From contig CAIKZJ010000438.1 of assembly GCA_903831845.1 (NCBI GenBank), forward strand, positions 1 through 44,823: a DNA stretch of 44,823 nucleotides, in the 5' to 3' direction. The DNA is from an uncultured Ignavibacteriota bacterium. Its GTDB lineage: Bacteria; Bacteroidota; Ignavibacteria; Tepidaquicellales; Tepidaquicellaceae. Of the stretch, positions 1 to 44,823 are shown piece by piece. The translations under genes were made by a program, and so were the position numbers. How positions within the stretch are numbered: position 1 is the first letter of the stretch; each line of letters opens with the position of its first letter. The notes below the pieces were generated by a model that was not told the origin of the DNA, did no database searches, and saw nothing but the letters and a program-made list of their open reading frames with translations.

Positions 1-3
1 AAG

Positions 4-36
4 ACACTCTTTCCCTACACGACGCTCTTCCGATCT
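4..36 (+). other. Illumina TruSeq adapter remnant (ACACTCTTTCCCTACACGACGCTCTTCCGATCT), assembly contamination
   Basis: Exact 33-nt match to the well-known adapter sequence at the contig edge. Confidence 0.97.
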
Positions 37-587
37 CAGAGGCCTTTAGCCCAGTATTTAAGGCCGTTATAGTCATAGTACAGGCGCAGTTTTTTAATTT
101 TACTGCGCTGGCAGTATTTGACGGTCTCGATAACGGCTTTTATTTCGCCGGCTATCTGATGGGAATTTTTAATATTCGAAGTATCGACGATACCGGAAAG
201 TTCTTCGATTATCTTTCCGTCTTTTCTGATTATTGAAGCCCAGGAAGTAATGTTGCTGAAGTACGAACCGTCGACATCTGCTTCAAATCCTTTGTCAGTG
301 TAGACGGAATCTTTCACCGATTTTTTCTTTTTCGATTCCCAGAGAAGCGAAATATCGTGGGCGTCCTTTTCGTCCTTTATTTCTTTAAGAGTGATTTTAA
401 ACGTATCTTTAGAAGGGCTGTAATACACCACCACATTTCCTTTTTCCTCCACTGAAACCTTTACAGAATATTCGCGGAAAGAATCTTCCAGAATTGAGGC
501 CCTGTAACCTTTCTTAAGGAGCTTCTCCATAAGGATAAGCGCTCCCTGTTCAAGTTTTTCGTAATTGTCTGTAGGATGTTTCTGCAT
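36..587 (-). CDS. RNase H-like domain protein, truncated at the 3' end by the contig edge/adapter
   Basis: RNase HI-like core EADVDGSYFSN...HQIAGEIKAVI...LRLYYDYNGLKYWAKGL; the last base of the stop codon comes from the adapter. Confidence 0.7.
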   Translation of the reverse strand: MQKHPTDNYEKLEQGALILMEKLLKKGYRASILEDSFREYSVKVSVEEKGNVVVYYSPSKDTFKITLKEIKDEKDAHDISLLWESKKKKSVKDSVYTDKGFEADVDGSYFSNITSWASIIRKDGKIIEELSGIVDTSNIKNSHQIAGEIKAVIETVKYCQRSKIKKLRLYYDYNGLKYWAKGL

Positions 588-642
588 CGGACAAATATAT
601 GAATACTAGATTTCCCTCAAAAGACCAAACCGGCAGCCGTAA

Positions 643-1659
643 TCAGTAACTGGATTCATCGAGTCTTACCTTTCCCTTATAGACTTTATGAATTATGACA
701 GTATACGCAACAACAAACGGCATTCCTATCAGGGCGACGATTAGCATAATCATAAGAGTTTTCTGAGACGAGGCCGCGTTATAGATCGTCAGGCTGTATT
801 CCGGCGAAGGATCAGACGGAACGATGTTCGGGAATATACCGACAGCAAAAAGAAGCATCAGAAGAACTATGCTTGACGAGGAGGACAGAAAAGCCCTGAA
901 CTCACTGCCTTTATGAATTTCCCTGGGGATATTCGCTATAGCGAGCATGTTGAGAACGGCTATGAGAAACAGCGCAGGGTAATCCTTGAAGTGAGCCGCC
1001 ATTGACGGATAATAAATAAGCGTAGACATAGTCGTTGTCACGAAACATATGACAAAGAAAATTATCGCATTGTTCACCCACGAACGAATTTTAATCTGAA
1101 GCTCCCCCTCGGTTTTGAGAACGAGGTAAATGGAACCGTGCATCATGAAAAGCGCTACAGTGGTAATGCCTACGAGGAGTGAATACGGGTTAAGAAGGGT
1201 TAAGAAGTTTCCGGTAAATTCCTTCGACTGATTCAGGGGAATACCCGTAATAATATTTCCTAGCGCGACGCCCATGAGCAGGGCAATGACAACGCTCGAT
1301 ACGCTGAAAGCAACATCCCAGGCAGAGCGCCAGCGTGGATTCTCCTGTTTGCTCCTGAACTCAATCGCGACTGCGCGGAATATCAGAACGAACAACAGGA
1401 GCATGAAGGCTGTATAGAATCCGGAAAATACGGTGGCATATACGTCGGGAAAAGCAGCGAACAAGGCGCCGCCGGCTGTAACAAGCCATACTTCATTTCC
1501 GTCCCAGACCGGTCCTATGGAATTGAGCGTTATTCTCCGCTCCGTATCGGTTTTTGTCAGGAGATGCAGTGCGCCCACTCCCAGATCAAACCCGTCGAGC
1601 ACGGCGTACCCGGCAAGAAGAACGCCAACCAGTCCAAACCATACAATATTCAGTTCCAT
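643..1659 (-). CDS. cydB: cytochrome bd ubiquinol oxidase subunit II
   Basis: N-terminus ...GYAVLDGFDLGVGALH...; GPVWDGNEVWLVTAGGALFAAFP; follows cydA with TAATG overlap. Confidence 0.95.
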   Translation of the reverse strand: MELNIVWFGLVGVLLAGYAVLDGFDLGVGALHLLTKTDTERRITLNSIGPVWDGNEVWLVTAGGALFAAFPDVYATVFSGFYTAFMLLLFVLIFRAVAIEFRSKQENPRWRSAWDVAFSVSSVVIALLMGVALGNIITGIPLNQSKEFTGNFLTLLNPYSLLVGITTVALFMMHGSIYLVLKTEGELQIKIRSWVNNAIIFFVICFVTTTMSTLIYYPSMAAHFKDYPALFLIAVLNMLAIANIPREIHKGSEFRAFLSSSSSIVLLMLLFAVGIFPNIVPSDPSPEYSLTIYNAASSQKTLMIMLIVALIGMPFVVAYTVIIHKVYKGKVRLDESSY

Positions 1660-3038
1660 TATCCCTGTTTGTTTTTTTCAAAAATAAGTTTTTGTTCCGC
1701 ATACACGGAATCGCCGTCATCTGTATATTCCGGTCCGTGTTTTATTTTTCTGTCCAGAAGATACAGGAAAAGCACGAACAGCAAAGCATAAATCAGTGTA
1801 AACAAAATGAGTGAAAACAGTACCTCGCCTGAAGAAACGGTTTTGGAATACGCATCTTTGGTTCTTAGAAGATTATAAACAATCCACGGCTGCCTGCCGA
1901 CTTCAGCGGAAATCCATCCAAGCTGATTCGCGGCCTGCGGTAGAAGCACGGAAACAACGAGCAGTTTCAAAATCAATCCCGATTTAAACAACCGTTCTTT
2001 TCTCAGAAGCAGGAGTGAAAGCAGGCTGATGCCTATCAGCGCAAATCCGATTGCCACCATCAGGTGGTATGATTGAAAGACGATATTAACCGGCGGTCTG
2101 TCTTCGGGTTTAAACTCATTGAGTCCTGTTACGGGTTTTTGAGAATCGCCGTAAATCAGGTAACTTAGCATACCGGGAACGGCAATGCCGAAATTTACTT
2201 TCTGCTCATTTTCATTCACCCAGCCGAACAGATAGAGCGGAGCAGGTCCTGTTTCGAAATGGCCTTCAAACGCAGCAAGTTTAGCCGGCTGGTTTACGCT
2301 GATGCCTGACGCGCTGTGATGGCCTGTGAACAGCTGGAACAGGGACGCAAAGACCGCAAGAGCAATTGCTATCTTCATCGATTTCTTTCCGAAATCAACG
2401 TGTTTGTTTTTTAATATATAGAATGCAGACACGCTGATAACAAGAAAAGCGCCCGCGAGCCAGGCTCCGGAAAGGGTATGCAGCAGTCTGTCGACAGAAG
2501 AAGGATTAAACACCATAGCCCAGAAATCCGTAATCTCCGCGCGGAAAACACCGCCGTTATTCTGCAGGTGATAACCTGCCGGAGTCTGCTGCCAGGAGTT
2601 GGCGACGACAATCCAGACGGCGCTTAGCATCGATCCGAAAGAAACCATTATCGTGGAAAAGAAATGCAATTTCGGTGAAACCTTATTCCAACCGAACACC
2701 AGTATTGCCAGGAAACCCGATTCGAGGAAGAAAGCGAAAACTCCTTCGGCGGCAAGCGCGCTGCCGAACACATCTCCGACGAATCTGGAATAGACCGCCC
2801 AGTTTGTTCCGAATTCAAACTCCATCACAATTCCGGTTGCCACGCCCATAGCGAATATCAGCGCAAAGACCTTAATCCAGAACCGCGTGATGTTTTCATA
2901 TATTTTCTGTTTTGTTTTCAGGTACATACCTTCCATAACAACGAGAAGAACTCCCAGACCGATGCTTAAAGGAGGGTATATATAGTGAAACGCGATTGTG
3001 AAAGCAAATTGAATTCTTGACAACAGTTCAGTATCCAT
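1659..3038 (-). CDS. cydA: cytochrome bd ubiquinol oxidase subunit I
   Basis: [35 protein letters not shown] motif. Confidence 0.96.
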
Positions 3039-3249
3039 AGTAAGAAAATTCGTTCTTAAACCAAATTAAAAATATGGGATACGCATTAACAAAAACAGGC
3101 AATTTGTAAAATGCGGTGATAATTACGTTTAAAACGCGGCGGTTTTCGGTTATTTTTTCAAAATTATTACTTTATTATAAAATCTATTTTTCTTAAAATT
3201 ATAAATTAGTTTCAAGCGTAAAAACTTTTATTAATCAAATCAAAGGTTT

Positions 3250-3663
3250 ATGAAGCTTGTAATTTCCACAATCGTCTCCGCCATTGTTTTATTGTTGCTT
3301 GCTTTTGTTTTCTACACACTTGTATTTTCAACCGGACATATGTCGAGTTTTGTTCATATAATGCGCGGTCCCCAGGATCCCAAATTATGGGCAAACATAG
3401 TCGGTTCGTTACTGCAGGGATTCTTCCTAAGCTTCGTGTACAAGTATTACTATAAGGGCATTTCGCCGTTCAAGGAAGGGTTTATGTTTGGACTGCTGAT
3501 GGGACTGCTTTTGTCGGTTCCATACATGTTCTTCATGTGGGCGAACTATCTCGTCAGGTATTACGGCGTAATACTCGACGGAGCGGGCATGGGATTCAGG
3601 ATACTTGTTACCTGCATAATAATCGGGCTGATATTCGGGAAGAAAGAAGTAAAGCAGGCATAG
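3250..3663 (+). CDS. small integral membrane protein, unknown function
   Basis: Complete ORF with AAAGG upstream of ATG; several hydrophobic helices. Confidence 0.7.
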   Translation: MKLVISTIVSAIVLLLLAFVFYTLVFSTGHMSSFVHIMRGPQDPKLWANIVGSLLQGFFLSFVYKYYYKGISPFKEGFMFGLLMGLLLSVPYMFFMWANYLVRYYGVILDGAGMGFRILVTCIIIGLIFGKKEVKQA

Positions 3664-3706
3664 AGAATTTCGGAAACCGGAATTTACATTCTGCCTGAAT
3701 AATATT

Positions 3707-5674
3707 TTATTTCCCGGGCAGAGGCAGCAATTTATGCACTGCCATATATGAATACGTCTGCAGTATGGAATAGACGTATGTTTTCATAGAATCGGCAAGA
3801 GCGCGGTTATCGTTAATATAATTCGAAACGTCTTTATTCCTGTATTTGTAAAGGGATTCGGGGCCGTTGCTTCTTATAAGCAGGAAGAAGTCATTGTTAA
3901 TGCAGCCTATCTTCGTATCGGCGGAGAAGAAACCGAAAGGCCTGTCTTCTTTCACGAGGTCGATACCGAAAGTGTTGTTCGTATACGGCAGCGACATAAA
4001 TCCCATCAGCGTTGGGAACAAATCAATCTGCAGACCTATCTTCTCATAAGCGGCAGGTTTAATCAAAGCCGGCGAATAGAATATCATAGGCACGTGATGG
4101 TAAGAAAGAGATATTTCATAAGTCGGGTCGAAGTTCTGGCCGTGGTCCCCAATAATGACAAAAACCGTATTGCCGAACCACTTTGTTTTTCCTGCGCGGC
4201 TGAAGAACGACTTAAATTCATAATCTGTATACTGAAAGAGCTTATCGTAATCGTTTTCCGCAGTCGGCGTAAAACCCGCGTCTTTCGGAGGTGTCAGCGC
4301 TTCGTGAGTCGAAACTGTCAGAAAAACCGACAGGAAGGGTTTTCCTTTCGAAGAAAGCGTATCCATTTTTTTCAGACCGTAGTCGAAGAGAACCCCGTCG
4401 TGAACGCCCCATTCCATAGTCTCTCCCTTTTCGGGATAATTTTCATAACTTACAATCTCGTCGAACTCGTTGTTAGAGAAGAAACCGTTCATGTTATCGA
4501 AATTCCTGTCGCCCGTACAGAAGAATGTGCATGTATATCCGTTATCGTGCAGGACATTCGAGACGCCCGAATGTTTCTGGCCGGCAGTAAGCGGCGACAC
4601 CATAGCTTTATTTTTCAGAACTGAAGGAAGCCCGTACAATGCCGAATAGAGTCCGTTATGAGTATGCATTCCGTCAGTATAAACATTATCGAACGTAGCG
4701 GAGACTTTCATAAGGCTATCGAGGAACGGCATAGTATTAAATTCGTATCCGTATCTTTTAAGCCTGTAAGCGCTGAGGCTTTCCACCAGGAAAATCACCA
4801 CGTTCGGTTTAGTGGTCGGATTATCGAATTTCACGTCCCTTGCTATCGGCGACTCATATTTCGGGTTCACGTTGAGGTTTTTCTGGACGTTCTTAACAGC
4901 CTCTTCGTCGCTGAGGTAAGCGACTTTTTTATCTTTAAAACTTGAAAAGAAGCTGTAGACCGGATTAAGTCCGAGCTGGTTTGAAAAAGAGAAATTCGAG
5001 AAAAATGAATTTGCTACTCCAAGAGGCATGATATCTTTTCTGAACTCTCCGCGCGCGCCGAGAAAAAGCAGAAACCCCGCAATAACGGTATAGATGATTT
5101 TCCTGTATACGGGTTCGATACGAGCCGTATTTCTGAAAATATTTTTGCCGGCTATTTTTTTAAGAAGAAAAACGTAAAGTACCGACACAACAAGGAACAG
5201 GCCAATGAAAGGATAATACGTCAGAGTGGAGAACCTTGATTTTATCATAAGGCCAATATCTTCAGTCCAGCTCAAAATTCCGTTTGTCAGGCGCGAGTTG
5301 AAATACTCGAAATACGGTATATCGGCGGAATGAAGAGCGATTGCCGACACATAGAAAGCCGCAGCCAGGACAAAAGCGGTATAATAAAAGAATCTTTTTG
5401 CAGAAGGTATGAAATAGCCCAGAGTCAGGAACAGGAACGGAAGCAGCAGCGCGTAAGAATTAACGGCGGCGTCATAAAGGCTGCCGCGGTTGAAGAGGGC
5501 GTAAAGAATCACGGAAGGACTGATTCCTTCCGTCTGCCCTTTATTAAGAAACAACAGAAGGAGACGGAAAATCATGAACAGCGCCATGCCGGACATGAAA
5601 GAATAGAACAGGAACCTTACATGTGAAGGAAAGAATTCCTTTTTATCGTGATTGTTATCGTTTTTTATCTTCAA
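3707..5674 (-). CDS. LTA synthase/sulfatase-family membrane phosphoglycerol transferase-like protein
   Basis: N-terminal TM helices followed by sulfatase-fold motifs VVIFLVESLSAYRLKRYG and VFVIIGDHGQNF. Confidence 0.85.
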   Translation of the reverse strand: MKIKNDNNHDKKEFFPSHVRFLFYSFMSGMALFMIFRLLLLFLNKGQTEGISPSVILYALFNRGSLYDAAVNSYALLLPFLFLTLGYFIPSAKRFFYYTAFVLAAAFYVSAIALHSADIPYFEYFNSRLTNGILSWTEDIGLMIKSRFSTLTYYPFIGLFLVVSVLYVFLLKKIAGKNIFRNTARIEPVYRKIIYTVIAGFLLFLGARGEFRKDIMPLGVANSFFSNFSFSNQLGLNPVYSFFSSFKDKKVAYLSDEEAVKNVQKNLNVNPKYESPIARDVKFDNPTTKPNVVIFLVESLSAYRLKRYGYEFNTMPFLDSLMKVSATFDNVYTDGMHTHNGLYSALYGLPSVLKNKAMVSPLTAGQKHSGVSNVLHDNGYTCTFFCTGDRNFDNMNGFFSNNEFDEIVSYENYPEKGETMEWGVHDGVLFDYGLKKMDTLSSKGKPFLSVFLTVSTHEALTPPKDAGFTPTAENDYDKLFQYTDYEFKSFFSRAGKTKWFGNTVFVIIGDHGQNFDPTYEISLSYHHVPMIFYSPALIKPAAYEKIGLQIDLFPTLMGFMSLPYTNNTFGIDLVKEDRPFGFFSADTKIGCINNDFFLLIRSNGPESLYKYRNKDVSNYINDNRALADSMKTYVYSILQTYSYMAVHKLLPLPGK

Positions 5675-5781
5675 TATACAGGCGCAAATATTTTACAAAA
5701 ATACAACATAAAAATAAATTTTTAAGTCAAAATTAAGTATAACATTCGTTTTCCGAAACAGTTATCTTTCATAAAAAAAAC

Positions 5782-6243
5782 ATGAAGAGATTTTTCAGGC
5801 TTATCGGCGCGGTAATATTATGCGAACTGGCGGGAATCACCGGTTCGCTGTTCACTATAAAAAGCATACCGACCTGGTACGCCGCGCTCAACAAGCCGGC
5901 GTTCAATCCTCCGAACTACCTGTTCGGACCCGTCTGGACAGCTTTATATATCATGATGGGCATTTCGCTTTTTCTGATATGGGAAAGCGATAAGGATAAT
6001 AAGAAGGCGCAGGTTTTATTTTATATACAACTCGTTCTGAATGCAGCCTGGACGCTGATATTTTTCGGCCTGCGTTCACCGTTCTGGGGATTTATAGAAA
6101 TAATCGCGCTTTGGATAATGATAATAGTCTGCATTATTGAATTCAGGAAAATATCTAAAGCTGCGGCGTACCTGCTTGTGCCGTACCTGTTATGGGTAAG
6201 TTTCGCATCCGTGCTGACTTTCTCCATATGGAAAATGAATTAG
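5782..6243 (+). CDS. tspO: TspO/MBR family protein
   Basis: ~150 aa, Trp-rich 5-TM protein: KPAFNPPNYLFGPVWTALYIMMGISLFLIW, LNAAWTLIFFGLRSPFWGF. Confidence 0.92.
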   Translation: MKRFFRLIGAVILCELAGITGSLFTIKSIPTWYAALNKPAFNPPNYLFGPVWTALYIMMGISLFLIWESDKDNKKAQVLFYIQLVLNAAWTLIFFGLRSPFWGFIEIIALWIMIIVCIIEFRKISKAAAYLLVPYLLWVSFASVLTFSIWKMN

Positions 6244-6245
6244 AA

Positions 6246-7301
6246 TTACTTCACAAGCAGCATTTGCTTAGTCTGTCTGAAATCCCCTGCCTGCAGGGTA
6301 TAGAAATATACTCCGGATGAAAGACGCGAAGCGTCGAATGAGACGGAGTAGGCACCGGGTTTCAGGAATTCATTCACAAGGACAGACACTTCCCTGCCTG
6401 TCAGGTCATACACTTTAAGTTTCACGTCCGAAGCATTCCTCACGTCAAAATTAATTTTCGTTGACGGGTTGAACGGATTCGGATAATTCTGATAAAGTTT
6501 AAACGCTTCGGGTATTTCGTTCGAGATATTGCTTATTCCGACGTTAGGAGTAGTAAGCTCGTAAATGTTGCCGGGAATATTGAAAGAAAGCGGAACACCG
6601 ATAGTATTAAGGTTTGCAGTAACCGAAGGAACCACTTCTTTTATCATCCAGACGTCCGTGGCAAACCAAGAAGTATCGGGCCTTTCGACAATCGGATATT
6701 CGAAAATCAGCACCCGCAGATAAATGCCGAACGTCACGACGAATTTCTTCGCTGTATAGGTGCCGTTAACGGTGGTAACCGACTGGTCATTCAGGCGTTT
6801 CGCTTTCACCTTTGCCCTTATGGGTACGGACAGCGTATCATACGTAAGGATTGTATCCTTTGATACTATAGTATATTCCGAATTAACCGCCTGGGCGAAA
6901 CGGAAGATGCTGTACCAGTTTTCGAGCGAGCGGAAAAATTCCATTATTCCCGGAAGCGGAATGGAATCCGGAAGCATTGATACGGAAAGATATTTCCATC
7001 CGTTTGTCGTCTGAAAATTATAGTAGTTTGTATCGTTATACGGCGTATTCTGGTTAATCGTCAGAAGGTTGTCTTTTATTCTCACCACGTTCGCGAGCAG
7101 GCCTTTATAAGTTGAGACCACCGCAAAAGTATCGACGCGGTAACGCGCCAGATTCTGCTGCGGGTTGTTGTTCGAATCGAGCGGAGTATTCTTGTAATAC
7201 CATTTGTAACCCGTGTTAGCCGGGAAATAAGTAGAGGCATTCTGGGCATAAGTCAGCGAAGCGAATGCTATAAACAAAAATATTAGAATTGTGTTTTTCA
7301 T
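6246..7301 (-). CDS. secreted protein with T9SS type A sorting domain
   Basis: Signal peptide MKNTILIFLFIAFASLTYAQ; CTD LYQNYPNPFNPSTKINFDV...GVYFYTLQAGDFRQTKQMLLVK. Confidence 0.85.
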   Translation of the reverse strand: MKNTILIFLFIAFASLTYAQNASTYFPANTGYKWYYKNTPLDSNNNPQQNLARYRVDTFAVVSTYKGLLANVVRIKDNLLTINQNTPYNDTNYYNFQTTNGWKYLSVSMLPDSIPLPGIMEFFRSLENWYSIFRFAQAVNSEYTIVSKDTILTYDTLSVPIRAKVKAKRLNDQSVTTVNGTYTAKKFVVTFGIYLRVLIFEYPIVERPDTSWFATDVWMIKEVVPSVTANLNTIGVPLSFNIPGNIYELTTPNVGISNISNEIPEAFKLYQNYPNPFNPSTKINFDVRNASDVKLKVYDLTGREVSVLVNEFLKPGAYSVSFDASRLSSGVYFYTLQAGDFRQTKQMLLVK

Positions 7302-7390
7302 ACCCTGATTAATTACAATAAATATTGTGCTTACGCAGGTTTAAATCAAGACAAATTATATCAATTAGTAATTAAAAGCGGGAGCAATGA

Positions 7391-7460
7391 ACATTTAACG
7401 ATTAACATTTAGCAGTTTGAATCATTAATTACTAATTATTAATTACCAATTATTAATTAT
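7391..7460. repeat. 7-bp periodic array, ten heptads (ACATTTA ACGATTA ACATTTA GCAGTTT GAATCAT TAATTAC TAATTAT TAATTAC CAATTAT TAATTAT)
   Basis: Heptad register read directly from the sequence; 13-bp inverted match 7363-7375 / 7425-7437. Confidence 0.75.
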
Positions 7461-7492
7461 TTCTGCTATATTTTAGAATAATTAAGCAGACT

Positions 7493-8581
7493 ATGAATAC
7501 TCTTCTATCTTCAGGAGGAGCAAAGGGGAGAAATTTACTTCACTACGACAAAATCATTACAGGTATAACAATTCTTATATTTGTATTCTTATCGGGTTGC
7601 GACGTGCCCGTTAATCCGACACAGCCCGAGGATCCGGGCGGAGGAGGCGGAGGCGGAAGTACGGACACTCTGAAGACCTTTTCGTGGCTGTATACGAACA
7701 ATTCGGGTGCTTCGTGGTATATTTACAGTCTGGATTACATGGAGTATATAAAATCAGTCATTTCGTTTAATTCCAATCCTTACGTTTCAATTCTCGCGGC
7801 GGGCGAAAGAGGTAAAATAATTCATTCCGTCGACGGCGGCGCATCGTGGACTGTCGATTCTGTGACAGCCGGAGGCCGCACAATCAATTACATGTGCGGT
7901 ACAGGCGTTGACCTGAACGGACTGGCAGTCGGCGATAACGGGGCGATATTAAGGACTGTGGACGACGGCAACAGCTGGCAGCCTGTGACCTCACCCGTGA
8001 CTGAAAACCTATTGTCGGTTTACGTAGAACCTTTTTCAGGATACGGATTCGCGACAGGCGGCAACGGAATCGTGTTACAGAGCATCGACAGGGGTTATTC
8101 CTGGAGTCTTTTCTTTTCGAATCCGGGAAGTTCCGTAACATACAGAAACGTTTCCTTCGCCACTTCGTTGTACGGAAACATTATAGGGGATTCCGGTTCG
8201 GTCAACAGGGGCTTCATACTTTTAACTCTTGACGGCGGGCTGACATGGGGTTCCGCTTCATATCCCCCGCTTGAGAACTACATGCTTTACGGAATCAGTT
8301 TTCTGGATTCTCTGACGGGAATAGCAGTTGGTTCGGGCGGAATGATACTTAAGACAATCGACGCCGGTCAGACGTGGAGCCAGAGAACGGCAGCGATAAC
8401 GGATAATCTCTTCTCTGTAAAATGCGCGAGCGAAGTATTTCTTGCATGCGGTAACAAGGTAGTCATAAGCTCGTTCGATTTCGGGGAAACCTGGACAGTG
8501 AACAGGATTGACAGCGCGAAAGGAAACCTTTATTCAATATACAGATTAGACAACGGAAATTATTTCACCGGCGGAGATTGA
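7493..8581 (+). CDS. lipoprotein with Ycf48/BNR-like propeller repeats
   Basis: Lipobox FLSGC; Gly-rich linker; repeated G(x)..TxDxGxxW (Asp-box-like) motifs; no CTD. Confidence 0.75.
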   Translation: MNTLLSSGGAKGRNLLHYDKIITGITILIFVFLSGCDVPVNPTQPEDPGGGGGGGSTDTLKTFSWLYTNNSGASWYIYSLDYMEYIKSVISFNSNPYVSILAAGERGKIIHSVDGGASWTVDSVTAGGRTINYMCGTGVDLNGLAVGDNGAILRTVDDGNSWQPVTSPVTENLLSVYVEPFSGYGFATGGNGIVLQSIDRGYSWSLFFSNPGSSVTYRNVSFATSLYGNIIGDSGSVNRGFILLTLDGGLTWGSASYPPLENYMLYGISFLDSLTGIAVGSGGMILKTIDAGQTWSQRTAAITDNLFSVKCASEVFLACGNKVVISSFDFGETWTVNRIDSAKGNLYSIYRLDNGNYFTGGD

Positions 8582-8648
8582 TTTGCAATTATAATTATAT
8601 ATTCTTACAGTTTGAAATTGATTAAATTATGAAAATCAGAATATATAA

Positions 8649-9794
8649 TTGAATCCGACCAGGGCAGAAATAGACTTAAAGAAACTCGAGCATAACTTTA
8701 ATTCAATAAGGGATTACCTTAAGAGGGAGAAGCCCGGAAAGAAGATAAAGATATGCGGAGTCGTCAAGGCAAACGCATACGGGCACGGCATTCAGGAAAT
8801 CAGCGAAAAGCTGATAGGGCTCGGCGCCGATTATCTGGGCGTGGCGAACTACGACGAGGCAATTAAACTAAGAAGCGTCATTCCGGACGCGAACATACTG
8901 GTCTTCGGAACACTCATACATTCAAAGCTCAAACCAGCCGCTTACGTAAAGAGACTTCTCAAGTACAATCTCATCGCGACAGTAGCATCGCTCGACACGG
9001 CGAAGTTTCTCGATTATTACAGCGGAAAACTCGGAAGGAAGTTCAAGGTACATATAAAAATCGACACGGGGCTTAAGAGGATAGGATTCGACGTGAAGCG
9101 TGCTTACAAGAACGTCGAGCAGATATTCGGTTATAAAAATCTTGATATAGAAGGCATTTACACTCACTTCGCCACATCGGAAAGCGCCGACAAGACGTTC
9201 GCGAAACACCAGCTGAACAAGTTTTACGACCTGATTCAGTCGCTGAAGAAAGGCGGAATGCGGTTTCCCATCGTTCACAGCGCGAACAGCGGGGCGATAA
9301 TAAACCTGAAAGATTCGTACTTCGATATGGTGCGGCCGGGCCTGCTTCTTTACGGATATTATCCATCGGAGAACCTGAAGCATAAGATTGACCTGAAACC
9401 AATTATGAACCTGAAGTCGAAAGTTACGTTCATAAAAAGAGTCGAAGCCAACACCAGCATATCATACGGAAGGAAGTACTTCACGGACAAGAGGAGTTTC
9501 ATAGGCTCTATTCCGGTAGGATACGGCGACGGATACTGGCGGGCTCTGTCGAACATAGGCAAGGTTGTTATAGGGAACAAGTATTATCCTATCGCGGGAA
9601 CGATAACGATGGACTGGCTGATGGTATATCTGGGGGTGAAGAGCAGCGTAAGGATAGGAGACGACGTGCTTTTGATGGGAGCGCAGAACGGAGAATATAT
9701 GGGAGCGGACAGGCTTGCAAAGATACTTAAGACGATACCGTACGAAGTCCTCTGCGCCGTGGCGGACAGAGTTCAGCGTATTTACTTCAATTAG
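8649..9794 (+). CDS. alr: alanine racemase (TTG start)
   Basis: PLP-Lys motif CGVVKANAYGHG; HIKIDTGLKRIGF; SYGRKYFTDKRSFIGSIPVGYGDGYWRALSNIG; GTITMDWLMV. Confidence 0.95.
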   Translation: MNPTRAEIDLKKLEHNFNSIRDYLKREKPGKKIKICGVVKANAYGHGIQEISEKLIGLGADYLGVANYDEAIKLRSVIPDANILVFGTLIHSKLKPAAYVKRLLKYNLIATVASLDTAKFLDYYSGKLGRKFKVHIKIDTGLKRIGFDVKRAYKNVEQIFGYKNLDIEGIYTHFATSESADKTFAKHQLNKFYDLIQSLKKGGMRFPIVHSANSGAIINLKDSYFDMVRPGLLLYGYYPSENLKHKIDLKPIMNLKSKVTFIKRVEANTSISYGRKYFTDKRSFIGSIPVGYGDGYWRALSNIGKVVIGNKYYPIAGTITMDWLMVYLGVKSSVRIGDDVLLMGAQNGEYMGADRLAKILKTIPYEVLCAVADRVQRIYFN

Positions 9795-9825
9795 CATTTA
9801 ACAGTTAGCATTAAGCAATCAGAGC
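9791..9825. repeat. heptad array TTAGCAT TTAACAG TTAGCAT TAAGCAA TCAGAGC overlapping the alr stop codon
   Basis: 7-bp periodicity; closely resembles 15507-15541. Confidence 0.75.
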
Positions 9826-10111
9826 CATTTTCTGATTTAAAACCCAGTCCCAGAAGACAAAGGGCAGCTTTTCAATAAGAAAAGCAAACTTTATCACTGT
9901 CTTTTTAAAAAATCAAAATAACTGCATTTATCATATTGCGTTTTGGATTATTTGTTAGTTGGAATTTAGGTACATTATAAATTGTTATAAAAACATAGTA
10001 AAACATTCGTTTTTTATAAGGATTAACAATAATCCGTTATAAAACACAGTTACAAATTTAATATCTGCCGGGGAAATATCTTTATTCCGCTGAGCGGAAG
10101 AAAGAAGAAAA

Positions 10112-11866
10112 ATGAAAACAGAAGAATTCAATCTTAGCGAAGAAACGCTAAAGAGACTGGGCAGGTACGACATCACGATTGCCACGCCTATTCAGAAAAA
10201 AATCATACCGTCAATAATGAAAGGCCGCGACGTTCTTGCGCAGTCGGAAACAGGTTCCGGCAAGACGCTTAGTTTCGCGATACCGATAATAGAAAACACC
10301 GACCCCAAAGACAAGATAATCGCTTTGATACTTGTGCCTACGAGGGAGTTATGCACTCAGATAACGGGAGAGTTCGTCAAATTCGCGAGCAGGAAAATCG
10401 GAATCAGCCCCGTTTACGGCGGAGTATCAATCGACAACCAGATAAGGAAGCTCAAGAGATCGCAGATTGTCGTCGCCACTCCGGGCAGGCTGCTGGACAT
10501 AATACAAAGGCGCGCTATAAGACTTAACGATCTAAAATATTTTGTGCTTGACGAAGCCGACAGGATGCTTGACATGGGATTCATCGCCGACATTGAAAAA
10601 ATTATGGAGCACATACCCGCTAAGAGGCAGACGATGCTTTTCAGCGCGACGATAACAAAGGAAATATCGGGGCTGATAAAGAAATATCTTGACGACCCCG
10701 TCAAAGTGAGCCTCGAATCGACTGTCAAGCCGGAGTTTCTCAAGCAGACATATTACAGGGTGACGAAGAAGCAGAAACTTTCGCTTCTTGTCGGAATGCT
10801 GAGAAAAGAACGCGACCTTGCGCTCGTATTCTGCAACAGGAAAAGAATCACTGAAGACCTTGCTAAAGAGCTTTCGCATGAAGGCATCAAGGCGGCGTGC
10901 CTCAACGGCGACATGTCGCAGGCGCACAGGGAAAGGGTTACAAGGCAGTTCAAGGAAAAGAGATTCAGCGTGCTTATCGCGACGGATGTCGCGTCAAGAG
11001 GACTGCACATAGAGGACATATCGCACGTTTACAATTACGAAATACCGAGGGACGTTGAATCATACACTCACAGAATCGGCAGAACCGCAAGAGCGGGCAA
11101 GAAAGGCGAAGCGATATCATTCGTTACGGGCGGCGACGACGAGAGATTTTTCAAGCAGATACTTTTCAATTACAAAGGCATTATCACGTTAAAATACGCC
11201 GACACAAAGAAAGAACCGAAAGACAAAACATACACAGAAATACGCAAGCAAGCGGAAATAAAACCTGAACGGGAAACGAAGAAACGTGACGAAAGACCGC
11301 GATATGAAGAAAGAAAAAGCGACGGTGAAAGAAAAGACGACAGAAGAAAAGACGACAGAAGAAAAGACGACAGAAGAAAAGACGACAGAAGAAAAGACGA
11401 CAGAAGAAAAGACGACAGAAGAAAAGACGACAGAGGCAGTGAAGGCTGGAGAAATGACGATGTGAAATATCAAAGAAGAGGAAGCGCCGGGCGAAGAAAG
11501 GATGGCGGGAAAAATGACGTACGCGGCAGAAAGGAACCCGGAAGCGTTAAGCAGAGAAGGCCGGACAGGGAGAGCAAAGAAAAAATTAGACAGGATATAT
11601 ACTTCGGAAAGAAGGAAACGGGCAGGCAGAAAAAAGGCGGCGGCGGTCTTGATTTCGAGAAATCGCTTCTCGAGGAAATAAACAGACTAAGGGAGCTGCC
11701 GTTCAGCAGCGAGGAGCCTTTCAAGAAAAAATCATTCCGTGATTACAGGACATCGACCGAAGAACAGGACGGAAAAAAGCAGAAGGGCAAGAGCACGTAC
11801 AGGGAAGAACCATACAAGCAGAAGAAAAGCTGGTTTGACAGGTTCAGAAGAAGGAAGAAAAGATAA
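10112..11866 (+). CDS. DEAD-box ATP-dependent RNA helicase with basic/acidic C-terminal tail
   Basis: AQSETGSGKT, VLDEADRML, LFSATI, HRIGRTARAG motifs. Confidence 0.95.
   Translation: MKTEEFNLSEETLKRLGRYDITIATPIQKKIIPSIMKGRDVLAQSETGSGKTLSFAIPIIENTDPKDKIIALILVPTRELCTQITGEFVKFASRKIGISPVYGGVSIDNQIRKLKRSQIVVATPGRLLDIIQRRAIRLNDLKYFVLDEADRMLDMGFIADIEKIMEHIPAKRQTMLFSATITKEISGLIKKYLDDPVKVSLESTVKPEFLKQTYYRVTKKQKLSLLVGMLRKERDLALVFCNRKRITEDLAKELSHEGIKAACLNGDMSQAHRERVTRQFKEKRFSVLIATDVASRGLHIEDISHVYNYEIPRDVESYTHRIGRTARAGKKGEAISFVTGGDDERFFKQILFNYKGIITLKYADTKKEPKDKTYTEIRKQAEIKPERETKKRDERPRYEERKSDGERKDDRRKDDRRKDDRRKDDRRKDDRRKDDRRKDDRGSEGWRNDDVKYQRRGSAGRRKDGGKNDVRGRKEPGSVKQRRPDRESKEKIRQDIYFGKKETGRQKKGGGGLDFEKSLLEEINRLRELPFSSEEPFKKKSFRDYRTSTEEQDGKKQKGKSTYREEPYKQKKSWFDRFRRRKKR
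11330..11434 (+). repeat. perfect 15-bp tandem repeat x7 (AGAAAAGACGACAGA), in frame, encoding (RKDDR)7
   Basis: Seven identical 15-nt units. Confidence 0.97.
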
Positions 11867-11937
11867 CCACATCAACCCCTGCCTGAAGGCAGGGCAATCC
11901 ATAAATACAATCACAATACAAAGGATTTAAAAAGAAA

Positions 11938-11966
11938 CCTCTTTCCGGCGGGGAGCCGGAAAGAGG
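11938..11966. other. 12-bp perfect hairpin CCTCTTTCCGGC-GGGGA-GCCGGAAAGAGG
   Basis: Complementary arms read from the sequence; no T-tract follows. Confidence 0.75.
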
Positions 11967-12116
11967 CAGGAGTACAGGATAATTAGGGTCATATTTATCC
12001 TGTTCTCCGTATCATTAGATTATGAGCAGAAAGAGGGAATATGTTTTTTAAGAAAAAGTAAAAAGATCTTATGTTCTCCCTGTGAAGCATTGTTCTCCAA
12101 TTAACTTTTTTAAGAA

Positions 12117-12141
12117 CTCTTCCCCGCATAGCGGGGAAGAG
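12117..12141. other. 11-bp perfect hairpin CTCTTCCCCGC-ATA-GCGGGGAAGAG
   Basis: Complementary arms read from the sequence. Confidence 0.75.
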
Positions 12142-12419
12142 AAAAGAAAATAAGTTCACTGTTTGAACCGCAGATTTGTCCTCCCCTTTATGACAGACAA
12201 AGTTTAGCTTATTGCGAGCAAACAGAACGCGGCAGGCCGAAAATAATTAAGCATTGGGTTAAAGGAGTATGCAGACGCCGCGTTATTTTCATATACAATT
12301 TAAACGAAATTGTTAACTATGTCAATAGATAAAATGAATATTTTTACAAATTTCTGCTTTTTGTCCATAAATATGCTAATTATATGATATTTAAAAAGTT
12401 AATAATGTGGGTTTATAAG

Positions 12420-12458
12420 GAAAAACAAAAAAAGAAAGGCGGACCGGGGCCCGCCTTT
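12420..12458 (-). terminator. intrinsic terminator for the minus-strand gene 12481-14217
   Basis: Minus strand: AAAGGCGG...CCGCCTTT stem followed by CTTTTTTTGTTTTT. Confidence 0.75.
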
Positions 12459-12480
12459 AAAGAAAATAGACCTGATAAAA

Positions 12481-14217
12481 TTATTTTATGAGAAGCATTC
12501 TTTTGACATCAGAAAATCCATCCGCCCTCAGTCTGCAGAAATACACGCCGCTTGTAAGGCCCGAGCCGTTGAAATCCACTGCATAGCTTCCCGCCTGTTT
12601 ATATTCATTCACGAGTACGGCGACTTCTCTTCCGAGCGCGTCATAAACAGTCAGACTTACCAATGATTTCTTCGGTACATCATATTCGATTTTTGTAATC
12701 GGGTTGAACGGGTTAGGATAGTTCTGACGAAGTTTAAATCCCGTTGGAATTCCCGGCTGCAATCCGTTTTCATTCGTTATCAGATTCGCGATGAAGCAGA
12801 TGTTCGGCCTGGTGTTCATAACCGTTCCTGTTGTGATATCCGTACAGCCGTTTCCGGTGGGAAGATCGGCGTGGTTATGAACAGTCATTCCCGGAGCCGT
12901 GGTTCCTTTCACGTATGAATTGGTTGTCCAGCTGTTGTTGTTGAAGCAAATTTCAACCAGCAGGTTACTGTTTCTCGTATACGCGAACGGAGTGTTGAGC
13001 AGTATGAACTGCACGCCCGGTCCCGGCGGATAGTATGTACCGGTATAAACCGTCGTCCAGCCGGTTGACGTGAGGTCCGTCAGCGATGTAAGTGATGTGT
13101 TCTGCATTTTAACAGTGAAGCCGTTCAGAGCCTGAAGGCTTATGCTGTCGAAATTAAAGCCTACCTGTGTTATCACGCCTGTCGTTCCGCCAGCCGCCAC
13201 GATTTCGGCAGAGGTATAAAGCATATCGGTTCTCGAATCTTCGTAGTAGGAAAAGAACGGATATCCGAGACTTGCATTGCCGGAGCCGATGCAAACCATC
13301 GACTCCTGATTAACATATTTGGCGACAGTGCCCATTTCGCCGACGACCCATCCTGCGGAAGTAGACGGAGGGAAAGTCATCTGATAAAGGTTTCTCGGGG
13401 CAATACTTTCAGATGTCCAGCTTTGTCCGCCATTCTCGGAGGTAAGTATCATCCCGGAGTTACCGGCCGCGAAAGACTTAAGGGGGCTCTGGAAGTAAAT
13501 CGAGTTCAGGTTGACTGTGACGCCAGTATTTATAAGGCTCCAGTTAGCGCCGCCGTTTGAGGACTTATATACCCTGCCGCTGTCGGCAGCAATCATCCCC
13601 ATTGTTGCGGAGATAAATTTCACTTCGTTAAGAGAGTCATACTGGAGTCTCTGGGAAGAGAAACTTGTGCCACCGTTCGTTGTTCTTACCACAAAGCCGT
13701 AAGTATCGACGCCCCATCCGTTAAGGTCGTTTATAAAGAACACTCTTGAGCGGTATCCCTGCATTGTATACATAATGCTCCAGTTATCGCCGCCGTTAGT
13801 TGTCTTGAGAATTTCTCCCCAGAAATTTCCGAGCCATCCTACGGACGGCGAAGAGAAATAAATCGAAGTCACTGCATATGTTGACGGCAGAGTAATCTGC
13901 GTCCAGTTATCTCCGTAATCGGTAGTTTTAAAAAGTCCACTTTGAGAAGAAAGAAATCCCGTCGATGCATTTACAAAATGCACCTGATAATTATTACCGG
14001 CCGACGGTGAAGTCAGCGCAGTCCAGTTCAGTCCGGAATTTGTGGTCCTGTAAAGCTTCGCGTTGTTTCCCGCCACGTATCCCATGAATGAATTGGGAAA
14101 AGACACGCTGTTGAGATTTTCGAAAGTACCGAGGCCTACAATCTGCCACGATCCCTGGGAAAACGAAATATCAGACAGCAAAAGAACAAAAATGAACAGA
14201 AATACTAATTTTTTCAT
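12481..14217 (-). CDS. secreted Ycf48-like/BNR protein with T9SS type A sorting domain
   Basis: Start refined from the ORF track to MKKLVFLFIFVLLLSDISFSQ (ATG at 14217); repeated TTNSGLNW/TTNGGDNW motifs; CTD LRQNYPNPFNPITKIEYDV. Confidence 0.85.
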   Translation of the reverse strand: MKKLVFLFIFVLLLSDISFSQGSWQIVGLGTFENLNSVSFPNSFMGYVAGNNAKLYRTTNSGLNWTALTSPSAGNNYQVHFVNASTGFLSSQSGLFKTTDYGDNWTQITLPSTYAVTSIYFSSPSVGWLGNFWGEILKTTNGGDNWSIMYTMQGYRSRVFFINDLNGWGVDTYGFVVRTTNGGTSFSSQRLQYDSLNEVKFISATMGMIAADSGRVYKSSNGGANWSLINTGVTVNLNSIYFQSPLKSFAAGNSGMILTSENGGQSWTSESIAPRNLYQMTFPPSTSAGWVVGEMGTVAKYVNQESMVCIGSGNASLGYPFFSYYEDSRTDMLYTSAEIVAAGGTTGVITQVGFNFDSISLQALNGFTVKMQNTSLTSLTDLTSTGWTTVYTGTYYPPGPGVQFILLNTPFAYTRNSNLLVEICFNNNSWTTNSYVKGTTAPGMTVHNHADLPTGNGCTDITTGTVMNTRPNICFIANLITNENGLQPGIPTGFKLRQNYPNPFNPITKIEYDVPKKSLVSLTVYDALGREVAVLVNEYKQAGSYAVDFNGSGLTSGVYFCRLRADGFSDVKRMLLIK

Positions 14218-14395
14218 TTTATACCTCCAAAACTTATATTGGTAAAAGTTATTATTTTTTAAAACAATAAAACAGATTAAAATAAGTAAAACGGGATTTT
14301 GTGATTTACTTAGTATTTCACACGAGAGGTCCGATATTGCGATTAAAAAATCGGAATAAACAGGAAATGATTTTTTCGGGGAATAAATATCCTGA

Positions 14396-15451
14396 TTACA
14401 GATTCTCCTTCTCGAAATCAAGCAGCCATTGCTTGCGCCAGAGTCCTCCGCCGTATCCTGTGAGCGTGCCGTTTTCGCCTATAACGCGGTGGCAGGGTAT
14501 GATAATCGAAACGCGGTTGTGTCCGTTAGCGTTTGCGACGGCTCTGACCGCAGACGGTTTTCCCATCATTTCGGATTCACGTTTATAAGAGACGGTTTTT
14601 CCGTACGGGATTTTCTTAAGTGTTTCCCAGACGGATTTCTGGAAATCCGTGCCGGGCGTATCGAGCGGGACAGTAAAAGTTTTTCGTTCCCCCGCGAAAT
14701 ACTCCGTAAGTTCCTTTTCGAGAAGCGGAAAATATCTGTTCTCGCCGGGTAGTATGACCGCTTTAAAATATTTCTTCAGTTCTTTGAATTCCGTTTCGAG
14801 CATGCGTCTGTCCGTGAAGTCGAGCATACATATCCCTTTTCCGGTTCCGCATATGTACATGGGACCCACGGGCGTTTCTATTCTTTTAATGTTTATAACG
14901 TTCATAGCCGCAGATTTTGCAGGGGGTTCATTGAAAATGTTTTTGAAAGACGAATTGAATCCGCTGAGAGAGCCATAACCGGAATCGAATGCCGAGCCCG
15001 CGACTTTCTCGCCGGACTGCATCATGTTGAACGCGTTGTTTATCCTCATCATTCTCTGAAAAGTCTGAAATGTCATGTTATGATTTTTCTTAAACCATCT
15101 TCTTATCTTATTCGGCTCCAAACCGCGAAGGAAGAGGTCGTAGTCTTTAATCTTCTTCGACGGATTCGCATTTATTTCTTTAATAAGTTTCTTAATATAA
15201 TCCGGAGATTGCGCAGGCAGATCAAGCGGCGTACACATCCTGCACGGCCTGAACCCGTGCTGGAGCGCCTCTTTTGAAGTTTTGTAGAAAACAACGTTTT
15301 CAAACTTCGGCTTCCGCGCCGAGCACGTCGGCCTGCAGAAAATTCCGGTTGTTTTTACCGCTACGATGAAAATTCCCTCGAAAGAAGAGTCTTTCCTCAG
15401 CAGCGCGTTATACATCATTCTGTCTGTAAGCATTAATTTCTTTTTATACAA
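14396..15451 (-). CDS. ada: Ada-like bifunctional methylphosphotriester/O6-methylguanine-DNA methyltransferase and transcriptional activator
   Basis: TGIFCRPTCSARKPKFENV...GFRPCRMC (Ada Cys4 domain), AraC-like HTH, IIPCHRVIGENGTLTGYGGG (MGMT active site). Confidence 0.93.
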   Translation of the reverse strand: MYKKKLMLTDRMMYNALLRKDSSFEGIFIVAVKTTGIFCRPTCSARKPKFENVVFYKTSKEALQHGFRPCRMCTPLDLPAQSPDYIKKLIKEINANPSKKIKDYDLFLRGLEPNKIRRWFKKNHNMTFQTFQRMMRINNAFNMMQSGEKVAGSAFDSGYGSLSGFNSSFKNIFNEPPAKSAAMNVINIKRIETPVGPMYICGTGKGICMLDFTDRRMLETEFKELKKYFKAVILPGENRYFPLLEKELTEYFAGERKTFTVPLDTPGTDFQKSVWETLKKIPYGKTVSYKRESEMMGKPSAVRAVANANGHNRVSIIIPCHRVIGENGTLTGYGGGLWRKQWLLDFEKENL

Positions 15452-15506
15452 AAATACGCTTAAAGGATTTGAAGCGCTACCGATTTTCTGACAAGGAATT
15501 TTTCAA

Positions 15507-15541
15507 TTAACATTTAACAGTTAGCGGTTAACAATCAGCCT
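15507..15541. repeat. heptad array TTAACAT TTAACAG TTAGCGG TTAACAA TCAGCCT
   Basis: 7-bp periodicity; closely related to 9791-9825. Confidence 0.72.
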
Positions 15542-15689
15542 TCTGCATTAAAATTATTTGTATCCGGAAATAACCTTGGATTTCCCCGTCATCAGATCAT
15601 TTTACAGATTTTTGACATTTGAGAGACAGAACCGTGACAAACGGACAAGGCAGAACAATTAGCTTGATATCAAACAAAAGGGGCGTGTT

Positions 15690-16199
15690 ATGATATTCAG
15701 AATAATAAATAAGCCGTCTAACAAATTCCTGTTCGGTCCAATAATATATATAATAATCCTGGGGTTTATGCTGTCGCTGAACTCATGCGTCACATCAGAA
15801 AAGAATACTTTTTTGAGCGACGACTTTGAAAATGAGGTTGAGGATCCGAACGGATTAAATTACACAGAATTTGTGATAAAGAAAGATTCGTCGATAAGAT
15901 TAAATGAACACGACAGGGCTGTTTTCCTGAAAAGCAGGGATGACCTTACAAATGTATTTGAGATAAGTAAATTTGATACTGTGATCAATAAGACAGCCGG
16001 GCAGAAACAAACTTATAAACTTGTCAGGAACCTGATTTACCTTAAGCTGGATGACGTACAAAAGATAAAGACGGAAAAACCTGTATTAAACATCTTAACA
16101 ACTTCGCTATTAGTCCTAGGTATATCAGCAGCTGTAACTGTATTATTTTTTGCAGTGGGTATAGCAATCGACAGCAGAGGATTCTTTTACTGCTTTTAG
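15690..16199 (+). CDS. putative lipoprotein with C-terminal TM helix, unknown function
   Basis: Complete ORF; hydrophobic N-terminus with lipobox-like LNSC; C-terminal hydrophobic stretch. Confidence 0.6.
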   Translation: MIFRIINKPSNKFLFGPIIYIIILGFMLSLNSCVTSEKNTFLSDDFENEVEDPNGLNYTEFVIKKDSSIRLNEHDRAVFLKSRDDLTNVFEISKFDTVINKTAGQKQTYKLVRNLIYLKLDDVQKIKTEKPVLNILTTSLLVLGISAAVTVLFFAVGIAIDSRGFFYCF

Positions 16200-16289
16200 A
16201 GCGTCAGATTTACTTGTGTACGATTTTACTGCCATCATCAAGACAGTTACTGTGCGGCGAATAATGGTTTTTAAAAATCATCCAAAGTA

Positions 16290-16322
16290 AAACTCATCCC
16301 CGGTGTTTCCGGGGATGAGTTT
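16290..16322. terminator. bidirectional intrinsic terminator hairpin
   Basis: 14-bp perfect stem AAACTCATCCCCGG-TGTTT-CCGGGGATGAGTTT between convergent genes 15690-16199 and 16329-16625. Confidence 0.75.
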
Positions 16323-16328
16323 CTGTTA

Positions 16329-16625
16329 TCAGTCGACAACCGTGAATATCTCGCGGTATCCCGATTCGCAGAGAGGTTTGAGTTTCTCGTACATCTCCGC
16401 CCATTTTTTGTCGGCGAATATTCTTCCGAGATCGGCTTCGAATGAGGCAAGAGAATCATGCCCCGTTTCGAAGACGAGAGTGTATGAAGGACCTGTTAGA
16501 TCCATCATCGCGCGTACATGTTTTACGCCGAACGATTTATTGAATTCAACAGCTTCCTTGATTTGAGTTTTTGCTTCTTTTGCTTTTCCGAATTTGAGCC
16601 GGAAAACATTGCGGACGATTATCAT
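16329..16625 (-). CDS. NIPSNAP/dimeric alpha-beta barrel-like small protein
   Basis: 98 aa ORF MIIVRNVFRLKFGKAKEAKTQIKEA...; family assigned by eye only. Confidence 0.6.
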   Translation of the reverse strand: MIIVRNVFRLKFGKAKEAKTQIKEAVEFNKSFGVKHVRAMMDLTGPSYTLVFETGHDSLASFEADLGRIFADKKWAEMYEKLKPLCESGYREIFTVVD

Positions 16626-16803
16626 TTCGTTCTCCCCTTTGATTTAAGAAATGTATAAATCTATAACAGGAAGTGTTTTATTTAGTTTCTGACGGAAAAA
16701 TCGACACAATAAACTGCTGAAATAATAAAGCATTAAAATTACATATTAATTGAAATTCATATGAGGTATTTTGGGTTAAAACGTATATAAAAAAGGACAA
16801 AGT

Positions 16804-18633
16804 TTGACAAAATCATTAAAAACGAACGAAAATTTAAGAAACATAGCAATTATAGCCCACGTTGACCACGGAAAGACAACGCTGGTAGACCACATGTTCA
16901 GGCAGAGCGGACTTTTCCGCTCGAATCAGGAAGTCGAAGAACGGCTTATGGATAATATGGATCTCGAACGCGAAAGAGGAATTACAATCGCTGCGAAAAA
17001 CTGTTCGGTAACATGGGAAGGTATAAAAATTAACATACTCGACACGCCCGGCCACGCCGATTTCGGCGGAGAGGTTGAAAGAGCTCTTATGATGGTTGAC
17101 GGAGCGATTCTGCTCGTCGACGCTTCCGAAGGCCCGCTGCCGCAGACGAGGTTCGTGCTGAAGAAAGCGCTTGAATCGAAAAAGAAAATAATAGTCGTAA
17201 TAAATAAGATTGACAGGAAAGACGCGCGCCCGGCTGAAGTACTGAATGAGATTTACGACCTGTTCATCGATCTTGACGCAACTGAAGAACAGATAGAGTT
17301 TCCGGTTCTTTACGCGGTAGGCAAGCAGGGATTCGCGATGAGAAATCTGACAGACGAAGGCAAGGACCTTAGTCCGCTTTTCGATGAGATTATGAAAGAA
17401 ATACCCGGACCGTCTTACAACCCGGACGAGACTTTCCAGATGCTCGTAGCGGATCTAGATTATTCGGATTATGTGGGAAGGCTGGCAATCGGCAAGGTCG
17501 CCAACGGCACGGCAAAGATAAACGACGCGTTGGTTTGCATTAACGAAGAAGGCGTTGCGGTGCCACTGAAGATATCCAAACTGCAGGTTTATCAGGGTGT
17601 CTCGCTCGGCGAGGTCGAATCGGCCGAACCCGGCGATATAGTAGTAATGGCGGGAATTGAAGACGTGCATATCGGCGATACGATTTGCTCGCAATCGAAC
17701 CCAAAAGCACTGAAGCGAGTTGCCGTTGACGAGCCCACGATTTCGATGGTGTTCTCGATTAACACGTCGCCTTTCGCGGGAAGAGAAGGAAAGTACGTTC
17801 AGTCGACAAAACTAAGAGAACGTCTTTACAAGGAAACTCTTAGAAACGTCGCATTGAAGATTGAAGACACGGACAGCGCCGATAGTTTCATCGTTAAAGG
17901 GCGCGGCGAGTTTCAGATGGTAATATTAATCGAGACATTGAGAAGAGAAGGTTACGAATTGAGCGTCGGCAGGCCGCATGTGATTTACAAGGAAAAGAAC
18001 GGGAAGAAACTCGAGCCGATAGAGCATCTGTTCATCGATTGCGGGGAACAGTTTATCGGAGTTGTTACCGACAAACTGTCGCAGAGAAAAGGAAGGATGA
18101 TAAATCTCGTGAACCACAGCACTGGAAGGGTGAGGATTGAATTCTCGATACCATCGCGAGGACTTATCGGGTACAGGAACGAATTTCTTACAGACACAAA
18201 GGGTACGGGAATAATGAACAGTTACCTGCACGGATACGAAGAGTACAGGGGCGATTATCCGTTGAGAATGACGGGTTCGATAGTATCGGACAGGGAAGGT
18301 GAAACGACAGGATATGCTTTATTCAATCTGGAGCCGAGGGGAATACTCTTCGTCACTCCCGGTGAAGCTGTATACGAAGGAATGATAGTCGGGGAGCACA
18401 ACCGCGACAACGACATCAACGTTTACGCATGCAGGCCGAAAAAACTCTCGAACATGAGAGCGTCAAGCAAGGACGAAGGGATAATATTGACGCCCGTATC
18501 GGCGATGACACTCGAAAAAGCGATCGAGTTCATAAACGAAGACGAAATGGTTGAGGTTACCCCGAAAAGCATACGCCTGCGCAAGACGGTACTCTCGGCG
18601 CAGACGAGATATACGATGTTTGGCAGAGAATAA
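16804..18633 (+). CDS. typA: translational GTPase TypA/BipA (TTG start)
   Basis: NIAIIAHVDHGKTTLVDHM; ERGITI; DTPGHADFGGEVERAL; NKIDR; GTGIMNSYLHGYEEYRGD. Confidence 0.96.
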   Translation: MTKSLKTNENLRNIAIIAHVDHGKTTLVDHMFRQSGLFRSNQEVEERLMDNMDLERERGITIAAKNCSVTWEGIKINILDTPGHADFGGEVERALMMVDGAILLVDASEGPLPQTRFVLKKALESKKKIIVVINKIDRKDARPAEVLNEIYDLFIDLDATEEQIEFPVLYAVGKQGFAMRNLTDEGKDLSPLFDEIMKEIPGPSYNPDETFQMLVADLDYSDYVGRLAIGKVANGTAKINDALVCINEEGVAVPLKISKLQVYQGVSLGEVESAEPGDIVVMAGIEDVHIGDTICSQSNPKALKRVAVDEPTISMVFSINTSPFAGREGKYVQSTKLRERLYKETLRNVALKIEDTDSADSFIVKGRGEFQMVILIETLRREGYELSVGRPHVIYKEKNGKKLEPIEHLFIDCGEQFIGVVTDKLSQRKGRMINLVNHSTGRVRIEFSIPSRGLIGYRNEFLTDTKGTGIMNSYLHGYEEYRGDYPLRMTGSIVSDREGETTGYALFNLEPRGILFVTPGEAVYEGMIVGEHNRDNDINVYACRPKKLSNMRASSKDEGIILTPVSAMTLEKAIEFINEDEMVEVTPKSIRLRKTVLSAQTRYTMFGRE

Positions 18634-18642
18634 ATTTTACAA

Positions 18643-18759
18643 TTAGCAGTTTACATTGAGCATTTAACGATTAGAGCTGATAATCTAAAAAAGTTAGTAG
18701 ATAGAAGAAATAAGCATGCTCTAATTGTTAACTGTTAAATGCTGGACGTTAACTGATCA
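18643..18759. repeat. heptad arrays in inverted orientation (left 18643-18677, right 18718-18759) between convergent typA and carB
   Basis: Left TTAGCAG TTTACAT TGAGCAT TTAACGA TTAGAGC; right arm reverse complement TTAACGT CCAGCAT TTAACAG TTAACAA TTAGAGC. Confidence 0.7.
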
Positions 18760-21700
18760 GAATTCCTGCCAGCTTTTAATTGAGACTGGTTCTTTTCTGC
18801 AGAAGGCGTATATGAACGCGGAAGCAAGGCGAGAGTTTGTTATGAGCGGCACGTTGAAATCGACGGCCGCTCTTCTGATTTTATAATCGCTGTCGAGAGC
18901 GTCCTTCGAAAGACTCATCGGAATATTAACCACAAGTTCCACAATCCTGTTCTGAATGTAATCGAGCACGTTTGGCGATTTGTTATCGCCGGGAAGATGC
19001 AGAAGTGTTGATTCAATACCATTAGCGTTCAGGAAATTATGGGTGTCGGCTGTCGCGAAGAGGTTGTATCCGTTCTCGGAAAGCATTCGCGCGCTGTTTA
19101 GCAGTTCTATCGTCGAACGCGCCGGACCGGTCGAAAGCAGTATATTGTTCTCGGGTATCTTATATCCGACGGAAAGCATTGCTTTGAGTATCGCCTCATA
19201 ATAGTCCTCTCCCAGACACCCCACTTCGCCCGTCGACGCCATTTCAACGCCGAGGACGGGATCGGCTTTCTGCAATCTTGAGAAAGAGAACTGCGGGGCT
19301 TTTATGCCGACGTAATCGAGATCGAAAATCGATTTAACTGGCTTTTGCACTTCCATTCCTATCATTATTTCTGCGGCAATTTCTATGAAGTTTGTTTTCA
19401 GAACTTTAGATACAAACGGAAAACTTCTCGACGCGCGGAGATTGCATTCTATCACTTTAATGTCGTTATCTTTCGCGAGGAACTGAATGTTGAACGGCCC
19501 CGATATTTTCAACTCGCCTGAAATCTGCCTGCTGATTTTCTTGATCCTGCGTATAGTTTCAATGTACAGTTTCTGAGCGGGAAAAACTATCGTCGCGTCG
19601 CCCGAGTGCACGCCCGCGAATTCAATGTGTTCAGAAATAGCGTAAGCCATTATTTCGCCGTCTTTCGCCACGGCATCGATTTCAAGTTCCTTGGCGTTCT
19701 CTATGAACTCCGAAACAACGACGGGATATTTTTTTGAAACCTTGGATGCAAGCTTGAGGAACTGCTCGAGTTCGGTATCGTTCGAAACGATGTTCATCGC
19801 CGCGCCTGACAGCACATATGAGGGCCGCACGAGAACGGGATAGCCCGTAGATGAAACGAACTGCTTTATCTCCTCCATGCTCGTAAGCTCTTTCCATTTC
19901 GGCTGGTCGACTCCGAGTTTATCGAGAAGCGACGAGAACTTATGCCTGTCTTCGGCATTGTCTATGCTTACAGCGGACGTTCCGAGAATCCTGACTCCCG
20001 CCTTATGCAGACGGGGCGCGAGTATGTTAGGAATCTGTCCGCCGGTGGAAACAATCACGCCATCGGGATTTTCATACTCGAGGATATCCATCACGCGCTC
20101 ATAAGAGAGTTCTTCGAAATAAAGGCGGTCGCATGAATCATAGTCGGTACTGACAGTTTCGGGATTGTAGTTTATCATAATCCCTTTGTATCCGTTCTTT
20201 CTGATTGTATTCAGCGCGTTAACGGAACACCAGTCGAACTCCACGCTGCTTCCTATGCAGTAAGCGCCCGAGCCGAGCACGGTGATCTTCTTACCTTCTT
20301 CGGGCAAAACGTCATTTTCGCTGCCGTTGTAAGTAACGTAAAGATAGTTCGTGGGCGCGGGATATTCCGCGGCAAGCGTGTCAATCTGCTTTACGCAGGG
20401 AAGTATATTTTTCGTCTTTCTGTAATTTCTGATTTCAAGCGAATATTCGGTAACATCTTTCCCCGAATTCGCGCATAGAATTTTTGAAATCTGGAAATCG
20501 GAGAAACCGTTTTTCTTCAGTTCGAGAAGGAACCCGTCCGGCAGTTCTTTAATATCGGAAAATTCAGAAAGCTTAACGGAAAGTTCGTGCACATTTCTTA
20601 ATTTAAACAGGAACCACTTATCTATATTTGTAAGCGCATGGATTTTATCTATATCCATCCCTGAAGCGAACGCTTCCTCGATTGCAAAAATACGCGAGTC
20701 GGTGGGATTCTTCAGTTCGTTTTCGAGAGTTGAAGCATCGGCAATCTCGAGTTCGCGGTTGCCGACGAATCCGTGCATGCCCTGCCCTATCATTCGCAGG
20801 CCTTTCTGTATCGCCTCTTCGAAATTCCTTCCTATCGCCATCACCTCACCGACGCTCTTCATGCTGCTTCCGATCTGTTTCGACACGCCCTTGAATTTCC
20901 CCAGGTCCCATCTGGGAATTTTGCAGACTATGTAATCGAGAGCGGGCTCAAAGCATGCGGATGTGTTCTTCGTAACGGAATTCTTAAGTTCGTACAGACC
21001 GTAACCAAACGCGAGTTTCGCGGCAACGAACGCCAGCGGATATCCGGTAGCTTTGGACGCCAGAGCGCTGGAACGCGAAAGCCGGGCATTCACTTCGATG
21101 ACACGGTAATCGTCCGAATGCGTATCGAGAGCGTACTGCACGTTGCACTCCCCGACGATTCCGATGCTGCGGATAATCTTAATAGCGATCTCGCGGAGCT
21201 TATGGTATTCATGATTCGACAAAGTCTGCGAGGGCGCAACCACAATGCTTTCACCCGTATGAATCCCGAGCGGGTCGAAGTTCTCCATGTTGCATACGGT
21301 GATGCAGTTGTCGTATTTATCGCGTACTACCTCGTACTCGATCTCTTTCCAGCCCTTGAGCGATTTTTCTATAAGTATCTGATTCGTATGCGAGAACGCT
21401 TTCGTCGCCTGTTCGGCGAGTTCTTTTTCATCCGAACAGAATCCGCTGCCCTGTCCGCCGAGAGTGAAACCGGAGCGAATGATGACGGGGTAGCCGAGTT
21501 TAGCGGCGGAGACGACAGCGTCTTCGACAGAATTCACTGCGAAACTGTCAATGGTTTTTACGTCAATACTTTTAAGTTTATTCGCGAATAGTTCCCTGTC
21601 TTCGGTTTCGATAACCGCTTCGACGGGTGTGCCGAGAATCTTCACGGAGTATTTTTCAAAAACGCCGGTTTTAAATAGTTCTATGCCGCAGTTAAGCGCG

Positions 21701-21975
21701 GTCTGTCCTCCGAAGGACAGCATCACTCCGTCCGGTTTTTCCTTTTCAATTATCTTTTCGACGAAGTACGGGGTGACGGGAAGGAAATATATTTTGTCGG
21801 CTATCTCTTCAGACGTCTGGACTGTGGCTATGTTCGGATTTATGAGAACAGTTTCAATGCCTTCCTCCTTAAGCGCTTTAAGCGCCTGCGAGCCGGAGTA
21901 ATCGAATTCGCCCGCTTCGCCGATTTTCAGCGCGCCCGAGCCGAGAAGTAATATTTTTCTGAATTTTTCCTTCAA
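18757..21975 (-). CDS. carB: carbamoyl-phosphate synthase large subunit
   Basis: ILLLGSGALKIGEAGEFDYSGSQALKALKEEG; SLKGWKEIEYEVVRD; VIEVNARLSRSSALASKATGYP; 1072 aa duplicated ATP-grasp. Confidence 0.97.
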   Translation of the reverse strand: MKEKFRKILLLGSGALKIGEAGEFDYSGSQALKALKEEGIETVLINPNIATVQTSEEIADKIYFLPVTPYFVEKIIEKEKPDGVMLSFGGQTALNCGIELFKTGVFEKYSVKILGTPVEAVIETEDRELFANKLKSIDVKTIDSFAVNSVEDAVVSAAKLGYPVIIRSGFTLGGQGSGFCSDEKELAEQATKAFSHTNQILIEKSLKGWKEIEYEVVRDKYDNCITVCNMENFDPLGIHTGESIVVAPSQTLSNHEYHKLREIAIKIIRSIGIVGECNVQYALDTHSDDYRVIEVNARLSRSSALASKATGYPLAFVAAKLAFGYGLYELKNSVTKNTSACFEPALDYIVCKIPRWDLGKFKGVSKQIGSSMKSVGEVMAIGRNFEEAIQKGLRMIGQGMHGFVGNRELEIADASTLENELKNPTDSRIFAIEEAFASGMDIDKIHALTNIDKWFLFKLRNVHELSVKLSEFSDIKELPDGFLLELKKNGFSDFQISKILCANSGKDVTEYSLEIRNYRKTKNILPCVKQIDTLAAEYPAPTNYLYVTYNGSENDVLPEEGKKITVLGSGAYCIGSSVEFDWCSVNALNTIRKNGYKGIMINYNPETVSTDYDSCDRLYFEELSYERVMDILEYENPDGVIVSTGGQIPNILAPRLHKAGVRILGTSAVSIDNAEDRHKFSSLLDKLGVDQPKWKELTSMEEIKQFVSSTGYPVLVRPSYVLSGAAMNIVSNDTELEQFLKLASKVSKKYPVVVSEFIENAKELEIDAVAKDGEIMAYAISEHIEFAGVHSGDATIVFPAQKLYIETIRRIKKISRQISGELKISGPFNIQFLAKDNDIKVIECNLRASRSFPFVSKVLKTNFIEIAAEIMIGMEVQKPVKSIFDLDYVGIKAPQFSFSRLQKADPVLGVEMASTGEVGCLGEDYYEAILKAMLSVGYKIPENNILLSTGPARSTIELLNSARMLSENGYNLFATADTHNFLNANGIESTLLHLPGDNKSPNVLDYIQNRIVELVVNIPMSLSKDALDSDYKIRRAAVDFNVPLITNSRLASAFIYAFCRKEPVSIKSWQEF

Positions 21976-23057
21976 CCCTTTTTATGCTTTTTAATATTGT
22001 CTATGAACATATCGAAAAGAAAATCCGTATCAGTCGGTCCGCTTGATGCTTCGGGATGAAACTGCGTTGAGAAAATCATTTTCTTTTTATGTATAAGGCC
22101 TTCGTTCGTATTGTCATTAAGGTTAGTGAAGAACACCGACCAGTCATTACCGAGAGATCTTGAATCGACAGCGTACCCGTGGTTCTGCGAAGTAATGTAG
22201 CATTTTTCAGAACCGCTTTTTATTACGGGCTGGTTATGACTCCTGTGCCCGTATTTCAGTTTATATGTATCGCCGCCTGAAGCCAGACACAGCAGCTGGT
22301 TTCCGAGGCATATACCGAAAACGGGTTTGTCATTTTTTATCGCTTTTGTAAGATTATTAATAGTATCCGTGCACATCTTCGGGTCGCCGGGACCGTTTGA
22401 AATAAAGAGTCCGTCATAATCAAGTTTATTGAAATCATAATCCCATGGTACGCGGACTACAGTGGTATCGCGTTTAAGCAGTCTGCGTATAATATTATAT
22501 TTCACGCCGCAGTCGACGAGAGCGATCTTATGTTTTCCGGAGCCGTAGGTTAACACTTCTTTGCAGGAAACCTCCCTGACGGGATGAGCCACTTCTATAT
22601 TATAGTGTTCGGGTTCTTTATTTTCATAAACGATTTTCCCCTGCATCGTGCCGTATTCGCGGATTACCTTCGTGAGCATGCGCGTATCTACACCGTAGAT
22701 AGCAGGAACATTATTTTCGTTGAGCCATTGCGAAAGCGACTTCCCAGCTTTCCAGTGGCTCATATGGAAAGAGTAATCGGATATAATAAGTCCCGAGACG
22801 TGAATTCTTTCGGATTCAAAATTCAGAAGAAGGTCATTCTCGGTTTCGTCAGAAGGAACGCCGTAATTGCCGACGAGCGGATAAGTGAGAATAAGTATCT
22901 GTCCTTTATAAGATGGGTCTGTTAGACTTTCGGGATAGCCTGTCATGGCGGTATTGAAAACAACTTCACCGGACGTCGAAGAGGGGTGGCCGAAGGACTT
23001 CCCCTTTATTACCAATCCGTTATGAAGAACCAGTTTAATGTTGTTCTCAACAGGCAT
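21972..23057 (-). CDS. carA: carbamoyl-phosphate synthase small subunit
   Basis: GEVVFNTAMTGYPESLTDPSYKGQI; GICLGNQLL; FSTQFHPEASSGPTDTDFLFD; 4-bp overlap with carB. Confidence 0.97.
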   Translation of the reverse strand: MPVENNIKLVLHNGLVIKGKSFGHPSSTSGEVVFNTAMTGYPESLTDPSYKGQILILTYPLVGNYGVPSDETENDLLLNFESERIHVSGLIISDYSFHMSHWKAGKSLSQWLNENNVPAIYGVDTRMLTKVIREYGTMQGKIVYENKEPEHYNIEVAHPVREVSCKEVLTYGSGKHKIALVDCGVKYNIIRRLLKRDTTVVRVPWDYDFNKLDYDGLFISNGPGDPKMCTDTINNLTKAIKNDKPVFGICLGNQLLCLASGGDTYKLKYGHRSHNQPVIKSGSEKCYITSQNHGYAVDSRSLGNDWSVFFTNLNDNTNEGLIHKKKMIFSTQFHPEASSGPTDTDFLFDMFIDNIKKHKKG

Positions 23058-23155
23058 TCTTACCCATATGAAACAAAAATATGTTTATAAAATTTCCGCG
23101 AGTAAAATAGCATTATTCTTTTTGTAATTCAATTGTAAGTGAAAGCATTTCGATT

Positions 23156-23360
23156 AGTAGTTAGTAGTTAGAAGTTAGTAGTTAGAAGAGAGCTATTCCA
23201 GAATCAAGAATCTAGAATTTAGAATCTAGTTTTAATTGCGAACTGTAAGACACTGACATCAATGAGTGTCTCAACAAGCGTAAATGCAAGGATTTATTCA
23301 TTGTTAGTGGAGTTCTCGAATCCCGCACTTCTAACTACTAACTTCTAACTACTAACTACT
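23156..23360. repeat. 33-bp perfect inverted repeat made of GTTAGTA/GTTAGAA heptads, arms 23156-23188 and 23328-23360; inner GAATCTA heptads 23201-23235
   Basis: AGTAGTTAGTAGTTAGAAGTTAGTAGTTAGAAG and its exact reverse complement, 139 nt apart. Confidence 0.95.
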
Positions 23361-23398
23361 GATCTTTAAAAATCGCTGTTTTTCGCGAAAAAAAGCAC

Positions 23399-23427
23399 TT
23401 GACAATAACAAAAAATGTTTCTAAATT
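23399..23427 (+). promoter_or_regulatory. putative sigma70-like promoter TTGACA-N17-TAAATT for the TrmB-like gene
   Basis: Hexamers and spacing read from the sequence. Confidence 0.5.
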
Positions 23428-23452
23428 GTATTAGATTTAATCTACAACAATT

Positions 23453-24301
23453 TTGACAGATGATTTTACAATAAGGCTCAAGTCACTCGGATTCACTGAA
23501 TACGAAGCGAAGATATTCGTCGCTTTGTTTCAGGGGCATCACATGTCGGCATCCGAGATTGCGGAGGCTGCAGATGTAAGGCGCACGGATGTTTATCCCG
23601 TGCTTAAATCATTTGTCGAAAAGGGTTACTGCAACGAGATAGACACGAACACGATACTGAAGTACGAGATGATAGACCCTGACGTGATACTTGACAAGAT
23701 AATGATGAACATACAGAAGGAGAAGGAAAGGCAGGAAAAGAGTTACAATGAAATTTTCACAAACCTCAAGCCGTTATACCGCTCGAAATCCGAGGAAAGC
23801 AAGACCTCACGCATTGAGCTTATCAGGGGATACAACCAGCACAGGGAAGCGAAGTTCGTGGAGCTTCTGAAAAACGCGAAAAAGGAAATACTTTTCATGA
23901 TAAGGCTTGAGATGTACATTTCCGAGGAAGTCGACGAAACAGCTGCGAAGTTCATAAAGAACGGCGGAGTGATAAAGTCGATTTACGAAGTAAACGGAAC
24001 GTTCAAGGTAAGAAGGAACGAGAAGTGGACGGAGATACCCACGTCCCAGCTGATAGAGATTTTCAAAAAATTCGAGAATTACGGGGAGCAGGTACGATTA
24101 AGCAAGAAGAAAATCCCTAATTTCACTATATTCGATCGCGAAGTTGTTTTCATGAACATAGCCGACAAGACTGTTCCGAAATACAACGAGGCGGATATCA
24201 TAGTTAAGAACAAGGATTACGCAGAGAGTATGGCGGACGTTTTCGACAACGTCTGGGAAAGGTCATTTACAACCGAGCAATACAGGAAAGGCAATTATTA
24301 A
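23453..24301 (+). CDS. TrmB-family transcriptional regulator (TTG start)
   Basis: N-terminal wHTH LKSLGFTEYEAKIFVALFQGHHMSASEIAEAADVRRTDVYPVLKSFVEKGY; C-terminal TrmB/PLD-like region. Confidence 0.85.
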   Translation: MTDDFTIRLKSLGFTEYEAKIFVALFQGHHMSASEIAEAADVRRTDVYPVLKSFVEKGYCNEIDTNTILKYEMIDPDVILDKIMMNIQKEKERQEKSYNEIFTNLKPLYRSKSEESKTSRIELIRGYNQHREAKFVELLKNAKKEILFMIRLEMYISEEVDETAAKFIKNGGVIKSIYEVNGTFKVRRNEKWTEIPTSQLIEIFKKFENYGEQVRLSKKKIPNFTIFDREVVFMNIADKTVPKYNEADIIVKNKDYAESMADVFDNVWERSFTTEQYRKGNY

Positions 24302-24415
24302 ATATTATATAAATATGTATAGCATTAAAATATGATATTTTATAAAATTACTAAATATTGCATCTGCCTTAGAGGGACACACACAAAACTTAATCAGAGG
24401 TAGAACGGGGGAGTT

Positions 24416-26335
24416 ATGAGACACACATTAACGATTTTAATATTACTCATCTTTTTTTCGGCAGCATCTGCCCACAATTACACCGGAGTAACCAGGGTCA
24501 AGATGCTCAACACCAACGAGTGGTTTGCCGTTGGATTCGACGGAATGTTCGCCAAGACAACAAATGCGGGAACGAACTGGACGTCGAGAAAAATCGAAAA
24601 CGGAACATACAATCTCTGGGACATAACATTTTTCAATTCATCGACCGGAATAGTCGCGGGTGTTTCCGACCAGTTTGAAACATACATCGGAAGAACGACG
24701 AACGGCGGCGACACCTGGACAAGGATATCATCGCCGGGTGATTTATGGGTAACTCCGATGACATTCGCTAACGAAAGAGTTGGTTTCTTGTACGGCAACG
24801 GCCCGGGTATGGGTTCGTCGATTTACAAAACTACGAACGGGGGACTGGATTGGTTTAAGACGAACCTCTACCCGCTGCCATTTTCAGTAAAGAGCATTTA
24901 CACGCTCGACACAAACAACATATACGCAGGGCTTAGCGACGGCTACATTCTATATTCTTCGAACGGAGGTAACAGCTGGATAATACTTGATACGGGAAGA
25001 CCGGACGATGTGATGGACGTGTGTTTCACGACTGTAAACACAGGCGTTTACTGTTCAAGATTTTCATCCCAGGATAACGGCGATGATAAAGGCTGGTATC
25101 TTAATTTCGGAAAGACGACGAACAGGGGTCAGACCTGGTCTGTAAGATGGATACAGGAATCCGACAATTACGCGATGAAATACTCGCAGAATACATTTTA
25201 CATAATCGGCGATTACAACAGGATACTGCGTTCGAACGACTACGGTTCGAACTGGGATTACTTCTATTATGACGTTCCGCTGAACGCTTCTCCGTCCACA
25301 ATGGATGTAAAGGGCAGCAACATACTCGTCGGCGGTTACGGCAATAACGGCGCTCTGCTTATCAAGTCATCGAATAACGGCGCGAACTGGACGTTCATGA
25401 ACATTCCCCCGCCCTTCGTGACAATATCTGGATATGCAAGATATTCGGACAACAATCAGCCGATAATAGCGGGAACCGTAAAGGCTTTCAAGTACGACAG
25501 AAACACCGCCAATATAATAGTATTCGACTCGACGGATATCGAGCCGAACGGAGCATACACTCTTCTGCACGTGCCGCAGGACACTGTCGACATCGGCGTT
25601 TATCCGAATTCGCAGCCTGTAAGGGATTTCATAATTTCTTATTATCCCGGTACGCCTTACTGGTATCAGATGATAACGCTGTATCCGACCGGCAACATGA
25701 ACAACGTAAACATTTACGCAAGGCGGATAAGCAATTCAATAGCCAACAATTCGGTTAACGGCAGGATAATGAGACTGACGGACGCGATGCTGGGCAATTT
25801 AAAGGACGCTGTAATAAGCATTAAGAACGGCGAAACATACGTCGGGTGCGCCATTTCAGACTACAACGGAATATATCACATAACATCTCTGCCGACCGGC
25901 ACATTAAGGGTTGTGGTCGACAGGATAGGTTTTAAGGGAGACAGCGTGAACGTAACGATGACTCCGACAACTAATCTTGATTCTATCAATTTTTACCTTA
26001 ACAGGTTAATAATAGGGATAAAGCAGATAAGTGAAAGCATACCTGTTACGTGTAATTTGTATCAGAACTACCCGAATCCGTTCAATCCCTCAACAAAGAT
26101 CAAATTCGATATTACAAGACCAGCATCATCAGTGCAGGGTTTGGGTAGTTTTTTAACGACAATAAAAATTTACGATATATCGGGCAGGGAAATGGGAACC
26201 ATACTGAACAGGAACCTCAGCCCGGGAACGTACGAAATCGACTTCAACGGCAGTTCACTGCCGAGCGGGGTTTATTTTTACAAGATTATCACCGGTGATT
26301 TTGTCAGTACCAGAAAAATGGTGCTGCTGAAATAG
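24416..26335 (+). CDS. secreted Ycf48-like protein with carboxypeptidase-regulatory-like domain and T9SS sorting domain
   Basis: Signal peptide; TTNAGTNW, TTNGGDTW motifs; ISDYNGIYHITSLPTGTLRVVVDRIGFKG; CTD LYQNYPNPFNPSTKIKFDI. Confidence 0.85.
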   Translation: MRHTLTILILLIFFSAASAHNYTGVTRVKMLNTNEWFAVGFDGMFAKTTNAGTNWTSRKIENGTYNLWDITFFNSSTGIVAGVSDQFETYIGRTTNGGDTWTRISSPGDLWVTPMTFANERVGFLYGNGPGMGSSIYKTTNGGLDWFKTNLYPLPFSVKSIYTLDTNNIYAGLSDGYILYSSNGGNSWIILDTGRPDDVMDVCFTTVNTGVYCSRFSSQDNGDDKGWYLNFGKTTNRGQTWSVRWIQESDNYAMKYSQNTFYIIGDYNRILRSNDYGSNWDYFYYDVPLNASPSTMDVKGSNILVGGYGNNGALLIKSSNNGANWTFMNIPPPFVTISGYARYSDNNQPIIAGTVKAFKYDRNTANIIVFDSTDIEPNGAYTLLHVPQDTVDIGVYPNSQPVRDFIISYYPGTPYWYQMITLYPTGNMNNVNIYARRISNSIANNSVNGRIMRLTDAMLGNLKDAVISIKNGETYVGCAISDYNGIYHITSLPTGTLRVVVDRIGFKGDSVNVTMTPTTNLDSINFYLNRLIIGIKQISESIPVTCNLYQNYPNPFNPSTKIKFDITRPASSVQGLGSFLTTIKIYDISGREMGTILNRNLSPGTYEIDFNGSSLPSGVYFYKIITGDFVSTRKMVLLK

Positions 26336-26361
26336 CGGTTTGTTCTTTGAAGATTTTATAT

Positions 26362-26457
26362 AAGAGTGTGTTCTCTTAACTACCCTCAGAGGGCTGTTCT
26401 AAGTTAGTCAGGTTAAACCTGATCCGGATGAGATAACTTTGAAACAGCCCTTTTAAA
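26362..26457 (+). ncRNA. structured repeat element copy 1, terminator-like
   Basis: AAGAG-tgtgtt-CTCTT hairpin, then CCCTCAGAGGGCTGTTctAAGTTAgTCAGGTtaaACCTGAtccggatgagaTAACTTtgaAACAGCCCTTTT. Confidence 0.6.
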
Positions 26458-26465
26458 AAGTTTAC

Positions 26466-26560
26466 AAGAGTGTGTTCTCTTAACTACCCTCAGAGGGCTG
26501 TTCTAAGTTAGTCAGGTTAGTCCTGATCCGGATGAGATAACTTTGAAACAGCCCTTTTTT
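26466..26560 (+). ncRNA. structured repeat element copy 2, terminator-like
   Basis: Near-identical to copy 1 with a 104-bp offset; two substitutions in the inner hairpin; ends in T6. Confidence 0.62.
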
Positions 26561-26655
26561 ATTTTCGTGAAAAATATTTGCTTGCAGCAAAGTCGGGTGA
26601 AATGTATTAGGAACAGCCTGATTATTTTTTCTGTGAAATGATAATTTATTTGCGG

Positions 26656-26732
26656 TACCCTCAGAGGGCTGTTACAGGTTATTCAGGTTTAAAAAACCCG
26701 GATGAGATAACCGAGAAACAGCCCTTTTTTTT
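26656..26732 (+). ncRNA. structured repeat element copy 3 (diverged), terminator-like
   Basis: CCCTCAGAGGGCTGTTacaGGTTAttcaGGTTTaaaAAACCcggatgagaTAACCgagaAACAGCCCTTTTTTTT. Confidence 0.62.
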
Positions 26733-26809
26733 CTGAGTGTTTTAAACTTTTATCCTCAAATTTCTCGGTAATTGCCTATATATTTGTAAATTATAAAATC
26801 CAAATTAAA

Positions 26810-28876
26810 ATGAAAAGAGCATTTACGTTATTTATTTTTTTGTTGGCGTTCCTGTTTTCCGGTACCGGAATAACTCAGGAAAAGTCCGATAAATTCGATC
26901 TCGGCAAGATGTGGACGTTCGAACACGCTCCTGCCGATTATTTCAACCAGGTATACGGTTTCAAGCCGGACGCGGCATGGCTTAACGACGTCAAGCTGTC
27001 CGCTTTGCGTTTCGGCAACGGGTGTTCAGCGTCTTTCATATCGGAAGACGGACTTGTTATGACGAACCATCACTGCGGAAGGGGTTATGTTACGTCAGTG
27101 ACGAAACCCGGCGAGGATTTCAGCGTGACAGGATTCTGGGCTGAAACGCTTGCGGATGAAAGGCCGGTTCCCGGACTCTGGGTCGACCAGCTTATAAACA
27201 CTGTTGACGTAACGAAGGAAGTTCAGGACGCTATTGAATCCGGAAAGACAAATACAGAAAAGGCGAAGAACAAGACGGACAAGATTAAGGAAATCGAAGC
27301 GAAGTATAAAAGCGAAACAGGGCTTCAGTGCAGCGTGATAACGTTTTACAACGGCGGCATGTATATGCTTTACTGTTACAAGAGATACACAGACGTGCGT
27401 CTTGTGTTTTCTCCCGAGAACAACATAGCGCATTTCGGAGGTGACCCGGATAACTTCACATATCCGAGATACGGATTAGACGTGGCGTATTTCAGGGTTT
27501 ACGAAAACGGACAGCCCTACAAGACGGCAAATCACTTCAGCTGGAGCAGCAACGGCGCGAAAGTAGGCGAACCGCTTTTCGTTATAGGCAATCCCGGAAG
27601 CACGGAGCGTCTGAAGACCTACGCGCAGCTTGAATTCGCCAGGGATTATCAGATTCCTAGCCGTCTGGAAGGGCTTAACTACATGGCTGAATATCTCGAC
27701 AAATACATACAGCAGAGCGACGAGAAGAGGCAGAAATACCAGGACGCGTGGCTTGGCGTCATGAACTCGCAGAAAGTATTCAAAGGGCAGATAAAAGCTC
27801 TGAAGGACCCGGTGATGATGGACAGGAAGAAAGATTTTGAAAACCATTTGAGAGCAATAGTAAATTCAAAACCTGAACTTAAGAGCAAGTACGGAAACAT
27901 ATGGGACGAGATTGAAGCGGGTTGCAGAGATTATTCGAAGATATTCAATGAACTCGCGGGTTACGATGCGGGCGGGAGGTACAGTTCGAGATATTTCACG
28001 GCGACAAGAATGATATTCAGGAATAAAACGGAAGACAAGCCCGTTAAGGATTCGCTTCTTGAGGTACAGTATAGAAACATCGATCCTGAATACCAGAAGG
28101 CGCTCCTGAAATTCGACTGCGAAACTATATTGACTAAATTAGGAAAAGACAACGCGGCTGTAAAGAGCGCTTTCGGAAACAGAAGCGCAGACGAGCTGGT
28201 TGATTACATACTCGGAAACGCGATGTGCGTTACTAAAGAGGGAGCATTCAGGCTCGCGGGAATGAGCAAGGAAGAGATAACGAAATCATCCGACCCGCTT
28301 GTGAAGTTTTTTGTCGATTCGAAAGCGAGATACGATGAACTTTCAACCAAACAGAAAGAAGCGCAGGCGAGAATTGAAGTAAACGCTCAGAATCTTGGCA
28401 GGATAATTTTCGACATATACGGAACGACGATACCTCCGGACGCGACGCTTACGCTGAGGATTTCGGACGGCGAAGTAAAAACATACGAATACAACGGCAC
28501 GCTGGCGCAGCCGTTCACCACTTTCTTCGGGTTGTATGAAAGATACTACGGCAACGAAAAGAAATCGCCGTGGATGCTTCCCGAAAGATGGAAGACTCCC
28601 CCGCCGGAATTCAGGCTGGAAACGCCTTTCAACCTCGCCACGACGAATGACATAATCGGAGGCAATTCGGGAAGCGCGCTTATAAACACGAAGAAAGAAG
28701 TTGTCGGCCTTGTGTTTGACGGCAACATCGAGAGTCTGCCGGGAAGATACATATACACCACGGATTACAACCGTACTATCGCGGTCGATTCACGCGGACT
28801 GCTTGAAGCCGTGAAGAACATGTACAAGGCAAAGAGGCTGGCGGACGAGATCGAGAACGGAAAAATAATGAAATAG
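26810..28876 (+). CDS. S46 family serine peptidase (dipeptidyl-peptidase 7/11-like)
   Basis: GNGCSASFISEDGLVMTNHHCGRGYV; NIIGGNSGSALINTKKEVVGLVFDGN-type C-terminal catalytic motif; signal peptide. Confidence 0.93.
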   Translation: MKRAFTLFIFLLAFLFSGTGITQEKSDKFDLGKMWTFEHAPADYFNQVYGFKPDAAWLNDVKLSALRFGNGCSASFISEDGLVMTNHHCGRGYVTSVTKPGEDFSVTGFWAETLADERPVPGLWVDQLINTVDVTKEVQDAIESGKTNTEKAKNKTDKIKEIEAKYKSETGLQCSVITFYNGGMYMLYCYKRYTDVRLVFSPENNIAHFGGDPDNFTYPRYGLDVAYFRVYENGQPYKTANHFSWSSNGAKVGEPLFVIGNPGSTERLKTYAQLEFARDYQIPSRLEGLNYMAEYLDKYIQQSDEKRQKYQDAWLGVMNSQKVFKGQIKALKDPVMMDRKKDFENHLRAIVNSKPELKSKYGNIWDEIEAGCRDYSKIFNELAGYDAGGRYSSRYFTATRMIFRNKTEDKPVKDSLLEVQYRNIDPEYQKALLKFDCETILTKLGKDNAAVKSAFGNRSADELVDYILGNAMCVTKEGAFRLAGMSKEEITKSSDPLVKFFVDSKARYDELSTKQKEAQARIEVNAQNLGRIIFDIYGTTIPPDATLTLRISDGEVKTYEYNGTLAQPFTTFFGLYERYYGNEKKSPWMLPERWKTPPPEFRLETPFNLATTNDIIGGNSGSALINTKKEVVGLVFDGNIESLPGRYIYTTDYNRTIAVDSRGLLEAVKNMYKAKRLADEIENGKIMK

Positions 28877-28895
28877 ACTTTCGAATAAGATTATC

Positions 28896-28924
28896 AAAAA
28901 ACCCCGCGGAAGCGGGGTTTTTTA
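28896..28924 (+). terminator. intrinsic terminator (also usable on the minus strand)
   Basis: AAAAAACCCCGC-GGAA-GCGGGGTTTTTT. Confidence 0.85.
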
Positions 28925-28926
28925 TT

Positions 28927-30177
28927 TTACTTTATCAGCATCATTTTTCGTGTTTGGATTTTGAGACCGTCTGAGAACAGCGCGTAGAAATAAATTCCGG
29001 AGGATAATCCCCTGCCGTCGAAGATGACACTGTGCGAACCGGCCTGCTGTCTGCCTTTAAAAACAGACGACACTTCGTTGCCCGAAATATCATAGACTTT
29101 TATTTCCACATCTGCGCTCAACGGCAGCGTGTAATCAATTGACGTTGTTGGGTTGAACGGATTCGGATAATTCTGTTCCAGCGAATATCCGGAAACATTT
29201 TCATTTTCTCCGCCGACAGCGGTGACTGTTCCGCCGTTTGTAGTCTTAAGAATCTTACCGCTCCAGGAGCAGATGTAACCCGTATCGGGAGAGACCATAG
29301 CCATTCCATAAAGGTTTTCGTTTAACGAAGTCTGCTGGAGCGTCCAGGTCGCGCCCGCATCGGTAGTTTTAATAACCTTTCCGGTTCCCCCGCAGGCAAA
29401 GAGCACGTTGGCGCTGCCGGCGCCCATAGAGAACATTGCTTCGGTTGTTGGTGTTGTCAGCATTGTCCATGTTACCCCCGCGTCGGTAGTTTTCCTTATT
29501 CTACCGATATCGCCGGAAACATAACCGGTATTCTCATTCGTGAACACGACTTCACGCAGGAAGTCAATCGGGCCGATGTACGGAAAATTCAGATTCGTCC
29601 AGGTTGCTCCGGCATCCGTTGTTTTATACACGAAATTAGCAGAAGCAAAAAGAAAACCGGTTGTCTGGTTTACAAACCTGATTCTGTTGAAACTGGTCGT
29701 AAGAGGGGTTGACTGCAGCGTCCAGTTAACGCCCTTATTTGTAGATTTCCATATAACGCCGTTATCGCCCACGGCGAATCCGGTAAAACTGTTAAGGAAC
29801 GTGATTCCGCGCAGGTGCGCATAATTTCCGAGCGCGGCGGAATCCCAGGTAACGCCGCCGTTGAAAGTTCTTAGCAGCGTACCGTAAATGCCGGTGAAAT
29901 AAGCCGTATCGGGATGGCGCACGCAGAGATCGGTGAATCCCATACCCGTCCTGCCGGAATACTGCGCTGTCCAGTTAAGTCCTGCGTTAGTTGTTTTGTA
30001 AATATTATAATACGAGCCGTTATAAAGCGAACTGGAGCAATAGCCGGTACCGTTGTTGTAAAACCTGATTACGGACACTGTCTGCGCGTAAGAAGGCGAG
30101 TATACGATGTTCCACTGTGAATGAGATTCGGCTGTTATAAGCGATATGACAAAGAAAAACAGAAATAGTTTTTTCAT
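28927..30177 (-). CDS. secreted Ycf48-like/BNR protein with T9SS type A sorting domain
   Basis: Repeated TTDAGATWT / TNKGVNWT motifs; CTD LEQNYPNPFNPTTSIDYTL...TRKMMLIK. Confidence 0.87.
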   Translation of the reverse strand: MKKLFLFFFVISLITAESHSQWNIVYSPSYAQTVSVIRFYNNGTGYCSSSLYNGSYYNIYKTTNAGLNWTAQYSGRTGMGFTDLCVRHPDTAYFTGIYGTLLRTFNGGVTWDSAALGNYAHLRGITFLNSFTGFAVGDNGVIWKSTNKGVNWTLQSTPLTTSFNRIRFVNQTTGFLFASANFVYKTTDAGATWTNLNFPYIGPIDFLREVVFTNENTGYVSGDIGRIRKTTDAGVTWTMLTTPTTEAMFSMGAGSANVLFACGGTGKVIKTTDAGATWTLQQTSLNENLYGMAMVSPDTGYICSWSGKILKTTNGGTVTAVGGENENVSGYSLEQNYPNPFNPTTSIDYTLPLSADVEIKVYDISGNEVSSVFKGRQQAGSHSVIFDGRGLSSGIYFYALFSDGLKIQTRKMMLIK

Positions 30178-30316
30178 AACAATATATTTTCAGTTTTATG
30201 TATTAAAAAATAACTGTTTTAGCAGAATAATAAAACAATAATCAAGAGAATACAATCTGACAAAATAGTTCTACGGAATCAATTGAAGCGGGCGCGTATA
30301 ATTACTATTTTGATAC

Positions 30317-31063
30317 ATGATTTCAGTGACGGTTATATGCAAGAACGAAGAGGACAACATCGGCGAATGCCTTGAAAGCGTAAAATGGGCCGACGAAATA
30401 ATCGTTGTCGACAGTTTCAGCGCAGACAGAACGGTGGAAATCGCCCGGCGGTACACCGATAAAGTTTTCCGGAAAGAATGGGAGGGGTTCGCGAAACAGA
30501 GGGCATACGCGCTTTCGCTCGCAAACGGAGACTGGGTATTCCCTATCGACGCGGACGAAAGATGCACTCCCGAGCTTATGGGAGAGATACAGAACCTGAT
30601 GAAGACGGCGCACAACAGAAACGGATTCAGGATTCCCAGAAGAAGTTATTTCCTCGGCAGGCCGGTAAGGCACAGCGGATGGTATCCGGATTACCAGATG
30701 AGATTTTTCAGAAAAGACATGGCGAAGGTAACACCGAGAGATGTACACGAAGGATATGAAGTAGAAGGAAAGACGGGAATGATTAAGAGCAGCCTTCTGC
30801 ATTTCACAGTATCAACAATCCAGGATTACACCAGAAAAATAAACCATTATTCTTCCCTGCAGGCAATTGACAAGGCAAAGAAGAAGAAGATAGGATTTTA
30901 CGATCTGTTCTTCAGACCTGTGTCGTCATTCCTCAGGCAGTTTCTCGTAAAGAGCGCATACCGGGACGGAATAACAGGGTTGATGATAACCTTTTTCGAC
31001 GTGTTCACTAACGCGCTTACTTACATGAAGGCGTGGGAAATACAGAACAGGGAAAAAGATTAA
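30317..31063 (+). CDS. family 2 glycosyltransferase (WaaE/KdtX-like)
   Basis: ISVTVICKNEEDNIGECLESVKWADEIIVVDSFSADRTVEIA; WVFPIDADER. Confidence 0.9.
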   Translation: MISVTVICKNEEDNIGECLESVKWADEIIVVDSFSADRTVEIARRYTDKVFRKEWEGFAKQRAYALSLANGDWVFPIDADERCTPELMGEIQNLMKTAHNRNGFRIPRRSYFLGRPVRHSGWYPDYQMRFFRKDMAKVTPRDVHEGYEVEGKTGMIKSSLLHFTVSTIQDYTRKINHYSSLQAIDKAKKKKIGFYDLFFRPVSSFLRQFLVKSAYRDGITGLMITFFDVFTNALTYMKAWEIQNREKD

Positions 31064-31065
31064 CC

Positions 31066-31611
31066 TTACTGAACCCCCGCCATTCCGGCAAGAACGCAGA
31101 TAGTTTTCCAGTTTCTCGTAGTCGCGGGCACGCCGAGTTTCTTTTCAATAAAAGCGTTGTTTAATTTTGTATTTCCGTAACCGCCGGGGCAGTACAGGTA
31201 AGCGTTACGGCCTATCACCGCGATTTCGTCACCGCCGTATTTCACACCAGCGATGTCTCTGACTTTCTCTTTTCCGGGCAAACCGGAAAGCAGAGTAACG
31301 TGAAGGAATTTCGTGTCGTACTTTTTATTCTTCAGGAAGGGGTTTTCAAGGATTGTTTTTTTCAGCATCAGTGTATCAAGAACAAGAACGGGAACAGTCA
31401 TGCCGAAAGTCTTAAGAATCATTGCCGAAATATTTCCGGCGATGACCGCGGTATCGGAATCCTGCCCGCTGAAAACGACATTCCCGCTCTGTATGTAAGT
31501 CTGAACGTCCGCAAAATTCATATCTGCGAACATTTGCTTAAGGTCCGCCATTTTAATTATGTTGCGGCCGCTTACGTTTACACCTCTGAGTAAAGCTGCA
31601 AATGATTTCAT
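31066..31611 (-). CDS. DUF1697 family protein
   Basis: SFAALLRGVNVSGRNIIKMADLKQMFADMNFADVQTYIQSGNVVFSG. Confidence 0.9.
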   Translation of the reverse strand: MKSFAALLRGVNVSGRNIIKMADLKQMFADMNFADVQTYIQSGNVVFSGQDSDTAVIAGNISAMILKTFGMTVPVLVLDTLMLKKTILENPFLKNKKYDTKFLHVTLLSGLPGKEKVRDIAGVKYGGDEIAVIGRNAYLYCPGGYGNTKLNNAFIEKKLGVPATTRNWKTICVLAGMAGVQ

Positions 31612-31710
31612 TTAAGAATATAATTTTTCTTTAATAAATTAAACACGACATTATGCTGTCGCGGATATAACTTTAAATAATCCGTTAATGTTTAATAAAG
31701 AAAAAGTACG

Positions 31711-32778
31711 ATGCCTTACATAATAGATACTGACGTTACTTCATTTGATTACCGGTAGCCGCAGCAGACGGCTAGAAAATTCGCTGTTGAAAATTTCGGC
31801 TCGCTCATAGAAAGGTACCCGAAGCTTCTCAACGTGTTCGAAAACACGCAGATAGAAACAAGAAATTTTTGCGTTCCGTACGATTTCTTCCTGAACGGGC
31901 ATGCTTTCAAGGAGATCAACGACTTGTATCAGACCATAGCCGCATCTTACGGCGGGAAAACAGTTAAAAACCTGCTCGCCAGAACAGGCGCGGACAAGCG
32001 CACGATAACCGATTTCCTGTACATTAATTCAACCGGACTTGCCACGCCGACGATCGACGCCGTAATAATCAACGACCTCGGACTGAACAGGCACATTAAC
32101 CGGTATCCTTTATGGGGGCTGGGCTGCGCGGGAGGTGTTTCGGGAATATCGAAAGCCGCGGCAATCGCCGATTCCAATCCTGACGCGCTGGTTCTGGTTG
32201 TGAACGCAGAACTTTGTTCTCTGACATTCAGACGAAACGATTTCACCGTCAGCAATTTCATCGCGATATCGCTCTTTTCGGACGGGATATCATCTGTGCT
32301 TGTAGCCGGAGAAAACGCATACGAAAAATATTTCAGCGGAAGGAAAAAAATTAAAATATCGGGCGCGATGTCAAAACTTTACCACAGCTCTCTTAACATA
32401 ATGGGCTGGGATTTTCTTGACGACGGTTTCAGGGTTATATTTTCAAAAGACATACCGAAAATAATTTCAACTCACGTAAAAGACGACATAAGGGATTTCC
32501 TGGATAAGCGCGGACTTAGCGCAGGAGACATCACGAATTTAATCGCGCATCCGGGAGGCGCGAAGATAATAGACGCATACCGGGATTCATTCGGAATAGA
32601 CGAGCGGAAATTCTACAATACAAGAAAGGCGCTCCGCGAGCACGGGAACATGTCTTCGGCAAGCGTTATTTACGTACTGAACGAATTCTTCAGGAACGGT
32701 TTTGAAGACGGTTACTGTCTGATGCCTGCAGTCGGCCCTGGTTTTTCGCTTGAGACCGCTTTGCTTGAAGTCTTATGA
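31711..32778 (+). pseudogene. type III polyketide synthase (chalcone/stilbene synthase-like), interrupted by in-frame TAG at 31756-31758
   Basis: Frame from ATG 31711: MPYIIDTDVTSFDYR*PQQTARKFAVENFGSLIERYPKLLNVFENTQIETR...; catalytic Cys GLGCAGG, His NLIAHPGG, Asn REHGNMSSASV; ORF track starts internally at GTG 31834. Confidence 0.8.
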
Positions 32779-32827
32779 AAAAATGACATTTCAGGATTTA
32801 ATTTAATACCCCCAGAGGGCAATCGGA

Positions 32828-33322
32828 TCAACTTATTCTGTACTTCAGTGTGAGCGGCGGACCAACAACAAGCATGTCGTGGTCCTCGAAAACTTTTCGG
32901 ATTTCCTCCTCCGACGGAGGCGATGTCCATTCGCTCGTTCTTCTGAAAAAATCTTCCATCAGTCCTGCGGGCTCGTACTGCACGAGCATCTTGCCTGTTT
33001 CACCGAGCTGAATGAAGGCGTGGGGGATTCCTTTCGGAAGGAATATAGTATCGCCGGGTTTGAGAAAGTATTCGTCATTGCCGACGCGGAAAAAATAATC
33101 GCCTTCGACGACATAGAACATTTCATTCTGGTTCGGATGAACATGGAAAGGCGGTCCGCCGTTGGGAGTAAAACCTTTTTGTATGAAGACGGCGAGTCTG
33201 CCGTCGGTGTCTTTTGGAGACACTTTCAGATCAAGCGTGTTAAGAGTAACGCCCTTCATCCGGAAGTGTTCGCCGAAGCGCGCTTTGCCCGCCTCAACTA
33301 CGAATCCTGCTTCAGTTTTCAT
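32828..33322 (-). CDS. cupin domain protein
   Basis: PPFHVHPNQNEMFYVVEGDYFFRVGNDEYFLKPGDTIFLPKGIPHAF. Confidence 0.88.
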   Translation of the reverse strand: MKTEAGFVVEAGKARFGEHFRMKGVTLNTLDLKVSPKDTDGRLAVFIQKGFTPNGGPPFHVHPNQNEMFYVVEGDYFFRVGNDEYFLKPGDTIFLPKGIPHAFIQLGETGKMLVQYEPAGLMEDFFRRTSEWTSPPSEEEIRKVFEDHDMLVVGPPLTLKYRIS

Positions 33323-33671
33323 GGTTTTGAATTTTAGTTTCAGTAATATTAGTGTTCAAATATCACCCCCCTTGCAAACTAAATTCTGAATGCGGGAGCC
33401 CGCATTTAAAAAACCCTTCAATATAATATAACCGACAGGAATGAAAAAAATTCTGCCAATCCGTAAAACGGAAAAAAACAAATTATAATACTGACACTGG
33501 ATGCTTAATATATGTTTAAAAATACCCGGGGAGTATCTGCATTGATCCGGAAAAATAAATACAGGGTATCGGTGTTACTCTAACGGGCTTATACTCTTTT
33601 AATAAAAATAAATTTTCCGCACAATCTGTAAAGATCCCGGAACGCGCTGACGCCGCCGTAGATTTTATTGC

Positions 33672-33700
33672 TTGACATACACCGCTTTATTGAATATATT
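33672..33700 (+). promoter_or_regulatory. putative sigma70-like promoter TTGACA-N17-TATATT
   Basis: Hexamers and exact 17-nt spacing read from the sequence; upstream of ORF 33784-34056. Confidence 0.6.
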
Positions 33701-33783
33701 GCCCCTATATTCAATTATAATATTAGCAAGAATTGCTTCGGGGGGCCGATTTTTGTTCAATTAATTGAGTAAAGGGAGAGCAC

Positions 33784-34056
33784 ATGGTCGAAGAGTTCTT
33801 ACTATTTGTTTTACCGATTATATCTTTAATTGCTTTTTCGCAAATATCTTTAATCGAAGGCACACAACCTAAGGATCGTCATCCCTCATTTACAGGAATC
33901 AGGAACAGGAAATCCGCACAATATAATACAAAAGGAACAGATATCAGTTCTAATTCCGTATTTTTCATTTCACCTCTTATTTCAGATTTACCGGACAGAA
34001 TTTTCAGCATCCGTTTCACAGAACTTAGGACAATGCAGAATAATTTGAAGCATTAA
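33784..34056 (+). CDS. small hypothetical protein (90 aa) with hydrophobic N-terminus
   Basis: AAAGGGAGAG just before ATG and a plausible promoter upstream; no family recognised. Confidence 0.4.
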   Translation: MVEEFLLFVLPIISLIAFSQISLIEGTQPKDRHPSFTGIRNRKSAQYNTKGTDISSNSVFFISPLISDLPDRIFSIRFTELRTMQNNLKH

Positions 34057-34148
34057 TATTACTTCATCTCAAGAATATAATATTAATGCAGGATTCAAAC
34101 ATGAAAGTATAACAGAAAAAATCAGGGAAAAATTTTAACCAAACTAAA

Positions 34149-35390
34149 ATGAAAAAAACAATCTTCTCTTTAGTGTATCTTTTAATCATCAACAGTTTCT
34201 TTTTTGTTGATGACGGCATTTGCCAGTGGGTACAATCGTCAAACGGACTGGGAACGGATAAGTATATAAATTGTCTGGTTTCCAACGGGGGTAATATCTT
34301 TGCCGGAACTTGGGGTTCGGGGGTATTTGTATCCTCTAACAACGGAGCAAACTGGAGTGCTGCCAACAGCGGTTTGTCCAATCTGTTGGTATTTTCGCTT
34401 GCGGCATCGAATAATAATATATTTGCCGGAACCGAGTCAAAGATATACAAATCGATAAATAACGGAGGAAGCTGGTCTTTATCCGCAAACGGAATGGGTA
34501 ATACCGGGGTTAATGCAATTTTTTTTTCAGGTACGGATTTGTTTGCGGGAACAAACAACGGGATATATATGTCAACTGACTACGGGACTTCATGGATTCC
34601 AAAAAACAACGCATTAACCAGTGGTATAATAAGGGCCTTCGCGGTATCAGGAAGCAATATTTTTGCAGGGTCTTACAGCGGCGGGGTTTACAAGTCTACA
34701 AATAACGGAGGCAGCTGGACAGCCGTAAACAGCGGTCTGACAAACTTAAACGTTATGTCGTTCTCCGTTTCGGGGACCCGAATTTTTGCGGGGACGGCGG
34801 GAGGAATATTCGTATCAACCAATAACGGCGCGGCCTGGTCCGCAGTAAACAGCGGAATAACAAATTCAGTCTGTTATACATTTGCACTGACAGGAGTTAA
34901 TCTGTTTGCGGGAACAGACATTATACCGTCCGGCGGCAGCATATTCCTTACCACGAATAACGGATCAAACTGGACACAGATGAACCAGGGATTTGCCACT
35001 ACGCCTTTGGTTTCTTCTTTGCTGATATCAAACGGCTACCTGATAGCGGGAACGGGCGGAAGTTCAGTGTGGAGGCGTCCGCTTTCGGAAATGATAGGTA
35101 TCCGAAATACCGGCACAGAAATTCCGGAATCATTTTCACTTTCACAAAACTATCCGAACCCGTTCAATCCGAATACGATAATAGGTTTTCAGATACCGGT
35201 CAGCGTAAATACAGTTTTAAAGGTCTACGATATAACAGGCAAGGAAGTCGCAGCATTAGTAAACCAGTCGTTAAAACCCGGAAGTTATGAAGTGACGTTT
35301 GACGGCAGCAACTTACCGTCCGGAATTTATTTCTACAGTTTAACAGCCGGAAAATATTCGGAAACCAAAAAATTAACCTTATTAAAATGA
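34149..35390 (+). CDS. secreted 7-repeat beta-propeller protein with T9SS type A sorting domain
   Basis: Seven ~40-aa units (xIFAGTxxGxxxSxNNGxxW); CTD LSQNYPNPFNPNTIIGFQI...TKKLTLLK. Confidence 0.85.
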   Translation: MKKTIFSLVYLLIINSFFFVDDGICQWVQSSNGLGTDKYINCLVSNGGNIFAGTWGSGVFVSSNNGANWSAANSGLSNLLVFSLAASNNNIFAGTESKIYKSINNGGSWSLSANGMGNTGVNAIFFSGTDLFAGTNNGIYMSTDYGTSWIPKNNALTSGIIRAFAVSGSNIFAGSYSGGVYKSTNNGGSWTAVNSGLTNLNVMSFSVSGTRIFAGTAGGIFVSTNNGAAWSAVNSGITNSVCYTFALTGVNLFAGTDIIPSGGSIFLTTNNGSNWTQMNQGFATTPLVSSLLISNGYLIAGTGGSSVWRRPLSEMIGIRNTGTEIPESFSLSQNYPNPFNPNTIIGFQIPVSVNTVLKVYDITGKEVAALVNQSLKPGSYEVTFDGSNLPSGIYFYSLTAGKYSETKKLTLLK

Positions 35391-37456
35391 AGAAGTCAAC
35401 CATTTTTTTTGTGTTTGCATTAATTTTCAATTGTTCGCTGATAGTTGATAACGGCTTCAGCCAGTGGGTTCAGACGGGTCCGAACGGCGGGATAACTTTT
35501 ACACTGGTTGCCTCGGGACCCAATATGTATGCAGGAACAGTCAGCGGAGTATTTCTTTCGACAAATAACGGAACAGACTGGTTCCCGAGAAACAGCGGGC
35601 TGCCCAACAAAACCGTAAGCTCGCTTGTGTTTTCGGGAACGAACCTTTTCGCTGGAACCAAAGGCAACGGAATATATCTATCTACAAACGGAGGTACAAA
35701 CTGGAGCGCTGTAAACAGCGGTTTGACGAGCCAGGATATAAACTCTCTTGCGGTTTCGGGATCAAATCTTTTTGCTGGCACTACTTTGGGCGGGGTATTC
35801 CGTTCAACCAATAACGGGGCAAACTGGACATCGACGGGTTTAGCTCAGAACGTCAGCACGCTCGTGTTTTCAGGAACTAACCTGTTTGCCGGCACGGTGA
35901 GCGGAGGCATATTCATTTCTTCGAATTACGGCGCTAACTGGGTATCGGCCGGGCTTACGACACAAATTATACTTTCTCTTGCGGTTTCGGGATCAAATCT
36001 TTTTGCAGGTACATACGGAGGCGGTGTATATATGTCCTCAAACAACGGCAGTTCCTGGAATCAGGCTGGATTATCGCCGCAATATGTTTACTCGCTTGCA
36101 GTATCCGGATCAAAATTGTTTGCAGGAGTTTCAAACGGGGTATATTTAACGACAAATAACGGCACCAACTGGTCTTCAGCCGGTTTAACGGGACAGACAG
36201 TCTACGGATTGACATTTTCGGGAATGAACCTGTTTGCGGGTACATTAAGCGGGATCTACTATACGACGAATAACGGCTCTAACTGGACCGCTGCAAGTAA
36301 CGGTTTAACATGTCAGTCAATATTGGCGCTTTCGTCTTCGGAAGCAAATATATTTGCGGGAACTGACGGTAACGGTATTTACAAATCAACGGATTACGGT
36401 TCAAGCTGGACAAATATCAGTACGGGACTGACGAATCAATCCATTACGGCAATTGCAGTTTCGGGAACAAATCTTTTTGCGGGTACTTACAGCGCCGGCG
36501 TATATTTATCGGTTAATTCGGGCGCAAGCTGGAATGCCGTAAATACGGGTTTAACCAATTTTTATATAACTTCACTGGCGGTTTCCGGAACAAATATTTT
36601 AGTCGGCACTCACAGCGGAGGGGTGTTCATATCTTCGAATAACGGCACGGGCTGGACCGCGGTTAATAGCGGACTTACATCCTTAAGCGTCAACACACTA
36701 ACAATTTCCGGAAGCAATATTTTTGCAGGTACTCTTCAGGGAATATATTTATCAACAAATACCGGCAGCAGCTGGTCATTAAAAGGATTAACAACTCAAT
36801 CAGTCACTTCCACAGCCGTATCGGGAAGCAATATTTTCGCAGGCACGGAGTCCGGCGGAGTGTTTTTATCCACGAACAACGGAGCCAACTGGACTGCTGT
36901 CAATAACGGATTAGTATATTTGCATATATACTCGCTTATTGTCTCGGGGACCGTCATTTTTGCCGGCACCGACGGCGGAACATTCATGTCTACAGACAAC
37001 GGAACTTCCTGGCTTAACAAGAATCAGGGATTCCAATTTGTTACGCGTGTAAATTCCCTGCTGATCACAAACAATAAGATTTTCGGAGGAACCGGTTCAA
37101 ATTCAGTATGGAGACGCAGTTTGTCCGAGATACAAATCGGAATTAAGCAGATCTCGGGAAACATTCCTTTGTCGTACTCCTTATCGCAAAACTATCCGAA
37201 TCCGTTTAACCCCGGAACAATAATCCGTTTTAGCATACCCTCATTGCCGACAATGCGCATTACGGGCGGCAACACGGTCAGGCTAAAAGTATTCGATATA
37301 ACGGGACGCGAAATACAGACGCTGATAGACGAACCTCTCGCCCCGGGAACGTATGAAACATATTTCGACGGCTCGGCATTGCCGACAGGCGTATATATTT
37401 ACAGACTTACTGCAAACGGTTTTACGGAAACGAAGAAAATGATGTACGTCAAATAG
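35387..37456 (+). CDS. secreted 14-repeat (probably double) beta-propeller protein with T9SS type A sorting domain
   Basis: 14 LFAGT-type units; ATGA overlap with upstream paralog; CTD LSQNYPNPFNPGTIIRFSI...TKKMMYVK. Confidence 0.85.
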   Translation: MKKSTIFFVFALIFNCSLIVDNGFSQWVQTGPNGGITFTLVASGPNMYAGTVSGVFLSTNNGTDWFPRNSGLPNKTVSSLVFSGTNLFAGTKGNGIYLSTNGGTNWSAVNSGLTSQDINSLAVSGSNLFAGTTLGGVFRSTNNGANWTSTGLAQNVSTLVFSGTNLFAGTVSGGIFISSNYGANWVSAGLTTQIILSLAVSGSNLFAGTYGGGVYMSSNNGSSWNQAGLSPQYVYSLAVSGSKLFAGVSNGVYLTTNNGTNWSSAGLTGQTVYGLTFSGMNLFAGTLSGIYYTTNNGSNWTAASNGLTCQSILALSSSEANIFAGTDGNGIYKSTDYGSSWTNISTGLTNQSITAIAVSGTNLFAGTYSAGVYLSVNSGASWNAVNTGLTNFYITSLAVSGTNILVGTHSGGVFISSNNGTGWTAVNSGLTSLSVNTLTISGSNIFAGTLQGIYLSTNTGSSWSLKGLTTQSVTSTAVSGSNIFAGTESGGVFLSTNNGANWTAVNNGLVYLHIYSLIVSGTVIFAGTDGGTFMSTDNGTSWLNKNQGFQFVTRVNSLLITNNKIFGGTGSNSVWRRSLSEIQIGIKQISGNIPLSYSLSQNYPNPFNPGTIIRFSIPSLPTMRITGGNTVRLKVFDITGREIQTLIDEPLAPGTYETYFDGSALPTGVYIYRLTANGFTETKKMMYVK

Positions 37457-37540
37457 ATAAATAAAACATATCAGTAGAGTTTACTGTATATACTGATTTC
37501 AGTATATAATTTCGCTTTTAAGATCTGAATTTATTCAGTT

Positions 37541-37984
37541 TTATTTTTTCTTTTTATATGTCAGTGTATTTCCCCTGCCGGTGATAGATAACTCTAGTTT
37601 TGAGTCGCTGACGTTTACAACAAAGAAGCATCTGTTGCCCTCGGGATCGTAAACGGTTATGTATTTTCCGTCCGGTTTTGCCTTTGCGTTTATATTTGCT
37701 AGGCAGGAATCTCCCATTGCGAATTTAAACGTATCTGTTTTTTCTCCTTCGTACATTTCAATCCAGTTATTACCCTTAACCTGAACCTTCGACATCGCGT
37801 CATCAGTTGAAATCCATACCCCTTCGAGAACAGTATTCTTAATTTCGTTTTCTTTTACAGTTTCTTTTTTTACCTCTGTATCTTTTGCGGACGTTGTTTG
37901 TTTCTCCGTATTCCTGCCGCATGAAATTATTAAAATCGAAATTATCGCAGTAAAAACAATTGCCGGAATATTTAATTTTTTCAC
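37541..37984 (-). CDS. putative lipoprotein, unknown function
   Basis: GTG start preferred (VKKLNIPAIVFTAIISILIISCGRN, lipobox IISC); the ORF track's longer version starts at 38023. Confidence 0.65.
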   Translation of the reverse strand: MKKLNIPAIVFTAIISILIISCGRNTEKQTTSAKDTEVKKETVKENEIKNTVLEGVWISTDDAMSKVQVKGNNWIEMYEGEKTDTFKFAMGDSCLANINAKAKPDGKYITVYDPEGNRCFFVVNVSDSKLELSITGRGNTLTYKKKK

Positions 37985-38003
37985 TTGTATTGTAATTAAA
38001 AGT

Positions 38004-38723
38004 TTATTGTTTAATGTAGTCAATTAAAGTATAGACGCTTTCGCCATTCGGGCCGTTGGTTTTTAACACAGTAGCCTTGAATTTACCTGTCAATTCAGGA
38101 TTTCCCTCTCCTGTGCCCCATTTTTTTGGTGATGCGTGAACATCGCCCGACCACCCGGAACCTGCCGAATATACGTTAACGTATGCGGTGAATTTGTCGC
38201 CGCCGATATCGTTCATTTTATCCACTTGCGAAAATGTAAACGCTTCGCCGTCAGCCTGTGGAATAAAGTAGTAGCCGTTTTTGTATTTAAATTCGCCAGT
38301 CGATTTATGGCCGCTGAAATTCCTGCCGAAATATTTTTTAATCGAAGCTGAGATATGTTCCTCCTTAATCTTCGAGTTAAGGTTGTCGACTTTTTCAAAC
38401 TTACTTAAATTGTTTTTATAATTATGAAGCACTCCAAAGTTAATTAATTCTTCATCGGCAATTTTTCCGCTTTCAAATGGCATCAAACCAACTTCTGAAA
38501 AATTGCTGAAAAAGATGTTCATTTTCTTTTGCTCTTCGGAAGTGAGTTTTACTTCCTTTGTATCGACTTTATCCTTTGAAGATGTATTTTCCTTTGGAGC
38601 ATTATTCGTAGTGATGTTTTCTTTTTTTTCTCCGACGGTTTTTTCCGTTTCGGATTTACACGAAAAGAAGACGAATGAAATAAGGCTGATTAAAACTGCG
38701 AAGGAGACGATAGATTTTTTCAT
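38004..38723 (-). CDS. putative lipoprotein, unknown function
   Basis: MKKSIVSFAVLISLISFVFFSCKSETEK lipobox. Confidence 0.75.
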   Translation of the reverse strand: MKKSIVSFAVLISLISFVFFSCKSETEKTVGEKKENITTNNAPKENTSSKDKVDTKEVKLTSEEQKKMNIFFSNFSEVGLMPFESGKIADEELINFGVLHNYKNNLSKFEKVDNLNSKIKEEHISASIKKYFGRNFSGHKSTGEFKYKNGYYFIPQADGEAFTFSQVDKMNDIGGDKFTAYVNVYSAGSGWSGDVHASPKKWGTGEGNPELTGKFKATVLKTNGPNGESVYTLIDYIKQ

Positions 38724-39044
38724 AGTAAGTTAATTAGTTGTAAAAACTTTAATTTACAAACTTACTGAAATGCTGAATTAATCTAAATGGATTTAAATTG
38801 TAATATTTTATAGCATGACTTCCCGGCCTTCTTTTGGTATGATTTATAGTCAATCAGACTCTTCGTATTTAAGTCCTTTCAAATCTTAAACATCGGCGTT
38901 TAAAAGTACGATAAACTGAACTGAAGCCGTAAAATGCGAAATCACTATTCAAAGATATTTCCCTGTTATATTTTCACAATACTCCCAGATTGTTTTTTCG
39001 TTTTCGGGGGTATAATAGCGGTCATCGGGTTTTTCTATTTTACA

Positions 39045-39815
39045 CTAATTGTCAAAGAATTCACCTGTAATGTTTTCTACCTCGGGGGATGTAGCCAGAA
39101 AAATACTTGCAGCAGCTCCTTTAGACGGTTTATCCATAAAGAACAAAGCAATTTTGAAAATCATATTTGTTATAAATCCTTTATCTGAATCCTGCCCGAA
39201 GTTCGTGGCAACAGCTCCCGGGTGCGTTGCATTAACGGTGATATTTTTAATTCCCTTATCTGCTAATTGTTTTGCCATATACCTGGTTATCCAGATAAGA
39301 TACAGTTTCGATAATCCGTATGCTCTCGCCGGAGAGTATTTTTTTTCTGATTGTACATCGCCCAGATCAGGCCTGCCTCCCCGTCTGTGCATTGCAGAAG
39401 ACAGGTTGATTATTCTTGCGGAAGAACTTTTTAACAAATCATCCGTCAACGACTTCATCAGAAGAAACGGAGCAAAGAGATTCAGCGTCATAGTCTTTTC
39501 GAGCCCATCCCCCGTAACTTCTCTTTGTTTGTTGAGGAACGCCCCCGCGTTGTTTATTAAAACATCCAGCCTGTCGTACCGTCTCTTAAATTCATCCGCC
39601 ATGTTTTTCACTTCAGAAAGAGAAAATAAATCAGCAGTTATAATATCGACGTTGTTATTACCCGAAGCATTTTTAATCTCCCGGGCGACGGTTTGTAATT
39701 TAGTATTATTACGCCCGTGTATAATGACGTGATGTCCGTTATTGGCCAAAGCCAGAGCAATTTCCTTCCCTATACCCTGCGTAGCACCCGTGATCAGAAC
39801 AATTTTGCTTTTCAT
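39045..39815 (-). CDS. short-chain dehydrogenase/reductase
   Basis: VLITGATQGIGKEIALALANNGHHVIIHGRN; LINNAGAF; SSAMHRRGG...YGLSKLYLI. Confidence 0.92.
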   Translation of the reverse strand: MKSKIVLITGATQGIGKEIALALANNGHHVIIHGRNNTKLQTVAREIKNASGNNNVDIITADLFSLSEVKNMADEFKRRYDRLDVLINNAGAFLNKQREVTGDGLEKTMTLNLFAPFLLMKSLTDDLLKSSSARIINLSSAMHRRGGRPDLGDVQSEKKYSPARAYGLSKLYLIWITRYMAKQLADKGIKNITVNATHPGAVATNFGQDSDKGFITNMIFKIALFFMDKPSKGAAASIFLATSPEVENITGEFFDN

Positions 39816-39884
39816 TTTGTAACCTTCTTTATATTGTTAATTAGTTTGCTTTTAACAAAAATATGCTATAAATTTACAACACGC

Positions 39885-39908
39885 AAGTATAGACTATACT
39901 CTATACTT
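39885..39908. promoter_or_regulatory. putative MerR-type operator AAGTATAGA-CTATAC-TCTATACTT
   Basis: Perfect 9-bp inverted repeat with 6-bp spacer between the divergent SDR and MerR genes; TTTACA (39873-39878) and TATACT (39895-39900) overlap or flank it. Confidence 0.65.
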
Positions 39909-39934
39909 TAATTTTTTAAAAAATAAATTTTCCG

Positions 39935-40306
39935 ATGCTGATAAACGAATTATCGAAAAAAACGGGGATTTCAATACATACCATCAGGTTTTACGAGAAT
40001 TTAGGTCTGATTAAGGGAATTGCCGACGAAAACATAAAAACCAACAATTACAAAAATTATGACGATGGCGCCGTTGAGCGGCTGGAGATAATAATTGACG
40101 CAAAAGAGGTAGGTTTCACTCTGGCGGAAATAAGAAAACTTCTCGACAGCTGGTATGGCAGCACGAGTTCAAGGGCGGAGCAGGTTGAAATGTTCAAAGC
40201 GAAGATAGAGGAAATTGAAGGCAAGATCCGTCATTTCAAACAAGTGAAAAAGCGTCTTGAGAAAGTAAAAAAAGAACTTGAAAGCGGGGAATGCCGTCCT
40301 GACTGA
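39935..40306 (+). CDS. MerR-family transcriptional regulator
   Basis: LINELSKKTGISIHTIRFYENLGLIKGI...NYKNYDDGAVERLEIIIDAKEVGFTLAEIRKLL. Confidence 0.92.
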   Translation: MLINELSKKTGISIHTIRFYENLGLIKGIADENIKTNNYKNYDDGAVERLEIIIDAKEVGFTLAEIRKLLDSWYGSTSSRAEQVEMFKAKIEEIEGKIRHFKQVKKRLEKVKKELESGECRPD

Positions 40307-40385
40307 TCATCATGTTGATAGTGTGAAAAATCTTTCCGAGTTATTAAAGTGATTGCGGAAAGACCGCAGGTTTATCGATGAAAAT

Positions 40386-40418
40386 AAAAATCCCGACTGT
40401 ACAAAATCGGGATTTTTT
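40386..40418. terminator. intrinsic terminator between convergent merR-like gene and 40472-41548
   Basis: AAAAATCCCGA...TCGGGATTTTTT. Confidence 0.85.
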
Positions 40419-40471
40419 AATAGCTTAATATTTTAATAGTTTTTTTCCGTCTGTGCAAACCTGTCCGGAAT

Positions 40472-41548
40472 TTATCTTTGCTTCGTGATAATTACCGTAA
40501 AGAACCCGCTGTTATCTCCTGAGCTGCCGATTGCGTCATAGCAATGAATTTTCATTTTCTTGCCTGTGCCTTTATAATGCACAGAATAATTATGACTTTC
40601 GGTATACGGTATCGTCGAGCCTTTAATCTGGTGCATAGATTTATCGTCGAAAAGCAGCTGTCCCCATGGTTCAGGATTCGGGCAGCGCCATTTAATATAG
40701 CAATAACAGGCGTCGACTCCTTCAGGGTTCTTGGTATCCCAGTCACTGACAGTGCCTGATGCTTCAATCAGATAATCGGCTCCGTCTTCGAGAATATCGC
40801 TTGTATATACGATTTCAGGTTTTGCGTTCGAGACTTTCAGGGTCTGACTTTCAAGAGTTTTCGGACATTCGCATTTAGGGCTTATATCCTCAATCCTTAG
40901 TTTTTCGGTATTTATTCTGTATATATAAATATCCCCGTAATTATGTTTGAGGGGATCGAACATATTTTCCGTCAGTCCTATGGGATGCAGGAAAACGCTC
41001 TCTTCGTCGGCTTTGGATTCAATTATCACATCCGTCACCATTCCGAGATTTTTGATAACATCATCCACATAGGCGACATGTTTAGGTTTGCCTTCTTTGC
41101 GGTAAATGACAACATCGCCCGGCCTGACATCTCCCCAGGTCAGGTTTTCTCTTGGATTGTATATTTTCTCGCCGAACCAGACAAGAAGTTTATCTTCAAA
41201 CTCGGTAGCGTTCCAGGTCATCGGTCCTTTATTAAAAAGTTTTTCAAAAACGCGGCCGGCGCAGTTAGAGGTCCATGTAGGCGGAGCAATCCTTTTATAA
41301 TTATATCCGTCATAATTTTTATCCTCGCTGCTTAGCTGCTTGGGTATGTCTTCTTGCTTAAAATCATTACATGCTATCTGAAGCGTCACTTCCGAAGTCC
41401 ATGTGCCGTTTCCATCCGCTCTCGGGCCGGATATCCTGAATACTTTATCGCATCGGCTGTCTTTTCCGGGATCTTTCTGAGGGTAAGCGCTTCCTGATAA
41501 AAGCTGGAGAAAAAGAATAAACAAAAGGGGTTTGACAATTGAATTCAT
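40472..41548 (-). CDS. secreted protein with possible NlpC/P60- or CHAP-like cysteine peptidase domain
   Basis: Signal peptide; SNCAGRVFEKLF and GDVRPGDVVIYRKEGKPKHVAYVDDV resemble Cys/His motifs of papain-like amidases; not verified. Confidence 0.55.
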   Translation of the reverse strand: MNSIVKPLLFILFLQLLSGSAYPQKDPGKDSRCDKVFRISGPRADGNGTWTSEVTLQIACNDFKQEDIPKQLSSEDKNYDGYNYKRIAPPTWTSNCAGRVFEKLFNKGPMTWNATEFEDKLLVWFGEKIYNPRENLTWGDVRPGDVVIYRKEGKPKHVAYVDDVIKNLGMVTDVIIESKADEESVFLHPIGLTENMFDPLKHNYGDIYIYRINTEKLRIEDISPKCECPKTLESQTLKVSNAKPEIVYTSDILEDGADYLIEASGTVSDWDTKNPEGVDACYCYIKWRCPNPEPWGQLLFDDKSMHQIKGSTIPYTESHNYSVHYKGTGKKMKIHCYDAIGSSGDNSGFFTVIITKQR

Positions 41549-41944
41549 AGTTCACTCCTACAAAAAAATAATTTTCCAACAAACTAAATATTAGGCATGA
41601 GAATATCAAGAGGCCATCGAAGATTGCTTTAATCCGTTTAAAAATGCAGAGAATTGAAAATCAGCAAAAGGCATGAATAATTTACAGGTTATATCGAATA
41701 CCATAAAACCCGTTAAAAAGCAGCCGGTTAACATTATCCCGGTAAATAATTTCAGGAGACCTGCATGTTATTATGCGTCGAATTATAAGCGGGATATTCT
41801 GCCCTGTCCGTAAAACTATGTTTTAGCGTGATTTAAACCGGTAAAAAAACACGCCGTAAATATTAAAATAATCAATCAACTTTTTTAAACAAAATCTGTT
41901 CTAAAAATATAAATAGTATTCTTAATAATTATTGTAGAATCGGT

Positions 41945-43525
41945 ATGAAAACAAAATTTCAGTTTGTTTTAACTATTCTCATTTTAGTTTGCAATATCAG
42001 ACTTAATGCCCAGCAGGTAAATACGGAATGGGTAATCAACAATATTCCGGGATATCCTGTCGGGGTCATGATAGGTCTTGACAACAGCGGAAACGTAATA
42101 GTCACAGGCCACGCCGGGGACCACAGTAACATAATCACCACAAAATACAGTCCACAGGGAAATCTGATCTGGCAAAAGAATTTTTCAATTCCCGAGACAG
42201 GTGTAAATGCCACCTGGCAGTCGATAGACCAGTCGGGCAACGTCATAGTTACCGGTTACCCCAGAACATACAGCAGCAATCCTGTAGAGACCGGTTTACT
42301 GACGATTAAATACGACAATAACGGTACTTTATTATGGAGCAATTTAATTCCGGGAACCCGGGCTTTTGCAATTCGTTCGGTTACGGATGCCAGCGGCAAT
42401 ATATACGTAACAGGAAGAGCATGGCAGTATACCGCTACACATGATTTTGTCACCGTAAAATATTCACCGGACGGCACGCAATTGTGGTTTGACACTTTCG
42501 ACCAGAATTCGGGATTCCATACTCCTAATAATCTGGCACTCGACCAGAACGGAAACATTTTTGTAACAGGAGGCGGATTAAGCGGCGGTTTATTGACGGT
42601 AAAATATAACAATTCGGGAACCAGACTCTGGACAAGGGAGAAAACAGGCGCCGCAGGACACAGCATTAAAACCGATGCCGGCGGCAATGCTTATATAACC
42701 GGATCTTTGTGGAATAGTTCGACAAATGACGACGTGATGCTATTAAAATACGATTCGACGGGCAATCTTATTATGGAAAAATATTTTGATTTCGGAAATG
42801 TAGAATACGGCAGGTTGATTAATTTCGATTCAAACGGAAATATATTAATTACAGGAAGCGGTACTATTGCCGGCCAGTTCAAAGGATGGCTGACATTAAA
42901 GCTGAATTCATCGGGAAATCTTATTTGGCACAAAAGATTTAAACTGAATAATAACTGGGAGGAAGAGCCGTATTATGCCATTGTCGGACCCGATAACGAA
43001 GTGTACATCACAGGAAATGTTGGAGTAACATCTCTCGGAACCACATATAACGGACTTGAAACAATAAGGTACAATTCAGACGGAAGCAATCCATGGATTG
43101 CCAATGTAGATTTATATTCCGGAATCGGAAAAGGTCTTGTACTTGCTCCCGATAAAAGTCTTTATGCAGTAGGTATGTATTATTATTCCGTCGTGAAATA
43201 CGGACAGTCAAACATTACGGGCACGGGCGGGAATATTTCAGAAACTCCGGAACGGACGGACTTACACCAGAATTATCCGAATCCTTTCAACCCTGTAACA
43301 TCGATTAAATACAGCATTTCGCAGGAAGCGAAAGTGACTCTGGAAGTTTACGATGAGCTTGGAAGGAAAACCGCAACACTTGTATCCGCTGTACAAAAGC
43401 CCGGAGTATACAGCGTTTCTTTCAACGGCAGCAATTACGTAAGCGGGATATATTATTACAGACTTAAGGCCGGCAACGGCGCCTATTCTTTCACCGAAAC
43501 AAAACGTATGATACTTCTGAAATAA
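41945..43525 (+). CDS. secreted SBBP-type beta-propeller protein with T9SS type A sorting domain
   Basis: Repeated DQNGNIFVTGxxxxxxLTVKYNNSGTxLW; CTD LHQNYPNPFNPVTSIKYSI...TKRMILLK. Confidence 0.86.
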   Translation: MKTKFQFVLTILILVCNIRLNAQQVNTEWVINNIPGYPVGVMIGLDNSGNVIVTGHAGDHSNIITTKYSPQGNLIWQKNFSIPETGVNATWQSIDQSGNVIVTGYPRTYSSNPVETGLLTIKYDNNGTLLWSNLIPGTRAFAIRSVTDASGNIYVTGRAWQYTATHDFVTVKYSPDGTQLWFDTFDQNSGFHTPNNLALDQNGNIFVTGGGLSGGLLTVKYNNSGTRLWTREKTGAAGHSIKTDAGGNAYITGSLWNSSTNDDVMLLKYDSTGNLIMEKYFDFGNVEYGRLINFDSNGNILITGSGTIAGQFKGWLTLKLNSSGNLIWHKRFKLNNNWEEEPYYAIVGPDNEVYITGNVGVTSLGTTYNGLETIRYNSDGSNPWIANVDLYSGIGKGLVLAPDKSLYAVGMYYYSVVKYGQSNITGTGGNISETPERTDLHQNYPNPFNPVTSIKYSISQEAKVTLEVYDELGRKTATLVSAVQKPGVYSVSFNGSNYVSGIYYYRLKAGNGAYSFTETKRMILLK

Positions 43526-43613
43526 ACCAGCATTCCGTTGCTGAATGCATTCAGTGTTTTGCGATTGCGGAGAACGTTTCTGCAATTTCATCATTCGAAG
43601 CAGCTTATTCGCT

Positions 43614-44823
43614 TTATTTCATTAAAATCATTTTCTTTGTTTCCGTGAACCCGTCAGCTATTAATTTACAGAAATAAACTCCGCTATTTAGATTGCTGCC
43701 GTCGAACATTGCTTCATGCGTTCCGGACTGCATTCTTTTATTTATCAATGTCTTAACTTCTACTCCCTTTACGTCATACACTATAATCTTTATATTGCTT
43801 GATTTTGCAATAGTAATTTTCAGCTTCGAACTGTTGTTGAACGGGTTAGGATAATTCTGAAACAATACAAATTTCCCGGGAAGTAAAGTTGAATTACCTT
43901 CTATGAAAGTACCTCCGTTATACGACCTATATATAACATTCAGCTTGCCAACCACCAATGTATCTTTGTTAAAGCACGACACATAACTGTTACCAACACT
44001 CTGAAACGATAATATCTGGTCCCAGTTTTCCCCTGAATTTGTTGATTTAATTAATCTGTTAGCCCCGGATACATAAACAAACGATGGATTTTGACAAGAT
44101 ATCGATGAAAGATATTCCAATCCCGAAGAACTCAGCAAACTCCAATTAACTCCTCCGTTAGTTGTTTTAAATATAAGAGAACTACTGACAGTATTCCCTG
44201 TTATAAATCCTGTTGATAAATTCAAAAATGAAATTGCAGTAAAGTTTACGGTCATGCCAGAATTAAAAACATTCCAGGATGATCCGGCATCCGTAGTTTT
44301 TAACAATGAACCGCTGCTGGTTACAATAAAACCGGTATTCTGATTCACGAAATACATATTATTCTTATAGTCCGAAAGCGGCAACGTGTTTGATGACCAG
44401 GAACTTCCGGAATTTGTGCTTTTTAGAATCTGATAGCTGGTACCGCCTGTATTGGCTAAAACTACAAGCGTAGAATCATTTAGATAATTGCAACACGATA
44501 CGTAGATACCGGAAAAAGGAATATTAACAAATGACCAATTCAATCCGGCGTTTGTTGTCTTAAAAACTCCCGAAGTTGTTCCATACGTTAAGCCAAAAAT
44601 TCCAGTTGAAGAATTAACAAACGTTGTATTAGTCATATATACTGACTGAAGAGGCTGCCCAGAATAACTGTACATCAAGGCCCAGGAAGCACCATTATTG
44701 CTTGACTTAAATATCCTTACTATTGTTGCCGGTTGCTGGGGAATTGGGAAGTAATTATAACTTTGATTAACGTATATATCTGATTGGCTGACATAATTTG
44801 TGTATGTAATCACCCCCTCGAGG
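43614..44823 (-). CDS. Ycf48-like/BNR protein with T9SS sorting domain, N-terminus cut by the contig end
   Basis: TTNAGLNW, STNSGSSW, TTDAGSSW motifs; CTD LFQNYPNPFNNSSKLKITI...TKKMILMK; no signal peptide before the contig end. Confidence 0.82.
   Translation of the reverse strand, partial: LEGVITYTNYVSQSDIYVNQSYNYFPIPQQPATIVRIFKSSNNGASWALMYSYSGQPLQSVYMTNTTFVNSSTGIFGLTYGTTSGVFKTTNAGLNWSFVNIPFSGIYVSCCNYLNDSTLVVLANTGGTSYQILKSTNSGSSWSSNTLPLSDYKNNMYFVNQNTGFIVTSSGSLLKTTDAGSSWNVFNSGMTVNFTAISFLNLSTGFITGNTVSSSLIFKTTNGGVNWSLLSSSGLEYLSSISCQNPSFVYVSGANRLIKSTNSGENWDQILSFQSVGNSYVSCFNKDTLVVGKLNVIYRSYNGGTFIEGNSTLLPGKFVLFQNYPNPFNNSSKLKITIAKSSNIKIIVYDVKGVEVKTLINKRMQSGTHEAMFDGSNLNSGVYFCKLIADGFTETKKMILMK

Follow-up and report, generated by a model that had tools for sequence, protein, structure and literature searches.

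The window analysed here, a 44,823-nucleotide stretch of DNA from an uncultured Ignavibacteriota bacterium, carries a gene for a T9SS-sorted extracellular protein and, downstream on the same strand, a gene for a peptidase of the S46 family. Between these two genes, we located three copies of an RNA element (Table 1), and all the strings that the first-pass annotation had quoted for them were found in place. Common to all three copies are TACCCTCAGAGGGCTGTT, GGATGAG, and AAACAGCCC, and CAGAGGGCTGTT is likewise present at each; this last string, with up to two mismatches, gave 12 matches against 1.9 expected. Copies 1 and 2 (97% identical over 96 nt) represent a true tandem duplication with a spacing of 104 nt, the 5' hairpin included. 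Copy 3, which lies about 100 nt beyond copy 2, is diverged (82% identity with copy 1 over the core) and consists of the core only, and so the annotated description of the copies as tandem holds for the first two, but not for the third. Moreover, the TTTT run that had been ascribed to all three is short in copy 1 (T4) and reaches T6-T8 in copies 2 and 3. A degenerate fourth copy was considered at 26593 (62% identity), though it has no counterpart in the congeneric genome G002 and is probably a chance resemblance. Separately, we noticed that copies 1 and 2 each contain a TAACTTTG on the + strand (26434-26441 and 26538-26545) that agrees with the -7 promoter consensus.

Table 1. Features from the T9SS-cargo gene to the S46 peptidase gene, in window coordinates.
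Feature	Position	Strand	Evidence or remarks
T9SS-sorted extracellular protein gene, YCF48/BNR repeats, C-terminal sorting domain	24416..26335	+	Pfam PSII_BNR, Por_Secre_tail, TIGR04183
Copy 1, 5' hairpin AAGAG-TGTGTT-CTCTT, start of 28-nt invariant block	26362..26377	+	Invariant in Wc1, Wc2, G2c1, G2c2, G4; missing from copy-3 type
Copy 1, core: TACCCTCAG, stems 1 and 2, inner hairpin, conserved CCGGATGAGA, short T run	26381..26454	+	
Copy 1, stem 1	26391-26398/26443-26450	+	
Copy 1, stem 2	26401-26406/26434-26439	+	
Copy 1, inner hairpin	26407-26423	+	
Copy 1, conserved CCGGATGAGA	26424-26433	+	
Copy 2, conserved 5' hairpin	26466..26481	+	
Copy 2, core, with stronger T run (CAGCCCTTTTTTATTTT)	26485..26558	+	Likewise in sister species
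Copy 3, diverged core without the 5' hairpin; inner hairpin shifted in register (GGTTT/AAACC), GGTTA/TAACC as stem 2, T8 after the core	26656..26728	+	
TATATTTG, -7 box of S46 gene (Bacteroidota sigma-A type), located past all three copies	26779..26786	+	Kept in three species; motif match
S46 family peptidase (Dpp7-like) gene	26810..28876	+	Pfam PF10459 E=5.9e-180

To identify further copies, we searched the home genome (3.2 Mb) by BLAST, which matched these three only. Two congeneric species also carry the element: at the orthologous locus, G002 has three copies, ordered as in the window, and in G004 reading through the corresponding intergenic region revealed a single one. In all three species, the T9SS-cargo gene and the S46 peptidase gene flank the element. 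When 84,980 species genomes were scanned with a strict pattern (home-genome records possibly being left out), only G002 and G004 were returned. An extra match to the 5' block pattern in G002:C165, with three mismatches, was taken as chance on the mismatches alone. A covariance model (R1) was built from the seven copies and run on samples of the family, order, class, and phylum (several hundred related genomes). Here, the seven known copies scored E-values of 1e-16 to 1e-21, and beyond them the order, class, and phylum samples gave only weak matches, of which those inspected were mostly plain GGCTGTT/AACAGCC terminators of 38-47 nt, built on the outer stem of the element. Thus, the homologues at other loci by which the first-pass annotation would have judged the element did not appear, and the copies belong to this one locus in three species. 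As for a known family, Rfam gave no match at the gathering cut-off, and the best sub-threshold matches at relaxed E-values were chance. A literature search for noncoding RNA in Ignavibacteria likewise found nothing.

Invariant in all seven known copies are TACCCTCAG, GGGCTGTT, TCAGG, GGATGAG, and AAACAGCCC. Foremost among the 12 syntenic intergenic stretches that we compared between the window and the G004 contig was the element itself, with a score of 115 (86/102 identities, including an exact 28-nt match), followed by the blocks at 11927-12141 (94) and 10063-10110 (86). Since protein identity to G004 is 61% for the flanking T9SS protein and 81% for S46, and this block scores highest, the block is most likely under purifying selection. 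The element is thus real, conserved, and lineage-restricted.

In all seven copies, the 8-bp outer stem is perfect, and the MAFFT alignment pairs 8/8 positions in the G004 copy; because this stem never varies, it gives no evidence of covariation. When compared with shuffles, the fold z-scores were -4.8, -3.9, and -4.4 for window copies 1-3, and -5.5, -4.2, -2.1 (G2c3), and -4.0 for the copies of the relatives. These low values stem mainly from the outer stem, as the inner domain alone has a z-score of only -0.5 to -1.8. With minimum free energies of -21 to -33 kcal/mol, the copies have the stable G+C-rich hairpin of an intrinsic terminator. The outer stem is followed by T4 to T8 in most copies and by T3 in two copies of the relatives and in the G004 copy, the poor T runs being those of copy 1 (TTTTAAAA, or TTTATAAA for its G002 counterpart) and of G002 copy 3 (CCCCTTTGCTC). 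A local terminator scan with a loop limit of 8 nt flagged none of the copies, on account of that limit. In stem 2, the compensatory change reported for copy 3 (AAGTTA/TAACTT to GGTTA/TAACC) is real and amounts to one full exchange of AT for GC. Stem 2 is also kept in G004 through GU wobbles and an added GC pair, provided that a one-base gap is allowed. The closing pair of the inner hairpin is GC, GU, or AU, depending on the copy, and this hairpin shifts register in the copy-3 type. In the formal count, one pair was changed on both sides, which for seven copies is not above the shuffled control, and so the significant covariation that the first-pass annotation would have taken as support did not emerge. 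Covariation is therefore slight, at one or two pairs, and it does not prove the structure, which is plausible and has moderate support. A new structured-RNA family would be expected at several loci or in diverse taxa and with significant covariation. Here, with one locus, three species, and covariation not above shuffles, that label is weakly supported, though the element itself is real.

Regarding which gene the copies belong to, copy 1 begins about 25 nt past the T9SS stop codon and the TATATTTG box lies about 30 nt before the S46 ATG, both in 3/3 species. The -7 consensus of Bacteroidota is TAnnTTTG or TAHHTTTG (PMC7366714, PMC6847099), which TATATTTG matches, and in the window TAHHTTTG occurs 12-31 nt before the start codon in 5/22 genes, with fewer than one expected by window frequency (about 0.2 for a 20-nt range and 0.5 for a 50-nt range). 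A full-length T9SS orthologue was found only in the three element-bearing species (80% identical in G002, 61% in G004). In a further congeneric genome, G003, the S46 orthologue (65% identical) has a different context, with neither an orthologous T9SS gene nor the element. From the position of the promoter and this co-occurrence with the T9SS gene, the copies are most likely part of the T9SS 3' UTR, not of the S46 leader. This assignment is drawn from few species, and read-through from upstream is possible. As a separate observation, the tblastn match to the G004 S46 gene (L023; G004:C7:30377-32431) contains an in-frame TGA. The ORF of this gene stops short at 617 aa, past the GGNS motif, which could reflect gene truncation, recoding of the stop, or an error in sequencing.

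Taken together, we consider it somewhat more probable than all the alternatives combined that the copies are a lineage-restricted, locally duplicated intrinsic-terminator/3'-UTR element of the T9SS-cargo gene, with a conserved inner domain. An enlarged terminator array that ends the T9SS transcript and insulates the S46 promoter is the most economical reading. The sequence itself shows where the copies lie, how they are predicted to fold, that three species keep them, and that a promoter motif follows them. The terminator-like character in the first-pass annotation is borne out by orthologous copies in two more species, the outer stem in 7/7 copies, and T runs in most. According to this model, a polymerase leaving the T9SS gene would transcribe the 5' hairpin and the ACCCUCAG stretch, after which the long hairpin GGGCUGUU...AACAGCCC would form ahead of the U run. 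Release of the transcript would presumably occur at copy 1, or with higher efficiency at copy 2, while copy 3 would serve as a back-up, and the structured 3' end left behind might protect the message. The array would also shield the S46 promoter, located beyond copy 3, and the array itself probably grew through local duplication of one ancestral copy. In the family, each genome has 0 to 4 plain GGCTGTT/AACAGCC hairpins, and a T run follows several of these. However, the 28-nt invariant 5' block and the invariant GGATGAG exceed what a plain terminator needs, which argues for selection on more than termination. Some protein or RNA may contact the inner GGATGAG and the 5' ACCCTCAG, and a bound factor or a 3'-UTR-derived sRNA is a possible explanation for these invariant segments. 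Tentatively, and with a rather low probability, the inner domain and ACCCTCAG could form an undescribed protein-, ligand-, or RNA-binding module in the terminator that controls termination or yields tandem 3'-UTR-derived sRNAs in the genus.

Closest to this, and the least doubtful of the alternatives, is that the copies are a small regulatory RNA, or tandem sibling RNAs from the 3' UTR, in which the unpaired ACUACCCUCAG and GGAUGAG would bind a target or protein and the terminator would be the 3' end. Such RNAs are a recognised class in Bacteroides thetaiotaomicron (PMC7366714). The invariant single-stranded segments between hairpins, the terminator-like stem at the end, and a conservation that surpasses the remaining intergenic stretches in the comparison of the window with G004 are all consistent with it. 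Nonetheless, no promoter is conserved ahead of the copies, with the -7-like TAACTTTG present in copies 1, 2, and G2c1, but missing from G2c2, copy 3, and G4, and the element is limited to one locus in three species.

Less probable again is a transcription attenuator or riboswitch-like leader of the S46 peptidase, which the first-pass annotation had entertained as a regulated switch. The terminators do lie upstream of a co-oriented peptidase gene, and the 5' CCCU is able to pair with the AGGG of the terminator stem as an anti-terminator hairpin. However, the conserved -7 box of S46 follows copy 3, and this places all the copies ahead of the transcribed leader; copy 1, moreover, abuts the T9SS stop codon, and the S46 orthologue in G003 does without the element. 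Because the CCCU/AGGG hairpin is weak (-3.9 kcal/mol compared with about -27 for the terminator fold), a simple equilibrium switch is unlikely, and the earlier proposal is disfavoured. A leader peptide from a GTG in the 5' hairpin was also considered and rejected, as losing 2 nt breaks the frame in G004 and copy 3 lacks a start of this kind.

Far less probable is a repeat at the level of the DNA, be it a miniature mobile element, a REP-like hairpin, or a recombination site, that was inserted and multiplied. Its inverted-repeat architecture and three local copies would fit, but the dispersed copies of a MITE or REP are absent from the home genome, the relatives hold no others, the phage, plasmid, and viral-contig collections gave no element match, and the element occupies the same locus in 3/3 species. 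A hammerhead core consists of CUGAUGA and GAAA with stem II between, and so the superficial CGGAUGA...GAAAC string recalls a compact ribozyme of this kind, a reading with next to no probability given that G occupies the core U4 position, the string becomes AGGAUGA in the G004 copy, stem 2 takes up the intervening strand so that stem II cannot form, and Rfam has no hammerhead match.

When set beside known systems, the element shares with intrinsic (Rho-independent) Bacteroidota terminators, including the plain GGCTGTTT...AAACAGCC hairpins in its relatives, a G+C-rich perfect stem, with a T run beside it in most copies, and a position at the 3' end of a gene, before the promoter of the next. In contrast, it adds a 45-nt inner domain with the invariant GGATGAG, an invariant 5' hairpin with ACCCTCAG, and an arrangement of three copies in a row. 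The 3'-UTR-derived sRNAs of B. thetaiotaomicron (PMC7366714) likewise have hairpins, a conserved unpaired stretch, and a terminator downstream of a coding gene, but our element is known from sequence, has a promoter motif that is not conserved, and occurs in three species only. Tandem riboswitches with terminator platforms (reviewed in PMC9481103) similarly consist of repeated structured units, each with a terminator-like stem. In contrast, the element lies outside the leader of the downstream gene by promoter position, and its conserved part is inside the terminator loop, with no ligand logic.

Accordingly filed, the element is best described as an unusual terminator or 3'-UTR element, with a modest chance of being an undescribed regulatory RNA. 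It is a well-defined and testable single-locus candidate. Should the inner domain prove functional, it would represent a conserved recognition module inside a terminator hairpin. The locus also offers a caution: hairpins repeated upstream of one gene can be part of the transcript that precedes it. To our knowledge, RNA regulation is little known in the Ignavibacteria/Bacteroidota lineage.

Three other noncoding stretches drew our attention. At 10063-10110 of the window, a 48-nt block immediately precedes the ATG (10112) of a DEAD-box RNA helicase gene. This block shares 46/48 positions with G004, belongs to no Rfam family, and is possibly a conserved leader. After the same helicase gene, a noncoding stretch of about 215 nt (11927-12141; 79% identical in G004) is bounded by the strong hairpins CCTCTTTCCGGC...GCCGGAAAGAGG and CTTCCCCGC...GCGGGGAAG, making it a candidate structured RNA, with no Rfam match. 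Finally, at L038 (G032:C13:371832-371960), a GGGGCTGTTTC...GAACAGCCCC hairpin with an insertion of about 100 nt represents another enlarged terminator-like hairpin in the order.
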